NCBI RefSeq assembly: GCF_001083805.1
Contig: NZ_JXSK01000001.1
Location: 868,001-932,000, forward strand
Direction: 5' to 3'
DNA: 64,000 bases
Source: Photorhabdus luminescens subsp. luminescens
GTDB taxonomy: Bacteria; Pseudomonadota; Gammaproteobacteria; Enterobacterales; Enterobacteriaceae
Of this stretch, positions 1 through 64,000 are shown in pieces (position 1 is the first letter of the stretch; the number at the start of each line of letters is the position of its first letter). Below the pieces are notes generated by a model. The model searched no databases. It was given only the letters and a program-made list of their open reading frames with translations, and was not told where the DNA came from. Both the position numbers and the translations under genes were made by a program.

Positions 1-158
1 GGAATAGTTAATTGCTCAATAGCCTGCTTCAATGTACCAAAACTCGGTGTTAATCCCCCTTCCGCCGGACTGGCGCATAACTCTATTCGGTCAGCACCCG
101 CCTGTTGTGCGATTAATGCGCAACCTACGCTAAAACAACAAATTTCTAACTTTGTCAT
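1..158 (-). CDS. cutC: CutC family protein, N-terminal part (cut by window edge)
   Basis: Reading the minus strand from an ATG at 156-158 gives an N-terminus beginning [19 protein letters not shown], followed by [19 protein letters not shown]. This matches the TIM-barrel CutC family (E. coli begins MALLEICCYSMECALTAQQ, then GADRVELCAAPKEGGLTPS). About 52 residues are visible; the rest lies beyond base 1. CutC has been linked to copper tolerance, but its biochemical role is unsettled. In E. coli cutC lies beside yecM and near argS, and the same neighbours occur here, which supports the call. Confidence 0.9.
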
Positions 159-325
159 CAGAAGTTCCTTGGACACCCAGTCATTAACGAGCAATCAATG
201 AATCTAAGCGATTCAGTAATTCAATTCACTAACTATGACATCTAATTATTGCCGATGATTTGTAGGAAATCACAAGGTCAGAACTTTTATCTGGATCACA
301 AAGACGAAAAAGTCAATTTTGCTGG

Positions 326-880
326 CTAGTGCTCATTTTTAACAATTTCACGCAATGTAAATGGGTGAAACTTGACTGTGATCTCACTATCAGTGATAGC
401 TAAGGTGGGATTAGGCAGCCGCTCCTGTTCCCCTTTGGGTTGACTCTCTTTGACAGAAAAACCTGCCGGCAAAGGTTGCGGTAATAATGCTTTTGCTGCT
501 GTTGATAAGATCTCAGGCGCCACGGGCAGCACTAGCTCCACATGTTCCCATCCTTGATGCAAGTAAGTTTTCTTGCCAGGATAGGGCAGTTCAACACAAT
601 CGATTTGCCAATTAAGCACTACGATTGGGTGTTCTAAATCAAACAAGCAGATTGGACGTCCATTAATGAGACTTTCTGACATCAAACTGCCACATTGCAA
701 AAAACCTTTACGCCAGCGCTCGGCTACAGATATATCGTGGCAACGTAAGGAGATATGATCGGCTTGATATTGCTCAACATTCAAATTAAGCCGCTGTTTG
801 AACCGCGCCAATTTTTGCTCAAATATTGCCAGATCAGCCACTAAATCCTGTAATTCAACAATAGAAGAAAAATGTGTCAT
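326..880 (-). CDS. yecM: YecM family protein
   Basis: A 184-residue protein closely resembling E. coli YecM, a small protein of the vicinal-oxygen-chelate fold with unknown substrate. Shared blocks include ADHISLRCH, AERWRKGF, INGRPICLF, GWEHVELVLP and KGEQERLPNPTLA, through to VKFHPF near the C-terminus. I place the start at the ATG at 878-880 (MTHFSSIVELQ), which aligns with the family N-terminus; an upstream in-frame ATG at 898 would add six residues without a better ribosome site. The gene is codirectional with cutC. In E. coli argS lies just beyond it, whereas here about 4 kb of accessory DNA intervenes. Confidence 0.9.
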   Translation of the reverse strand: MTHFSSIVELQDLVADLAIFEQKLARFKQRLNLNVEQYQADHISLRCHDISVAERWRKGFLQCGSLMSESLINGRPICLFDLEHPIVVLNWQIDCVELPYPGKKTYLHQGWEHVELVLPVAPEILSTAAKALLPQPLPAGFSVKESQPKGEQERLPNPTLAITDSEITVKFHPFTLREIVKNEH

Positions 881-952
881 ATTTATCCCGGTTAACATGG
901 AATAGATTGGTCCCTTCCCTTGGCCCCAAACAGCCCAAGAGTTTTAGCCGTT

Positions 953-1123
953 TCAAGCCTCGAATGATACTCTCGATTTGTAATAATTGAAATTTAATGG
1001 CGCCAACACAACCACTCTTTCAATAACCTCCATGAATTCACGAGATGGCGCACATTCACCGTTAATGATCTCATTCATCTGTGTCATGCTTTCAGTCAAC
1101 CTAGCAAACAATTTACTATCCAT
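953..1123 (-). pseudogene. Truncated NadS/HigA-type antitoxin remnant
   Basis: The minus strand encodes a 56-residue peptide starting MDSKLFARLTESMTQMNEII and continuing NGECAPSREF. This resembles the N-terminus of the roughly 95-residue HTH antitoxins of the NadS/HigA group (pattern M-x-x-x-LF-x-x-L-x-x-S-x-x-x-x-x-EI-x-x-G-x-x-APSREF). After REF the family's HTH segment is absent: the reading continues into unrelated residues and stops at 953-955. The start lies 2 bp after the stop of the toxin remnant, the usual toxin-first order. I infer a 3' truncation and loss of function. Confidence 0.5.
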
Positions 1124-1125
1124 CT

Positions 1126-1269
1126 TTACCACCTCTCATTTAAGTCTCTCAGGATCTTCTTCTCTGATTCACTCAGATCGTCCTGTATCCCTTTTTTATA
1201 AATCAACAACAATCCGATATGTGAAACGTCCACTTTGTAGTAATAAATAATTGCTCCATGCAAGAAATA
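1126..1269 (-). pseudogene. Truncated RelE/HigB-type toxin remnant
   Basis: Only the C-terminal part of a RelE-superfamily toxin is readable: an IIYYYKVD strand, then LLLIYKKGIQDDLSESEKK and ILRDLNERW, ending at 1126-1128. This is the typical end of NadT/HigB-like toxins. Reading upstream hits an in-frame stop at 1270-1272, so the N-terminal half and start codon are missing. With the truncated antitoxin immediately downstream it forms a dead TA pair. An 87-codon plus-strand reading across the same DNA (987-1250) looks like a shadow. Confidence 0.5.
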
Positions 1270-1272
1270 CTA

Positions 1273-1662
1273 TCTATCAATAATTTACTGTAATCATTTT
1301 ACACAATTTCCGCACGGAATGGGAATTAATGGAAATTCTGGTTTTTTAATATAATTAGATTAGAAAATTAAAAATAAGAATTATTATATTTCATTCCAAC
1401 CATTCGTTGGAATCATTTAAAATCAAAAATAACCATAAATTTATCATTCCAATATGAAATTAATATTCCATAAAAAAATAAAAGTAAAAAAGCAATTGTT
1501 ATATTAAATAAATCATCGATATAAAATTATTATTTTCATTAAGTCAGGTCACAGTCTATGATATCTACAGTTGTTTCTACTGTCAGGAAAATATAAATTT
1601 CTTTCAGTTAAACATCTTTAAAAAAACTATTTTTATAAAACCTAATTTCTAGAGGTAATACT
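1273..1662. other. AT-rich stretch upstream of the lectin gene
   Basis: No coding potential seen on either strand. The DNA is very AT-rich with A and T runs, and presumably carries the pllA promoter. The ribosome site AGAGGT lies just before the ATG at 1663. A palindrome-like block (CATTCCAACCATTCGTTGGAAT) is present near 1391-1412. I could not assign a -35/-10 pair with confidence. Confidence 0.4.
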
Positions 1663-2034
1663 ATGTCTGATTGGTCAGGAAGTGTTCCAGGTAATGCTGA
1701 AAACGGTAAATCCACAGGGCTTATTCTCAAACAAGGAGACGTTATATCTATTGTCGCTAACGGATGGGTGAGATACGGCAAAGAAAATAATATGATAGCC
1801 GCACCTCAAGGTAGCATCACGCTCTCTACGAATCCAGAATACAATCTCGTTGCAAAAATTGGCGGCAAAACCTATAGGATTGGTAATGGCGTGCTCCATA
1901 GAACGGTTCCCGTAGATGGTGAACTGGTACTTCTGTTCTCTGATACACCCGGTGTATATTACGATAACTCTGGAGAGTTTCGTGTCGATGTTATAATAGA
2001 GTCTCGGTATTCTCCTCTTGAGGAAAAAAAATAA
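1663..2034 (+). CDS. pllA: PA-IL/LecA-like galactose-binding lectin (PllA)
   Basis: A 123-residue protein similar throughout to Pseudomonas aeruginosa LecA (PA-IL), a calcium-dependent galactophilic lectin. Shared features are an N-terminal SGSVPGNAE-like strand, GDVISIVANGWVRYG (residues 25-39), the PQG turn at 48-50, and the C-terminal calcium/sugar loop DTPGVYYDNSGEF (94-106). In that loop D94, D101 and N102 match the LecA ligand positions D100, N107 and N108, and Tyr38 matches Tyr36. No signal peptide is present, as for LecA. Photorhabdus PllA, which binds alpha-galactosides, is the obvious homologue. The gene is monocistronic, with ribosome site AGAGGT and AT-rich flanks. A role in insect or nematode interaction is inference. 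Confidence 0.9.
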   Translation: MSDWSGSVPGNAENGKSTGLILKQGDVISIVANGWVRYGKENNMIAAPQGSITLSTNPEYNLVAKIGGKTYRIGNGVLHRTVPVDGELVLLFSDTPGVYYDNSGEFRVDVIIESRYSPLEEKK

Positions 2035-2085
2035 AAACTATATGAATACGTATTACCAATATAATAAACAGTCTCATTGATATAA

Positions 2086-2119
2086 TGCCAAGTGAAAAAT
2101 TACATTATTTCACTTGGCA
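2086..2119. terminator. Perfect 12-bp inverted repeat after pllA
   Basis: TGCCAAGTGAAA at 2086-2097 pairs perfectly with TTTCACTTGGCA at 2108-2119 around a 10-base loop. It lies about 50 bp after the pllA stop and could end or protect that transcript. It lacks a clear T-run on the plus strand, so an intrinsic terminator is likely rather than certain. Confidence 0.45.
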
Positions 2120-2296
2120 GATGACAACCCACCATTCCCTATCCTTATTTAACCTAACTCCACCCTATTTTTCAGATGGGAATCCGTGAGATACATTCAT
2201 AATGTACATTGCTAAATACAATAGAGCATCAATAAAACAGGCCACGCAATGCGCAGCCCTTAATAAATTACACAACTGAGTTAAGTAATCAGCGTA

Positions 2297-2875
2297 TTAC
2301 TTTTCCCGGACGCCTTCGATAGAGATCAGTAGTTCCGCTTCCTGTGATTTAGGCCCCAAATCTTTTTGGAAATTAAAGTCTTTCAGTTTGATTTTGCCGT
2401 AAGCATCAAAACCTGCGCGGTAGCCGCCCCACGGATCTTTACCTTCACCCAATAGCTCTGCATTCAGCACTATTGGCTTTGTCACGCCATTTAAAGTCAG
2501 ATCACCGGTAACAACATATTTATTCCCCTCTTTTTTCACTGCTGTTGAAGTGAATTTTGCTTCAGGATATTTATCCGTATTAAAGAAATCCTTACCGCGC
2601 AGATGCTTATCACGTTCAGCGTGGTTGGTATCTAAGCTGGCTATTTTGATCGTCACATCAACTTTATCCGCCGCCGGGTTTTTCTCATCAAATGTGAAAG
2701 AACCATCAAAATCTTTAAATGTTCCATATAACCAACTGTACCCCAAATGCTGAATACGGAATTGAATAAAGGCGTGCTGGCCCGGTATATCAATTTTATA
2801 ATTGGCGGCTAACGCCGAACCTGCATTCAGTAACAGTGCGCCTGCTGTCAAGCCAAGTAATGTCTTCTTCAACAT
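2297..2875 (-). CDS. yceI: YceI family periplasmic lipid-binding-type protein
   Basis: A 192-residue protein starting [19 protein letters not shown], a signal peptide likely cut after SALA. The mature part follows E. coli YceI closely, with blocks [44 protein letters not shown] and [11 protein letters not shown]. The family is a beta-barrel lipocalin-like fold that binds polyisoprenoids. I start at the ATG at 2873-2875 because GGAG lies about 7 bases upstream; a further ATG four codons earlier would place the ribosome site inside the gene. It follows yceJ by 26 bp on the same strand, the same pair as in E. coli. Confidence 0.92.
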
Positions 2876-2901
2876 ATTCTTCTCCATAATCGTCTTTTGT
2901 A

Positions 2902-3456
2902 TTATTCAGGGCGGAAACCTAGCATCCGCTTTAAGGTTGCATCACGATCAATAAAATGGTGTTTTAATGCCGCAACAGCGTGTAATAGCGATAAAATTAC
3001 CACCGCCCAAGCAAGATAAAGATGAATCATTCCAGCAGTATCTGCCTGTTTGCCCTGACCGATTAATGTGGCCGGCACAGTAAACCAGTCAAAGACAGCA
3101 ATTGACTGTCCATCAGCGGTCGAAATTAAATAACCACTAATCAAAATGCTAAACAGTAAGATATACAACAAAATATGCATCAAAACAGCACTGACTCTGA
3201 TTAAGCGGCTATAACTGGCTAATGGCTTGGGTGGTGGAGAAACAAAACGCCAGATAACACGCACAACCATCACTATCAGCAGTACCATTCCGATGCTTTT
3301 ATGAATTTCAGGGGCTTTGTGATACCACGTATCGTAATACCCCAATGTCACCATCCACAGCCCTAGCGCAAACATGCCGTACACAGCCAATGCAACCAAC
3401 CAGTGTAGAAGGACAGATAAATGACCAAATTGGTTAGAAGTATTCTTCCAAAGCAT
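2902..3456 (-). CDS. yceJ: Cytochrome b561 family membrane protein
   Basis: A 184-residue protein with four hydrophobic segments (about 15-35, 50-66, 88-108 and 146-163). Histidines fit di-haem b561 ligation: HWL near residue 18, HKSIG near 52, HLYLAW near 145 and [12 protein letters not shown] near 159. It matches E. coli YceJ, for example [20 protein letters not shown]. Members carry electrons across the inner membrane. It lies upstream of yceI in what looks like a two-gene operon. The YceI partner, a quinone- or isoprenoid-binding protein, suggests a shared redox or lipid role, which is unproven. Confidence 0.9.
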
Positions 3457-3999
3457 AGTCGTTCCTTTTTAAATCAATGCTGATGAGCTTTTGGGGATTA
3501 ATTAAATCATAAACGATATCAATTTCTTTTTTATGAAAAATTTCAACAAATAATTTGCAAAAGATTTTCAATTTTAATCAATGAAATTCAATTAAAGTAA
3601 AAAACATTAAATAACAACAAGATAAAAATAAATCACATTAATAATAATTCCCCAAAAACGTATAATATATATTTTTTTATTATATTGGATTTTTAATTTT
3701 AACCAATGCAAAAATCAATCATCTTATTTTTTGTTATTTCTTTATAATTTTCCGTTTATAAGAAAAATAATCTGATGTGCTCATACCTGACGAGTCTAAC
3801 ATAAGCCTTAGTAGCCAGAAACAACGAACCCCACTGCCTTTAAACCTATTATGCCTTTATGTCGTATGTTCATTACTAGAACAATAAAAGTGAATAAAAC
3901 ATGAGGAACATCACTATTTACGGCAACAAATCTTACAGCATTCATCATGCAATAGTGGTAAAAATAACATCAAGAAATTATCAAAAATGAGGTTTTTTT
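3457..3999. other. AT-rich intergenic region between divergent genes
   Basis: No open reading frame or structured RNA recognised. The DNA is strongly AT-rich with many A and T runs and must hold the promoters for yceJ-yceI (leftwards) and the cyclase gene (rightwards). Its composition is like other accessory-DNA spacers in this window and suggests xenogeneic-silencer (H-NS) binding, which is inference. Confidence 0.4.
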
Positions 4000-4737
4000 A
4001 TGTCAAATAGCATTTTACAAGCACTCACTTTGTTGAAGTCAAAAAAATGGGTCGATTTGACTCATGGCTTCGATAAAGATTCTCCACACTTTTTTATGCT
4101 TGATTCAGCCGAGTTTAAAACACTGTTTGATTATAAGGATGGCTTTTTTGTTCAGAAATTTTCCTTTCCCGGCCAATATGGGACTCACATTGATGCTCCC
4201 TGCCATTTTGTCCCTAATGCTCGTTGTCTTGATCAGTTGGAATTAAAAGAATTGGTTTTACCTTTAATCGTACTTGATCAATCAGAAAGAGCAAAACAGG
4301 ACCCTAATTTTTCACTCTCTAAAGAAGATATTCTTAAATTTGAAGAAGAATATGGAATTATTGAGTCAGGTACTTTCGTTGCGCTCAGAACTGATTGGAG
4401 TAAACGCTGGCCATCTCAGGAAAAAATGGATAATAAAGATGATTGTGGCAATAACCAAATACCTGGGTGGGGAATGGATGCCCTTAAATTTTTATTTGAA
4501 GAACGTCATGTTAAATCTATTGGGCATGAAACATTTGATACTGATTCCGCTAAAGATTTTAGAAAGAATAATGCGTTGTTGGGCGAAGATTATGTCTTAA
4601 AGCAAGATACTTATCAGATAGAACTTTTGGCTAATTTGGACCAAGTACCTGCACGTGGCGCAGTCATTTTTAATATCGTGGCTAAACCTAAAAAAGCCTC
4701 TGGTTTTCCTGTTCGTTCGTTTGCCATACTCCCATAA
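4000..4737 (+). CDS. Cyclase/kynurenine formamidase-like metal hydrolase
   Basis: A 245-residue cytosolic protein of the cyclase (KynB-like) family. The signature GTHIDAPCHF at residues 61-70 provides the metal-binding His and Asp residues, and HETFDTDSA near residue 178 provides the second conserved segment. The N-terminal WVDLTHGFDKDSPHF is also typical. Family members hydrolyse amides such as N-formylkynurenine or cyclic compounds; this sequence does not fix the substrate. Ribosome site TGAGG lies upstream of the ATG. No tryptophan-catabolism genes are nearby, so a true kynurenine formamidase role is only one option. Confidence 0.8.
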   Translation: MSNSILQALTLLKSKKWVDLTHGFDKDSPHFFMLDSAEFKTLFDYKDGFFVQKFSFPGQYGTHIDAPCHFVPNARCLDQLELKELVLPLIVLDQSERAKQDPNFSLSKEDILKFEEEYGIIESGTFVALRTDWSKRWPSQEKMDNKDDCGNNQIPGWGMDALKFLFEERHVKSIGHETFDTDSAKDFRKNNALLGEDYVLKQDTYQIELLANLDQVPARGAVIFNIVAKPKKASGFPVRSFAILP

Positions 4738-4967
4738 CTACTACCTGCCCTATATGCCGTATATTCATTACGGCATTATAGTCACGATCATGATTTTTCG
4801 AGAAAACGCACTTTTTATCTTCGTAACCTGGCACAAAGCAACAGTAAAGTGGTATGTCATGTGTTGAATATGGTATAAAACCCGCCGTTTCTTCTTATGA
4901 ACCATTTTGCAGAGGGTATTGTTTGCTACAATAATACCTATTCTCGTTCATCATTTAAGGTAACCAG

Positions 4968-6698
4968 GTGAATATTCAGGCGATTCTTTCAGAAAAAGTC
5001 AGCCAAGCGCTGATTGCAGCAGGCGCTCCAACCGACAGCGAAGCTCACATCCGCCAATCCGCGAAAGCGCAGTTTGGCGACTATCAGGCCAATGGAGTAA
5101 TGGCCGCCGCAAAAAAAGTGGGTATGCCCCCCCGACAACTGGCAGAAAAAGTTGTTAGCCTGCTAGATCTGCAAGGTATCGCCAGTCAAGTTGAAATCGC
5201 AGGCCCCGGCTTTATCAATATTTTTCTCGATAAAGCGTGGATTGCATCGAATATCGAAACTGCCCTGAAAGATGAAAAACTGGGCGTGACTCCAGCTAAA
5301 TCACAAACTATTGTTGTCGATTACTCCGCCCCCAATGTAGCGAAACAGATGCACGTTGGTCATCTGCGCTCCACTATTATTGGCGATGCCGCCGTCCGTA
5401 CACTTGAATTCCTCGGTCATAAGGTTATCCGCGCTAACCATGTGGGTGACTGGGGAACCCAGTTCGGTATGCTGATTGCCTATCTGGAAAAAGTGCAAAA
5501 TGAAAATGCCAGCGATATGGCATTGTCCGATCTGGAAGCTTTCTATCGCGAAGCGAAAAAGAATTACGATGAAGACGAAGAGTTTGCCATCCGCGCCCGT
5601 GGCTATGTAGTGAAGCTGCAAGGCGGTGATGAATATTGCCGTACCATGTGGCGCAAGCTAGTAGATATCACGATGGCCCAAAATCAGCAAACCTATGATC
5701 GTCTGAATGTCACGCTGACTAAAGATTCCGTCATGGGTGAAAGTCTGTACAACGATCTGCTGCCCGGTATTGTCGCTGATCTGAAACAGCAAGGGTTGGC
5801 AGTGGAAAGCGATGGCGCAACCGTAGTTTACCTTGATGAGTATAAAAACAAAGAAGGTGAACCGATGGGCGTTATTATCCAAAAGAAAGATGGTGGTTAT
5901 CTTTACACCACAACGGATATCGCCTGTGCGAAATACCGTTATGAAACCCTGCACGCGGACCGCGTTCTTTACTACATCGATTCCCGCCAACATCAACATT
6001 TGATGCAAGCCTGGACTATCGTTCGTAAAGCTGGTTATGTGCCAGAACCCGTGTCACTGGAACACCATATGTTCGGCATGATGTTGGGTAAAGATGGCAA
6101 ACCCTTTAAAACTCGCGCCGGCGGCACGGTCAGATTGACCGATCTATTGGATGAAGCCATTGAACGGGCCAATACCCTTATCCGTGAAAAGAACCCGGAT
6201 ATGCCAGCAGATGAACTGAAAAAAGTGGTTGAAGCTGTCGGTATCGGCGCCGTGAAATATGCAGATCTCTCCAAAAGCCGTACCACAGATTACATCTTCG
6301 ATTGGGATAATATGCTCGCTTTTGAAGGCAATACCGCACCTTATATGCAATATGCTTACACCCGTGTTGCTTCCATTTTCAAACGTGCCGAAATTGATGA
6401 AAACAGCCTGACATTACCAGTTATCCTAAATGAAGAGCGTGAACAAACATTAGCCACCCGCTTGTTACAATTTGAAGAGACTATCACCACCGTTGCCCGT
6501 GAAGGTACGCCACATGTTATGTGTGCTTACCTGTACGATCTAGCCGGTCTGTTCTCTGGCTTCTATGAACACTGTCAGATCCTCAATGCAGAAAGCGAAG
6601 AGTTGCGTCAAAGCCGCCTGAAACTAGCTCTACTGACCGCTAAAACCTTGAAGCAAGGCCTAAATACTTTAGGCATTGAGACGGTAGAACGAATGTAA
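4968..6698 (+). CDS. argS: Arginyl-tRNA synthetase
   Basis: A 576-residue protein, essentially the length of E. coli ArgRS, charging tRNA-Arg with arginine. The class I signature appears as HVGH at residues 129-132 inside [15 protein letters not shown]. The KMSKS-equivalent region is [13 protein letters not shown]. The N-terminal additional domain (residues 1-110) and the C-terminal anticodon-binding helical domain, ending GIETVERM, are complete. Translation starts at a GTG (4968-4970), preceded by an AAGG-type site. It is divergent from yecM-cutC as in E. coli, but separated by accessory genes. Confidence 0.97.
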
Positions 6699-6728
6699 CC
6701 GGATAATCGTTACTTGTTTGAAGAATTG

Positions 6729-6765
6729 GCGTGATAAGGACACTCCCTATCGCGCCTTTTATATA
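6729..6765 (+). terminator. Rho-independent terminator of argS
   Basis: GGCGTGATA at 6729-6737 pairs with TATCGCGCC at 6749-6757 (one G-T pair), followed by TTTTATAT. It starts 30 bp after the argS stop codon. Confidence 0.75.
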
Positions 6766-6856
6766 CCTGTATTCAATCCTAGCAAGAAATATATCCCAGC
6801 AATTTCCAATCATTAAAACTTCGCCTAAATCTGAATAACTGCTGGAACACCTGAAT

Positions 6857-8395
6857 TTATTGAAAACTGCGGTGGGCAAAATCTTTTAGCCGAAAACCCA
6901 TCAGCACCAGCGCAGCAAAATAGCTGCCTGCCCCGGCGATAACCACCACCATTAATCGCGACAGGCGCATAGCCATATTCCCCTGCTCCCATGCGGGCAT
7001 TAACCACAAAGTAACCGCCAATACTAAAATCATTACTGCAATTGCTACCACCAATTTAAATAAGAACATGCCCCAACCCGCTAACGGCTTAAAAATATTT
7101 TTCTTACGTAATTGCCAGTAAAGCAGACTAGCATTGAAACAAGATGCCAGACCGATAGACAGGGCCAACCCAGCGTGTTTTAGTGGTCCAATAAAAGCAA
7201 GATTCATTAGCTGAGTCAGAATCAAAGTGGCAATTGCAATTTTCACCGGGGTTTTAATATCGCGACGAGAATAAAAACCCGGCGCTAGTACTTTAACAAT
7301 AATTAGCCCCATCAACCCAAAACAGTAAGCAATCAGCGCTTTTTGGGTCATTACCGCATCAAATGCCGTAAAATTACCGTACTGAAACAGAGAAACTGTC
7401 AAAGGTTCCGCCAATATACCTAACGCAACCGCACAAGGCAGCGCTAATAAAAAACAGAGCCGCAGTCCCCAATCCATTAATTTAGTGTATTCGTCATGAT
7501 TTCCGCTGGAAAAACTTTTCGCCAGTGAAGGTAAAAGAATTGTCCCAAGCGCAACACCCAATACACCAGAAGGTAATTCCATTAAACGGTCAGCGTAATA
7601 CATCCAAGAGACAGAACCGGACACCAGAAATGAGGCGAAAATCGTATTAATAATTAATGAAATCTGGCTGACTGACACCCCAAGAAGTGCTGGCCCCATC
7701 TGCCGCATAACCCGCCATACGCCGCTGTCACGGAAGGAAATACGCGGTAACACCAGCATGCCAATCTTTTTTAAATGGGGAAGCTGATATAAGAGCTGTA
7801 AAATCCCTCCGGCAACCACCGCCCAACCCAATGCCATCACCGGCGGATTACAATAAGGGGCGACAAATAACGCAAACACAATCATGCTGATATTCAGTAA
7901 CGTCGGAGCGAAGGCAGGAACAGAAAATCGATTCCAAGTATTTAATATCGCGCCTACCAATGAGGCCAGTGATATCAGAAAAATATAAGGGAAAGTAATT
8001 CTTAACAGATTTGTTGTCAGGGTAAATTTATCGGCGGTATCAGTAAAACCGGGGGCAGTAACATAAATCACCCACGGCGCCGCTAAAACGCCCAACACAG
8101 TAACAATTGCCAGAATTAACGTCAGCATACCAGAAACATAAGCAATAAATGTCCGAGTGGCTTCATCACCTTGCTGGTTCTTATATTCTGCCAAAATAGG
8201 CACAAATGCCTGAGAAAAAGCGCCTTCGGCAAAAATACGGCGCAGTAAATTAGGCAGTTTAAATGCAACAAAAAAGGCGTCCGCAGCAACACCGGCCCCA
8301 AATATGCGGGCAATAATGGCATCGCGGATAAAACCCAAAACCCGAGAGAACATGGTCATAGAGCTAACCGCAGCCAGCGATTTCAATAAATTCAT
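6857..8395 (-). CDS. murJ: Lipid II flippase MurJ
   Basis: A 512-residue polytopic membrane protein of the MOP superfamily with about 14 transmembrane segments. It moves the peptidoglycan precursor lipid II across the inner membrane. Family hallmarks include the N-terminal [56 protein letters not shown] and FVPILAEY. Length and sequence match enterobacterial MurJ/MviN (about 511 residues). In E. coli it lies near rimJ and mdtH; here the two CRISPR loci separate murJ from rimJ. No flagellar genes adjoin it in view. Confidence 0.96.
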
Positions 8396-8424
8396 CGTAT
8401 TTATCTCAAAATCATGTTAGTTGA

Positions 8425-8512
8425 TTCCTGAACTACCTGTACAGCAGTGCAAAAAAGTACCAGTTTATGCAATCTTAACCCAGATTTCTAAGCTGCCTAT
8501 ACGGCGGCGCAC
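8425..8512 (-). CRISPR. Decayed two-repeat CRISPR mini-locus
   Basis: Two degenerate copies of the 28-bp repeat of the main array lie at 8425-8452 and 8485-8512, exactly 60 bp apart, leaving one 32-bp spacer (8453-8484). The second copy carries several changes from the consensus, including CCTATACGGCGGCG in its middle, and the first is more diverged. The adjoining leader is nearly the same as that of the main array. Spacing, repeat and leader all agree, so this is a reduced sister locus rather than chance similarity. No cas genes flank it. Confidence 0.8.
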
Positions 8513-8625
8513 TGTTAGATATTAACTTTAACCTACTGACGGTTAAAGCATATATTGATAAAACAATAAAAAAAGCTTTTTTAAGAAAAATAATATTCCT
8601 TTATAATCCATAGATTATTATTCAA
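8513..8625 (-). promoter_or_regulatory. CRISPR leader copy of the mini-locus
   Basis: An AT-rich stretch starting TGTTAGATATTAAC and containing CCTACTGACGGTTAAAGC, followed by a run of AATAAAAAAAGC. The leader after the main array (from 10119) shows the same order of blocks with few changes. In type I-F arrays the leader lies at the repeat end reading GTTCACTG, which fits transcription on the minus strand. Confidence 0.65.
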
Positions 8626-8630
8626 CACAA

Positions 8631-9190
8631 AATTATGTACAGACTCAAATTATATAACTATCCATTTTCACTCACTCTTTATTTATCTATTTTTTCAATT
8701 CAATTGCTATTATCCAGAAAATATAAAATCGAAGTTGGCATTTATTAAATGACCAAATCAGAATAATACCTATTTTTATAGATTAAGGAAACTATTCAAA
8801 TTATTTTCATGACAATTAGGAAATAATAATAAAACGTCCAATGAATTATTTAAAGGAATACGGATATATTTACTTACGAAGTAACGATATTGCACTTATT
8901 ATGTGAATCTACCACTCATTATAATTCCAAAAATAATAAGCTCTTAACTGTTATTTACCATAAGAAAAAGCAAAATTTGGCGCTTGTCTTAACTGATAAC
9001 GTTACAGATTCAGAATTCTCTCTAGTAGCACCTTGCAACTAGCCTTACTACAAAAAGCTCGAATAGCCACTTTAAAAAGCGCACCAACCGAAGTCAATGC
9101 GCCGAATAAGTCAACTTATTGAAGTTTATTCAGGATAGAACTCTTGAGAAAAGATCTGATTTATATTCCAGATACATTCATCCTTTCTAA
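8631..9190. other. Spacer between the two CRISPR loci, no gene seen
   Basis: About 560 bp of AT-rich DNA with no credible reading frame on either strand. A GC-richer stretch near 9040-9110, with several GCGC elements, is the only compositional break. No cas remnants were recognised by eye. Confidence 0.4.
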
Positions 9191-10118
9191 CTTCTAAGCT
9201 GCCTGTACGGCAGTAAACTATGTCAGTTTTGTTGTCCCATCTTTTAAAATTTTCTAAGCTGCCTGTACGGCAGTGAACTTCCTCATATTCGGAAGTCCAA
9301 CTTTCTATGTTTTCTAAGCTGCCTGTACGGCAGTGAACAATGTTAAATGCCATGTTTCCACCTCGTGTTATTTCTAAGCTGCCTGTACGGCAGTGAACAT
9401 ATTTTGCACCAATTTATGTTGCATCACGCATTTCTAAGCTGCCTGTACGGCAGTGAACTAGACGCCTCTAATTTGTCTTCGTCGCAGCCGTTTCTAAGCT
9501 GCCTGTACGGCAGTGAACGTCATGTCCGGGCGTTTACGAATATTCGGCGCTTTCTAAGCTGCCTGTACGGCAGTGAACACGAGTCGTCAGGGGGTCAGCT
9601 GTAAGCTGGCTTTCTAAGCTGCCTGTACGGCAGTGAACGCCCCTTATGAAATCGCCCGCAGCTAATACACTTTCTAAGCTGCCTGTACGGCAGTGAACTA
9701 ATTTTGCAAGCTTTACCCCCAGGGACATCATTTCTAAGCTGCCTGTACGGCAGTGAACCGCTGTAAATATCTCAAGCGGGGTTTGCCATATTTCTAAGCT
9801 GCCTGTACGGCAGTGAACATTTAGAGTATTGGAGTGACTGTATTTCTTATTTTCTAAGCTGCCTGTACGGCAGTGAACCAGCATTAAGGCATCTTAATGG
9901 ATCTCGTATTTTTCTAAGCTGCCTGTACGGCAGTGAACATACCCGCTGCATCAGCTATAGCAGCAAGACCTTTCTAAGCTGCCTGTACGGCAGTGAACCC
10001 TGTTTTAATTTCATATATTCACAATCGGCTTTTCTAAGCTGCCTGTACGGCAGTGAACGAGTTTTAATAATATGGAGTAATGAAGCCAGTTTTCTAAGCT
10101 GCCTGTACGGCAGTGAAC
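9191..10118 (-). CRISPR. Type I-F style CRISPR array, 16 repeats and 15 spacers
   Basis: Sixteen 28-bp repeats start every 60 bp at 9191, 9251, 9311 and so on to 10091, giving fifteen 32-bp spacers without exception. Read on the minus strand the repeat begins GTTCACTGCCGTACAGGCAG and ends CTTAGAAA, the I-F (Ypest) type whose inner palindrome forms the crRNA hairpin. Repeats 2-16 are identical. The one at 9191 differs at its outer base and in CAGTAAAC, marking the distal, oldest end. The leader therefore lies at the high-coordinate side. All spacers read as unique. No cas1, cas3 or csy genes occur in the window, so the array depends on genes elsewhere or is orphaned. Confidence 0.97.
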
Positions 10119-10260
10119 TGTTACATATTAACTTCAACCTACTGACGATTAAAGCATATTTTAATAAAACAATGAAAAAACCCTTTTTTTCAAGAGAAAT
10201 AATATTTTATTAAAAATCAATAAATTAAAATCAGTCCTTAAAAAAGGGTCAAAAATAAGG
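10119..10260 (-). promoter_or_regulatory. Leader of the main CRISPR array
   Basis: AT-rich DNA directly after the last intact repeat, starting TGTTACATATTAAC and containing CCTACTGACGATTAAAGC and a run AAAAAACCCTTTTTTT. It is shared with the mini-locus leader at 8513-8625. It should hold the promoter for the minus-strand pre-crRNA and signals for spacer acquisition. Confidence 0.7.
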
Positions 10261-10345
10261 TGTGGAGAAAGCAGATTTTTAACGGTGATTTAATTCATCA
10301 TTACTAACTTGCTTTACTTCATTTGGTGACAGTACAGCGTAATAA

Positions 10346-10930
10346 TCAACTTTTTCCACTCCATTTTTCATCTGTCAATGCGGTTAATACGTGATCCTGC
10401 CAGACTCCATTAATCATCAAGTATTTCTTAGCATAACCTTCGCGTTCAAAACCCAATCGTTCCAACAATTTCCCACTACGATGGTTATCCGGCATATAAT
10501 TAGCCATAACCCGATGCATCCCCTGTTGACGTTGCATATAACGGATAGCGGGTTGTAAAGCTTCATACATCAACCCTTTTCCCTGCCACTTTTCACCAAG
10601 CGAATATCCCAAATAACAGGCATGAAAAGCCCCACGCAGAATATTACTGAAATTGGCAACACCAATAACTTCATTTTCATTTGGATCAAGTAGCAGAAAA
10701 TGAAAAGCCGCACTCTGTCTTTGCATTTCTATGATTAAATTCAATCGATTTATCCAGCCAGAAGGCTGGCAATGACTACTATCTCTGGTCGGCTCCCAAG
10801 GTTTAAGAAACTCGTGATTTTCTGAATAGTACTCAGCCAAACGATAAGCATCCCGCTCGTACACCAAACGCACCACCATTCGTTCTGTTATCAGACGAAC
10901 TTTCGGTAAAGTGGAACGATAACCAAACAT
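10346..10930 (-). CDS. rimJ: Ribosomal protein S5 N-acetyltransferase RimJ
   Basis: A 194-residue GNAT-family protein, the same length as E. coli RimJ, which acetylates the N-terminal alanine of ribosomal protein S5. Visible hallmarks are the N-terminal [18 protein letters not shown], then [19 protein letters not shown], the acetyl-CoA-binding block [15 protein letters not shown] (about residues 111-125), and [19 protein letters not shown] near the C-terminus. It is divergent from mdtH, as in E. coli. The CRISPR leader begins about 85 bp after its stop. Confidence 0.95.
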
Positions 10931-11119
10931 TATTTCTCCCTAACTATATTAATTTATCCGTTAAAAATTTAAGCTATTTATCTGTAAAAAACAGCTTCCA
11001 GTCATTACTTTTACAATAAAAAAATATTATCCATAACTCACTATCCTAATGATCGAATTAAGTACAGAATATAAAGGAACTATTATTGTCCTCTCTTCTT
11101 ACTACTCCAATGGTGAGCA

Positions 11120-12325
11120 ATGTCACTGGTTTCACAAGCACGTAGCCTGGGTAAGTACTTCCTGTTATTCGATAACTTGTTGGTCGTTCTGGGTTTCTTC
11201 GTCGTATTTCCTTTAATATCAATACATTTTGTTGAGCAACTGGGTTGGGCCGCGCTGGTTGTCGGTTTTGCGCTTGGTTTACGCCAGTTTGTACAACAGG
11301 GCTTAGGCATTTTCGGCGGCGCAATTGCAGACCGTTTCGGCGCGAAGCCGATGATCGTCGCCGGCATGCTATTACGCGCTCTTGGTTTTGCTTTAATCGC
11401 CTTAGCCACCGAACCGTGGATACTGTGGATTGCCTGCATATTATCCGCACTGGGGGGCACCTTATTTGATCCTCCCCGGACCGCACTGGTCATCAAATTA
11501 ACCCGACCGCACGAGCGCGGCCGTTTCTTCTCTCTGCTGTTGATGCAGGACAGCGCAGGCGCGGTTATCGGCGCACTGATTGGTAGCTGGCTGCTGCAAT
11601 ATGATTTCCAATTTGTCTGTTGGACAGGCGCCGGTGTTTTCGTTCTGGCAGCCATCTGGAATGCATTATTCCTCCCTGCCTACCGAATTTCTACTACCCG
11701 CACTCCTATCTGGGAAGGGATGGAACGCGTTATTAAAGATCGTCGCTTCTTCACCTATGTATTGACGTTGACCGGCTACTTTATGCTGTCTGTCCAAGTG
11801 ATGTTGATGTTTCCGATTATCGTCAATGAAATCGCCGGAACACCCGCTGCGGTAAAATGGATGTACGCGATTGAAGCAACCCTATCGCTCACTTTACTGT
11901 ATCCGATCGCCCGTTGGAGCGAAAAACGATTCCGGCTAGAACAGCGTCTAATGGCCGGGCTTTTCCTGATGAGCCTGAGCATGTTCCCAGTCGGTTTGGT
12001 TGGTGAAATAAATACCTTGTTTGGCCTTATTTGTCTGTTCTATCTCGGTACCGTCACCGCTGAACCTGCCCGCGAAACATTAAGCGCTTCACTGGCTGAT
12101 CCGCGGGCGCGTGGCAGTTATATGGGATTTAGCCGTCTTGGACTGGCATTGGGCGGTGCCTTAGGTTATACCGGAGGCGGTTGGTTATATGATACCGGCC
12201 ATGCTCTGCATATGCCGCAACTGCCTTGGTTCCTGCTTGGGATTATTGGCTTGATAACCCTGTATGCCCTGCACCGTCAATTCAACCAACGTAAAATTGA
12301 ATCTGCCATGCTGAGCGGCAATTAA
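11120..12325 (+). CDS. mdtH: Major facilitator drug efflux protein MdtH
   Basis: A 401-residue, 12-helix major facilitator transporter matching E. coli MdtH (402 residues) from [19 protein letters not shown] onward. The MFS motif between helices 2 and 3 is present as [12 protein letters not shown] (about residues 65-76). E. coli MdtH confers modest fluoroquinolone tolerance when overproduced; the physiological substrate is unclear. It is followed 37 bp later by yceB on the same strand. Confidence 0.95.
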
Positions 12326-12362
12326 TGAGGTAAAATCTGCCCTCCAAAATAAAGGAGTCGAT

Positions 12363-12926
12363 ATGAGAAAATTTTTCTTGGGGGCAGTATTATTGCTAGC
12401 GGGGCTGATCAGTGGTTGCGATCAGTTCAAAGGTGTCAGTATTAGCGAAGAGTTAATTAATGGTTATCTGGCAAAACACGTCCATTACCAGAAACAAATT
12501 GAATTACATGGTATTGCCAACGCGGATATTGAATTGACAGAATTATCCAGCCAAATTGGCCGGACAGAACCAAACAAAATAGCGTTAACTGGACAAGCAA
12601 ACGTAAATATTACCTCCCTGCTTGGCCCAGCTAAGGCCGACATGAAACTCACCCTGAAAGCACAACCTGTTTTCGAACAGGAAAAAGCGGCTATTTTTCT
12701 GAAAGAATTGGAAATCGTCGATTACCAAATCACACCAGAAAAAATGGAAAAACCGATTAACGCATTAGTTCCTTATTTAAATAAATCACTTAACTCTTTC
12801 TTTGATACTCACCCGGTTTATGTATTAAAACCGGAACACAGCAAAGCTGAAGCCGCCGCTAAAACATTAGCAGAAAGGTTAGAAGTGAAACCTGGCAAAT
12901 TATTTATTACGCTGACCGATAAATAA
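12363..12926 (+). CDS. yceB: YceB family lipoprotein
   Basis: A 187-residue lipoprotein of the DUF1439 family. The signal peptide MRKFFLGAVLLLAGLISGC ends in a lipobox (LISGC, Cys19), so it should be lipid-anchored in the periplasm, probably at the outer membrane as Asp follows at +2 only as part of DQF (an inner-membrane retention signal is also possible). Ribosome site AAAGGAG lies 6-7 bases upstream. It adjoins mdtH as in E. coli. Function unknown; the family fold resembles lipid-binding tubular proteins. Confidence 0.88.
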   Translation: MRKFFLGAVLLLAGLISGCDQFKGVSISEELINGYLAKHVHYQKQIELHGIANADIELTELSSQIGRTEPNKIALTGQANVNITSLLGPAKADMKLTLKAQPVFEQEKAAIFLKELEIVDYQITPEKMEKPINALVPYLNKSLNSFFDTHPVYVLKPEHSKAEAAAKTLAERLEVKPGKLFITLTDK

Positions 12927-12944
12927 TTTTCATCAAGATATAGC

Positions 12945-12979
12945 AAAAAGGCAAATAATTCGAAATTATTTGCCTTTTT
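12945..12979. terminator. Bidirectional terminator between yceB and ycdY
   Basis: AAAAAGGCAAATAATT at 12945-12960 pairs with AATTATTTGCCTTTTT at 12964-12979 around a short loop. It has an A-run on one side and a T-run on the other, so it can end both convergent transcripts. Confidence 0.9.
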
Positions 12980-12991
12980 ATCATTTTAAAA

Positions 12992-13531
12992 TTAAGAATC
13001 TAACTCTTCTCTTAACGCCTGTAACGCTTCGCGGGTAATCACAGCTAATGTCCGGTAGAAACCAGTTGTTGCATGGGCTTCCACTTTACCCAAAAATTGC
13101 CCACACCACGGCAGAAGATACTCATCAAACAATACAATTTGCCCTTGAACCTCATCTTCCGCTGCCTGATCCTCCAGCCATGAAGCCCCTAATAGCAGAG
13201 AACCAAACTGATCGACTGGCCCATCTGACAACGGCATTCCCCGTTCAATCAGAAATTGACGAATATCGTTTTCACTCTCCCCGGTATAGTCAAAACGGCG
13301 GCCTGGCACACTAGCATTATCTCCATAAAACAGTGTCATATAATCAGTTTGCATTGCTGATAGATCACAATTTTGTTGCAAACGATCTAACAACGCATCT
13401 TGCTCCAATGGCCATGATTGCTTCAATTTACCTTCGACAATCACCGTCAAAAGCGGTTTCAGAATCGGGTCTTGCGGTTGACGATTAAATAAAGTCCCTA
13501 AAATACGGCAGACTATTGAAAATTCATTCAT
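12992..13531 (-). CDS. ycdY: TorD/DmsD-family chaperone YcdY
   Basis: A 179-residue all-helical protein matching E. coli YcdY, a TorD-family redox-enzyme-maturation chaperone reported to work with the zinc phosphatase YcdX. Shared blocks are MNEFSIVCRILG, RQPQDPILKPL, WPLEQDALLDRLQ, LLLGASWLEDQAAEDE and LLPWCGQFLGKVEAHATT. The start is the ATG at 13529-13531; upstream in-frame TTG reading adds only four residues. In E. coli ycdX lies between ghrA and ycdY; here ycdY directly precedes ghrA and ycdX is not present between them. Confidence 0.9.
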   Translation of the reverse strand: MNEFSIVCRILGTLFNRQPQDPILKPLLTVIVEGKLKQSWPLEQDALLDRLQQNCDLSAMQTDYMTLFYGDNASVPGRRFDYTGESENDIRQFLIERGMPLSDGPVDQFGSLLLGASWLEDQAAEDEVQGQIVLFDEYLLPWCGQFLGKVEAHATTGFYRTLAVITREALQALREELDS

Positions 13532-13603
13532 CTCAGTTTCCAAATAAATAGCAATTTTACCGTTATTGTCTCCAATAGCCGCCCCAACTGTAAAGAGACG
13601 TTA

Positions 13604-14545
13604 TTAATATCCTAGTTTCATATCCACAACACTGGTTGGTAATTCCCCTCTTTCAATCCGCTGAATATTTTCACTAATCGTATCCATAGCAATCTCGGGA
13701 ATAGTAATAGCTGCAATATGTGGCGTTACTGTTATACGGGGATGAGTCCAGAATGGGTGCATCTCTGGTAGAGGTTCCTCAACAAACACATCCAATGCAG
13801 CCCCGGCGATATAACCTTTCTCAATCGCCACCAACAGATCATGTTCTACTAAATGGGCGCCTCGTGCGATATTAATCAGATATGACTTTGGTTTTAGCTG
13901 GCTAAACAGCGATAAATTCAAAATACCACGTGTTTTGGGCGTATCGGGCAGCAAATTGATAATCACCTTACTACCGGAGAGAAAATCGCCCAATTGATCT
14001 TCACCGTGAAAATTAACTATGCTATTAACCTGTTTCGGAGTACGGCTCCAGCAACGCACCGTAAAGCCCAATTCAACTAACGTCTCTGCAACACCGCGCC
14101 CCAGAACACCGGTGCCCAACACGCCCACGACAAAATCTTTACGATCATGAGGTTCGAGTTGTTTCCACATCCTCTGCCCTTGTTGCAACTTATACTCATC
14201 CATGCGCCGCAAATAATGTAAAACCATTGCTACCGCGTATTCCTGCATTTGCAGCCTCATACCTGCATCTTCAAGCCGCATCAGTGGCACACCGGCGGGT
14301 AGCATCCCTGGTCTTTGTTGCTCTTGCTTCAAAATGGCCTCTACTCCTGCTCCTAAAGTAAAAATCCCCTTCAAACCGGAGCGATTAGCCAACATCTCAT
14401 AGGGAGGCGCCCAAACCATTGCATAATCCGCATGCTTATTATCGCCGCGTTTCCATTGGCGAATATGGATATTGGGCAGTCGTTGCTGCATACCTTGAAT
14501 CCACTGAGCAGCATCAAAAAAGGGGTGGTAAAAGATAATCTCCAT
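13604..14545 (-). CDS. ghrA: Glyoxylate/hydroxypyruvate reductase A
   Basis: A 313-residue D-2-hydroxyacid dehydrogenase matching E. coli GhrA (312 residues). It reduces glyoxylate and hydroxypyruvate with NADPH. The dinucleotide-binding motif GVLGTGVLGRGVA lies near residue 160. The catalytic Arg is in INIARGAHLVEHDLL, the Glu in VFVEEPLPEMHPFW and the His in TPHIAAITIPE. The start MEIIFYHPFFDAAQWI matches the family. It lies beside tRNA-Ser(GGA) as in E. coli, where serX flanks ghrA. Confidence 0.93.
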   Translation of the reverse strand: MEIIFYHPFFDAAQWIQGMQQRLPNIHIRQWKRGDNKHADYAMVWAPPYEMLANRSGLKGIFTLGAGVEAILKQEQQRPGMLPAGVPLMRLEDAGMRLQMQEYAVAMVLHYLRRMDEYKLQQGQRMWKQLEPHDRKDFVVGVLGTGVLGRGVAETLVELGFTVRCWSRTPKQVNSIVNFHGEDQLGDFLSGSKVIINLLPDTPKTRGILNLSLFSQLKPKSYLINIARGAHLVEHDLLVAIEKGYIAGAALDVFVEEPLPEMHPFWTHPRITVTPHIAAITIPEIAMDTISENIQRIERGELPTSVVDMKLGY

Positions 14546-14588
14546 GACTACTTATCCTCAATCTTACATTTTCATACAGGGTTATCTG

Positions 14589-14704
14589 ATGATTGAGAGT
14601 AGGTTGCAAGTCCCTTTGTTAATCATCATTACGAAAATTTTGAGAATGTTAAGTAGTTAACGAATTCATTTTTTTCTTATCGAAGGGCTTGCACCTAACT
14701 ATCT
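14589..14704. repeat. Imperfect inverted repeat between ghrA and tRNA-Ser
   Basis: AGTAGGTTGCAAGTCCCTT near 14590-14608 is an imperfect inverted copy of AAGGGCTTGCACCTAACT near 14685-14702, about 75 bp apart. It could be a tiny inverted-repeat element or a long hairpin; I see no coding capacity. No other feature was seen in the remaining spacer except the tRNA promoter. Confidence 0.35.
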
Positions 14705-14791
14705 CAGCGGCATCGGGTGAATACCAATTCACCGAATTGACTCTTATTTAGCTAAGCAATCAAAAAACCAAAGAAAAATATCAGAAGAGTG

Positions 14792-14820
14792 TTGACGCTT
14801 GTAACGGTTTTCCCTATAGT
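14792..14820 (+). promoter_or_regulatory. Sigma-70 promoter of tRNA-Ser
   Basis: TTGACG (14792-14797), a 17-bp spacer, and TATAGT (14815-14820), followed by the GC-rich AGCGCCCCG. This is a near-consensus promoter with the GC-rich discriminator typical of stringently controlled stable-RNA genes. It lies about 48 bp upstream of the mature tRNA end. Confidence 0.85.
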
Positions 14821-14874
14821 AGCGCCCCGTTGCAGCGACGATGTTAAACAAAGTTGCTGGAATGAAAAAAAGAT

Positions 14875-14964
14875 GGTGAGGTGTCCGAGAGGCTGAAGGA
14901 GCACGCCTGGAAAGTGTGTATACGTGAAAACGTATCGAGGGTTCGAATCCCTCCCTCACCGCCA
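14875..14964 (+). tRNA. serX: tRNA-Ser(GGA)
   Basis: A 90-base class II tRNA starting GGTGAGGTGTCCGAGAGGC. The acceptor stem GGTGAGG pairs with CCTCACC, the anticodon is GGA in CCTGGAAAGTG, and there is a long variable arm around ACGTGAAAACGT. The T-loop is GGTTCGAATCC and the encoded 3' end is GCCA. It reads UCC and UCU serine codons. The place next to ghrA corresponds to E. coli serX, a known integration site of pathogenicity islands; accessory DNA begins directly after it here too. Confidence 0.97.
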
Positions 14965-14977
14965 GAATTGAAGAGAA

Positions 14978-15004
14978 GCTCAGGTTTACCACTTGGGCTT
15001 TTTT
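14978..15004 (+). terminator. Terminator in first tRNA-linked repeat unit
   Basis: GCTCAGGT (14978-14985) pairs with ACTTGGGC (14991-14998, with G-T pairs), followed by TTTTTT. This should end the tRNA transcript. Confidence 0.8.
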
Positions 15005-15149
15005 ACTTGTATATACCCCCGATGCAGGGAGGGTTGAGAACCCTCGACTAGGGTTCGACAAAACGGCTTGCCGTTTTGGACCGCCAACGGCGGCCCGTAG
15101 GGTGAGCGCAGCGAATCCATCCCTCCCTCACCGCCAGATTCGAAAGAAA

Positions 15150-15176
15150 GCTCAGGTTTACCACCTGGGCTTTTTT
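15150..15176 (+). terminator. Terminator in second tRNA-linked repeat unit
   Basis: GCTCAGGT (15150-15157) pairs with ACCTGGGC (15163-15170), followed by TTTTTT. The equivalent in the third unit (about 15322-15347) is degenerate. Confidence 0.75.
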
Positions 15177-15493
15177 ACTTGTATATACCTCCAATGCAGG
15201 GAGGGTCGAGAACCCTCGACTAGGGTTCGACAAAACGGCCTGCCGTTTTGGACCGCCAACGGCGGCCCGTAGGGTGAGTGCAGCGAATCCATCCCTCCCT
15301 CACCGCCAGAATTGAAGAGAAGCTCAGATTAAACACTTGGGCTTCTTTGCTTGTATATACCTCCGATGCAGGGAGGGTCGAGAACCCTCGCCAGGGTTCG
15401 ACAAAACGGCCTGCCGTTTTGGTCCGCCAACGGCGACCCGTAGGGTGAGCGCAGCGAATCCCTCCCTCTCCGTCACACCTTAGTTCAAATGAT

Positions 15494-15540
15494 GTTGCGT
15501 AACAAGGAACACTTTGCTATAAGATTTCTTGTAGCGCAAC
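15494..15540 (+). promoter_or_regulatory. higBA promoter and likely HigA operator
   Basis: TTGCGT (15495-15500), 17-bp spacer, TATAAG (15518-15523) form a good sigma-70 promoter. An inverted repeat brackets it: GTTGCGTAACAAG at 15494-15506 and CTTGTAGCGCAAC at 15528-15540, matching at 11 of 13 positions. One half overlaps the -35 box and the other lies just after the -10 box, the expected place for autorepression by HigA. Confidence 0.65.
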
Positions 15541-15555
15541 ACGGAGCGATAAGGA

Positions 15556-15834
15556 ATGATAAAGAGTTTCAAGCATAAAGGACTGCGCCAATTTTTTGAA
15601 AAAGGTGTTTCTGTTGGAATTAACCCTCAACATGCAAACAAACTCCGCCAACGACTCGCTGTTATTAACGAAGCTGAGGATATAGGGGAAATCAATCTTC
15701 CCGGATACAATCTACATCCTTTAACGGGAAACAGACAAGGACAGTGGGCAATTACCATTTCAGGAAATTGGCGTGTAACATTCGAATTTATCGATGGTGA
15801 TGCGTACATCGTTAACTACGAGGATTATCACTAA
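15556..15834 (+). CDS. higB: HigB-type mRNA interferase toxin
   Basis: A 92-residue RelE-superfamily toxin starting [17 protein letters not shown]. It has the family core [20 protein letters not shown], then [24 protein letters not shown] at the C-terminus. Such toxins cleave ribosome-bound mRNA. The gene is toxin-first, and its stop codon TAA overlaps the ATG of higA (TAATG), so translation is coupled. Key residues appear intact, so the module is probably functional. Confidence 0.93.
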
Positions 15835-16136
15835 TGAAAATGTTTAACCCGCCTCATCCAGGCGAAATTATTGCTGACTCTTTGGAAGAACTAGGTTTAG
15901 GAATTCGTGATCTAGCGCGAGCATTGAATGTTGCTCCATCTACAGCTCAACGTCTAGTGTCGTGTAAAGCAGCAGTCACACCAGAGATGGCAATAAAACT
16001 ATCAAAAGTACTTGGTAGCTCTCCACGGTTGTGGCTAAAACTGCAAGAAACTTATAGCCTTGATAAAGCAGAAAAGACAGTTGATATTTCCAAACTGACT
16101 CCGTTATTTAAACCTGTCCATTTATCTCATACCTAA
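15834..16136 (+). CDS. higA: HigA-type antitoxin
   Basis: A 100-residue XRE-type HTH protein starting [20 protein letters not shown]. The HTH segment [48 protein letters not shown] is at about residues 24-72. The NPPHPGEI start and the SPRLWLKLQ end are diagnostic of the HigA family. It neutralises HigB and represses its own operon, probably through the inverted repeat at 15494-15540. Confidence 0.93.
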
Positions 16137-16155
16137 CTTATGGAGAGAATAAATC

Positions 16156-16401
16156 ATGTCTCAGGCGACGATTAAAAAGTGGGGAAATAGCCCATTAGTA
16201 AGGCTGCCCATAGCTGTTATGAAAATGGCGCCTTTAAGTGCTGATGATACCGTCAATATTTCTGTAGAAGATGGAAAAGTAGTTATTATTCCTGTCAAAG
16301 CAAAAGAATATAACCTTGATGCGTTATTGGCTGGCGTAAAAGATGAAAATATTCATGCTGAGGTAGATTTCGGCGCACCAGTAGGAAAGGAAATATTATA
16401 A
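16156..16401 (+). CDS. mazE: MazE/PemI-type antitoxin
   Basis: An 81-residue AbrB-fold protein starting MSQATIKKWGNSPLVRLP, the classical MazE DNA-binding hairpin, followed by DDTVNISVEDGKVVIIPV and an acidic C-terminal toxin-binding tail. It has a clear GGAGA ribosome site. It begins 19 bp after higA on the same strand, so two toxin-antitoxin modules lie in tandem. The stop TAA (16399-16401) leads directly into the mazF region in the same frame. Confidence 0.92.
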   Translation: MSQATIKKWGNSPLVRLPIAVMKMAPLSADDTVNISVEDGKVVIIPVKAKEYNLDALLAGVKDENIHAEVDFGAPVGKEIL

Positions 16402-16425
16402 GTAATTAATCGCTATATCCCTGAT

Positions 16426-16734
16426 ATGGGAGATATTATTTGGCTTGATTTTGACCCGCAAACGGGACGTGAACATGCCGGACATCGCCCCGCTATTGTA
16501 CTAAGCCCTGCGGCTTATAACGGTCAAATAGGATTGATGCTATGTTGCCCTATGACAACGAAAATTAAAGATTATCCCTTTGAGGTTGTAATTAGTAGAA
16601 ACCCCGACAGTGTTGTGCTTTCCGATCAAGTAAAAAGCCTTGACTGGAGGAAACTTAACGCCATCAAGAAAGGTAAAGTTTCTGATGATGTTTTAGCCGA
16701 GGTCAGAGCAAAAGCCAAAACATTAATAGGGTAA
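16426..16734 (+). CDS. mazF: MazF/PemK-type mRNA interferase, start uncertain
   Basis: A 102-residue reading from ATG 16426 with the MazF hallmarks MGDIIWLDFDPQTGREHAGH, then RPAIVLSP, the YPFEVVI strand, LSDQVKSLDWR and the KAKTLIG end. These toxins cut RNA at short motifs. E. coli MazF begins MVSRYVPDMGD. Here codons for VINRYIPD lie upstream and in frame, but the position of the expected ATG is the mazE TAA, and no ATG, GTG or TTG lies between. The visible start therefore omits eight conserved N-terminal residues. Activity may be weakened, or an unusual start may be used. Confidence 0.85.
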   Translation: MGDIIWLDFDPQTGREHAGHRPAIVLSPAAYNGQIGLMLCCPMTTKIKDYPFEVVISRNPDSVVLSDQVKSLDWRKLNAIKKGKVSDDVLAEVRAKAKTLIG

Positions 16735-16770
16735 ATACTCACAAGCTCAGTTCAAAATAGGTACAGGACT

Positions 16771-17202
16771 TTAATTCTTCTCGACTAAAAACAAAATGGT
16801 ACGCTTCGTAACATTTTGTTTTATATTTATGAGTACATTATCTTTACGCCAATATTCATCATGCCAATATTCGTCAAAGTATTTTTCAAAACCCATACTT
16901 TCAACATACTTTATTAGCTCTGCTTTACTATTCGAATTCACATTTGAGAAAACAATTTTATTAGTCATTATTGGTGTTCCATCAGGCGAATCATAATATA
17001 TGGCATAATCATCTGAAACCAAGGGAATATTTTTAATTTCCTCAAAGGTAAACATATTATAATAAATAAAATTCCCTTTCGTATATGACAAATTAACATT
17101 TGCAAGCGACATAATAAAAATTAAAGTACATCCAATGAGAATAGATATCACAACGATTATACGTATAAAACTACTCAATCGAAATCCCAGCATATTCCAC
17201 AT
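16771..17202 (-). CDS. Hypothetical protein with one N-terminal membrane helix
   Basis: A 143-residue protein I do not recognise. An N-terminal hydrophobic segment (about residues 11-36) is followed by a polar domain with NIPLVSDDYAIYYDSPDGT and an aromatic, acidic stretch YFDEYWHDEYWRKDN near residue 110. It looks like a membrane-anchored periplasmic-facing protein. Very low GC content suggests acquired DNA. It is convergent with mazF and has no partner gene. It may be ordinary Photorhabdus accessory content. Confidence 0.6.
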   Translation of the reverse strand: MWNMLGFRLSSFIRIIVVISILIGCTLIFIMSLANVNLSYTKGNFIYYNMFTFEEIKNIPLVSDDYAIYYDSPDGTPIMTNKIVFSNVNSNSKAELIKYVESMGFEKYFDEYWHDEYWRKDNVLINIKQNVTKRTILFLVEKN

Positions 17203-17742
17203 CCAAGTTAATCCCAGTCCGATCGCTAATATGAATTATATCATGACTTGTTTTTATACCCTATGGATTTCAAGATTCTTTACTTACTATTCCTAACTTC
17301 TCCGTGTAAACCAGTCTTCCTTATTCTATATCAAACATTGTAGTCATTATAACTCCTGTAATTTATTAAAGCACTATTTTCTACCTATCATACTTTATTT
17401 CGGAACCAGTTATTTTTTCTTCTCAATTATTGATAACCTGATCAAGTTGGGATTAGTTCATAAATACCCGGCCTTTTTACTTGTATAAATAACTTTCCAA
17501 AATGGTGCTACACCTTATCTACCAACAACCCTATTTATAACAATGAGTTGAATAAAACCATGTGTAGCGGAATTATGAAACCTTATTTATACCCCCAATG
17601 CCGGGAAGATCGAAAACCCTAGAACAGGGTTCGACAAAACGGCAATATATTTACCTCGAAAGCATTGAACAAAAGATATTAACTACCAAATGTTGGGGAC
17701 TAAACAGATATAAAAAACCACCCGAAGGTGGCTATTGTCGTC
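17203..17742. repeat. Intergenic DNA with degenerate tRNA-linked repeat pieces
   Basis: Two pieces resemble the 172-bp tRNA-Ser-linked unit. Near 17468-17494 is CCGGCCTTTTTACTTGTATA, like the terminator tail of that unit. Near 17586-17643 is ATACCCCCAATGCCGGGAAG, followed by an AACCCTAGAACAGGGTTCGACAAAACGGC block. The rest shows no gene. The match is by eye, but the second block preserves the order and spacing of the unit. Confidence 0.6.
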
Positions 17743-18324
17743 TCAAACATCTTCATCCAATTTTTCACGATCTAATTCCAGTAATTCTTGGAATTCCTTT
17801 AATCCCTTTAATTCCTGGATTTTTTCTCCGAAATCTGGGAGCGTATAAACATCTGGACTCGTATAAATCAGTTGACTGGTTTCTATGCCTTCTTTGCCAC
17901 ATATTATATGTATATCAACTAATACCGTATTATTATCATAACCTATAGACATAGTTCCATTGTATTTTAGCGCGTTCTCAAATTCTTCTTTTGATGGATA
18001 CGATGATCCATCTCCGTACTTTTTCGTTAACGATTTGCTTACTGGCTTCACAAGTCTGCCAATATTAATCTCTAATCTTTTAAATTTCCCATTTAAAAAA
18101 AATGCCATTGCTTCACGCTTTTTGTTAGCAAACGAAAAGTCAGAACATGAATAAAGTGATACTTCTTCTATTCGAGAATCTCCCTCAAATTTTTCAAAAT
18201 CACATAACCTCTTCGAAAGAAACTCTTCTTCTGTCATGCCAAACTTTGCATCTTTATACCCATCAACTGCCATTGCACCAAAGCTAATCATTCCCAATGC
18301 AAGCATAACTGCCAATTTTTTCAT
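17743..18324 (-). CDS. Hypothetical exported protein
   Basis: A 193-residue protein with signal peptide MKKLAVMLALGMISFGAMA, likely cleaved before VDGYKDAKFG. The mature part starts with a KFGMTEEEF-type motif often found in small periplasmic proteins that sense or bind unknown ligands. It has a Cys pair (LCDFEKF and YSCSDF), another Cys at HIICGKEG, and an acidic, Leu/Glu-rich helical C-terminus. I cannot assign a function. It lies downstream of luxE on the same strand, about 170 bp away, with its own GGAGA ribosome site, so read-through from lux is possible. Confidence 0.65.
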   Translation of the reverse strand: MKKLAVMLALGMISFGAMAVDGYKDAKFGMTEEEFLSKRLCDFEKFEGDSRIEEVSLYSCSDFSFANKKREAMAFFLNGKFKRLEINIGRLVKPVSKSLTKKYGDGSSYPSKEEFENALKYNGTMSIGYDNNTVLVDIHIICGKEGIETSQLIYTSPDVYTLPDFGEKIQELKGLKEFQELLELDREKLDEDV

Positions 18325-18494
18325 GTTATCTCCTTTTGCTTTGAGCCAATAATAACAATGAGAACAATGTTAAGCCAACCCCATAAACCTCTATCAAGTA
18401 CCCAAATGTGGATGTTTTGGAGAATTTTGTAAAGTGTAGATGTCATTCAGATTTATATAACGCAAGCATTCCACTTACAATTAGGCAAAGGATA

Positions 18495-19607
18495 TCAACT
18501 ATCAAACGCTTCGGTTAAGCTTAAAGCACACCCTTTCTGCGTCCTCGTATTGACGCGACGTAAAATTTCAACGAGCACGCCGGGATACTTACCATATTCT
18601 CTGCTAATTATCCCGACATCATCGGTAACAATAAATGCTGGATAACTGGTTGCTGACGCATCCATATAACTCATCAACCCCGGCGTTCCATCAGGTACAG
18701 GTTTCAACGTTTCAGGATCAAGCGCTCGCGCATATACCCACGGCGGAACATGTTTACGCTGCATTTCATCCTCAAAGAAACAAGTGTTGAGTTCAACTTG
18801 ATTAAATATATCTCGGATCTGACTAATATCACTGAGATTGAAAGTATCAAATAAAAGATGATTGAAATCATCACGTTTCAGAGATTCTTTTTCGTAACTT
18901 TTCCAGCCGCCTCCGGTTATGATATAAAGGCTTTTATCTCCAGAAAATGAGATTTTTTTATCTTTCATATAATGGCAGAGTAAATAAATAAAGTATGGCG
19001 AACCAATAAGACAAAGATCTTTCCCTTGATTTTTTATTCGTTCAAGACTATTCAATGTTTTAACAAAATCTATTCGTTCTTCTGTTACGGTAAATGTCGT
19101 AGGATATAACAATTCCACCAAACTCATAACATATTTAAACCAAATATTATGAGCATTAAATCTATCTGGTCCCAAATTGACTAATTCTATTTGATGATCA
19201 AACCAACTACCAACATATTTCATGCCATAACTCACAGAGCCTAAGAGTCTCTCAATACTTAATCTGTCACGCGCCACCTGACTTTTTAAACCATTCGTGC
19301 CGCTACTGGTAAACCAACTTTCAATCTCGTTTTCCTGAGAAGTTAATAAGCGAGTAAACTTAAAAACCGATGTTGGGAATACAGGTATGTCATCAATTTC
19401 CGTAATATTGTCATCTACTTTGTGTGCCTGACAGTAGTGACGATATTCTCGACAATGTTTATAATGATTACGAAATGCATCAAGCACAAGTTTCTTTCTG
19501 ATTTTTTCCTGCTCGTCGTAAGACCACACTAATGGATCGCTCGAAAAAATCAAATCATCAATTTCTGAGCTTGCTGTAATTTCTTGTTTATCAACATATG
19601 AAGTCAT
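18495..19607 (-). CDS. luxE: Long-chain fatty acid-protein ligase LuxE (acyl-protein synthetase)
   Basis: A 370-residue enzyme that activates myristate with ATP and passes the acyl group to LuxC, the first step of aldehyde supply for luciferase. The start [18 protein letters not shown] is the published Photorhabdus LuxE start. GAGGAG precedes the ATG at 19605-19607, so the 24-codon longer reading is rejected. The AMP-binding part [18 protein letters not shown] and the C-terminal acyl-accepting Cys360 ([11 protein letters not shown]) are present. It is the last lux gene, separated from luxB by 178 bp that hold an ERIC element. Confidence 0.97.
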
Positions 19608-19667
19608 ACCTGTTTTACTCCTCAAGATAATATTAGAAAGTATGGCAGCACTGCTGTCATACTCTTT

Positions 19668-19794
19668 TATACCCTTCATCTTTCAAGCTGCTGCTTTGTT
19701 GGCTGCTTTCACTCACCCCAGTCACATAGTTATCTATGCTCCTGGGGATTCGTTCACTTGCCGCCTCGCTGCAACTCGAAATCTATTAGGTATA
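19668..19794. repeat. ERIC element between luxB and luxE
   Basis: A 127-bp ERIC/IRU element with the family core CACTCACCCCAGTCACATAG and TGCTCCTGGGGATTCG, and partly complementary ends (TATACCC and GGTATA). It overlaps the last bases of luxB: the stop TAA (19786-19788) lies inside it. ERIC in the Photorhabdus lux operon has been described before. Confidence 0.95.
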
Positions 19795-20769
19795 TTCCAT
19801 GTGGTACTTCTTAATATTATCATCAACAATATTGATTACATTTTTTTGGCTCATCAAATCATTCATTGGTTCAAAGGACAGCAATACACTTTTCGCACCA
19901 CACTTTTCAATTGCCAACTTAGCCGCAGTTATACACTCCGTATAATTTCCGACAGCGTTTTCTGCAATTATTTCTTCAAGTTTATTTTCGAAATTTTCAT
20001 TAGGGTGCATTTCAAGAACATAATCACTAATAAATGCACGCGTCTCTTGTTTAGCTTTATTACTATCTTCGTTATAGTTAACTAATATCATTAACTGATG
20101 GTCTATCTCTGATAGGTCAACGTCATATTTATCCGCAACGGCTTTATATCTTTCAGCATATTCATATCTAACATCATTAGAATCATCCCACTTAAAGATG
20201 AGAGGAATACCTTTTTTGGCCGCCCACTCAACAATATGATGACTGGTTGCTGTTACATATTTCCGAGGTCCGCCTGGCGTATAAGCATGGGGATTTACAG
20301 ATATTTTAGGGAAGCTATAAAAATCGTTATCTGGATTACAATAGCCTGTTGTTAAAGCATCGTTAATGATTTCATAACACTCTTCAAATAGTTGCTGTTG
20401 ATATTCAACCGGGCGATTAAAAAAATGCATTTCATCTTTTTTTTCGCAATCACTAAACCCTAAAATAAATCTCCCTTCACTTAACTGATCCAATAAGCAA
20501 GCTTCCTCCGCTATGCGGACAGGATGATGAGTTGTAATGATGTGATTTAATGAACCAATTTTAATTTTCTCTGTTAAACCGAGCAGAAAACCAGAAACAG
20601 TCAGAGGAGCGCCGACAACACCATTATCTGAAAAATGATTTTCATACACTAAAATCTGTTCAAAATTCAACTTATCAACATACTCCGTTATTTCCTGCAT
20701 GCGAACTATACTTTGTTCTTGAACAGTTGTTGAATTGATGAAGTTAAGGAAGAACAATCCAAATTTCAT
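19786..20769 (-). CDS. luxB: Bacterial luciferase beta subunit
   Basis: A 327-residue TIM-barrel subunit starting MKFGLFFLNFINSTTVQEQS, which pairs with LuxA and stabilises the flavin-binding active site. Typical blocks are YENHFSDNGVVGAPLTVSGF, HIITTHHPVRIAEEACLLDQ, LSEGRFILGFSDCEKKDEMHF, and GAKSVLLSFEPM. The last codons (EYT and the stop) lie within the ERIC sequence, so insertion of that element probably reshaped the C-terminus. It begins 14 bp after the luxA stop. Confidence 0.98.
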   Translation of the reverse strand: MKFGLFFLNFINSTTVQEQSIVRMQEITEYVDKLNFEQILVYENHFSDNGVVGAPLTVSGFLLGLTEKIKIGSLNHIITTHHPVRIAEEACLLDQLSEGRFILGFSDCEKKDEMHFFNRPVEYQQQLFEECYEIINDALTTGYCNPDNDFYSFPKISVNPHAYTPGGPRKYVTATSHHIVEWAAKKGIPLIFKWDDSNDVRYEYAERYKAVADKYDVDLSEIDHQLMILVNYNEDSNKAKQETRAFISDYVLEMHPNENFENKLEEIIAENAVGNYTECITAAKLAIEKCGAKSVLLSFEPMNDLMSQKNVINIVDDNIKKYHMEYT

Positions 20770-20783
20770 TTCTTTCTCCTTAG

Positions 20784-21866
20784 CTAATATAATAGCGAAC
20801 GTTGTTTTTCTTTAAGAAATGGCATGACATCAGACTGGAAGAGCTTCATGGAAGCAATAATTTCGTCTACTGTTCCATTAGCTTCAAATCCACAACAAAT
20901 ATTTGATATTCCTGTAGCATCAATGTCTTTTTGAATTATGTCAATACATTCCTGCGGCGTTCCCACGGGATTGATTTCGTAACTGTAATCAATACGGCGA
21001 TTAGTATCTTTATGTCCTTTTAATACAAAGTCACGCCACTGCCCTTTATTGAAATCATAACCTCTTGTTTGGTCTGAATCATCAAAAATAGTCGTAGCAT
21101 TCACATAAGAATCATACCAATGCCCCAGAAATTTCCGGCAAATCTCTTTCGCTTTAATTGAGTCATGATCTACAGATGTTATATATGATAAGCAATGGTC
21201 GATATTATGAATATCGTGCCCATATTCTTGAGCCACTTCATTATAAAGCTCAAGTTGTGCTTTCTTTTCGTTAGTATTTATAATCCAACTTAATATCATC
21301 GGTAGGCCAAATTGAGCAGCCCACTCAGTCGTCGAAGCTGATTCAGCCACCACATAAACCGGTGCGCCACCTCTGCTATACGCCGCGGGGTTTACTTTTA
21401 CCTTATGGAACTTGATATGTTCATTATCAGCTTCCATATATCCCTCTGTCATGCCATTCTTTATCAGCCCGTACCAGCATTCCGCTAAGGCGCGACTGTT
21501 ATTCATATCTGTGCCGAATACGCGAAAGTCCTTGTTGTAAAGCCCTCGGCAAATACCAAACCGAAATCGTCCTTTTGACATTTGATCCAATAAATTCACA
21601 TCTTCAAGTTGGCGTACTGGATGGGCTGTGGGAAGAACAATAGCGGCAGTTCCTACATTCAATTTTTTAGTCGCGCCAAGTAAATATGCAGCAGCGACAT
21701 AAGGGTTACCAAGCAAACCAAACTCCGTGAAATGATGCTCCAGTAACCATACGGTATCAAAACCACACTCCTCAGAGATGCGACCTAATTTAACCAAACG
21801 TTTCATTACCTCTGTTTGAGAAAATTGGGGAGGTTGGTATGTAAGCAAAAAGTTTCCAAATTTCAT
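20784..21866 (-). CDS. luxA: Bacterial luciferase alpha subunit
   Basis: A 360-residue catalytic subunit starting [20 protein letters not shown]. With LuxB it oxidises FMNH2 and a long-chain aldehyde with O2, giving light, FMN and the fatty acid. Active-site His44 and His45 ([10 protein letters not shown]) and the reactive Cys106 (FGICRGLY) are at the standard positions. The long loop [21 protein letters not shown] (around residues 262-282), unique to the alpha subunit, is present. It is followed closely by luxB. Confidence 0.98.
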
Positions 21867-21914
21867 AGAGAGTCCTTATATTGCTATTTGAGTGATAGAA
21901 TATCTCAATAGATT

Positions 21915-22838
21915 TTAAGACAGAGAAATTGCTTGATTTTCAATCTCAATTCTCATTCGGCGTTCATTGACTGTCGCAATAGTTAAATGTTCAAATGACG
22001 GTTCAGTAATATCAACATCAATATCCAGATGATCATTATCCATCGCGATAGCGGCTTTCGTAACCGATTGATAAAAATTGCGCAGGACCACTAAATTTTC
22101 ACTCAAGTCATGCGAACTTCCTAACAAAGAATATATCTTGCATCGATTACTACGAATATTTGATAACAATGTGATAACTTCATCTTGCTTGACCCAATTA
22201 TCGTTATTTGCAGTAAAAGCAATAAACGGTATATCAAGATACATCATGTTATTAATTGTAGAAGCTAAATCTTCCCAACCAAAATCAAGACAATCTCTCG
22301 CAAAGACTTCAGCACCCAATTTATGGCCTTCAAAATCTAGATTATTCGGCAATTCATTAATGGGTAGACTGAGATAATCAAACCCTAAAGCTCTTTCAAG
22401 AGAATATCTTAAGTTAACAACACCGACTGCGGTGATTAAAAACGAAGCATTGATTTCAGATAGGCTTGCATAAGCTATCCGCGCAGATAAGCTTGAAGCC
22501 AACATACCGAAGTTATTTATTTTTCGTGTAGTTAACCAATCAACCACTGCTAACAAGCTCTGCTTTCCTATAGACATTGTAAATTCATCAATTGTCCCTG
22601 AACTCAATCCAACGTGGTGAAGCGAATCATAGCGGATCACATGAAATCCATTCCGCGATAAATATTCCGCCAGACCAGCAAAATGATCCATCCTGCGGGC
22701 AAAACCAGACGCAATAATAATGGCATTCTTTCTCTTTGGGCTGTTTTCTTCTGGCAGCGTTTCCCAAACATGAATTTTTTTATTTCCTTCAACACAAATA
22801 ACGTGGTCGATGGTTTTATATTTTGATTCATTTTCCAT
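21915..22838 (-). CDS. luxD: Acyl-transferase/thioesterase LuxD (myristoyl-ACP specific)
   Basis: A 307-residue alpha/beta-hydrolase that releases myristate from acyl-ACP to feed the LuxCE reductase. The triad is visible as Ser116 in LASSLSARIAY, Asp213 in NNDNWVKQDE and His243 in GSSHDLSENL, two residues offset from the V. harveyi numbering. It starts 12 bp after luxC ends, so the genes are probably translationally linked. Confidence 0.97.
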   Translation of the reverse strand: MENESKYKTIDHVICVEGNKKIHVWETLPEENSPKRKNAIIIASGFARRMDHFAGLAEYLSRNGFHVIRYDSLHHVGLSSGTIDEFTMSIGKQSLLAVVDWLTTRKINNFGMLASSLSARIAYASLSEINASFLITAVGVVNLRYSLERALGFDYLSLPINELPNNLDFEGHKLGAEVFARDCLDFGWEDLASTINNMMYLDIPFIAFTANNDNWVKQDEVITLLSNIRSNRCKIYSLLGSSHDLSENLVVLRNFYQSVTKAAIAMDNDHLDIDVDITEPSFEHLTIATVNERRMRIEIENQAISLS

Positions 22839-22850
22839 ACTTTTTACCTA

Positions 22851-24293
22851 TTATGGGACAAATACAAGGAACTTATCTTCTTCCAGGAATCGAGTCTGTT
22901 CTATTTCAACCGCAACATCCTTAGCCGTATAGTTAGATGGCCTTTCATGAGAAATATATGTCACTAATCGTTGCAACGGTCTCATTCCGTCATGAGATCC
23001 ACCAACTCGAAATATGTTATTCATTCCTGCTTCTACAATCCTTTCCGCACCTTTTAATGCTAACGCATCTCGATATTTAAATGATGACTCCCAAGGAAAA
23101 ATAGATATGGTTTGCGTCTTATTTTTTTGAACATAAGGCAATATTTGCTCAATATTATCGACGTGATGAAGGTACACACATCTGCCAAGTGGTTGATTAA
23201 ATTCCACACCTGCATTTGACTCAATAATCATCCAACGTTGATGAATATCCACCTCTACTTTTAATCCAGCAAACAAGCTTTCTTTTTGAACTAAAGAATA
23301 GGCCGCCTTTTCATCAAAATCTTTTTTGGCATTCGGTAATATATGCGCATATAGATTAAGTTTTTCTATCAACGCTAACTTAAATTCCTCATAATGATTT
23401 CCCATGTAATATATGTTTTGGGCAGAAAAACAAGCTCGCTGATCGTAAAAACAAACATCATGAGCCGCACCTGTCGCTGCGGACGTCAAATCAACAGGAT
23501 TATCGATAATGCAAAGACTCTTTTTAGAACCAAATTTAATCACATCAGCATAAGATGGCGCATGCTCTACCGCCCAATTAATCGCATCTGGCCCTCCCCA
23601 AGCGACAATAACATCCGCATGTCGCATAATTTCTTTTGCGAGTGATGTATCACCTTGGTGGGGCCAATATATAACAGATAAAGAGCGCGTTATCGGATGA
23701 TTAGGGTCTACATCAATAAAACTTAACGCTAATGCATTAGCGGTAAAAGGATCGGTTGACGATGTTTTTATAATACACTGATTCTTAGTTAAAATTGCGC
23801 GTAATATAGACATGATCCCAGATAATGGAACATTACCTGCCAACAGATGTACAGATTTACCTTTCGGAAAAGCCCGAACATAACTTTCATCCTGAGGTAG
23901 CCATTCATCCATGATATGGCGAGAACCAAGTTCATTTTCTACAACATCATAAAGGCCGCCTTTAGAACATAAAATCATAGATATCCAATTGGCCTCTAGC
24001 TTAGCCATTTCTTCTGAATATCCCATATATTTTTTTAAGTCACGAATGTATGTCCTGCGTCTTGAGTATTCTTCATTTTTCCATCTTTGCCCTACCGTAT
24101 AGAGAAAATTGACAATGTTATGCAACCGTAATTCGTTATTTCCATTACAATCAATAATGTTTTTTACATGAGAGTCATTCAATATTGGCAGGTAAACACT
24201 ATTATCACCAAAATTAATGGATTGCACTAAATCATCACTTTCGGGAAAGATTTCAACCTGGCCGTTAATAATGAATGAAATTTTTTTAGTCAT
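22851..24293 (-). CDS. luxC: Acyl-CoA/fatty acid reductase LuxC
   Basis: A 480-residue reductase related to aldehyde dehydrogenases, which reduces the LuxE-delivered acyl group to the aldehyde with NADPH. The acyl-accepting Cys288 lies in [13 protein letters not shown], and the nucleotide-binding part includes [19 protein letters not shown] use the ATG at 24291-24293 ([15 protein letters not shown]), the published start; an ATG three codons upstream is possible. This is the first gene of the operon. The rest of the predicted order D, A, B, E follows on the same strand. Confidence 0.97.
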
Positions 24294-24470
24294 ATTTGCC
24301 ATCCATTTAATGGGGGTAATTTCAACTTAAGTTGCTGTTTAACTATCTTGCGAACTGGTCGTACCAACACTTGCTTCTTATATTTTTGTGTTATGACGAT
24401 GTAAATAACAAATATATAGAAAATCAGATTCTGACTACGTGGTTCCTGGCCTGTAACTTTCGTCATAATT

Positions 24471-24498
24471 ATGATAATAATATAAATTTTCTGCTCAA
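24471..24498 (-). promoter_or_regulatory. Candidate lux promoter
   Basis: On the minus strand TTGAGC (24493-24498) and TATCAT (24471-24476) are separated by 16 bp, about 180 bp upstream of luxC. The AT-rich surroundings offer other possible -10 boxes, so this is only a candidate. Confidence 0.3.
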
Positions 24499-24765
24499 GG
24501 TTTTTAATCTAACTGAATGGATCGTCAATATAACGCCTATTCCCGTTTTAATATCTGTTAAAATAGCAAAGGAAAATTTTCATATCAACAAGATTTGTTA
24601 ATGAAAAGTTTAAATTAAAAAAGTCATGCTCTTCTCTAATGCGTGATAATATTTATGTAAATTATTATCCTGAGTATTATTTCACAAATACCGATAGAAA
24701 TAGATTGAATAGCAATCTAATTTTTACCGGCAGATTTCTAAAGAAGAATTCAAATTCAAAAATAC

Positions 24766-24816
24766 CTGAGCTTTTTATTTGCATACGCCTACGATGGAGG
24801 GTCTATGCCCCTCCAA
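24766..24816 (+). repeat. Degenerate piece of the tRNA-Ser-linked repeat
   Basis: ACCTGAGCTTTTTATTTGCATA, followed by CGCCTACGATGGAGGGTC, parallels ACCTGGGCTTTTTTACTTGT then ATATACCTCCAATGCAGGGAGGGTC in the 15-kb tandem units. The order and spacing agree with a few indels. With the copies at 17.5 kb it brackets the lux operon. Confidence 0.55.
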
Positions 24817-24834
24817 TTAAAACAATAAATTTAG

Positions 24835-24925
24835 CTATTTTTTGAGGTGTGCTGCGGCTCGTCGCACAGCATCATAGTAGCTGGCTGGTAACGTCCCCAT
24901 ACGCGGCGTAATAGGGATTGTGCAT
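24835..24925 (-). pseudogene. Short frameshifted coding remnant
   Basis: A GGAG site is followed by ATG (24923-24925) and the peptide MHNPYYAAYGDVTSQLL, then a stop. A shift into the next frame gives ASYYDAVRRAAAHLKK and a stop at 24835-24837. The GC content is higher than the surroundings. This looks like the end of a small phage- or plasmid-type gene broken by a frameshift. I do not recognise the family. Confidence 0.3.
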
Positions 24926-25096
24926 GGTGTGTTCTCCAAGTCATGTCAAAACAATGTATATCAATTTTATATCATGATAGCATATTGATATACGTTACCA
25001 AATTCCTATCACTTACTCAACGTAATCAATTACTCTTCATCTCCCACAAGATATTAATTAACAGCATTTCCCAACACCGATATAAAAGATTCAAAC

Positions 25097-26077
25097 TTAA
25101 CCTTTATACCGATATAAATCCCGCCACATCATGTTAGTCATTTGCTCAATATGATCAAAACGCCCTGCAATTTTTTCCAATACTTGTGGTGATAATGTGG
25201 CTTCAAATTTCAAAGCTAAAATAGATAAAACTTTCCAGTGATCAATCAATTCCGTACAACGTTCAATCAGAGAAGGCGCAATATCAGCTCTGATTAAAGA
25301 ATGTTTTAACAAATTCAAATTAGGTATCACATACAATACACTAATATGATCAAACAATCTTTTAGCCGCCCGGCACGCTTTTTCTTCTTCCTGCTGAAAC
25401 GCATTTAGACATAATTTGCTATAATTTTTCAACGCATCATAATATTCAGGCAAGGTATTAAATAATTCGGCCTGACAAGTCAATAATTCCCTTACCGGCA
25501 TAGTTTCTCGATCTCTTAGTGAATCAACAACATAAAAATTACCCATATGATCATAAGTTTCACTGGGCACTTTATCGAAAAGCGCTAAGTAAAATTGCTT
25601 GGATGACATCCATGCCTCACAAGCATAGGATTCCCGATCAACCACCAAAGAATCGAAAATACGCACTTGTGAATAATCATCTGTAATAGCGGTGATCAGC
25701 ACAGCATGTAGATATTCCGGTTTATTGGCATAAGCCTCAGAATAAGATAAATATGCGGAATTAACCCAAGCAATAACACCTCTCTTTTGACATAATAATT
25801 CATATAACTGACGACGCCAATGTGCGTAATCTATTGGCAGCGAAGCTATATTCGCGCCCAAAGTCGTCGCGCCAGTTAATCCAACAGTTTCAACCGAGAA
25901 AATATATTCAGGTATATTTAATGCATCATACCCACTGCGAAATAAATAGCCATTGCCAGCTTCAAAGATCTCTGCCTCAAAGATCTCTTTACCCTGTAGA
26001 TTAAGTAATTTTGTCAGACTACCGGTAAAACAATTGATGGCGACATTTATTTGTGATTTATCCGTCACATTTTCCAT
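25097..26077 (-). CDS. BtrH-like papain-fold acyltransferase
   Basis: A 326-residue protein resembling the BtrH family, whose founding member moves an acyl group from a carrier protein onto an aminoglycoside in butirosin biosynthesis. The N-terminal part has a papain-like triad: Cys near 17 in AINCFTGSLTKLL, His near 132 in EYLHAVLITAI and Asp near 148 in VRIFDSL. The C-terminal half is helical and of the DUF4872 type. It is the last gene of the eight-gene cluster, about 75 bp after the amino acid ligase. I infer that it offloads the finished chain from the ACP onto an unknown acceptor. Family call is from motif layout and context, moderate confidence. Confidence 0.6.
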   Translation of the reverse strand: MENVTDKSQINVAINCFTGSLTKLLNLQGKEIFEAEIFEAGNGYLFRSGYDALNIPEYIFSVETVGLTGATTLGANIASLPIDYAHWRRQLYELLCQKRGVIAWVNSAYLSYSEAYANKPEYLHAVLITAITDDYSQVRIFDSLVVDRESYACEAWMSSKQFYLALFDKVPSETYDHMGNFYVVDSLRDRETMPVRELLTCQAELFNTLPEYYDALKNYSKLCLNAFQQEEEKACRAAKRLFDHISVLYVIPNLNLLKHSLIRADIAPSLIERCTELIDHWKVLSILALKFEATLSPQVLEKIAGRFDHIEQMTNMMWRDLYRYKG

Positions 26078-26152
26078 AAGTATTTTACCACCTCGATATA
26101 ATGGACTGATTTATGAATAGCAGATCAGATATGTTACTCCCCGCAATCACTG

Positions 26153-27028
26153 TTATTGTTCCTTTAATATTATTGCCACCGCTTGTGCTATATTTTCGAT
26201 AAGTAAATCAGGTTCATAATTCAAAGTATGGGCTAACAGCACTAAAAGTAATCTTTCCATCCCAAAAGCAACACAAGCAGAATGCATAGGGCGATCACTA
26301 GCACGACTGGTAATATTGAAGTTTGTGGTAAATAAATCTCGGTGTAAATTTCGTGAACCAACGCTAACGTTATATTTATCAAACCAGGGAATAAGTACTT
26401 CGCACTTGACGCCCATTGATAATTGCACTTTACGAGTCACTTTAGAATGTTCCCCATAAAATACATCACTGGCTTTTTCTACCGAAAGAGCAGGAAACAG
26501 TAAGCGTAAGAATTTAACCGCTTGCCCAAATATCATTTCACAATGCGTTTCTACTTTTTCCTGTAGTCCCACCAATATTAATTCACGCATGGTAAAATTC
26601 CCCATACGGGTAGGCTCATCTTTAGCCGGTTCATATCGATGACACTGCCCCTTAGCCGTAAAATATTTCAGTTCCCAATCATTAATACTATCTGTTAAAT
26701 GAGCAAAGGTATGATAGCAAGTCGATGGACTCAGTACCCATGTATCCCCGCTATTTTCACTTATAACATCGTGAGCTAAATGGGGATAAACATGCAATGG
26801 ATTGCTAGGCAATTTGTCGAAGAAATTGATACGCTCTAACGTCGAGCGAGGTAATAATGTGGTACACGAATGTGAAGCAACAGATATTCCCTTACTTAAA
26901 ACTTGTAAAAGTGTTTCATCAAGAAACTCAGCAGCAGCATATAAACTGTCAGAAAACCGATACCCGACAAGGCCGTTCTGCGACTGCACAATTGATAGCA
27001 GCTTACGCTGTTGAAGTTCTTTTATCAT
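26153..27028 (-). CDS. Amino acid:[carrier protein] ligase, class II aaRS-like
   Basis: A 291-residue homologue of the truncated seryl-tRNA-synthetase-like enzymes that load an amino acid onto a carrier protein phosphopantetheine instead of tRNA. Motif 2 is KYFTAKGQCHRYEP to RMGNFTMREL, and motif 3 is CVAFGMERLLLVLL. Cys104 (PSTCYH), Glu149 (TMREL) and Cys252 (SACVAF) fit the zinc-binding triad, with 45- and 103-residue spacing as I recall for the Bradyrhizobium enzyme Bll0957. There is no tRNA-binding arm. Likely partner: the ACP at 31891-32139. Amino acid specificity (Gly or Ala in known members) cannot be read from sequence. Confidence 0.8.
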   Translation of the reverse strand: MIKELQQRKLLSIVQSQNGLVGYRFSDSLYAAAEFLDETLLQVLSKGISVASHSCTTLLPRSTLERINFFDKLPSNPLHVYPHLAHDVISENSGDTWVLSPSTCYHTFAHLTDSINDWELKYFTAKGQCHRYEPAKDEPTRMGNFTMRELILVGLQEKVETHCEMIFGQAVKFLRLLFPALSVEKASDVFYGEHSKVTRKVQLSMGVKCEVLIPWFDKYNVSVGSRNLHRDLFTTNFNITSRASDRPMHSACVAFGMERLLLVLLAHTLNYEPDLLIENIAQAVAIILKEQ

Positions 27029-27217
27029 ATTTTATCTTACCTTTGCTGATCGATAATGACATTATGCTGCCCAGTAGATAATCTCTGTTTTGCAATATAG
27101 AAAGGATATGTTTCTATATCATCAAATATCATCTCCAGACATTTTTCTAAGATGATAAAGAAACACATTTGATCCCAAAATCAATTAACTGACATTTTAA
27201 TCATGGCCCCACCAGGA

Positions 27218-28969
27218 TTATTCTTTCCATACGACGAACCCCTCAATATAAAGTTTGTCTAGTGAGGTTTTCAAAAATGTCTCTACTGCAATCTCTGGTG
27301 ACATGATAAGCGGCTGTCCCCTAACGTTAAATGACGTATTCACCAGACAGCCATAACCCGTTATCTTCTGTACCTCTTTCAATAATCGCCAAAAAGTTGC
27401 GTTAAAAGTACGTTCAACAAGCTGAATACGCGCCGTTCCATCAGCATGAACAATACCTGACACCGGCTGCATCATTTCTGGTTTTACTTTGGCGGTGCAA
27501 AGCATATATCGAGTCGGCATTAAATTACGTGTCTCAAAAATAGTGTCGCAATCCTCATCCAAAATTGCCGGGGCAAATGGTCGGAAAGCCTCACGGAATT
27601 TCACTGTGCTATTAATCCTATCCTTTATTCCTTCACCTGCCGGCAAAGCTAAAATCGAACGGTTGCCAAGCGCCCTTGGGCCAAATTCCATTCGATCATG
27701 GAACCAAGCAATAATTTTATCTTCTGCGATATCTTTAGCCGCAGAAACAAAATAATCATCATTCAGTCCCAAATAACGCCATTTCATTCCCGCATTGCCG
27801 CCATGTCGGAATAATACATTACGGACTTCATCAGTGGAGAAACGAGGGCCAAGATAAGGATTAAAGCAATGATCTGTACCATTGTGGTAGCCGCCAGCCA
27901 CAAAAAGCGCAGCGCCCAAAGCCGAACCATCATCACCCGATGCCGGTTGAACAAAGACGTTTTCCACACCATCAAGCTGGCAAAGGGCTTGGTTTGCTTT
28001 GCAGTTTAAGAACGATCCTCCAGCAAGGCAGAGTGATGTTTCACCGGTTTTTTGCAGCCAATAAGTCACTAACTGTTTCAGCAACAGGGTAAATTTCTCC
28101 TGTAATCCGGCAGCAAAATCTTGATGAACATCCAGTAAAGGGTCATCTTCACTTCTCGGCATCAAACCAAACATATCACTCAGTTGTGCTATTGCAGCGG
28201 GAAAACCATATTCCGCATTGTCAAATGCTTGCGATAACCAATTTATCTGTATCGTTCCGCTCTCTGCATCGAATTGAGCCAATTTATTGAAAATATCGCG
28301 ATATCGTTCAGGGTTACCATACGCGGCAAGTCCCATGACTTTATATTCATCACTATTAAATACAAAGCCAAGGAACCGGGTACAGATAGAATAAAATATG
28401 CCTAATGAAGAACTAATTGGCTGGCTGTACAATTTCTGGAATTGCTGATCTTTAGCAAGATAAACACTTAAGGATTCTATTTCACCCATACCGTCTGAAA
28501 TAATACACAATGCAGACGGGAAGCCGCTGGGATAAAAAGTTGATGCCGCATGAGCCAAATGGTGATCTACCCCCTGAAAACGTGATTCAATATTCTGCCA
28601 CCCCTCTGAAGCCAATGCATTAATCACCGTTTCTCCACTAAAAACCTCTTCAAACATTTTCTTATTCGACATGAAAAAACGGCGATAATTATCATAATTA
28701 AAGCCGTGGGCAATAATCTGTATATCATCTTGCGTAAGACCCGCTTCCGCCAAACAATAGTTAATAGCATTAGCAGGAAACCGCCCTGTTCCTTTTTCTC
28801 CGGTAAAGCGCTCTTCCGCAGCCGCCGCGACAATTTTTCCATCAATAATCACACAGGCCGCGCTATCGACTCCCTGACAAATACGCTCGTCTAATTTACC
28901 TATACCTGGGTAATTCTCCCGCATAAAATGTTGAGAATTAGGAAGGCCGCTGATACCTAATATAACCAT
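27218..28969 (-). CDS. NodU/TobZ-family carbamoyltransferase
   Basis: A 583-residue protein of the family that makes carbamoyl-adenylate from carbamoyl phosphate and ATP and transfers the carbamoyl group to a hydroxyl, as in TobZ, CmcH and NodU. The Kae1-like N-terminal domain contains GVDSAACVIIDGK, AAEERFTGEKG and the metal-binding VDHHLAHAASTFY. Downstream are CLAGGSFLNCKAN, FGPRALGNRSILALP and the C-terminal GCLVNTSFNVRGQPL. I use the ATG at 28967-28969 because GGAGGTG precedes it by 6 bases. The final metabolite of this cluster probably carries a carbamate. Confidence 0.88.
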   Translation of the reverse strand: MVILGISGLPNSQHFMRENYPGIGKLDERICQGVDSAACVIIDGKIVAAAAEERFTGEKGTGRFPANAINYCLAEAGLTQDDIQIIAHGFNYDNYRRFFMSNKKMFEEVFSGETVINALASEGWQNIESRFQGVDHHLAHAASTFYPSGFPSALCIISDGMGEIESLSVYLAKDQQFQKLYSQPISSSLGIFYSICTRFLGFVFNSDEYKVMGLAAYGNPERYRDIFNKLAQFDAESGTIQINWLSQAFDNAEYGFPAAIAQLSDMFGLMPRSEDDPLLDVHQDFAAGLQEKFTLLLKQLVTYWLQKTGETSLCLAGGSFLNCKANQALCQLDGVENVFVQPASGDDGSALGAALFVAGGYHNGTDHCFNPYLGPRFSTDEVRNVLFRHGGNAGMKWRYLGLNDDYFVSAAKDIAEDKIIAWFHDRMEFGPRALGNRSILALPAGEGIKDRINSTVKFREAFRPFAPAILDEDCDTIFETRNLMPTRYMLCTAKVKPEMMQPVSGIVHADGTARIQLVERTFNATFWRLLKEVQKITGYGCLVNTSFNVRGQPLIMSPEIAVETFLKTSLDKLYIEGFVVWKE

Positions 28970-29055
28970 TTTCTTCACCTCCAAATTGTTATTTTTCTTT
29001 CATAAAAATTAGACTATGCGCTTTATACTGATATCCCATTTTGCATTACGAGGAA

Positions 29056-30240
29056 TCAAGTCACCTTGCCAAATAAAGTAATGGCATTATTACCACCAAA
29101 ACCAAATGCATTATTTTGTATATATTTTAAATTATTTTTCATTTCCATTTTTCGAGTGATTAAATTAAATTGATATTCAAAATCCTCCGGCAAAATATTT
29201 GTTGGCGGCATAATTTGATCTCTCAAAGATAAGCAAGCACTAACTGCGCCAATCGCCCCCGCCGTCGCCATCATATGTCCGATAGTGCCTTTAATTGCTG
29301 AAACCGCCGAATTCGGGAAATACTCAGAGAATATCGCTGCTTCTACTGCATCATTAGCCTTTGTTCCAGTACCATGTGCATATATACCACCTATATCTCC
29401 AGCTTCCATTCCTGCCGAATCTAATAATTTTTTATGGCACTGAGTAACACTGTTAATATCAGGATTGGTCGGATGTAACGCATCATTATTACTGGCAGTA
29501 GCGATCAATTCAGCATAAGGCGATTGATATTCGCCAACGTGTTTTCTATTCTGCAATACCAAAAAAGCGGCGCCCTCGGATATCGTAATAAAACGCCTTA
29601 ATTTCGAAAATGGACGGCACTGTTCTGCGCCTAATGCATTAAGCATGTAAAAACCTGACCACACTTTTTTTGAAAAGGCATCTCCGCCTCCAATGACGGA
29701 TGTTGAGACAATTCCAGCATTCATCATGCGTAATGCTGTTTCAAGCGCAATATTTGCTGACGCACAAGTATTATGGATCGTCATGGAAGGCCCGAACGAA
29801 CCAATTGCACGAGCAACATTATCGGAAACTGCATGACTCGAATAGATATTCGAATGCCAATTTACCGGCCTACCTTCAACTAATTGATCAAGAATATCCG
29901 CCTCAGCCTCATTATTACCTACACACACTAAGGCATTACGCAATTCAGCACATCCTGGTTGTAATCCTGCATCCGCTATTGCTTGGAGTGCGGCATCAAC
30001 AGCATACAGAGAAGAATCAGGGACCTGTGCGCCTGTACATTTCGGCGCCCTGGCTTTTATATCCAGACGCCGCTCAGCCGAAATTCTTCCAGCAATAAAA
30101 TTTGGCTTCAAAGAAGAATAGATCGGTTCCAGCCGAGTAAAATTTGACTCGCCAGCACATAAATTTTGCCAATAACTTTCGACGTCTATACCAATTGGAG
30201 TAACGACGCCAAGACCTGTAACATATATTTTATCTAACAT
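29056..30240 (-). CDS. Beta-ketoacyl synthase (FabF/type II PKS KS-like)
   Basis: A 394-residue condensing enzyme with full catalytic set: Cys159 in IHNTCASANIALE, His289 in YAHGTGTKANDAVE, Lys317 and His322 in IKGTIGHMMATAG, and the C-terminal NNAFGFGGNNA. It should extend an acyl-ACP with malonyl-ACP. The gene overlaps the dehydratase gene by 11 bp (shared 30230-30240), so expression is coupled. It is not the housekeeping fabF, which sits beside acpP elsewhere. Its neighbours suggest it works as a heterodimer with the Cys-less partner encoded two genes upstream. Confidence 0.88.
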   Translation of the reverse strand: MLDKIYVTGLGVVTPIGIDVESYWQNLCAGESNFTRLEPIYSSLKPNFIAGRISAERRLDIKARAPKCTGAQVPDSSLYAVDAALQAIADAGLQPGCAELRNALVCVGNNEAEADILDQLVEGRPVNWHSNIYSSHAVSDNVARAIGSFGPSMTIHNTCASANIALETALRMMNAGIVSTSVIGGGDAFSKKVWSGFYMLNALGAEQCRPFSKLRRFITISEGAAFLVLQNRKHVGEYQSPYAELIATASNNDALHPTNPDINSVTQCHKKLLDSAGMEAGDIGGIYAHGTGTKANDAVEAAIFSEYFPNSAVSAIKGTIGHMMATAGAIGAVSACLSLRDQIMPPTNILPEDFEYQFNLITRKMEMKNNLKYIQNNAFGFGGNNAITLFGKVT

Positions 30241-30979
30241 CGTTCTCCTTCCTCTTAATTGATACTGCGTCAGTTATCCAAAGTAATTTTTCCCCTTCAC
30301 AATATGCCCTGGCATCCCAACACATTATTGAGCCAAATCGGGTTACTTTAGTCTCAATAAACACAGGCGAGTTAATATGTTCAATATCAGGACTGAAAGC
30401 CAATTCACCAAATTTAGCAAAAACATAATCGCCGGCTGTTGAAATACTCTGTTGCTGATGCTGCAAAATTAATGCTAAATTCCCCATTGCCTCGACAAGA
30501 ATAATCAAAGGGAAATAATGATATTTTTGCAAATAAACAGTTTCACCGCACAATGATTTCATATCCAGGCTGCAATTCGCTCTGTTTAATCCATCATTAA
30601 CATAGATTATTTTTGGTAAAAACCAAAACTCTGGTTCACGTAATGATGGTGATAATAAAGAAGATGGGTAAAAAATTTTTTTACTTTCACCTTTTACATC
30701 TTTACTAGAATAACTTAGAAGAAAAGAAAAACAGTGTTGTTCCGATACTATTGCAGAAATCTTATTTTCCTCCTGGCGATATTGGATATTTTCATCAGGA
30801 CGTATAAATTGATGAAAAATTAGATTTCTTAAATTGATAAAATCGGCAGATGTATCAGCTATCTCTTTACAAAAAGCGGCGACTGGCAAGATCCCTGGAA
30901 CAACAGGATTATCAGGAAAATGATATTTGAATATTTCATCTTGCGGTGAAAAAACATGGTTAATACGATTAATCATCAT
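30230..30979 (-). CDS. Double-hotdog FabA/FabZ-like dehydratase
   Basis: A 249-residue protein with HFPDNPVVPGILP at residues 20-32, the FabZ-type active-site loop with catalytic His20. A second hotdog half carries VEAMGNLALILQ, where Glu163 sits at the acidic catalytic position. This layout (His from one half, acid from the other) fits a double-hotdog 3-hydroxyacyl-ACP dehydratase. The gene overlaps both its neighbours by about 11 bp. It would remove water from the ketoreduced chain, giving an enoyl or polyene product, as no enoyl reductase is encoded nearby. Confidence 0.7.
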   Translation of the reverse strand: MMINRINHVFSPQDEIFKYHFPDNPVVPGILPVAAFCKEIADTSADFINLRNLIFHQFIRPDENIQYRQEENKISAIVSEQHCFSFLLSYSSKDVKGESKKIFYPSSLLSPSLREPEFWFLPKIIYVNDGLNRANCSLDMKSLCGETVYLQKYHYFPLIILVEAMGNLALILQHQQQSISTAGDYVFAKFGELAFSPDIEHINSPVFIETKVTRFGSIMCWDARAYCEGEKLLWITDAVSIKRKENDVR

Positions 30980-31829
30980 TGTGTATAACCCTTACGCCTG
31001 AAACATTCATGTTATCTATGACAATAAATACAACGGCATCGCCTTTTTCACTGTGCTTAATCGCCCCCATAAACTCATGAAACAGAAACGCACTGTTATA
31101 TTCTTGATATTCAATTTTATTATTATCTTTAACAACATGAATTAATTCGTCATTCTGATCCAACGTATTGTGTACAAATATCTTCGTATCCGGTGATAAA
31201 TCATCACACCATTTTTTTATCTCTTCCGCTGTTAATCCGAAGAAAAAATCTGCCGTAAACTGTTTTCCACTCAATAACGTTGTACACATCACACCAGAAG
31301 ATATTGACTTTTGATTACTGATTTTCTTTCGTATATCATCAAGCGCTTCTGTGCAATAAACATCACCGAAAAAGAGATAGCTGGCGCCTACTGATCTATT
31401 ATGCAGATTAAGCAATGCCTGCATGAATACTATTACTGGGGTTTTACTGCCTGCATTTAATGTACAGTTTCCTCCCGTCACCTTTTTGTCAATGTTAATA
31501 AAGGTTGAAGCTGAACTGGTAGTAGCATAAGGGAATTGTTGAGCAGATACCGTTTTATCATTGTTCATGACCTGCCGCTGAAAACGAAGCATCGCTTCAA
31601 GGTTACCGTATTCTGTCCCCACAATGACAGATTCATTTTCTCCATTTCTATCTTCTGCAATAAACTGATTCGCCAGATAGGTACAAACGCGGCTAAAATC
31701 ATCACGAAAACGATCACCTTTATTGCTTACAAATTCAGAAATATCAGCAGGAAGAGAAAATTCCCCCTTTTTCTCATTCCGAAATATATTCGGATAAATA
31801 GCTATATTTTCCACGTTAAAAGTCAACAT
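30969..31829 (-). CDS. Ketosynthase-like partner lacking the active-site Cys (CLF-like)
   Basis: A 286-residue thiolase-fold protein, shorter than a full KS. It contains SVIVGTEYGNLEAMLRFQRQ, the KS-type second-strand region, and NCTLNAGSKTPVIVFMQALL at the nucleophile elbow, where the catalytic Cys appears replaced by Ala or Gly. The C-terminal His-containing half is poorly conserved. Such partners occur as chain length factors in type II PKS and as the CLF-like ApeC-type subunit in aryl polyene clusters. It lies between the ACP and dehydratase genes. I infer that it pairs with the KS at 29056-30240 and sets chain length. Confidence 0.65.
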   Translation of the reverse strand: MLTFNVENIAIYPNIFRNEKKGEFSLPADISEFVSNKGDRFRDDFSRVCTYLANQFIAEDRNGENESVIVGTEYGNLEAMLRFQRQVMNNDKTVSAQQFPYATTSSASTFINIDKKVTGGNCTLNAGSKTPVIVFMQALLNLHNRSVGASYLFFGDVYCTEALDDIRKKISNQKSISSGVMCTTLLSGKQFTADFFFGLTAEEIKKWCDDLSPDTKIFVHNTLDQNDELIHVVKDNNKIEYQEYNSAFLFHEFMGAIKHSEKGDAVVFIVIDNMNVSGVRVIHNDD

Positions 31830-31890
31830 TTTCCCTCAACTTATTATTTGAAAAATAGAGAGTTTTCAATTATTGATTAAGTCAACCTGA

Positions 31891-32139
31891 TCATTGCAGG
31901 TTATTTTTTATTTCCTCCCATAACTCACCTACAGTTTGAATGCGGGCAAGCGCATCTTCAGAAATCTCTTTGCCAAAGGTTCGTTCAACTGACAAAATGA
32001 CATCAATTAACTTTAATGAGTCAATACCAAGATCACTCTTCAACAATTTATTCGAAGTTATTTTAAAATCGGAGTCTAACTCAGCAACATTCACCAAAAT
32101 ACTTGCTAATTCTTCATTAACCATATCAATATTATCCAT
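31891..32139 (-). CDS. Acyl carrier protein
   Basis: An 82-residue four-helix carrier protein. The phosphopantetheine serine is in LGIDSLKLIDV (about residue 40), followed by ERTFGKEISEDAL. I start at the ATG at 32137-32139 because GGGGA lies 6 bases upstream; the longer reading to 32181 runs toward the ERIC element. It is presumably the scaffold for the aminoacyl starter and growing chain. It differs from housekeeping AcpP in the surrounding acidic residues. A phosphopantetheinyl transferase is not encoded in the window. Confidence 0.93.
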   Translation of the reverse strand: MDNIDMVNEELASILVNVAELDSDFKITSNKLLKSDLGIDSLKLIDVILSVERTFGKEISEDALARIQTVGELWEEIKNNLQ

Positions 32140-32169
32140 ATTACATCCCCAATGATGTTTATTTAAATC

Positions 32170-32296
32170 TATACCCGTCATCTTTCAAGTTGCCTCTTTG
32201 TTGGCTGCACTCGCTCACCCTGGTCACATCGTTATCTATGCTCCCGGGGATTCACTCCCTTGCCGTCGCGATGCATCTTGAAATCCATAGGGTATA
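32170..32296. repeat. ERIC element inside the biosynthetic cluster
   Basis: A 127-bp ERIC copy with TATACCCGTCATCTTTCAAG at one end and GGGTATA at the other, directly upstream of the ACP gene. It separates the ketoreductase and the 74-codon gene from the rest of the cluster and could influence mRNA stability or processing. Confidence 0.93.
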
Positions 32297-32428
32297 ATGG
32301 TTTAAATCAAGTATATAAATTTCACCCGAATCACTTCCCCCATACATACATCGAAAAACACGCTCCGATTAACTGTTTGCAACAATTATGCCTACTGGGG
32401 TAGATTTTCATTTACCCAAGGAAATAAT
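32297..32428. other. Spacer with no gene seen
   Basis: Together with the ERIC element this forms a 290-bp break in the cluster between the 74-codon reading and the ACP. No coding potential recognised. Confidence 0.4.
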
Positions 32429-32653
32429 TTATAAACGATTTAAAAATAAAGATATCTGATAATGAGTTTTGGCCCCTACTCCAAATAACGTAACCAACCA
32501 TTGGAATAATAACCAATAACCTTTTCTCATTAAAGCGATTGACAACATTAGGCCAAGTGAAGAAATACATTTATCATAAATCCAACCTACTATCCCAGAT
32601 AATTGATGAAAACATGCTTGCAGATCACGATTTATGATATTGTTATTAACCAC
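32429..32653 (-). CDS. Small hydrophobic protein coupled to the ketoreductase gene
   Basis: A 74-residue reading starting at a GTG that overlaps the ketoreductase stop by 8 bp (GTGGTTAA), with GGGGGA just upstream, so translational coupling is likely. It has two hydrophobic stretches (SSLGLMLSIAL and YWLLFQWLVTLFGVGA). I do not recognise the family. It could be a genuine small membrane protein or the first part of a longer gene truncated by the ERIC region downstream. Confidence 0.45.
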   Translation of the reverse strand: MVNNNIINRDLQACFHQLSGIVGWIYDKCISSLGLMLSIALMRKGYWLLFQWLVTLFGVGAKTHYQISLFLNRL

Positions 32654-33338
32654 TTAATCCCCCATCAATGCAAAGAGATGTCCCTGTGATATAGGTTGAT
32701 GTACTCAACATCCCCACACAAAAATTGGCAATTTCATCAACATCCGCCATTCGTTTTAATGCGGTGCTTCTGGCGAATTCCATCTTTTTTTCTGGAGAAA
32801 TATGACGCAACATACCACCATCAACATATCCCGGCATTACAGCGTAAGCCCTAACATTAAAACGGCCGTAGTCATTAGAGATGTTTTTTACCAATGCATT
32901 CATGGCTGCTTTCGAACAAGAATAAGCGGTGGCGCCTGTCTCTCCACGCATACTTGCTGTAGAAGAAATAAATTGCATCACGCCATTACGATTCTTCATA
33001 AAATGCGGCAGCAAATATTTTGCTACTCTTGCTGCGCCAAACAAGTTGACATTAAAAACATCATGCCAACCCTCAATATCCTGAGCGTGCAACAGGCCAT
33101 CCAATGACATTGCCGGCGTATAGATAACCGCGTCAATACATTTCATCTTTTCAATTGCAATGTTAATGGCTTCTCTAACACTGTTATCCGACATAACATC
33201 TAAATAAATTTCTTCATTACGCGGTTTACGTGAAGTACCTAATACCTCATAGCCGCTGGCAACCGCATGCCGGCAAATTGCATTCCCAATTTCACTTGAT
33301 GAACCAATAATAAGTATCTTGCTGTTATATTTATGCAT
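32646..33338 (-). CDS. Short-chain dehydrogenase, FabG-like ketoreductase
   Basis: A 230-residue Rossmann-fold reductase. The NADPH-binding GSSSEIG motif lies at residues 12-18, and the catalytic Ser-Tyr-Lys is in FISSTASMRGETGATAYSCS and KAAMNALVKN. The C-terminal DGGLSG is typical of FabG. It should reduce the beta-keto group after each condensation in the adjacent pathway. It is the first gene of the cluster. Its start lies near AATGC-rich DNA, about 760 bp upstream of which dauA begins on the other strand. Confidence 0.88.
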   Translation of the reverse strand: MHKYNSKILIIGSSSEIGNAICRHAVASGYEVLGTSRKPRNEEIYLDVMSDNSVREAINIAIEKMKCIDAVIYTPAMSLDGLLHAQDIEGWHDVFNVNLFGAARVAKYLLPHFMKNRNGVMQFISSTASMRGETGATAYSCSKAAMNALVKNISNDYGRFNVRAYAVMPGYVDGGMLRHISPEKKMEFARSTALKRMADVDEIANFCVGMLSTSTYITGTSLCIDGGLSG

Positions 33339-34097
33339 TTAAACATTCCTACCTTATCTAAAAATTATTTTCCAACAGTAACCCCTACTTTAAATAAAGC
33401 ATTCAGAATAAATATCATCTAAACAAGAAAACATTTTTAACTTATATATTTTAAACTTACATACTTTCAACGCATATATTTCTAACTTACCTATTTTCAA
33501 CTCATTTAATCCATCTAATTCTATGAGTCACTCTAAATAATAGGGTGAGTTCTTATATCTGTCAAATTATTAATCTAATATTTAAGAGATATCAAAGCAT
33601 TGGTTAAATTACATCCAAAAATTAAATGAAAACCATCATACGTAAAAATATCCAAGATAGCTAATTTAACCCGGTCATAATCAATACATGTGGTGAATGC
33701 ATAATTAATTATTTAATTTTCTAACAATAACAATTAAAAATTGTAATCAATCCTGTTAATTCATTATAAAAATAAAACATTATAATTTTATAATTAATAG
33801 AGAAAACATATAGCTTCAAATTCAAAAATATTAATTAGATTCTCTATAAAGTGAGTTCAACAATACTCACCAATAAGAATAGATAGTTAATAGAAACCGA
33901 TTCCAGCATATTTTACAGCGATAAGAACACTATTCTCCCTTTTACTTTTCACTTCCCTATCGTTAAGCTATTAACATTAAGTTTGATTTATAGCGCTATC
34001 GCTTTGAACTAAAAGCACTATTTTTGTAATTTGGTCTTGCAATTCGGCTGTAACAGCCTTATTGCTTTTTCCCTCTATATTTTTGGTTTATGCACAG
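33339..34097. other. Divergent intergenic region between the cluster and dauA
   Basis: About 760 bp of AT-rich DNA without a recognised gene. Near 33435-33510 a block with about four loose copies of a TTTTCAACT...TATAT-like unit occurs. This stretch must hold promoters for the ketoreductase-led operon and possibly for dauA. Sequence features of the island end (a tRNA 3' copy) were not found here. Confidence 0.4.
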
Positions 34098-35813
34098 ATG
34101 AAAACTCGTAGAATGAACGGCATACGGCCGTTTAGTGCTGTAATTGATGCTTGTTGGAAAGAAGCCTACTCTTTTGCTCGTTTAACTAAAGATATTATTG
34201 CCGGTATTACTGTCGGTATTATCGCCATTCCACTCGCTATGGCGCTGGCAATCGGGAGTGGCGTCGCGCCGCAATATGGGCTTTATACCGCCGCTATCGC
34301 CGGGATGGTAATCGCGATAACCGGCGGATCACGCTATAGTGTTTCCGGCCCTACCGCCGCTTTCGTTGTCATTCTTTATCCAGTTTCTCAACAATTTGGT
34401 CTGAGCGGTTTGCTCATTGCGACCTTAATGTCAGGCATTATTTTGCTGGTGATGGGATTAGCCCGCGTTGGTAAATTGATCGAGTATATTCCTCTACCCG
34501 TAACACTTGGTTTTACTTCTGGGATCGCAATAACTATTGCAACCATGCAAGTAAAAGATTTTTTTGGCCTACAATTGGAACATATGCCAGAGAATTATAT
34601 CAATAAAGTTGCAGAGCTATTTCATGCACTGCCGACACTGCATTTGAGTGATACGCTGATTGGCCTAACGACGCTTGCCATTCTGATTTATTGGCCCAAG
34701 CTTGGACTGAAATTACCCGGGCATCTTCCCGCTCTCATTGCAGGAACTGCTGTGATGGGGATCATGAATTTATTCGATCAACATGTTGCTACCATTGGCT
34801 CTGAATTCAGTTATATATTGAACGACGGTACCCAAGGGCAAGGCATTCCCCCCATCCTGCCGCAATTTGTTTTACCGTGGCATTTACCCGATACGGGTTT
34901 TCATCAGGTTGATATAAATTGGGCGACAGTTTCAGCCCTATTACCCGCCGCCTTTTCAATGGCAATGTTAGGCGCTATTGAATCACTGCTTTGTGCCGTA
35001 GTTTTGGATGGTATGACCGGTAAGAAACATCACTCAAACAGTGAATTGATTGGTCAAGGATTGGGAAATATTGTCGTGCCATTCTTCGGTGGCATTACGG
35101 CTACCGCCGCCATCGCCCGTTCAGCCGCCAATATTAGAGCCGGCGCAACATCACCGATTTCAGCTATTGTTCACTCTCTGCTCGTGTTATTAACTTTACT
35201 GGCATTGGCGCCCATGCTTTCCTATCTTCCTCTGGCCGCTATGTCCGCCTTGTTGCTTATGGTCGCCTGGAATATGAGCGAAATACATAAAGTTATCGAC
35301 CTAATGCGCCGTGCGCCAAAGGATGACATTATCGTGCTGGTGCTTTGTATGTCGCTCACCGTATTGTTTGATATGGTTATCGCCATTACGATTGGTATCG
35401 TATTAGCTTCACTGCTGTTTATGCGTCGAATAGCCAATATGACTCGCATCAGTCAATTGCCACAAACAAATATCGCTCAAGGTCTGCTGGTTGTCCGTAT
35501 CAATGGCCCGCTATTCTTTGCCGCCGCTGAGCGTATTTTCACGGAATTAAAACAAGAAAGCGCCAGTTATCAGACGATCCTGATGCAATGGGATGCCGTT
35601 CCTGTGCTGGATGCAGGCGGGATGCATGCTTTCCAACGCTTTATTGATGAAGTGGGTAAGGATAAATATATTGCTGTTTGTGATATTCCCTTTCAGCCGT
35701 TAAAAACACTGGCCCGAGCCAGAATCCAATTAGTCGAAAATCACCTTAGCTTCCATGCGACATTGCCACGAGCAATGGAAGAGTTGAATTTCAATAGCAA
35801 AATGGATAACTGA
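34098..35813 (+). CDS. dauA: C4-dicarboxylate transporter DauA (SLC26/SulP family)
   Basis: A 571-residue SulP-family transporter with an N-terminal 10-14-helix domain and a C-terminal STAS domain (about residues 430-571). E. coli DauA imports succinate at acidic pH. Blocks such as [40 protein letters not shown] and [20 protein letters not shown] are shared. The STAS region shows [12 protein letters not shown] and [12 protein letters not shown] take the ATG at 34098-34100; the next ATG, 34113, is also possible, and an upstream TTG reading adds a poor extension. In E. coli dauA is next to ychH and prs; here it stands about 10 kb away beside the island. Confidence 0.9.
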
Positions 35814-35855
35814 AATTGCCAAACAAAAGTTTAATGACTCTTGTCGCAAAAATAA

Positions 35856-35876
35856 TGGCGCTGTAAACCAGCGCCA
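35856..35876 (+). terminator. Hairpin downstream of dauA
   Basis: TGGCGCTG (35856-35863) and CAGCGCCA (35869-35876) form a perfect 8-bp GC-rich stem between convergent dauA and kdsA. There is no strong T-run. Confidence 0.55.
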
Positions 35877-35918
35877 AATCTCTTCACTAATTTGATGTCA
35901 CGCCATCAGAAAGTCGCT

Positions 35919-36869
<951 letters not shown>

Positions 36870-36890
<21 letters not shown>

Positions 36891-37682
36891 CTGCTTAATG
36901 TCGTATATCTGCATTCTGATCATTTCTGCCACCGGGTCCTCCGGGCAGTGCTCCACAAAATAATTTAAATCAGAAACCGCAATATGATTACAATCAAGTT
37001 CCGCATAAATCAGCCCCCTATCACGTATTTCATAGGGGTTATCGGGATCAAACATCAGCACCGCTTCACTCGTCCTCAGCGCCAATTCCATTTGTCCTTC
37101 ATCCATTAATGCGACTTTTATCGTATCCAGCATTTTACGTACAATGCTGGCGTTATCGGCGCCTTGCAAATCATCGTCTGCTAATTCCGCTGTCTGGCAA
37201 ATATTACCTTTAAGCCATACATCAAGCACACGTTCACTTAGCGCTTCGCCAGTGATTGGATTAATAAACTTCACCGTGTTATCTGGATAATCAACCCGCA
37301 GAATCAATTGGGTCGGAAAAATAACCGGCATAAACGGCAGTTCTAAAGCCTGAGCAATATGGATAAGAATTGCGCCTAAAACAACAGAGGAACCTCGGCG
37401 AGTTTGTAGTACTTTATCAAGCCATAATGTATCTGACAGACAATAAACACCACTGGCGCCGCCGAATTTCCAGCTTCGATAAAAAAGCCTCAGTAATTTT
37501 TCCAGTCGTTCTTCTATAGTTAGCTGCGGAGATATTTCACTTCTGGCTTCATCAATCAATGCCTGAAGCTGCATTTCCACTGAATATTGCGGAAAATCAG
37601 AACGAAGGGTTCTGGAAACTAATAGGATACCGCTACTTAAAGATGCGTTATTAAATTCATAATCAGCTATGGCTTTCATCAC
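36870..37682 (-). CDS. sirB1: SirB1 family protein
   Basis: A 270-residue protein matching E. coli SirB1 (269 residues), a transglutaminase-like N-terminal domain with a C-terminal TPR-like part. Shared blocks are GGASGVYCLSDTLWLDKVL, RRGSSVVLGAILIHIAQAL, LPFMPVIFPTQLILRVD, and MELALRTSEAVLMFDPDNPY, EIRDRGLIYAELDC. Its function is uncertain; it is part of the prmC/kdsA operon. The start overlaps the prmC 3' end by 20 bp. In E. coli sirB2 lies between the two; here it is missing. Confidence 0.93.
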
Positions 37683-38514
37683 TTTTCCACTGGCCCAGTG
37701 TTATTCGCTCATTACCGCCATAATCCTGAAAAGTAGCCACCTGCCGGTAACCACTCTCAGAAAACAGGCTTCTTACAACATTTCCCTGTTTCCAACCATG
37801 TTCCAATAACAACCATCCACCTGGCGACAAAAAATGGCGAGATAGATCAATAATGGTATGCAGATCAGCAATTCCCTGTTGTGCCGCAATTAATGCGCTA
37901 TCTGGCTCAAACCGAACATCGCCCTGAGATAGATGTGGATCAGTTTCATCTATGTAAGGCGGATTACTGACAATCATACCAAACTGTTGATTATTCAACG
38001 AAGAGAACCAATTGCTTAACAAAAAATCCACATTTTGTATTTTGAGTTTTTCTGCATTGCCCTGCGCCAACATAACTGCATCAGGATTAATATCAACTCC
38101 GGTAATCCGGCAATCTGGGCGTTCGCTGGCGATTGCCAGTGCAATTGCGCCAGTTCCCATTCCCAAATCCAGAATGCGGCAAGGCGTCAGCGATAACCGT
38201 TCAAGCGCCTTTTCTACCAGACATTCCGTGTCAGGGCGCGGGATTAACGTGGCGGGAGAGACATTCAATGACAACGACCAAAATTCACGCTCACCCGTGA
38301 TGTAAGCAATAGGTTCGCCTTTCACCCGGCGAGCAAGTAAAGCCTCAAGCTGGTTGAACTGCTCCGAAGCTAGCTGCGTTTCACCGAATGCCAGTATGTA
38401 AGTCCGGGAACGGTGAGTGACAAACCCCAACAAAATTTCTGCATCTCGTTTAGGACTGTCACTTGCCGATAACTGTGTTGCGGCTTGTTTAAGCCAAGAT
38501 TGGTAATCCATCAA
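37663..38514 (-). CDS. prmC: Release factor glutamine methyltransferase PrmC (HemK)
   Basis: A 283-residue SAM-dependent enzyme that methylates the GGQ glutamine of release factors RF1 and RF2. The SAM site [18 protein letters not shown] (about residues 113-130) and the catalytic [15 protein letters not shown] (about 180-194) are present, with the N-terminal helical domain (1-75). It overlaps prfA by 4 bp (ATGA type), coupling it to its substrate gene. Confidence 0.96.
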
Positions 38515-39593
38515 TCCTGCTCTGACAAAGCCGATAACAGATCAGCCTGATATTCATTAACGATCGGCTGAACAAGCATATCCAATTTGCCTTCCATCAC
38601 CTCATCAAGGCGGTATAACGTCAAGTTAATACGGTGATCCGTCACTCGTCCTTGTGGAAAATTGTAAGTGCGGTTACGGTCCGAACGGTCGCCGGAACCT
38701 AATAAGTTACGACGCTCAGAAGCCTCGGCCTCTTGGCGCTTGCGCACTTCCGCGGCATGAATACGCGCGGCCAATACGGACATCGCTTTCGCTTTGTTTT
38801 TATGCTGAGAACGCTCATCCTGACACTCAACCACAATACCGGTTGGAATATGAGTGATACGGATAGCGGAATCCGTGGTATTGACGTGCTGACCGCCCGC
38901 CCCAGACGAACGAAAGGTATCAATACGCAAATCACTTGGGCTGATATCGGTCAACTCGGCTTCCGGGACTTCCGGCAAAACCGCTACGGTACAAGCGGAT
39001 GTATGAATGCGCCCTTGCGATTCGGTTTCGGGCACACGTTGGACACGATGACCGCCCGATTCAAATTTTAAGTGACCATAAACCTGCTCGCCGGAAACTT
39101 TAGCAATAATCTCCTTATAACCACCATGCTCGCCGTCGTTAGCACTGATAACTTCGACTTTCCAACGACGGGATTCAGCATAACGGCTATACATACGAAA
39201 CAGATCCCCGGCGAAAATAGCCGCTTCATCACCACCGGTTCCCGCGCGTACTTCAAGAAAACAGTTACGCTCATCATCAGGATCTTTCGGCAACAACAAC
39301 AATTGTAGTTGCTGCTCTAACTCTTCATTGCGGACCTTAGCGTCTCTGATCTCTTCCTGTGCCATCTCCCGCATTTCAGGGTCATCAAGCATTATTTCGG
39401 CTGCTTTAAGATCATCCTGAACAACACGCCAGGCCTTAAAACAGTTCGTCACATCAGTCAGTTGAGCATATTCCCGTGACAAAGCACGAAAACGTTCCTG
39501 ATCAGCAATCACATCGGCATCACCGAGATGAGCCAAAACTTCCTCGTGACGTTCTTGCAATGCTTCCAATTTAGCAACAATAGAAGGCTTCAT
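38511..39593 (-). CDS. prfA: Peptide chain release factor 1
   Basis: A 360-residue class I release factor recognising UAA and UAG. The peptidyl-hydrolysis motif GGQ is in [17 protein letters not shown] (about residues 233-237). The codon-recognition PxT motif appears as [20 protein letters not shown]. Length and order match E. coli RF1. It lies 31 bp after hemA and overlaps prmC. Confidence 0.98.
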
Positions 39594-39624
39594 TCTTGGT
39601 TTCAGACCCTATTCCGAGATATGG

Positions 39625-40887
39625 TTAATTATGTTCCAGCCCCAGGCTGTCACGTAATAAATTAAGGCGCTCCAGATCGCCATTGCTGGCTGCTTGCTGG
39701 AGTGATTTGGTAGGAGCATGTATCAGACGGTTCACCAATTGATGAGTCAATTGATTAACAGCCTGCTCTACGTCAGCTCCCTGATTGATAGCAGTCAGTG
39801 CCTTAGCTGTCATTTCAGCCCGTACCTGCTCTGCCTGATTACGATACTCACGGATTGAATTTACTGCGCCCTGCGAACGCAACCAGTCCATAAAATAACG
39901 GCTTTCCTGCTGAACAATACATTCAGCCTGAACCGCCGCCGCTTTGCGCTGCGCAAGATTCTGCTGAATAATTGCTTGTAAATCGTCAACGCTGTAGAGA
40001 TAGACGTTATCCAGTCTTTCTATGTCAGGCTCTATATCACGGGGAACCGCAATGTCAACGAGCAACATCGGTTGGTTACGGCGTAACTTTAATGCACGCT
40101 CAACCATCCCTTTACCAATAATAGGCAAAGGACTGGCAGTCGAGCTGATAACAATATCAGCTTCTGCTAAACGTGTGTCAATTTCAGGCAAAGTAATCAC
40201 TTCCGCCTGAACTTCATCAGCCAACATCTGTGCCTTCTCTTTCGTCCTATTAGCAATCATCATATGGCGCACGCGATGCTCTTTCAAATGACGAGCAGCC
40301 AGTTCAATTGTTTCTCCGGCGCCTACCAGCAAAATATTTAGTTCAGAAAGTGATTCAAAAATCTGCCGCGCCAGGGTGCAAGCGGCAAATGCAACAGAAA
40401 CCGCATTTGAACCGATCTCTGTTTCCGTCCTAATGCGCTTGGCGACAGAAAACGATTTCTGAAACAGTCGCTCCAATTCACTCGATAAAGAATGGTTGTG
40501 CTGCGACTCGGCAAACGCTTTTTTCACCTGCCCAAGAATCTGAGGTTCGCCAAGCACCAATGAGTCCAGCCCGCTCGCCACTCTCATTAAATGGCTGACA
40601 GCTTCATTACCACAATGCCAGTAAATGCTGGATCTGAGATCTCTGGGATTTAGCTGATGGTATCCACACAACCAGTCAATTAACTGCTCATACAAATTAT
40701 CTTGCTGTTCTACGCTGAGATAAAGCTCCGTACGATTACACGTTGACAATACAACCCCACCTTTCACTAGAGGATGCTGGAGGAGGTTATCAAGCGCTTC
40801 CCCAATCGTGCCCGGAGAAAAAGTCACCCGTTCACGCAAGGATACAGGAGCCGTTTTATGGTTAATACCAAGTGCTAACAAAGTCAT
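39625..40887 (-). CDS. hemA: Glutamyl-tRNA reductase
   Basis: A 420-residue enzyme that makes glutamate-1-semialdehyde from Glu-tRNA, the first step of tetrapyrrole synthesis by the C5 pathway. The catalytic Cys lies in [13 protein letters not shown] (about residue 50). The N-terminal [19 protein letters not shown], substrate region [23 protein letters not shown]-binding [14 protein letters not shown] and the C-terminal dimerisation helices are complete. It is the promoter-proximal gene of the operon and is divergent from lolB as in E. coli. Confidence 0.98.
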
Positions 40888-41136
40888 ATCAACTTCATTG
40901 AGTTATCAGCAGAGAGACAGTTCATCGTAAAAAATTCTATACTGATGAAATCATCACCCTTAATAAGGACTCTTATAAACTGTGCATTCTACTTGATACC
41001 TCAGATCAATAAAAGACAATCAGCGGTGTCTGGTATCATTATTCAGAACATTTTTTTGAAATTTAACTGGATTAATACTTCATTCTTCATTATTAAGTGA
41101 CGTAAAAGTTTTCACGTTATTAAACAGAGATTGCCG

Positions 41137-41760
41137 ATGAAACCAATACAAAAATTACCACTATTCCGTCTGTTGCCACTCTCTTGCGTACTGTTGACCG
41201 CTTGTACATTAACGCAACCCAGCGGAACAGGTTCGGCAAATTCTCCCCAATGGCGGACACATATCCAACAGCTACAGCAATTAAATCAATATCAAACCCG
41301 AGGATCTTTTGCCTATCTGTCTAATGAGAAAAAAGTTTATGCCCGCTTTTTCTGGCAACAATATCATCCTGAACGCTACCGTTTATTACTGACTAATCCG
41401 CTAGGCAGCACTGAATTAGAGCTGCTCGTTCAGCCAGACATGACGCAATTAACCGATAGCCAGGGTAAAAAATATTTCAGTGATAACCCTGAAAAGATAA
41501 TTTATCAGCTCGCCAATATGGATATTCCATTAGATAATTTACGGCATTGGATAACAGGTTTACCCGGTGATGCCAAAAACTTTAAACTGGATGCTAACCA
41601 TCTATTGAAAACCGTCAATTTCCAGCAACATGGCGCGACATGGCAGGTTAATTATCAAGCCTACGATACCTCAACAACTCCCGCCCTTCCCAACCGTCTG
41701 GAGTTGATTCAAGGCGATCGTCGCATCAAACTGAAAATGGATAATTGGACCACAAAATAA
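41137..41760 (+). CDS. lolB: Outer-membrane lipoprotein receptor LolB
   Basis: A 207-residue lipoprotein that takes lipoproteins from LolA and inserts them in the outer membrane. The signal peptide ends in a lipobox LLTAC with Thr at +2, compatible with outer-membrane sorting. The mature domain has [20 protein letters not shown] and [13 protein letters not shown], as in E. coli LolB. I start at the ATG at 41137, preceded by GAGA; TTG at 41131 is the only longer option. Its stop overlaps the ispE start (TAATG). Confidence 0.94.
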
Positions 41761-42635
41761 TGACATTAACCTGGCCTTCACCGGCAAAACTTAACCTGTT
41801 TCTTTATATCACCGGTCGTCGCGCTGATGGTTACCACCCGTTGCAAACGCTGTTTCAATTTCTTGATTATGGTGATGAAATTACCATTACCCCGCGTCAG
41901 GATAATGAAATCCGTTTACTGACGCCGATAACGGGGGTGGAACACGATAACAACCTGATCGTTCGCGCCGCGCGTCTGTTGCAATCCTACAGCGACAAAC
42001 ACCATGCGGGGATCGCTCATAAAGGGGCTGATATTCATATCAACAAACGTCTGCCAATGGGCGGTGGATTAGGCGGAGGTTCATCTAATGCCGCTACCGT
42101 ACTCATTGCCCTGAATTATCACTGGCAAACCGGTTTCACAGACGAAACATTGGCAACCCTGGGCGTGAGTCTTGGCGCTGATGTGCCGGTCTTTGTCAAA
42201 GGACACGCCGCATTTGCAGAAGGTATCGGTGAAATTCTGCACATGGCCGAGCCGGAAGAAAAATGGTATCTGGTTGCGCATCCCGGTGTTGAAATCTCAA
42301 CTCTGCGCGTCTTCACAGATCCGGAATTAAAACGTGATACGCCAATTCGCCCTCTGGCCGCATTATTAAAGGCTCCGTACGTAAATGATTGTGAATCTCT
42401 TGTAAGAAAACGTTTTCGTAAGGTTGAACAGCTTCTTTCATGGCTGCTAGAATACGCGCCGTCACGCCTGACCGGAACCGGTGCCTGTGTATTCAGTGAG
42501 TTTGAATCAGAAGCATCGGCCCGTAAGGTGTTAAATCAAGCCCCTGAGTGGTTGCAGGGTTTTGTTGCGCGTGGCGTTAACAATTCACCTTTGCACAGTT
42601 TTCGCTCTGGGATACCCGTGTTATTGAACCAATGA
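41760..42635 (+). CDS. ispE: 4-diphosphocytidyl-2-C-methyl-D-erythritol kinase
   Basis: A 291-residue GHMP kinase of the MEP isoprenoid pathway, phosphorylating CDP-methylerythritol. The substrate motif [22 protein letters not shown] starts near residue 5. The ATP-binding GHMP motif is [18 protein letters not shown] (about residues 98-115), and [11 protein letters not shown] gives the C-terminal glycine-rich loop. The ATG overlaps the lolB stop by one base, so the two are translationally coupled. prs follows, the same order as in E. coli. Confidence 0.97.
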
Positions 42636-43646
<1,011 letters not shown>

Positions 43647-43680
43647 CCAATAAGTTGCACTCATAATATCGCTATCTAAG

Positions 43681-43717
43681 AAAAAACCCGTTGTACAAAA
43701 GCTTCAACGGGTTTTTT
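43681..43717 (+). terminator. Strong intrinsic terminator of prs
   Basis: AAAAAACCCGTTG (43681-43693) pairs with CAACGGGTTTTTT (43705-43717). The A-run on the left means it can also end minus-strand transcripts. A near-copy lies at 60618-60656. Confidence 0.92.
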
Positions 43718-43775
43718 GCTTATCTGGAATAATAATACTTTTCCATTAGCACAAACTATAACTAACTCTATTTTA

Positions 43776-44051
43776 TTATGGATACCGATGATCACCACGA
43801 CGATAACGCTCATCATAGTTTCTTAACCACCAATAACGATCTGCCACACCTTCCCGGCCTCCCACACCGGCACCAGCCAACCAAACAAGCGCGCCAATAA
43901 AAACGCCCAATAGCGCTGCTTCAGATAAAAACTCAGGCCAGCCAAAACCGAAGATGTGAGGCAGTAATGTATAACCCAGGCTACTCACTATGGTGAACAT
44001 ACCGACACCCATTAATACATTACCGACTATGAAAGCACTTTGACGTTTCAT
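43776..44051 (-). CDS. ychH: YchH family small membrane protein
   Basis: A 91-residue protein with two hydrophobic helices (about residues 8-30 and 42-63). It ends in an Arg- and Tyr-rich tail ADRYWWLRNYDERYRRGDHR, closely like E. coli YchH, a stress-induced inner-membrane protein regulated by CRP there. It keeps the E. coli neighbourhood between prs and pth, but an 18-kb accessory block follows. Confidence 0.92.
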   Translation of the reverse strand: MKRQSAFIVGNVLMGVGMFTIVSSLGYTLLPHIFGFGWPEFLSEAALLGVFIGALVWLAGAGVGGREGVADRYWWLRNYDERYRRGDHRYP

Positions 44052-44530
44052 ATGTTACCTCCAACACTCTTCGTGAATACACACTCTCCGTGAATACACA
44101 CTCTCCGTGAATACTAAGAACCGAAAATTCAACAACTAACGTTAATTGACTCAATATAACTATAAGGTCTATTTATAGTATAGCCCTATTTCACAAAAGG
44201 TCATTGCGGGCGCGATCACAACTCGCGATCACAATTAAAGGAGATTTAATAACAATGCCCTAATTATTTTAAAAAATAACATGAAAAAATAATAAGTTAA
44301 GTAACCTGGACTTCGCTTAAAGAGACGTTCAGGTTTTTAACTAAATATTGATGTATAACAATGATAGTTGTGAAACTCCATCCGGGTTATATATTTTCAA
44401 ACAATGATTCCTACCGAGATAATAAAAATCATCTTATTTTCACACGACATGATAACGGTTAAAAACAGGGGATGTGTCTAATTTTTCAATGAGTAATAAT
44501 GCAATTAGTATCCCCCAAAATATCCAGCGC
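44052..44530. other. Intergenic region with an 18-bp tandem repeat
   Basis: Next to the ychH start, a unit CTCTCCGTGAATACACA occurs three times in near-perfect tandem (about 44066-44121), a possible result of slippage in the ychH leader or a regulatory repeat. A hairpin-like stretch CCTGGACTTCGCTTAAAGAG, AGACGTTCAGG lies near 44308-44334. The rest is AT-rich without a recognisable gene and forms the left edge of the accessory block. Confidence 0.5.
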
Positions 44531-45490
44531 CTAATATAGCTCTGGGATTAATTTTATCCACGTTTGACTATATATCCGTCCATCAATACAACTTACACGA
44601 ACCAATGAAGATTGATTCATGAGAGGTACATGATGATGAGGATAACACTCTAGAGTAGCAACTCTAAAGCTAAAATAGCCATTTTTATCGGTAGTCATAT
44701 ATTGGTCTAGACTACTCAATAACACAGAAGCTCCCATAGATACATCTATGTCTACATTAGGTTCACCTATGCCATTCTTATATAAATATCCAGCTATAAC
44801 ACCGTTTGAGAATGAAGACAACGCAACCGGAGATTCTGTGATCTCTAACCGATATGGATTATCCGTGAAACACATAGCTACAGCCTTTTCAATATCTCCC
44901 GCTTGCGCCATTAGCGTTACTTGACCAGCACTATTAGATTGTATTAACGCCGTTATCTTACCCTCTTTATCTGTCATCCCCGACGATGGAACTACTGTTG
45001 CCCCATTATCTGCATAAAAGGTTATTTTTTGGTTTTTAACTCCATTACCCAACCGATCATACATCGTTGCAACTACCTTATTCTCATCGGTACTATTAAT
45101 CCATGCATTATTTTCTTTTAATTTAAGATTAAGCGCTGCCACCGATTGAACAGCAGAAGTAAACTCGACCTGAAGAGGGGGGGCTTCTATTTGAGTATCA
45201 TCTTCCAAGCAAGCATACACATTCCCTTGACACGGAGTTGCATCAGTAGAGATTATTTCAACTGATACCTTACCCAGCACTCCCGTACCTTTTATAATTC
45301 TACGATCATTATTCTCTTTAAATACCATAGATTTATTATCTAACGTTAAAATTACATTCATCCCATGCAATAAATATCCATCTTGAATTACGCTTACACC
45401 GACATATATCGGTTTATCCGCAATTTCCGTTTTTTCATTTAATATCCAATTTAATGTTTTAGCCTCTTTTGATGCTTGTTCGTCATTCAT
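44531..45490 (-). CDS. Ig-like (Big1-type) domain protein without signal peptide
   Basis: A 319-residue protein with at least one bacterial Ig-like domain resembling invasin Big1 repeats: VVATMYDRLGNGVKNQKITFY, ADNGATVVPSSGMTDKEGKI, TALIQSNSAGQVTLMAQAG (about residues 140-205). A second such domain follows (VIAGYLYKNGIGEPNVDIDV, TDKNGYFSFRV). It has no N-terminal signal or membrane segment. It is last in a codirectional run headed by the giant inverse autotransporter. It may be an effector or accessory adhesin, or a passenger fragment split from its barrel. I do not assign a function. Confidence 0.65.
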   Translation of the reverse strand: MNDEQASKEAKTLNWILNEKTEIADKPIYVGVSVIQDGYLLHGMNVILTLDNKSMVFKENNDRRIIKGTGVLGKVSVEIISTDATPCQGNVYACLEDDTQIEAPPLQVEFTSAVQSVAALNLKLKENNAWINSTDENKVVATMYDRLGNGVKNQKITFYADNGATVVPSSGMTDKEGKITALIQSNSAGQVTLMAQAGDIEKAVAMCFTDNPYRLEITESPVALSSFSNGVIAGYLYKNGIGEPNVDIDVSMGASVLLSSLDQYMTTDKNGYFSFRVATLECYPHHHVPLMNQSSLVRVSCIDGRIYSQTWIKLIPELY

Positions 45491-45603
45491 TTCATTCTCC
45501 TAATTTATCACCGTCATGTATATTTATACATGTTATCATCGAGTTAAAGCTAAAAAATAATTTCAACTCGACAATATCATGCTAATTAACAATATTCCTT
45601 ACA

Positions 45604-46929
45604 TTAAATAGAAGGAAAATGTTTAAAATTAATAGAAAATTGAATCGACTTATCAACATCGGGTAAACTTATTATCACATTATTTTTCTCTGCTTTGGTA
45701 TTAGTGATATGGAAAGTTGTACAACCATCCTTACTAATTGCAACCTGCAACTCTCTTTCATTATCACCATAACCTGAAATTATCGCGGAGCCATCAGTAC
45801 GAACAAGTAATCTTTTACCGAAATAAACAGTACGATCCACAATCACATAACCACTACAAACACTCACGCCATCAGCAGGGACTTCAGAGGTAAATGAATA
45901 AGCTTCGATAACACCTCCTCCATCTCTCCACTCGCTAAATATTGCCTGACCTACGCCCGGTGTTATAGACCCGTCTTCCGCAGAAACAGTACAGCAAAAA
46001 CTACCCGTTTCCTCAGATTGCCAATGGAAATAAGCCAACCCAAAACTATTGGGGGCAAATTGATATTTTGTACCATCTCCTTCAACAATACTTCCTGATT
46101 CAACACTCGCCAATAACCTCTTTCCTGGCGGCCCATAAACCGCAACCAAATTTTTCGGTTTTATTCTGGGATATTCATTAGATACCATCGGCGCACCTTC
46201 ACTAATTGACATAATGACAGATGACATATCCGTTAGCGACAATATCACTGAACCTGGCGCAGAACTAGTCTTACCAACCTCATAATAACCGGTTCCCACG
46301 CCTTCTTGACCCAAACAAAGCACGTATTCCATCGGCACCACTAAAGAAACATAACCCTGCTTAACATCCTGATCACTGACTGTTATGGGTTGTGCATCCC
46401 AGGCCGCCCTCGCAATTAGCTCATAGTTAAAATTATGTCCTTGCCAATGGAATATAACGCTATCGCCTTTCCGCATCTGCCGATAACTGATATGCACATT
46501 TAACCCATGATGTTGTACAAGAGATGAATAGTGAATAACGCCAGATGTTGAATCTGGATAAATTGATGGTAATAATTTTATCGATGGAGAATTAATAACT
46601 TTAATAACAGCCGGTTCAGAGAAATCTTCATTCTCGAAATCATCAGCTGATGTATAAGTCACATTATAGCAACCATCAGGTATTTCAGAGAACGGAATAG
46701 TTACAGTAAAAAAATCAAGATTAATATTCTGAACATAATAGGGACGAGAAAAAATTCCCCCAACATTTACCACGATCACATCCCCGATTCTTAGCCACTC
46801 ATGATAAGGTACTTTAATAATTAAATCTTGGTTCTGTTGAACAGAAACGTCAATCAAACCATCATTATCTGCTTGCGGCAATTTTGGAGCCGATAAAGCA
46901 ATAAGCTCATTGTCGTTATTGGTAATCAT
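45604..46929 (-). CDS. Ig-like repeat protein, unrecognised family
   Basis: A 441-residue protein with no signal peptide. The first half (about 1-230) has two segments of the type LRIGDVIVVNVGGIFSRPYY with TVTIPFSEIPDGCYNVTYTS, a beta-sandwich pattern repeated as MRKGDSVIFHWQGHNF with VSLVVPMEYV. The second half shares KPKNLVAVYGPPGKRLLASV and GVSVCSGYVIVDRTVYFG with the upstream 228-residue protein, so the two are related. Its start overlaps the upstream stop (46926-46929), giving coupled translation. Function unknown. Confidence 0.65.
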   Translation of the reverse strand: MITNNDNELIALSAPKLPQADNDGLIDVSVQQNQDLIIKVPYHEWLRIGDVIVVNVGGIFSRPYYVQNINLDFFTVTIPFSEIPDGCYNVTYTSADDFENEDFSEPAVIKVINSPSIKLLPSIYPDSTSGVIHYSSLVQHHGLNVHISYRQMRKGDSVIFHWQGHNFNYELIARAAWDAQPITVSDQDVKQGYVSLVVPMEYVLCLGQEGVGTGYYEVGKTSSAPGSVILSLTDMSSVIMSISEGAPMVSNEYPRIKPKNLVAVYGPPGKRLLASVESGSIVEGDGTKYQFAPNSFGLAYFHWQSEETGSFCCTVSAEDGSITPGVGQAIFSEWRDGGGVIEAYSFTSEVPADGVSVCSGYVIVDRTVYFGKRLLVRTDGSAIISGYGDNERELQVAISKDGCTTFHITNTKAEKNNVIISLPDVDKSIQFSINFKHFPSI

Positions 46930-47612
46930 ATTTTACCTCCCGTTGGAATCGGTCTGAATGATAAAACAAAATTGACTTTATCCCCTGAATCTGAATCAGG
47001 CGCTGTTAGCCAGACATTAACTTTACCTACTGTGTTGCTAGTTACATTCACTGTCGCACTACCATCCTCCTTTAATGGAATATCGGCCCAATCTTTATTA
47101 TAACCATCGATGAGTGCATTATTATTCACTCTTACCCGGATTTGATTAATATCACCATTATGTTCACGATCAATAAAAAGATATATCGAGCAAGGCGTCT
47201 TCCCATCTGCCGGAGCGCCTGTAGTATAATTATAGGCGGTAAATACTATAGCCTCATCAGACTGACGATAATTACCAAAAATAAGCGGGAAAGATATTAC
47301 CTTATTGATATCTTCTTGTGGATAAATCATCAAAACGGCCGAAAATTCTTCGCTATTTTCAATATTTTTATGTTCAAACGGAGAACGAACATAAAAATGC
47401 CCTTTTCCAGCTTCATCCAATGTTAATGTGATCTGATCTACATCAACGTTATCGTCTGCAATAAAAGCGCCGATAGATGTCGTAGCATAGAATTTATGTC
47501 CAGGTAGACCATATATAGTCACAATATTTTTGGGATTAAGATTAGGATAATTGGTTAAATCACTTTTTGCCGCGTTTTCTGTGATAATCACACTTGATAT
47601 GCCGTTATTCAT
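46926..47612 (-). CDS. Ig-like domain protein, unrecognised family
   Basis: A 228-residue protein without signal peptide, starting MNNGISSVIITENAAKSDLT. Its core LNPKNIVTIYGLPGHKFYAT, GAPADGKTPCSIYLFIDREH and VNVTSNTVGKVNVWLTAPD follows the second half of the 441-residue neighbour. It overlaps that gene by 4 bp. Fragments of its 5' end recur at about 49480-49560 and 51420-51510, left over from duplication of the region. Function unknown. Confidence 0.65.
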   Translation of the reverse strand: MNNGISSVIITENAAKSDLTNYPNLNPKNIVTIYGLPGHKFYATTSIGAFIADDNVDVDQITLTLDEAGKGHFYVRSPFEHKNIENSEEFSAVLMIYPQEDINKVISFPLIFGNYRQSDEAIVFTAYNYTTGAPADGKTPCSIYLFIDREHNGDINQIRVRVNNNALIDGYNKDWADIPLKEDGSATVNVTSNTVGKVNVWLTAPDSDSGDKVNFVLSFRPIPTGGKI

Positions 47613-47782
47613 ACTGTCACCATTAACTCCATGATTTATTAATTGAAAATAAAATGATAACGCTTAATAAAATATTATAGTTACACAATAAATCGCCAAC
47701 TTACAAATAAGAAATATGCCCGGAAAAATGGAAAATACTTACGCATTTTCCAATAAGCAAATAAAAGCACAATCAGTTAAAT

Positions 47783-49285
47783 CTATTGTCCAGGGGGAAC
47801 CGTATCAATGCGTCCAAACCAAATCTTGGAGTTCTTTATACTTGCACTATAAGTGACATAAACTAATCCTGGTCCATCATCATATGAGTCCACACCGGTA
47901 AAAGGTGCCTGACCAAGCAGAATAATAGCCTCTCCTGCCGCCACTTCGTCGGCAGTTACCGTATGAGGCTCAAGAGAATAAATTTTTGAAGATGAACTAT
48001 GATTGACGACACCATTAACGTAAATACGCACATTGATAACACTATCTACATCTATTCCATTTTTTTTACCCACAGCAATACGCGCATCCAGCCCTCCCCC
48101 TAAAATTTTTACAAGATTGATCTTACCTCGCTGTTTAAGTTCTTCCTGATCTTTATGAGTGAAAATTCTAGGTGCCGCTAATGTACGCCTAATCTCTGGT
48201 GGTTGATTCGGTACTGACTTCGTTAAATAAAAATAGAGGGAAGATGATATAGTTATGTTTCCCATTGTATCAGCCACATAATAGTATAATTCATTATCGC
48301 CAATATTTGGGATACTAGCATATGGAACTGAAATAAATGGTATATCCAACTGATTCAGATCAGTAATGACAGTAGATGTACTTTGTGTTTCATCATTATC
48401 TTCTCTGATCATTAAGAAAATTCTATCTTTCGGTTTAGCACCTTCATAAAATGGAATACTCACATGAAAACCCGTGCTACTATTTCCTACTGATGGTGTT
48501 AATCTATCGCCATCTAACTCTTTAATATCTGGCATCACAAGGGTTGGAGCAATATCTTCTGTAATAAACAGAATATTTGACGAAGATTTCCTTGAAAACC
48601 CCTGCAATTCAGTAAACATATTAACTGTATAGCTCCCCTTCTCCTCATTACTAGGGAACACCTTTAAAGCAACAAAACCTCTATTATTCGTATTAATATA
48701 GTATTTGTTGTTATCTAGTTCTTGAATAAAAGGAAATATTTCTTCCGTAAGTTGCCCTCTCTCATAACCAAAAATACGCACTCTCCTATCAGTTACTAGG
48801 GGAATTTGAAAATAAGGTAACGGATCATCTGTTTTACTCAGAGCATATAAATGAACGAGGAGGCTGCCATTAAATTCAGAAGGTCGTTCATCATCTTCTG
48901 CCGGAGAAAAATCTTTTATCAACGAATCGCCAATAATGATAGGTTCAAACGCTGCATGTGAAAAAACATTTTTACCAATAGAATGAAATGCTATCTCTAA
49001 TTTAGCATCAGGGTCCGTAGCCTTATCCATTGAAAATGTTATGGTGAAATCACCAGCACCAGAATTGGCAGTAACAACAAATTTTGCAGTGCAGGTATTA
49101 TTTTTGACATCCCTTGAAATACGATGAGTCTCATCAAAACTGACATCTTTCTGTTCACTGTACACTATATCAGTCGTTTCCGTTACTTTATGAACCTCAT
49201 CACCTGAATAAGTTACAGCAACGAGAACTGGGCACTCTTCTAAAACCGTTATTCCTGAAACGATATCTGCTGTAAGTATCGACAT
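47783..49285 (-). CDS. Tandem paralogue C, about 500 residues, unrecognised beta-rich protein
   Basis: A 500-residue protein starting MSILTADIVSGITVLEECPV, and preceded by a GAGG site in ATGAGGTTTAATATG; I prefer this start to the longer reading. It contains DSLIKDFSPAEDDERPSEF, LPYFQIPLVTDRRVRIFGYE, and a C-terminal Ig-like part with IDVDSVINVRIYVNGVVN and PHTVTADEVAAGEAIILLGQ. No signal peptide. It is one of three tandem copies about 1.95 kb apart. I know no characterised relative; the context suggests surface or host-interaction roles. Confidence 0.7.
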   Translation of the reverse strand: MSILTADIVSGITVLEECPVLVAVTYSGDEVHKVTETTDIVYSEQKDVSFDETHRISRDVKNNTCTAKFVVTANSGAGDFTITFSMDKATDPDAKLEIAFHSIGKNVFSHAAFEPIIIGDSLIKDFSPAEDDERPSEFNGSLLVHLYALSKTDDPLPYFQIPLVTDRRVRIFGYERGQLTEEIFPFIQELDNNKYYINTNNRGFVALKVFPSNEEKGSYTVNMFTELQGFSRKSSSNILFITEDIAPTLVMPDIKELDGDRLTPSVGNSSTGFHVSIPFYEGAKPKDRIFLMIREDNDETQSTSTVITDLNQLDIPFISVPYASIPNIGDNELYYYVADTMGNITISSSLYFYLTKSVPNQPPEIRRTLAAPRIFTHKDQEELKQRGKINLVKILGGGLDARIAVGKKNGIDVDSVINVRIYVNGVVNHSSSSKIYSLEPHTVTADEVAAGEAIILLGQAPFTGVDSYDDGPGLVYVTYSASIKNSKIWFGRIDTVPPGQ

Positions 49286-49479
49286 ATTAAACCTCATATT
49301 AAAGTTAAACACCAATAAGTAAAAAGCACCTGATTTTCTATCAAGATAATGCATTTACACAGCGATGCTTATTATCTATTACCTCCTGCCTACTTCTCTC
49401 ATAAATGAATTACTATAACCACTACTGTATGGTGATAAATCCACCGCTCGCAGCATAGGCTTTATATCCAAGCATACCC

Positions 49480-49560
49480 TATATAGTCACCATATTTTAT
49501 AGTCAAAATCAGGATAATTGTTAAATCACTTTTCGCCATGCTTGCCATTATTCATACTGT
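49480..49560 (-). pseudogene. 5' fragment of the 228-residue gene left by duplication
   Basis: The minus strand reads ATGAATAATGGC, then GCGAAAAGTGATTTAACAA, TTATCCTGATTTTGA, a decayed copy of the start of the gene at 46926-47612 (MNNG...AKSDLTNYPNLN), with deletions and frameshifts. It lies just downstream of paralogue B, at the spot where the full gene follows paralogue C. Confidence 0.6.
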
Positions 49561-49732
49561 CACCATTAATTTCATGATTCCTTAGTTGAAAATAAAATAA
49601 CAACGCTTAATTAAATATTATAGCTCGGTAATAAAGAAACCGCCAGTTCACCAATAAGAAACATGTCCGGGAAAATGGAAAATGCGTAAGCATTTTCCAT
49701 TAAACAGGTAAAAGCTCAATCAGTTAAATTTA

Positions 49733-51232
49733 TTATCCTACTGGAACGGTATCAATGTGCCCACTCCAAATCTCCGACTCCTTCGTGTCTACACTGTAAG
49801 TGATATAAACTGAGCCTGGAGTACCATCACAATACGAACCTACCTGAGTAAAAGGTGCCTGGCCAAGCGGAATAATAGCTTCTCCAGCCGCCATCTCGTC
49901 GGCAGTTACCGTATGAGGATCAATAGAATAAAGCCGTGAGGATGGGTTATTATTTACAATACCATTAACGTAAATACGTACATTAATAACACTATCCACA
50001 TCTATTCCATTGTTTTGACCCACAGCGATATGGGCATTCAATCCTCCTTCTAAAATATTTTCAAGATTGATCCTACCTGACTGTTCAAACTCCAACTGCT
50101 GTTTATGAATAAAAATTCTAGGTACTGCTAATGCCCGATTAACTTCTGGCGGTTCATTCGGTACTGACTCTGTTAAATTAAAATAGAGAGCAGATGACAT
50201 AGTGATATTTCCCACTACATCAGACACATAATAACACAACTCATTATCACCAATACTTGGAACGCTGGCATATGGAACTAAAATAAATGGATTATCCAAC
50301 TGATTCAGATCAGTAACGACAGCAGACGCACTTAGCGTTTCGTTATTATCTTCTCTAATTATTAAAAAAACCCTATCTCTCGGTTTAGCGCCTTTATAAA
50401 ACGGAATACTCACATGAAAACCTGTGCTACTATCTCCTACTGATGGCGTTAATCTATTTCCATCCAGCTCTTCAATATCTGGCGCAGGAAGCGTTGGAGC
50501 AATGTCTTCTATAATAAACAGAATATTTGATGAAGCGTTCTTTAAAAAACCCGGCAATTCTGTGAACATATCGACAGTATAATTACCATCCTCTTCCTTA
50601 CGAGGGAAAACCCTTAAAGCAACAAAACCGTTTTCATCCGTATTAATATAGTATTTATTCTTGTAATTTATAACAAGAGGCAATATTTCTTCCGTAACGT
50701 TTTCTCCATCATACCCAAAAATACGTACTAAATTATCAGTTACCAGAGGAATTTGAAAATAGGGTAACGGCTCATTTGTTTTACTCAACGCATAGATATG
50801 AATAAGCAGGCTGCCATTAAATTCAGAAGGCCGTTCATCATCTGCTGCCGGTGATAAGTCTTTTATCAACGAGTCGCCAATAATGATAGGTTCAAACGCT
50901 GCATGTGAAAAACCATTTCTATCAATAGGATGAAACACAACCTCTAATTCAGCATCGGGGTCCGTAGCCTTATCCATTGAAAATGCTATAGTGAAATCAC
51001 CAACGTCAGAATTGGCAGTAACAATAAATTTTGCAGTACAAGTATTATTCTCGACATCTCTTGAAATACGAGGGGTCTTATCAAAGCGGGTATTTTCTGG
51101 ATGACTGTACACTATGTCAGTCGTTTCCGTTACTTTATGTATATCATCACCAGAATAAGTCACAGTAATGACAACTGGACACTCTTCTAAAACCGTTATT
51201 CCTGAAACTATATCTGTTGTAAATATCGACAT
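49733..51232 (-). CDS. Tandem paralogue B, about 500 residues, unrecognised beta-rich protein
   Basis: A 499-residue protein starting MSIFTTDIVSGITVLEECPV, with the same AGG-TTTAAT leader before its ATG as its copies. It keeps the family blocks DSLIKDLSPAADDERPSEFN, LPYFQIPLVTDNLVRIFGYD, VGDSSTGFHVSIPFYKGAKP and the C-terminal PHTVTADEMAAGEAIIPLGQ. It differs from the other two by scattered substitutions, and is intact. Function unknown. Confidence 0.7.
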   Translation of the reverse strand: MSIFTTDIVSGITVLEECPVVITVTYSGDDIHKVTETTDIVYSHPENTRFDKTPRISRDVENNTCTAKFIVTANSDVGDFTIAFSMDKATDPDAELEVVFHPIDRNGFSHAAFEPIIIGDSLIKDLSPAADDERPSEFNGSLLIHIYALSKTNEPLPYFQIPLVTDNLVRIFGYDGENVTEEILPLVINYKNKYYINTDENGFVALRVFPRKEEDGNYTVDMFTELPGFLKNASSNILFIIEDIAPTLPAPDIEELDGNRLTPSVGDSSTGFHVSIPFYKGAKPRDRVFLIIREDNNETLSASAVVTDLNQLDNPFILVPYASVPSIGDNELCYYVSDVVGNITMSSALYFNLTESVPNEPPEVNRALAVPRIFIHKQQLEFEQSGRINLENILEGGLNAHIAVGQNNGIDVDSVINVRIYVNGIVNNNPSSRLYSIDPHTVTADEMAAGEAIIPLGQAPFTQVGSYCDGTPGSVYITYSVDTKESEIWSGHIDTVPVG

Positions 51233-51419
51233 ATTAAACCTCATATTAAAGTTAAACACCAATCAGTAACAAACACTTAATTTTCTGTCAAAATAATGCG
51301 TTTATACAACGATGCTTACTCTCTATTACCTCCTTTCTGTTTATCACACAAATAAATTTTTTAGCTATTAATGCAGTAGCAATAAATCCACTACTCATAA
51401 CATAAGCTTTATATCCAAG

Positions 51420-51510
51420 TATATCCTATATAGTCATAATATATCCTGGATTAAAATTAGGATAATTGTTAAATCACTTTTCGCCACATTGACCATTATT
51501 CATACTCCAC
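51420..51510 (-). pseudogene. Second 5' fragment of the 228-residue gene
   Basis: Reads AATGATGGTCAATGTGGCG, then AAAAGTGATTTAACAATTAT, CCTAATTTTAATCC, a decayed counterpart of the 46926-47612 start, downstream of paralogue A. It repeats the arrangement seen after paralogue B. Confidence 0.6.
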
Positions 51511-51676
51511 CATTAATTCCATGATTCATTGTTTGAAAATAAAATGACAACGCTTAATGAAATATTATAGCTCGGTAATAAAGAAATCGCCAGTTCACCA
51601 ATAAGAAATATGTTCGGAAAAATGGAAAATGCATGAGCATTTTCCAACAAACAGTTAAAAGCTCAATCAGTTAAAT

Positions 51677-53182
51677 TTATTTCCTAGGTGGAACAGTATC
51701 AATATGTCCAAACCAAATCTTAGATTCATTTTGGCCTACGCTGTAAGTGATATAAACCGAGCCTGGCGTACCATCAAAATGCGAGTCTACATTAATAAAG
51801 GGTGCCATACCAAGCGGAATAATAGCCTCTCCTACCGCCGCTTCGTCGGCAGTTACCGTATGAGGATCAATAGAATAAATTTTCGAAGATGGCTCCTCAT
51901 TGATAATACCATTAACGTAAATACGTACATTAATAACACTGTTTACCTCTATCCCACTGTTTTTACCCACATCAATATGGGCATCCAACCCTCCACCTAA
52001 AATATATTTAAGACTAATCTTACCTGGCCAGCTAAATTCCTCCTGTCGTTTATGATTAAAAATTCTAGGTCTCGCTAATATACGTTTAATCTCTGGTGGT
52101 ATATTTGGTACTGACTTTGTCAAATCAAAATAGAGGGCGGATGACATAGCTATGTTTCCTATTACATCAGCTACGTAATAATATAACCCATTATTGCCAA
52201 TATTTGGAACACTAGCATATGGCACTAAAATAGATGGTATATCCAACTGACTCAGATCAGCAATGACAGCAGACATGCTTTGCGTTTCATTATTACCTTC
52301 TTTGATCATTAAAAAAATTCTATCTTTCAGTTTAACACCTTCATAGAACGGGATACTTACATGAAAACCTGTACTGCTATTTCCTACTGATGGCGTTAAC
52401 CTATCACCATTCAATTCTTCAATATCTGGCTTCACAAGCGTTGGAGCAACGTCTTCTGTAATAAACAGAATATTTGATGAAGATTTTTTTGAAAAACCCT
52501 GCAAATCGGTGAACATATTAACTGCATAGTTCCCCCCCTCCTCCTGACTGGGAAAAACCCTTAAGGCAACAAAACCTTCATTATTCGTATTAATATAGTA
52601 TTTGTTGTTATCTAGTTCTTGAATAAAAGGAAATATTTCTTCCGTAAGTCGATCGCCATCATACCCAAAAATACGTACTAAATTATCAATTACCAGAGGA
52701 ATTTGAAAATAGGGTAACGGATCATTTGTTTTACTCAGCGCATATAGATTAACGAGGAGGCTACCATTAAATCCAGAAGGTTGCTCATTATCTGCTGCCG
52801 GAGATAAGTCTTTTATCAACGAATCGCCAATAATGATAGGTTCAAACGCTGCATATGAAAAACCATTTTTATCAATAGAATGACATGCAATTTCCAATTT
52901 AGCATCGGGGTCCGTCGCCTGATCCATTGAAAATGTTATGGTGAAATCACCGGCGCCAGAAGTAGCAGTAACAACAAATTTCGCAGTACAGGTATTTTTC
53001 TCAACATCTCTCGAAATACGAGGGATATCATCAAAACTGGTATTTTTCGGGTTATCGTGCACTATGTCAGTCGAATCCGTTACTTTGTGAGTATCATCGC
53101 CTGAATAAGTCACAGTGATAACAACCGGGCACTCTTCTAAAACCGTTACTCCTGAAACTATATCTGCTGTAAATGTTGACAT
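51677..53182 (-). CDS. Tandem paralogue A, about 500 residues, unrecognised beta-rich protein
   Basis: A 501-residue protein starting MSTFTADIVSGVTVLEECPV. It shares DSLIKDLSPAADNEQPSGFN, LPYFQIPLVIDNLVRIFGYD, RLTPSVGNSSTGFHVSIPFY and the C-terminal PHTVTADEAAVGEAIIPLGM with B and C. Upstream non-coding sequence is also shared, so the duplicated unit includes its leader. It is the intact member closest to the inverse autotransporter, which lies 694 bp upstream with a dead copy between. Function unknown. Confidence 0.7.
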   Translation of the reverse strand: MSTFTADIVSGVTVLEECPVVITVTYSGDDTHKVTDSTDIVHDNPKNTSFDDIPRISRDVEKNTCTAKFVVTATSGAGDFTITFSMDQATDPDAKLEIACHSIDKNGFSYAAFEPIIIGDSLIKDLSPAADNEQPSGFNGSLLVNLYALSKTNDPLPYFQIPLVIDNLVRIFGYDGDRLTEEIFPFIQELDNNKYYINTNNEGFVALRVFPSQEEGGNYAVNMFTDLQGFSKKSSSNILFITEDVAPTLVKPDIEELNGDRLTPSVGNSSTGFHVSIPFYEGVKLKDRIFLMIKEGNNETQSMSAVIADLSQLDIPSILVPYASVPNIGNNGLYYYVADVIGNIAMSSALYFDLTKSVPNIPPEIKRILARPRIFNHKRQEEFSWPGKISLKYILGGGLDAHIDVGKNSGIEVNSVINVRIYVNGIINEEPSSKIYSIDPHTVTADEAAVGEAIIPLGMAPFINVDSHFDGTPGSVYITYSVGQNESKIWFGHIDTVPPRK

Positions 53183-53389
53183 ATTAAACCTCATATTAAA
53201 GTTAAACACCAATCAGTAACAAACACTTAATTTTCTATCAAAATAATGCGTTTATACAACGATGCTTACTCTCTATTACCTCCTGCCTGTTTGTCATATA
53301 AATAAACCATTTACTCTAGTCATTACTGTAATAGCAATCTATTCTTTATCCAAAAGGTATTATAAAATGGGATACAGTGTTTCCTCCGC

Positions 53390-53771
53390 ATATTCAGAAA
53401 ACTAAGCCAGAAACCATCAGCATATGAGTCCACATATGAAAAAAGCGCCTGACTAAGCTAATAACACTTACTCCAACCTCCACATACTCCTTGGTAAATG
53501 TATAAGGATCAATAGTAATAACTACTGAATCTAACTCCTCTCCCATACATTGATTTTCCCTCTCGGTCCAAGTGCTAAATGATCTTTGTGAGTAAAAATT
53601 CTAGCTACAGCTAATGTACGAGCAACCTGTCGCGGCTCATTAGGGGCTGAATCTGTTAAAATAACAAGAAGATAACATGGCTACGTTTTCACTATAATTC
53701 ACAGTAATGGCAACTGAGCACGCTTCTAAAACCGTTATTCCCGAAACTATATCTGCTGTAAGTATCTACAT
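53390..53771 (-). pseudogene. Fourth, dead copy of the ~500-residue paralogue
   Basis: The minus strand reads ATG then a stop (TAG) and then ILTADIVSGITVLEACSVAI, the family start with codon 2 nonsense. After about 35 codons it jumps to NVAMLSSCYFNRFSPNEP-like and TLAVARIFTHKD, which in intact copies lies more than 300 residues later. It ends near a decayed YTFTKEYVEVGVSVI segment. An internal deletion of about 1 kb plus nonsense and frameshift changes make it a pseudogene. Confidence 0.8.
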
Positions 53772-53875
53772 ATTAAATCTCATATTAAAATTAAACACCA
53801 ATAAGTGATAAACACCTAATTTCCTATCAAAATAACGTTCTTCTACAATAATGCTTACTACCTATTATTTCCTCC

Positions 53876-56800
53876 CTATTCTTCACATAAAACTACATAA
53901 GCCAATGAATTATAAGCCAATGCATTTCGAACGTTGTTATCCAAAAAATGAGCCTGAATACTTGTCTCATTTTTTTGTAGCCCTCCCATTCTTACTCCGT
54001 TAGGATTTAACCCCCTCCGTGGATCTCCTAATAAACCCTTCTCAATAAGATTTAAATTTAAATTATTAACCAGATAATCAATTGATTCACCAAGATCACT
54101 CTCTTGTATCCTATTTCCTCTTGTACAACGAGGTAAAGGTTTACTATTGTCAATACGATCCCCTGAGAAAACTATACCAATCCCCGGCCCTCCCGGGTTA
54201 GAGTCAATAATTACAAAGTGGTCAATTTTCACATCAGGAATAACATATTTTAAATACCGACCAGATATTGGGTGTGTAAACGTCGCAGTTAATGTAACTG
54301 TTCCTGTTTTTTTAACTCGAAAATACTCTCCATCCACATCAACTATGTTCCTATTATTTGAGTCATATACTCCAGTATAACCAGCTATAGTTAATTTTCC
54401 AGGCAAATACTCGGGGACAAACTGCATTTTTGGCCAAGCAAAATTCATTCTTTCTTTTGGAACCGAATTCCCGTACCCTTTTCCATCCACAGGGTCATAA
54501 TCCAATATAAAGAAGCCAGTAACATCCTGTTCATTAGCCTTAATTTCCACCGTCTTATTCTTAGAGCCAACAGATGAATCATTCACTTTGGCCGTTACCA
54601 TAACAGCAACAAACCCACCACTTTTGCTATATATCTGGTACTGAGCTTTCCCATCAGCATCTGTTTTACCATCACCCACTACCTGAGTAACCAAGTTTTT
54701 ATCAGTAATGGTAACTCCCTTACTATTTGTTGCACTCCAAGCCACCGTAACACCGCTTTTCGCCTGCCCGGAAAAATCTTTTACTGTGGCAGTAAAGGTG
54801 TAAGTATGCCCCTCGCCTTCTCCTTCTGTTACGTGATCTGGACTAACAGTCAGAGAAGCAAGCTCATCAGGACTGATAAAACTGATTTTTTTATCCACCT
54901 TCACCGGCGTCTGCTGAGTAGCCGTTTTGGCAGACACTTGTACATCAATCGCTACCACTGTACTGCTTAAGGTCGCCGTGACCTGCCCCTGCGCGTTACT
55001 CACCGGATTACTCTGTTTCGTCAGGGTTAACCCGTCTACCGCTGGATCTGTCTGCCAGTCAATATCGATCGGTTTATCCACCACCAGATTGCCATACGCA
55101 TCTTCCACCGTCGCCGTGAAGGTGTAAGCATCAGTGCCTTCGTTGTAGAGCGGGCCTTCTTTGTCCACCGTTACGCGGGTAACATGATAGCTAGTGCTCA
55201 GATCCTCAAAGCTCACCTTTCGATCAGCCTCGACCCACGACGGGTTAGCCGCCGCCTTCGCCGATACCCGCACATCCTTCACCGCCGCCGTGCTGGTTAA
55301 GGTCGCGGTCACCTGCCCCTGCGCGTTACTTACCGGATTGCTCTGTTTCGTCAGGGTTAACCCGGCCTCCGTTGGCTCTGTCTGCCAGTCAATCTCGACC
55401 GGTTGATCCACCACCAGATTGCCATGACCATCCTTCACCGTCGCCGTGAAGGTATAACTGTCGGCGCCGTTGTTGTAGCGCTTCTCGTCTTTATCTTTAT
55501 CCACATCCACCGCCACGCTGGCGACATAATAGCTGGTGCTCAGCTCCACAAAGCTGACTTTGCTCGCTGCCTTCACTGCCGTTTGCTGGCTGGCCGTTTT
55601 CGCCGACACCTGCACATCCGTCACCGCCGCCGTGCTGGTTAAGGTCGCGGTGACCTGTCCCTGCGCATTACTCACCGAATTGCTTTGTTTCGTCAGTTTT
55701 AGCCCGGCTACCGCGGGGTCTGTCTGCCAGTCAATCTCGACCGGTTGATCCACCACCAGATTGCCATGACCATCCTTCACCGTCGCCGTGAAGGTATAAG
55801 TATCGGCGCCGTTGTTGTAGCGCTTCTCGTCTTTATCCACATCCACCGCCACGCTGGCGACATAATAGCTGGTGCTCAGCTCCACAAAGCTGACTTTGCT
55901 CGCTGCCTTCACTGCCGTTTGCTGGCTGGCCGTTTTCGCCGACACCTGCACATCCGTCACCGCCGCCGTGCTGGTTAAGGTCGCGGTGACCTGTCCCTGC
56001 GCATTACTCACCGAATTGCTTTGTTTCGTCAGTTTTAGCCCGGCCACCGCGGGGTCTGTCTGCCAGTCAATCTCGACCGGTTGATCCACCACCAGATTGC
56101 CATGACCATCCTTCACCGTCGCCGTGAAGGTATAACTGTCGGTGCCGTTGTTGTAGCGCTTCTCGTCTTTATCCACATCCACCGCCACGCTGGCGACATA
56201 ATAGCTGGTGCTCAGCTCCACAAAGCTGACTTTACTCGCTGCCTTCACTGCCGTTTGCTGGCTGGCCGTTTTCGCCGACACCTGCACATCCGTCACCGCC
56301 GCCGTGCTGGTTAAGGTCGCGGTGACCTGTCCCTGCGCGTTACTCACCGAATTGCTTTGTTTCGTCAGTTTTAGCCCGGCCACCGCGGGGTCTGTCTGCC
56401 AGTCAATCTCGACCGGTTGATCCACCACCAGATTGCCATGCCCATCCTTCACCGTCGCCGTGAAGGTATAACTGTCGGTGCCGTTGTTGTAGCGCTTCTC
56501 GTCTTTATCCACATCCACCGCCACGCTGGCGACATAATAGCTGGTGCTCAGCTCCACAAAGCTGACTTTGCTCGCTGCCTTCACTGCCGTTTGCTGGCTG
56601 GCCGTTTTCGCCGACACTTGCACATCCGTCACCGCCGCCGTGCTGGTTAAGGTCGCGGTGACCTGCCCCTGCGCGTTACTCACCGAATTGCTTTGTTTCG
56701 TCAGTTTTAGCCCGGCCACCGCGGGGTCTGTCTGCCAGTCAATCTCGACCGGTTGATCCACCACCAGATTGCCATGACCATCCTTCACCGTCGCCGTGAA

Positions 56801-59800
56801 GGTATAACTGTCGGTGCCGTTGTTGTAGCGCTTCTCGTCTTTATCCACATCCACCGCCACGCTGGCAACATAATAGCTGGTGCTCAGCTCCACAAAGCTG
56901 ACTTTGCTCTCTGCCTTCACTGCCGTTTGCTGGCTGGCCGTTTTCGCCGACACCTGCACATCCTTCACCGCCGCCGTGCTGGTTAAGGTCGCGGTGACCT
57001 GTCCCTGCGCATTACTCACCGAATTGCTTTGTTTCGTCAGTTTTAGCCCGGCCACCGCGGGGTCTGTCTGCCAGTCAATCTCGACCGGTTGATCCACCAC
57101 CAGATTGCCATGACCATCCTTCACCGTCGCCGTGAAGGTATAACTGTCGGCGCCGTTGTTGTAGCGCTTCTCGTCTTTATCCACATCCACCGCCACGCTG
57201 GCGACATAATAGCTGGTGCTCAGCTCCACAAAGCTGACTTTGCTCGCTGCCTTCACTGCCGTTTGCTGGCTGGCCGTTTTCGCCGACACCTGCACATCCG
57301 TCACCGCCGCCGTGCTGGTTAAGGTCGCGGTGACCTGTCCCTGCGCATTACTCACCGAATTGCTTTGTTTCGTCAGTTTTAGCCCGGCTACCGCGGGGTC
57401 TGTCTGCCAGTCAATCTCGACCGGTTGATCCACCACCAGATTGCCATGACCATCCTTCACCGTCGCCGTGAAGGTATAACTGTCGGCGCCGTTGTTGTAG
57501 CGCACTTTGTCTTTATCCACTTCCACCGTCACGCTGGCAACATAATAGCTGGTGCTCAGCTCCACAAAGCTGACTTTGCTCGCTGCCTTCACTGCCGTTT
57601 GCTGGCTGGCCGTTTTCGCCGACACCTGCACATCCGTCACCGCCGCCGTGCTGGTTAAGGTCGCGGTGACCTGCCCCTGCGCGTTACTCACCGAATTGCT
57701 TTGTTTCGTCAGTTTTAGCCCGGCCACCGCGGGGTCTGTCTGCCAGTCAATCTCGACCGGTTGATCCACCACCAGATTGCCATGACCATCCTTCACCGTC
57801 GCCGTGAAGGTATAACTGTCGGCGCCGTTGTTGTAGCGCTTCTCGTCTTTATCCACATCCACCGCCACGCTGGCGACATAATAGCTGGTGCTCAGCTCCA
57901 CAAAGCTGACTTTGCTCGCTGCCTTCACTGCCGTTTGCTGGCTGGCCGTTTTCGCCGACACCTGCACATCCGCCACCGCCGCCGTGCTGGTTAAGGTCGC
58001 CGTGACCTGTCCCTGCGCGTTACTCACCGAATTGCTTTGTTTCGTCAGTTTTAGCCCGGCCACCGCGGGGTCTGTCTGCCAGTCAATCTCGACCGGTTGA
58101 TCCACCACCAGATTGCCATGACCATCCTTCACCGTCGCCGTGAAGGTATAACTGTCGGCGCCGTTGTTGTAGCGCACTTTGTCTTTATCCACTTCCACCG
58201 TCACGCCGGTGACGCGATAACTGTCGCTCAGCTCCGCAAAACTGACTTTTTTATCCGCATTCACCGCCGTTGGCTGGCTGACCGTTTTCGCCGACACCTG
58301 AACATCCTTCACCACCACCGTGCTGGTTAAGGTCGCGGTAACCTGCCCCTGTGCGTTACTCACCGGGCTGCTCTGTTTCGTCAGTTTTAATCCGGCTTCC
58401 GTTGGCTCTGTCTGCCACTCAATGTCGATCGGTTTATCCGCTACTGGCTTGCCATGCGCATCCACCACCGTCGCCGTGAAGGTATAACTGTCGGCGCCGT
58501 TGTTGTAGAGTCCGCTGTCTTTGTCCACCGTCACGCGGCTGACCCGATAGCTGCTGCTGGTCTCAGTAAAGCTGACTTTTTTATCCGTAGTAATACGTTC
58601 GCCATTAATACTGACGCTGACTTGTATATCGGATAATGGTGTTGTACTGGTTAATGTCGCAGTCTGTTGCCCATTTTTATCTGTTGCTTCTGAATCAGGT
58701 TTTAATTTCAATCCCGGATCTTTTTTATCCGTATCCCAAACCAATTTAGCATTCTCTATCGGCGTCTTTTTGTCAGCGCCAAGCAGAGTCGCTGTATAGA
58801 CATATTTCGCATTGCCATCAGCAATTAAAGGATCGGTGGTATTAACACTCAAAGAAATATTACGTTGTAATACATGAATTTGTATTTGCACATTCTGCTG
58901 AACATCTTTAATTGTACCTGTGATGGTATAGTCATTTTTGCCATCAGGCTGATATTCCGGTAACTGAATTGTATAACCATGAGTACTTTCTACATTTATA
59001 ATCCCGCCATTCTTCTGGAATAATTCAGGCAGATCCCAAGTCACATTTTTGAATGGAGTATCAGATTGAATTTGTATTGGTTTAATTTCACCACCGTAAC
59101 CACCAATTTCTATTACAGGGACCAGTAACCTAAAATGTTGCTGTTTTTTCAGATAATTCAGAATAATATTATTATTTCTTTCTACTAAGTCATAACGACT
59201 TCCTGCCAAACTTCGTAGTGAAGAAACATTTTCTGGTGAAAGTTGTTCTGATAACGGAACACCAAATCGGTAATTCACATTCAATGAAAATATACCATCG
59301 CTTTTTCCCTCTTTCCCTAATTTATAGTCAACTCCTGCTGTTATCAGTGGAACTGGGGTATAATTTACCCCAATAGTTGCCGCATAGGGATCTTTTTGCC
59401 TATTGTTAGTTCCGAATAATGCAACATTATCACCAAAATATTGTTCATATTTTATTTTGGCGCCGAGGGATGGCATTGAAGGTAAATACATGTCGGCAAT
59501 CAAGTCATAACCATTTGCCGGGCGCTCATAATAATTGGCTAAATCACGGGAGTTATGCCAATCACTCAGGCGAAAATATGCGTTAGCAGACATTTTTAGG
59601 TAGTTAGTCCACAATTCACCACCCAGGCTGAATCGGCTATTATTACCGGTTAAATCGTTATCGTAAAAAGTGTTCGCCCCATACATCCAGTTATTTATGA
59701 ATAAACGGGTTCCAACCCCTAAATTCACTGTGTCACGGCTATCTTTATGACGATATCCATATTGAGAGTAAACAAGCCAGTGATCTTTATCGTCATAGAA

Positions 59801-60415
59801 AGGAACGAGTAAATCTACAGAACTTTCATCCAGGTGCCCATGATGATCAATATTTAGATTAATTTTGGCTGTACCAAACTGTGATAGCCATTTCTGAGTA
59901 TTATTGGTTATCTGACTATTTAATTTATTGACAACATAATCTTGGGCTAATTTTTTTGGATCTGAATTTAACAATCCCAGGAGTTCAGTGCCGCGAGATA
60001 GGATTAAAGGGGGAGTATTTTGATTATCATCTTTATGACTATTTTCATATAACTGGGGTATTTTGGGTTTTTCATCGCTATCGTTTTTTCCTATTGCGCT
60101 TCTCTTTGATAAGAAGTCACCACACCGCCTCTGACCTGATTGCTTTTTCTCTTTATTAGTAACGTTTTCGTGTAATTTATTGCTATCCTGTCCGGTTATC
60201 GGTTTTTTTCTATCAATATCATGCTTTATAACTGCTTCTGGATATTCCTGACAACTTTCAACACCAATCAAAGACTTTCCTGGTTCAGATAAAACAGGGT
60301 AGCTTTTTAGTAGCATAAGCGCTGCAAATAAAAAAAAGACCAGTAGCGCACTCTTATTTATCTTATAACTCATTAAGTTACGAAAAATACGATTGATGTT
60401 CATCAGTAATACCAT
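53876..60415 (-). CDS. Giant inverse autotransporter (intimin/invasin family adhesin)
   Basis: A 2179-residue type Ve secreted adhesin. From ATG 60413-60415 there is a signal sequence (hydrophobic SALLVFFLFAALMLL, about residues 22-36). A periplasmic linker leads to the intimin-type beta-barrel (about 160-420), with WLSQFGTAKINLNID, GVGTRLFINNWMYGANTFYD, RYDLVERNNNIILNYLKK at its end. About 13 Big1 Ig-like domains follow; nine are nearly identical, 112 residues each, typified by YNNGADSYTFTATVKDGHGN and LTKQSNSVSNAQGQVTATL. The C-terminus, with two Cys and ending AYNSLAYVVLCEE, resembles the terminal adhesive domain of invasins. It likely binds host or nematode surfaces; target unknown. A longer reading to 60457 is possible. 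Confidence 0.9.
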   Translation of the reverse strand: MVLLMNINRIFRNLMSYKINKSALLVFFLFAALMLLKSYPVLSEPGKSLIGVESCQEYPEAVIKHDIDRKKPITGQDSNKLHENVTNKEKKQSGQRRCGDFLSKRSAIGKNDSDEKPKIPQLYENSHKDDNQNTPPLILSRGTELLGLLNSDPKKLAQDYVVNKLNSQITNNTQKWLSQFGTAKINLNIDHHGHLDESSVDLLVPFYDDKDHWLVYSQYGYRHKDSRDTVNLGVGTRLFINNWMYGANTFYDNDLTGNNSRFSLGGELWTNYLKMSANAYFRLSDWHNSRDLANYYERPANGYDLIADMYLPSMPSLGAKIKYEQYFGDNVALFGTNNRQKDPYAATIGVNYTPVPLITAGVDYKLGKEGKSDGIFSLNVNYRFGVPLSEQLSPENVSSLRSLAGSRYDLVERNNNIILNYLKKQQHFRLLVPVIEIGGYGGEIKPIQIQSDTPFKNVTWDLPELFQKNGGIINVESTHGYTIQLPEYQPDGKNDYTITGTIKDVQQNVQIQIHVLQRNISLSVNTTDPLIADGNAKYVYTATLLGADKKTPIENAKLVWDTDKKDPGLKLKPDSEATDKNGQQTATLTSTTPLSDIQVSVSINGERITTDKKVSFTETSSSYRVSRVTVDKDSGLYNNGADSYTFTATVVDAHGKPVADKPIDIEWQTEPTEAGLKLTKQSSPVSNAQGQVTATLTSTVVVKDVQVSAKTVSQPTAVNADKKVSFAELSDSYRVTGVTVEVDKDKVRYNNGADSYTFTATVKDGHGNLVVDQPVEIDWQTDPAVAGLKLTKQSNSVSNAQGQVTATLTSTAAVADVQVSAKTASQQTAVKAASKVSFVELSTSYYVASVAVDVDKDEKRYNNGADSYTFTATVKDGHGNLVVDQPVEIDWQTDPAVAGLKLTKQSNSVSNAQGQVTATLTSTAAVTDVQVSAKTASQQTAVKAASKVSFVELSTSYYVASVTVEVDKDKVRYNNGADSYTFTATVKDGHGNLVVDQPVEIDWQTDPAVAGLKLTKQSNSVSNAQGQVTATLTSTAAVTDVQVSAKTASQQTAVKAASKVSFVELSTSYYVASVAVDVDKDEKRYNNGADSYTFTATVKDGHGNLVVDQPVEIDWQTDPAVAGLKLTKQSNSVSNAQGQVTATLTSTAAVKDVQVSAKTASQQTAVKAESKVSFVELSTSYYVASVAVDVDKDEKRYNNGTDSYTFTATVKDGHGNLVVDQPVEIDWQTDPAVAGLKLTKQSNSVSNAQGQVTATLTSTAAVTDVQVSAKTASQQTAVKAASKVSFVELSTSYYVASVAVDVDKDEKRYNNGTDSYTFTATVKDGHGNLVVDQPVEIDWQTDPAVAGLKLTKQSNSVSNAQGQVTATLTSTAAVTDVQVSAKTASQQTAVKAASKVSFVELSTSYYVASVAVDVDKDEKRYNNGTDSYTFTATVKDGHGNLVVDQPVEIDWQTDPAVAGLKLTKQSNSVSNAQGQVTATLTSTAAVTDVQVSAKTASQQTAVKAASKVSFVELSTSYYVASVAVDVDKDEKRYNNGADTYTFTATVKDGHGNLVVDQPVEIDWQTDPAVAGLKLTKQSNSVSNAQGQVTATLTSTAAVTDVQVSAKTASQQTAVKAASKVSFVELSTSYYVASVAVDVDKDKDEKRYNNGADSYTFTATVKDGHGNLVVDQPVEIDWQTEPTEAGLTLTKQSNPVSNAQGQVTATLTSTAAVKDVRVSAKAAANPSWVEADRKVSFEDLSTSYHVTRVTVDKEGPLYNEGTDAYTFTATVEDAYGNLVVDKPIDIDWQTDPAVDGLTLTKQSNPVSNAQGQVTATLSSTVVAIDVQVSAKTATQQTPVKVDKKISFISPDELASLTVSPDHVTEGEGEGHTYTFTATVKDFSGQAKSGVTVAWSATNSKGVTITDKNLVTQVVGDGKTDADGKAQYQIYSKSGGFVAVMVTAKVNDSSVGSKNKTVEIKANEQDVTGFFILDYDPVDGKGYGNSVPKERMNFAWPKMQFVPEYLPGKLTIAGYTGVYDSNNRNIVDVDGEYFRVKKTGTVTLTATFTHPISGRYLKYVIPDVKIDHFVIIDSNPGGPGIGIVFSGDRIDNSKPLPRCTRGNRIQESDLGESIDYLVNNLNLNLIEKGLLGDPRRGLNPNGVRMGGLQKNETSIQAHFLDNNVRNALAYNSLAYVVLCEE
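55403..58430 (-). repeat. Nine near-identical 336-bp tandem repeats within the adhesin gene
   Basis: Each unit encodes one 112-residue Big1 domain. Boundaries recur at 55745, 56081, 56417, 56753, 57089, 57425, 57761 and 58097, a fixed 336-bp period, except one 342-bp unit with an extra KD pair near 55490. Units differ by only a few bases, so recent expansion or gene conversion is likely. Confidence 0.95.
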
Positions 60416-60617
60416 AAATCTCTTACCTTTATATTCAGTTATAGCTACTGAGCACATTAAATGACTTTCTATAACTTTGTATAATGAAAATAAATTATCA
60501 GCCGATAACCATTAGTAATCACTTAGCAAAACAAAAACCGCAGGAAACCATTTTCTAACACGGCATTCAGTATTTATACAATTTTCATTAAAAACATATT
60601 TTCATTAAAAACATAAG

Positions 60618-60656
60618 CAGAAAACCCGTTGTACAAGTATTCCAACGGGTTTTCTG
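60618..60656. terminator. Terminator resembling that of prs
   Basis: CAGAAAACCCGTTG (60618-60631) pairs with CAACGGGTTTTCTG (60643-60656). It closes the tail-fibre transcript. Stem and first loop bases (GTACAA) match the prs terminator at 43681-43717. Confidence 0.85.
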
Positions 60657-60658
60657 TT

Positions 60659-60785
60659 TATACTCGTTATCTTTCAAGCTGCCTCTTTGTTGGCTGCGCT
60701 CACTCACCCCAGTCACATCGTTATCTATGCTCCTGGGGATTCGCTCCCTTGCCGCCGCGCTGCAACTCGAAATCTATTAGGTATA
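60659..60785. repeat. ERIC element downstream of the tail-fibre-like gene
   Basis: A 127-bp ERIC copy with CACTCACCCCAGTCACATCG and TGCTCCTGGGGATTCG, directly next to the terminator, and 31 bp from the stop of the tail-fibre-like gene. Confidence 0.95.
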
Positions 60786-60816
60786 CTTGTAATTACTGAG
60801 TTCGCACTCAGTAATA

Positions 60817-62499
60817 TTATGGTTTTTCCGGCCGTTGAACTCTAACATTAATCACTCGCCCATCGGGAATATCGCATAGTTCACCATCATTATAATAAAT
60901 GACTTCTCCATCACTATTAACGCTCTTGACGCGTTTATTTTGGGCAAATATCGGCGCATCTTTATTTTGACGATGATAACATTCAATAGTGATATCGCCA
61001 TTAGATGGATCTACTGATTCACAAACCCAAATCAGATTTAATCCGTTGCTATCTGCCGGAACGATAGTACCACCGTGAATGCCCCATGCTCCATCTTTAG
61101 CAAAACCGTTGCAACCACTAATGCGATATTTCCCTATATCTATTCGCTCGACAGTCATGCCTTCCGCTTCACGAGTTAGCTCATAAGTTCCGTCTGGATA
61201 AATACTCACTACAGGGCTGGATACTTTGAGATTGCCGTTAGTATCGGCAATGCAATTATCATTAAAAACTGCAATAGGGTTACCGTTATATCTCAACTTC
61301 TCGCCAACTGTCAGCCTGCCATATTTTTTTTCATTGCAAATATCAAAATCCGATGACCCGTCACCTGGAAACCCAATGTAGGCGGTTCTTTTTCCTCCCT
61401 CAACAAACTGGAAATATGCGTGTCTATCCGTGTCATATATTATATTAAAAACGCCTCCGGCCCCCTTTAAATTTGCCGACCCGGCATCAATCTGACCCGC
61501 AGGAGAAACAGAAAAAACCCGATTGTTATTAAAATATGCAACCAACTCACCACCGATTGTTAATTTGCCAGATTTTTTTTCGTTACAAATATCAAAATCC
61601 GGTGAACCGTCACCTGGAAATCCAACGTAAGCCGTTCTTTTTGCTCCCTCAATAAACTGACAATATGCATGTTTACCCGTGTCATGAATTATATTAAAAA
61701 CTCCGGCATTCCCCCTTATACTCGCCGACGCAGCTTCAATATGACCTGCGGGAGAAACAGAAAAAACTCGCTTGCCGTTAATATCTATCGTATATCCGTA
61801 GGTATCGACGCTACCCCCACGCACAATACCGGTTTTAATATAATTGTCATACCAATTGTAAAGCGTAAACCCGACTATCTCACTTGTCGGTTTAGCTCCC
61901 TGCAAAGAAACTAACATAGTCGCATTACGTTCAGTAGGCAGTGTTTCAACCTGTTTAAACCTAAAATACTGTGGATAATTTCCACCATTGGCCGATACCG
62001 CATTTTTCGCCAATTCCACTGTTTCCGATAAGCCGAGGTTTTTTACAAACGCGTTTTTATCAGGAATATCTGCGCCATTTTGATTTTTTGCCAACCGGTT
62101 ATTAGCATTATCATTTACATCAGAAACAAGTTTCTGCGTTACCGCGAGGGTATTACTGTTACCGGTTTTATCTGTAAGCTGCGTAACACCTTTTTGTGTT
62201 AATGAGGCACTCGGTACTTCTATTGCAATTTTTTGTTCTAACGCTCTATTTAGTTGAACAATAAGTTTAGCGATATCTCCATCATCCAGAACATCATTGC
62301 CGGAATATGTTGCGATAAAATTAGCCACAACAGATGTTATTGTCGATGATTGACGTAATACCTTGTTTAGTAAATGAGTAGTAATATTTTCTGGTGGAAA
62401 TCCCGTCTTCAAACTCCGGCTTTCTTCATATCCTTCTTGACTCACCACGTTAGCATTATTACTAATAGAAAAAGCTTTAAAATCATTTTTTTGACTCAT
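60817..62499 (-). CDS. Phage tail-fibre-like protein (solitary)
   Basis: A 560-residue protein with a perfect AGGAGG ribosome site. Residues about 85-165 look like the N-terminal shaft of P2/Mu-type tail fibres: ASLTQKGVTQLTDKTGNSNT, LAVTQKLVSDVNDNANNRLA. Two repeats of about 80 residues follow, each with RVFSVSPAG, GVFNII, KRTAY and GFPGDGS blocks and ending FDICNEKK. The C-terminal 130 residues are a distinct globular domain (YPDGTYELTREAEGMTVERI) seen at the tips of Photorhabdus tail fibres. No other phage genes are near. It may act as a spare receptor-binding module or be a relic of a lost prophage or tailocin. Confidence 0.75.
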   Translation of the reverse strand: MSQKNDFKAFSISNNANVVSQEGYEESRSLKTGFPPENITTHLLNKVLRQSSTITSVVANFIATYSGNDVLDDGDIAKLIVQLNRALEQKIAIEVPSASLTQKGVTQLTDKTGNSNTLAVTQKLVSDVNDNANNRLAKNQNGADIPDKNAFVKNLGLSETVELAKNAVSANGGNYPQYFRFKQVETLPTERNATMLVSLQGAKPTSEIVGFTLYNWYDNYIKTGIVRGGSVDTYGYTIDINGKRVFSVSPAGHIEAASASIRGNAGVFNIIHDTGKHAYCQFIEGAKRTAYVGFPGDGSPDFDICNEKKSGKLTIGGELVAYFNNNRVFSVSPAGQIDAGSANLKGAGGVFNIIYDTDRHAYFQFVEGGKRTAYIGFPGDGSSDFDICNEKKYGRLTVGEKLRYNGNPIAVFNDNCIADTNGNLKVSSPVVSIYPDGTYELTREAEGMTVERIDIGKYRISGCNGFAKDGAWGIHGGTIVPADSNGLNLIWVCESVDPSNGDITIECYHRQNKDAPIFAQNKRVKSVNSDGEVIYYNDGELCDIPDGRVINVRVQRPEKP

Positions 62500-62864
62500 A
62501 TATCCTCCTAAAATTAAACAACGTCATTTTATGATCAACATATTAAATCATTGTAAAAACTGCTCCACATAATTTATCTTAATTATAGTTTATCTCGAAA
62601 AAACAATAATGAAACTTTCTTATGACTTAGGTCGTTAACTATTTTTGTACTGCTGACAACAATAAAAGATTCAATATTTTCAATCCAGACAGATATCAAA
62701 ACTATTTGCGCTTAATATCTTTAAGTAACTTTTCTCTTTCCAATTTCCTCCCGAAGATTTTCGTAACAATATTTCCTATACTTTCAAACTGAACTTTGTA
62801 CTTGTAGCCCCCGACAGGTAAACTATTCTTCTTTTTGTTTTACTGCCAAAAGTGAAGAAAAATA
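62500..62864. other. Spacer upstream of pth
   Basis: AT-rich, holds the tail-fibre and pth promoters. On the minus strand about 45 codons (62697-62837) read without a stop (VGGYKYKVQFESIGNIVTKI, FGRKLEREKLLKDIKRK) but lack a start codon; this could be a gene remnant. No other feature seen. Confidence 0.35.
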
Positions 62865-63455
62865 GTGAGTAACATAAAATTAATCGTCGGTCTGGCTAAT
62901 CCCGGCGCTGAATATGCCCAGACCAGACACAATGCCGGAGCCTGGTATGTTGACCTGCTCGCTCGGAGCCGCAATCAATCACTGAAAGAAGAGAATAAAT
63001 TTTTCGGTTATACCGCCCGAATTAATATTTGCGGTCACGATGTTCGTCTGTTAGTCCCGACGACATTTATGAATCTCAGTGGTAAATCTGTCGCTGCCCT
63101 CGCCTCTTTCTACCGCATCCAACCGGATGAAATTCTGGTGGCCCATGATGAACTCGATTTACCGCCAGGAGTGGCAAAAATGAAACTGGGTGGCAGTCAT
63201 GGCGGTCATAATGGTTTGAAAGATATTCAGAACAAATTTGGCAATAACCCTAACTTTCACCGTTTACGCATCGGTATCGGTCATCCCGGCGACAAAAATA
63301 AAGTTGTTGGCTTCGTGCTAGGCAAACCACCCGCCAGTGAACAAAAGCTGATCGATGATGCCATTGATGAAGCTCTACGTTGTACCGATATCCTGATGAA
63401 ACAAGATATGGATAAGGCAATCAATCGGTTACATAGCTTCAAAGCCAGCGCTTGA
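62865..63455 (+). CDS. pth: Peptidyl-tRNA hydrolase
   Basis: A 196-residue enzyme that frees tRNA from prematurely released peptidyl-tRNA. The sequence matches E. coli Pth: [20 protein letters not shown], the catalytic His in that RHNAG block (about residue 21), [37 protein letters not shown] and [20 protein letters not shown]. It starts at a GTG (62865), as in E. coli. ychF follows 135 bp later. Confidence 0.97.
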
Positions 63456-63590
63456 TAACATGAAATCGATAAATCTTGTCTGTAAGATCGTGATAGCCCG
63501 CCATTCCGTGTATAATGGCGCCAATTTTTTTTGACTCATCGAACAGGCTAACACAGCCTTTTGATTTATAAGTAAATTAAGGTGAAAATC

Positions 63591-64000
63591 ATGGGATTCA
63601 AATGCGGTATCGTTGGCCTGCCTAACGTCGGAAAATCAACATTATTCAATGCGCTGACTAAAGCCGGTATCGAAGCAGCAAACTTCCCGTTCTGCACCAT
63701 TGAACCCAACACCGGTGTGGTCCCTATGCCAGATCCACGGCTTGAACAACTGGCGGAAATTGTGAAACCTCAGCGAATCCTACCGACCACGATGGAATTC
63801 GTCGATATTGCTGGTCTGGTAAAAGGCGCATCAAAAGGTGAAGGCTTAGGCAACCAGTTTTTGACCAACATTCGTGAAACAGAAGCCATCGGTCATGTTG
63901 TGCGCTGTTTTGTCAATGACAATATCATTCACGTTTCCGGTCAAGTTGACCCTGCTGCTGATATTGAGATTATCAATACCGAACTGGCCCTTTCCGATCT
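63591..64000 (+). CDS. ychF: Ribosome-binding ATPase YchF, N-terminal part (cut by window edge)
   Basis: Starts [17 protein letters not shown], the P-loop of this Obg-type ATPase, and runs about 136 codons to the window end, including [20 protein letters not shown] and [20 protein letters not shown]. YchF binds the ribosome and hydrolyses ATP rather than GTP, and is involved in stress responses. A GGTG-containing site lies before the ATG. The pth-ychF pair is conserved in enterobacteria. Confidence 0.97.

What the first reader, a model, noticed from the sequence alone, without database searches (positions are those of the whole stretch)
25097..33338. Aminoacyl-ACP-linked, carbamoylated type II PKS/FAS-like cluster directly upstream of lux
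Seen: eight minus-strand genes with overlaps or short gaps encode a ketoreductase, a small hydrophobic protein, ACP, a Cys-less KS partner, a double-hotdog dehydratase, an intact KS, a NodU/TobZ-type carbamoyltransferase, an amino acid:carrier-protein ligase and a BtrH-like acyltransferase. Known: KS plus Cys-less partner plus KR, DH and ACP without enoyl reductase is the core of highly reducing type II systems (aryl polyene, ishigamide-type), BtrH moves acyl groups off ACP, and aaRS-like ligases charge carrier proteins with amino acids. Inference: an amino acid loaded on ACP starts or joins a short unsaturated chain, which is carbamoylated and handed to an acceptor by the BtrH homologue. This combination does not match any pathway I know.
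Basis: partly seen in the sequence, partly recalled or inferred. Interest (0 to 1): 0.9.

Follow-up and report, generated by a model that had tools for sequence, protein, structure and literature searches.

The report
Slimmed-down amino-acyl polyketide gene cluster
Photorhabdus carries eight apparently working genes, beside its light-producing genes, for an uncharacterised small molecule that probably joins an amino acid to a short chain; they look like the remains of a larger cluster still seen in a Xenorhabdus and in a distant bacterium.

Summary
All eight evolve under purifying selection. The ninth, the "small hydrophobic protein", is most likely a scrap of a lost haem-oxygenase-like oxidase. 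A second scrap, between ligase and carbamoyltransferase, is the ligase's own lost carrier protein. Both are intact in fuller clusters in Xenorhabdus griffiniae (14 genes) and an unnamed gammaproteobacterium (16 genes, two ligase+carrier pairs). So the ancestor had two carriers; Photorhabdus has one. The BtrH-like model's 19 significant PDB matches are all CtaG, CcbD or AziU2-U3. Best reading: the ligase charges an amino acid, KS/partner/KR/DH make a short chain on ACP, BtrH forms the amide, the carbamoyltransferase caps a hydroxyl. Against this last step: the carbamoyltransferase gene stays open in three Photorhabdus whose locus lost KS, ligase and BtrH. The lux link looks positional. No product is known; my paper searches found no description.

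The parts
25097..26077 (-). BtrH-like acyl/aminoacyl transferase (inferred amide-forming); C16, H124, D142 invariant in 8 sequences
   Evidence: BtrH_N E 3.9e-5, below cut-off; 19 PDB fold matches with E<=0.001, all CtaG, CcbD or AziU2-U3, TM 0.31-0.47; invariant columns; median omega 0.142
26153..27028 (-). class-II aaRS-like amino acid:carrier-protein ligase; C104, E149, C252 kept (expected Zn ligands, recalled)
   Evidence: PDB 4h2w E 1.9e-17; NF005479 E 1.4e-31, below cut-off; median omega 0.131
27029..27217 (-). remnant of the ligase's own carrier protein (CP2); phosphopantetheine Ser region lost, frame broken
   Evidence: DNA alignment with CP2 of X. griffiniae L019:10447-10704 and with 5 other Photorhabdus loci; tblastn in the window alone is weak, E 7.2
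27218..28984 (-). NodU/TobZ/GdmN-type O-carbamoyltransferase (start probably the ATG at codon 6)
   Evidence: Pfam, PDB 9s2t E 1.6e-91, first codon not a start in G207, median omega 0.083
29056..30240 (-). beta-ketoacyl synthase with Cys-His-His motifs
   Evidence: Pfam, PDB 9s5h E 4.5e-52 and 6kxd E 1.5e-41, motifs, median omega 0.073
30230..30979 (-). FabA/FabZ-type hotdog dehydratase, His20 and Glu163 motifs (double hotdog not tested)
   Evidence: FabA 25.9 bits, motifs, median omega 0.206
30969..31829 (-). Cys-less short KS partner (CLF/CYF-like), 286 aa
   Evidence: no family hit; poor model (pLDDT 54.5) matches thiolase-fold enzymes at TM below 0.5; median omega 0.185
31891..32181 (-). 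acyl carrier protein (ACP1), homologous to the C-terminal domain of the oxidase-ACP fusion of X. griffiniae
   Evidence: PP-binding E 1.3e-8; 48% over 77 aa to L019:15239-16309; median omega 0.079
32167..32297 (.). 131-bp repeat with complementary ends, between ACP1 and the oxidase remnant
   Evidence: two further near-full copies in the window; copies near cluster deletions in relatives
   Evidence: shortened, frameshifted or absent in the other 5 loci examined; segment test 0/400, 0/400, 0/400, 4/400 shuffles in four loci, 103/400 in the window and 304/400 in L020
32646..33338 (-). SDR-type beta-ketoacyl reductase, first gene of the run
   Evidence: Pfam, YSCSK motif, median omega 0.102

Best explanation
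It is a real biosynthetic operon, the reduced descendant of a larger carrier-protein pathway. In the ancestral form (still seen in X. griffiniae and G373) two carriers work side by side. ACP1 carries a short chain made by KS, Cys-less partner, KR and DH from malonyl units. CP2 carries an amino acid loaded by the aaRS-like ligase. The BtrH-type transferase forms the amide that joins carrier-bound acyl and amine, the way CtaG is proposed to move an acyl group from one carrier to the amine held on another; oxidase, GSAM-like aminotransferase, ATP-grasp ligase and, in X. griffiniae, an NRPS then elaborate it. In Photorhabdus the oxidase and CP2 genes decayed and the later genes are not at the locus. 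The eight survivors stay under selection, so the most likely working form is a one-carrier version: the ligase charges ACP1 with a small amino acid, KS/KR/DH make a short hydroxylated or unsaturated chain on ACP1, BtrH releases the product as an amide, and the carbamoyltransferase caps a hydroxyl before or after release. Shown here: the genes, their conservation, selection, the CP2 remnant, the probable oxidase remnant and the two-carrier layout of the relatives. Inferred: every chemical step, the amino acid and the acceptor.
For: Seven of the eight genes recur in one cluster at 25-44% protein identity, in another order, in a distant gammaproteobacterium; its ACP was placed by position and alignment. 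All eight recur at 29-56% in X. griffiniae, ACP as a fused domain. Ligase next to a carrier in L019 and twice in L042 (CP2-Lig1, ACP1-Lig2). Ligase with carrier and BtrH+ATP-grasp, DUF1839 or ATP-grasp in Priestia koreensis, Caballeronia, Apilactobacillus and P. aryabhattai plasmids. BtrH model: 19 of 19 PDB matches with E<=0.001 are CtaG, CcbD or AziU2-U3; CtaG's proposed carrier-to-carrier transfer seen in passages of PMC6772006. Median omega 0.07-0.21 for all eight genes in 7 Photorhabdus, luxC 0.085. Remnants of CP2 and oxidase.
Against: No biochemical evidence. Known ligases of this family charge Gly/Ala on dedicated carriers (recalled), and this one lost its own, so charging of ACP1 is a guess; carriers elsewhere in the genome were not searched for. 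The BtrH model is mediocre (mean pLDDT 66.1; TM 0.31-0.47, rmsd 9-10) and has no PDB match by sequence (its X. griffiniae homologue neither). Of 9 annotated plasmid neighbourhoods of the ligase family only one has an annotated BtrH. The carbamoyltransferase persists in three genomes whose locus lacks KS, ligase and BtrH, so it may act elsewhere. Half of the 12 Photorhabdus genomes lack the KS, so the pathway is dispensable.
Confidence: 0.45

Rival explanations
1. The amino acid is the starter unit: aminoacyl-ACP1 primes the KS, which adds one or more malonyl units to give an amino-beta-hydroxy or amino-enoyl chain that is carbamoylated and released by BtrH (the first reader's scheme, nearest to cispentacin logic with a different starter).
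For: In G373 a second ligase lies directly behind ACP1 and in front of the KS partner and DH (L042:15849-18522); ACP1 is the only carrier left in the Photorhabdus cluster. AmcF-AmcG shows a type II KS pair doing a single elongation of a ligase-loaded starter (PMC10698177, sections read).
Against: By position and by tree (93/90 support, long-branch warning) the Photorhabdus ligase belongs with the CP2-linked Lig1, not the ACP1-linked Lig2; by BLAST it is about equally near both.
Confidence: 0.3
2. The eight genes are a decaying remnant: selection acted until recently, but no complete product is now made, and only the carbamoyltransferase (and perhaps KR) has a lasting job.
For: CP2 and oxidase are remnants and exporter, ATP-grasp, aminotransferase and NRPS have no match in the window or five loci; six of 12 genomes lack the KS, and four of these keep the carbamoyltransferase at the locus, one of them broken.
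Against: All eight genes are open with low omega across 7 species; ligase and BtrH, which lost their partner carrier, still have omega 0.13-0.14.
Confidence: 0.15
3. The carbamoyltransferase is not part of the pathway; it modifies something else (for example a sugar or another metabolite) and merely sits in the cluster. This can be true together with either scheme for the other seven genes.
For: Open in G203, G202 and G207, whose locus lacks KS, ligase and BtrH, with pairwise omega 0.09-0.13; G207 and its near relative G206 differ in cluster content, so at least two losses spared it. When the losses happened is not known.
Against: It is adjacent to KS in Photorhabdus, X. griffiniae and G373 alike, a long shared history; one of the four KS-less copies (G198) is broken, and G199 and G200 have no orthologue.
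Confidence: 0.3

Closest known systems
Cispentacin (amc) / coronafacic-acid type II KS pair, PMC10698177
   Same: stand-alone KS with a partner of KS-like fold, ACP, adenylating enzyme that loads the starter, enoyl reductase borrowed from FAS (sections read)
   Different: starter ligase there loads 2-oxoglutarate and no aaRS-like ligase is named; the KS here matches the AmcF model below its cut-off (163.4 vs 325 bits) and the partner no model; here KR, DH, BtrH and carbamoyltransferase
Highly reducing type II PKS (ishigamide, aryl polyenes)
   Same: KS, Cys-less partner, KR, DH, ACP without ER; 6kxd, second-best PDB match of the KS, is the ishigamide KS (recalled)
   Different: single ACP, short partner (286 aa), aminoacyl ligase, BtrH and carbamoyltransferase
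Closthioamide (CtaG, CtaD, CtaI, two PCPs), PMC6772006
   Same: NRPS-independent, two carriers each with its own proposed loading enzyme, transferase proposed to join them (passages); like the ancestral form here
   Different: no KS named in the passages seen; ATP-grasp and acetyl-CoA-synthetase-type loading instead of an aaRS-like ligase; Photorhabdus has one carrier
Amino acid--[acyl-carrier-protein] ligases (3mey, 4h2w) with carrier and DUF1839
   Same: aaRS-like ligase, carrier, adjacent uncharacterised protein predicted to form an amide (PMC2922099 note in proof; Caballeronia order; that the predicted protein is DUF1839 is inferred)
   Different: no KS or carbamoyltransferase in the Caballeronia stretch; carrier intact there, decayed here
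Butirosin BtrH/BtrI/BtrJ (recalled)
   Same: BtrH family transferase, carrier, ATP-grasp ligase (latter in Xenorhabdus and G373 only)
   Different: no aminoglycoside genes; KS chain building here

Membership tests
Amino acid--[ACP] ligase (class II aaRS-like) | catalytic core homologous to 4h2w/3mey with Zn ligands Cys-Glu-Cys | tested here: met
   E 1.9e-17 over residues 96-268; C104, E149, C252 invariant in the eight ligases aligned; that these are the Zn ligands is recalled
Amino acid--[ACP] ligase (class II aaRS-like) | NCBIfam NF005479 above its cut-off | tested here: not met
   109.6 vs 357 bits
Amino acid--[ACP] ligase (class II aaRS-like) | dedicated carrier protein beside it | tested here: not met
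   only a remnant (27029-27217) in six Photorhabdus loci; met in L019 and L042
Amino acid--[ACP] ligase (class II aaRS-like) | charges a carrier with an amino acid | not testable with these tools
   needs assay
TobZ/NodU carbamoyltransferase | both Carbam_trans domains and His/Asp motifs | tested here: met
   both Pfam domains above cut-off; DHHLAHA, SDGMGE present (role of the motifs recalled)
BtrH family | BtrH_N domain above Pfam cut-off | tested here: not met
   24.3 vs 29.7 bits; X. griffiniae homologue 30.2
BtrH family | cysteine-protease-like fold with Cys/His/Asp | tested here: inconclusive
   model matches CtaG/CcbD/AziU2-U3 but pLDDT 66.1 and TM below 0.5; C16, H124, D142 invariant
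Highly reducing type II PKS | intact KS plus Cys-less partner, KR, DH, ACP | tested here: inconclusive
   KS, KR, DH, ACP met; partner matches no model and its structure model is poor
Highly reducing type II PKS | iterative reduction giving a polyene | not testable with these tools
   no product known
Cispentacin-type KS-CYF system | AmcF/AmcG/AmcH equivalogs | tested here: not met
   AmcF 163.4 bits vs cut-off 325; no AmcG- or AmcH-named hit shown for the cluster proteins (that such models exist was not checked)
Closthioamide-like two-carrier assembly | two carriers with separate loading enzymes | tested here: not met
   one carrier in the Photorhabdus cluster; met in L042, partly in L019 (two carriers, one ligase)

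The most novel reading that the evidence does not exclude
A previously undescribed class of assembly line in which an aaRS-derived ligase and a papain-fold transferase, not NRPS modules, amidate a type II KS-made chain, first with two dedicated carriers and, in Photorhabdus, collapsed onto a single ACP that serves both the elongating chain and the amino acid while the pathway stays functional.
Probability: 0.35. Interest if true: 0.75.

Novelty: new variant of a known kind. Interest (0 to 1): 0.56.

Why it matters
If right, it links three rarely combined solutions (aaRS-like carrier ligase, cysteine-protease-fold amide synthase, reducing type II KS pair) in one compact operon, and gives a natural experiment in carrier-protein economy: the same core with two carriers (Xenorhabdus, G373) and with one (Photorhabdus). 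It also points to an unknown metabolite in insect-pathogenic symbionts and to a carbamoyltransferase that can outlive its cluster.

Tried and rejected
Small hydrophobic ORF as a gene: rejected, shortened, frameshifted or absent in the other five loci examined (P. akhurstii L025 not examined for this). BLASTP of that ORF against the oxidase gave nothing (E 34); the case rests on the segment test in relatives (0/400, 0/400, 0/400, 4/400 for L018, L021, L023, L022; 103/400 for the window and 304/400 for L020, so two of six without signal). CP2 remnant by tblastn: L023 5.6e-6, L018 4.5e-4, L083 7.6e-6; L022 0.82, window 7.2, no hit shown for L020 and L021, so there the call rests on the DNA alignment. 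Relocated oxidase: a profile over 12 Photorhabdus genomes matched only by its ACP part. MATE, ATP-grasp, aminotransferase, CCP and NRPS were sought only in the window and five loci, not in whole Photorhabdus genomes; ligase and BtrH are absent from the KS-less loci but were not sought in those whole genomes. Lux coupling: rejected as a functional link. Cispentacin membership: rejected. Wider distribution: partner profile 2 of 398 Pseudomonadota, both already known; BtrH profile 2 of 398, the same two, and 1 of 2 in G373's order; ligase profile 7 of 369 class genomes, own included; of the six others I looked at the context of four, and only G373 has the cluster (G414, G530, G467 do not; G278 and G410 not looked at); CCP profile 1 of 274, G373 itself; ligase in 3 of 198 genomes of the family sample, own included. 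The genome-contig scan used two patterns from the N-terminal quarter and found 7 loci, all Photorhabdus or Xenorhabdus, so rarer relatives may be missed. Plasmids: no BtrH match at 1e-5, no KS match at the strict 1e-40. KS-partner model poor (pLDDT 54.5). Ligase tree has long-branch warnings. DUF1839-BtrH homology: alignment suggestive only. Continuation of the G373 contig (L048) was fetched but not analysed.
Full report
Where and what. The window lies in a 5.46-Mb genome that by its lux genes and the nearest named loci is a Photorhabdus (LuxC model 898 bits, cut-off 750; named relatives). Between luxC (22851-24302) and a SulP transporter (34062-35813) sit eight intact minus-strand genes: BtrH-like, ligase, carbamoyltransferase, KS, dehydratase, KS partner, ACP, KR. 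KS-DH and DH-partner overlap by 11 bp, other gaps are 61-189 bp, and 464 bp separate ACP from KR. A promoter-like match (11 of 12) lies 199-227 bp before the KR start, but such matches were fewer in the region (30) than in shuffles (mean 39.8), so it is weak.

Family evidence. The ligase matches the solved amino acid--[ACP] ligase 4h2w (1.9e-17). The carbamoyltransferase matches a decarbamoylnovobiocin carbamoyltransferase (1.6e-91), GdmN and TobZ. The KS keeps CASA, HGTGT and GH motifs and matches many KS structures. The 286-aa partner has no family hit; a poor model (pLDDT 54.5) resembles thiolase-fold enzymes, among them AntDE, at TM 0.30-0.45 in the rows shown. The BtrH-like protein scores below Pfam's cut-off, but its model (pLDDT 66.1) has 19 PDB matches with E<=0.001, all CtaG, CcbD or AziU2-U3, at TM 0.31-0.47. 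CtaG and CcbD are recalled as carrier-dependent amide formers and AziU2-U3 as an aziridine-forming pair.

Fuller relatives. X. griffiniae VH1 (contig NZ_JADEUF010000083.1, L019/L028) has KR, an oxidase-ACP fusion, partner, DH, KS, carbamoyltransferase, a second carrier CP2, ligase, MATE exporter, BtrH, ATP-grasp, class-III aminotransferase (GSAM-like, 436.8 bits, cut-off 398), a Cys-rich protein without family and an NRPS C-A-T-TE. CP2 has no Pfam hit; it is called a carrier by its DSL motif, size and alignment, and a weak NCBIfam ACP match. Identities to the window are 29-56%. G373, an unnamed 1.7-Mb gammaproteobacterium, has a 16-gene version with two ligase+carrier pairs. A second Xenorhabdus, G588, has a decayed copy; 2 of 30 Xenorhabdus genomes have the ligase.

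Remnants. In the place of CP2, between carbamoyltransferase and ligase, six Photorhabdus loci have roughly 184-215 bp (from the coordinates) that align with CP2 DNA but carry stops and frame breaks, with the Ser region lost in five of six; L023 keeps the DSL letters without a start. In the place of the oxidase, between KR and ACP, the stretches I cut are 204-469 bp long; pieces match oxidase residues about 148-188 in four of six. The window's 74-aa ORF lies in this spacer and I take it for such a piece, although the window's own match is no better than shuffles. So the Photorhabdus ancestor very likely had both genes.

Still working. Across seven Photorhabdus (window, L018, L020-L023, L025) all eight genes are open, with median pairwise omega 0.073 (KS) to 0.206 (DH); luxC 0.085, SulP 0.059 (L018's SulP is cut by the locus end). 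The ACP matches of the relatives begin at residue 4-9 and one carbamoyltransferase at residue 6, so the true starts are probably later than listed.

Loss in the genus. KS is present in 6 of 12 Photorhabdus genomes at 1e-60, luxC in 12 of 12. Of the six without KS, four keep the carbamoyltransferase in the same place (G203, G202, G207 open; G198 with an internal stop at codon 557); two of these (G203, G198) keep a full-length KR match, G202 a KR fragment, and G203 and G198 also KS fragments. G199's 10.2 kb upstream of luxC hold none of the genes, and G200's contig ends 2.1 kb upstream of luxC; in both genomes the best carbamoyltransferase match is 38%, against 86% or more in the ten others. G207 is near G206 (dS 0.25), which has the full set, so there was more than one loss. 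Pairwise omega among the G203, G202 and G198 copies is 0.088-0.093. When the KS was lost is not known, so this suggests rather than proves independent use.

A recurring module. I looked at 10 of 93 plasmid records with the ligase family, chosen for diversity; one (L059) carries no annotation. Of the nine others, one has an annotated BtrH (P. koreensis: ligase, BtrH, carrier, ATP-grasp), one DUF1839 (Caballeronia: carrier, acyl-CoA dehydrogenase, ligase, DUF1839), and three an ATP-grasp (P. koreensis; P. aryabhattai; Apilactobacillus, annotated ddl, Pfam ATP-grasp). A. vitis, Tistrella and the Streptomyces records show no annotated BtrH, though hypothetical proteins could hide one. PMC2922099 (note in proof) predicts that the conserved neighbour of this ligase family is the amide-forming partner.

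Mechanism and limits. The two-carrier layout fits transfer between carriers as proposed for CtaG (PMC6772006, passages). For Photorhabdus I favour a one-carrier version, at 0.45. The amino acid, chain length, acceptor and even whether the carbamate sits on the chain are unknown.

Print. Ten paper searches were allowed and nine ran. PMC10698177 was read in three sections (Results part 1, reconstitution, distribution); PMC11566119, PMC9177418, PMC10318531 and PMC6772006 in passages; PMC2922099 in passages and one section; all other papers only as listings. None describes this cluster in what I saw. Subscription papers and supplements were not searched.

Noticed in passing
window 32167-32297, 19668-19794, 60659-60785, 17254-17276: 131-bp repeat with complementary ends (the last place holds only 23 bp of it, inverted); copies also lie near the missing cluster parts in relatives L080-L082, L084 and L085, hinting that it takes part in the repeated gene loss.
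   Followed up: partly
L080, L081, L083: Carbamoyltransferase gene open in Photorhabdus genomes whose locus lost KS, ligase and BtrH.
   Followed up: partly
L019:4210-4746, L042:15343-15852: Cys-rich 169-178-aa protein, conserved between X. griffiniae and G373 (38%), no Pfam hit for either and no NCBIfam hit for the first.
   Followed up: partly
L058, L062: Agrobacterium vitis and Tistrella plasmids: aaRS-like ligase, small hypothetical ORFs of about carrier size, diiron oxygenase and nitronate monooxygenase together, suggesting nitro chemistry on a carrier-bound amino acid.
   Followed up: no
L040/L041 (G588): Xenorhabdus with a decayed copy: no match for KR, oxidase-ACP, partner, DH or aminotransferase in 39.8 kb, KS match only partial, BtrH split into two ORFs.
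   Followed up: partly
L042:8348-9229: 293-aa protein without Pfam or NCBIfam hit directly behind Lig1 in G373, in the slot where DUF1839 sits in Caballeronia; possibly a second transferase.
   Followed up: partly
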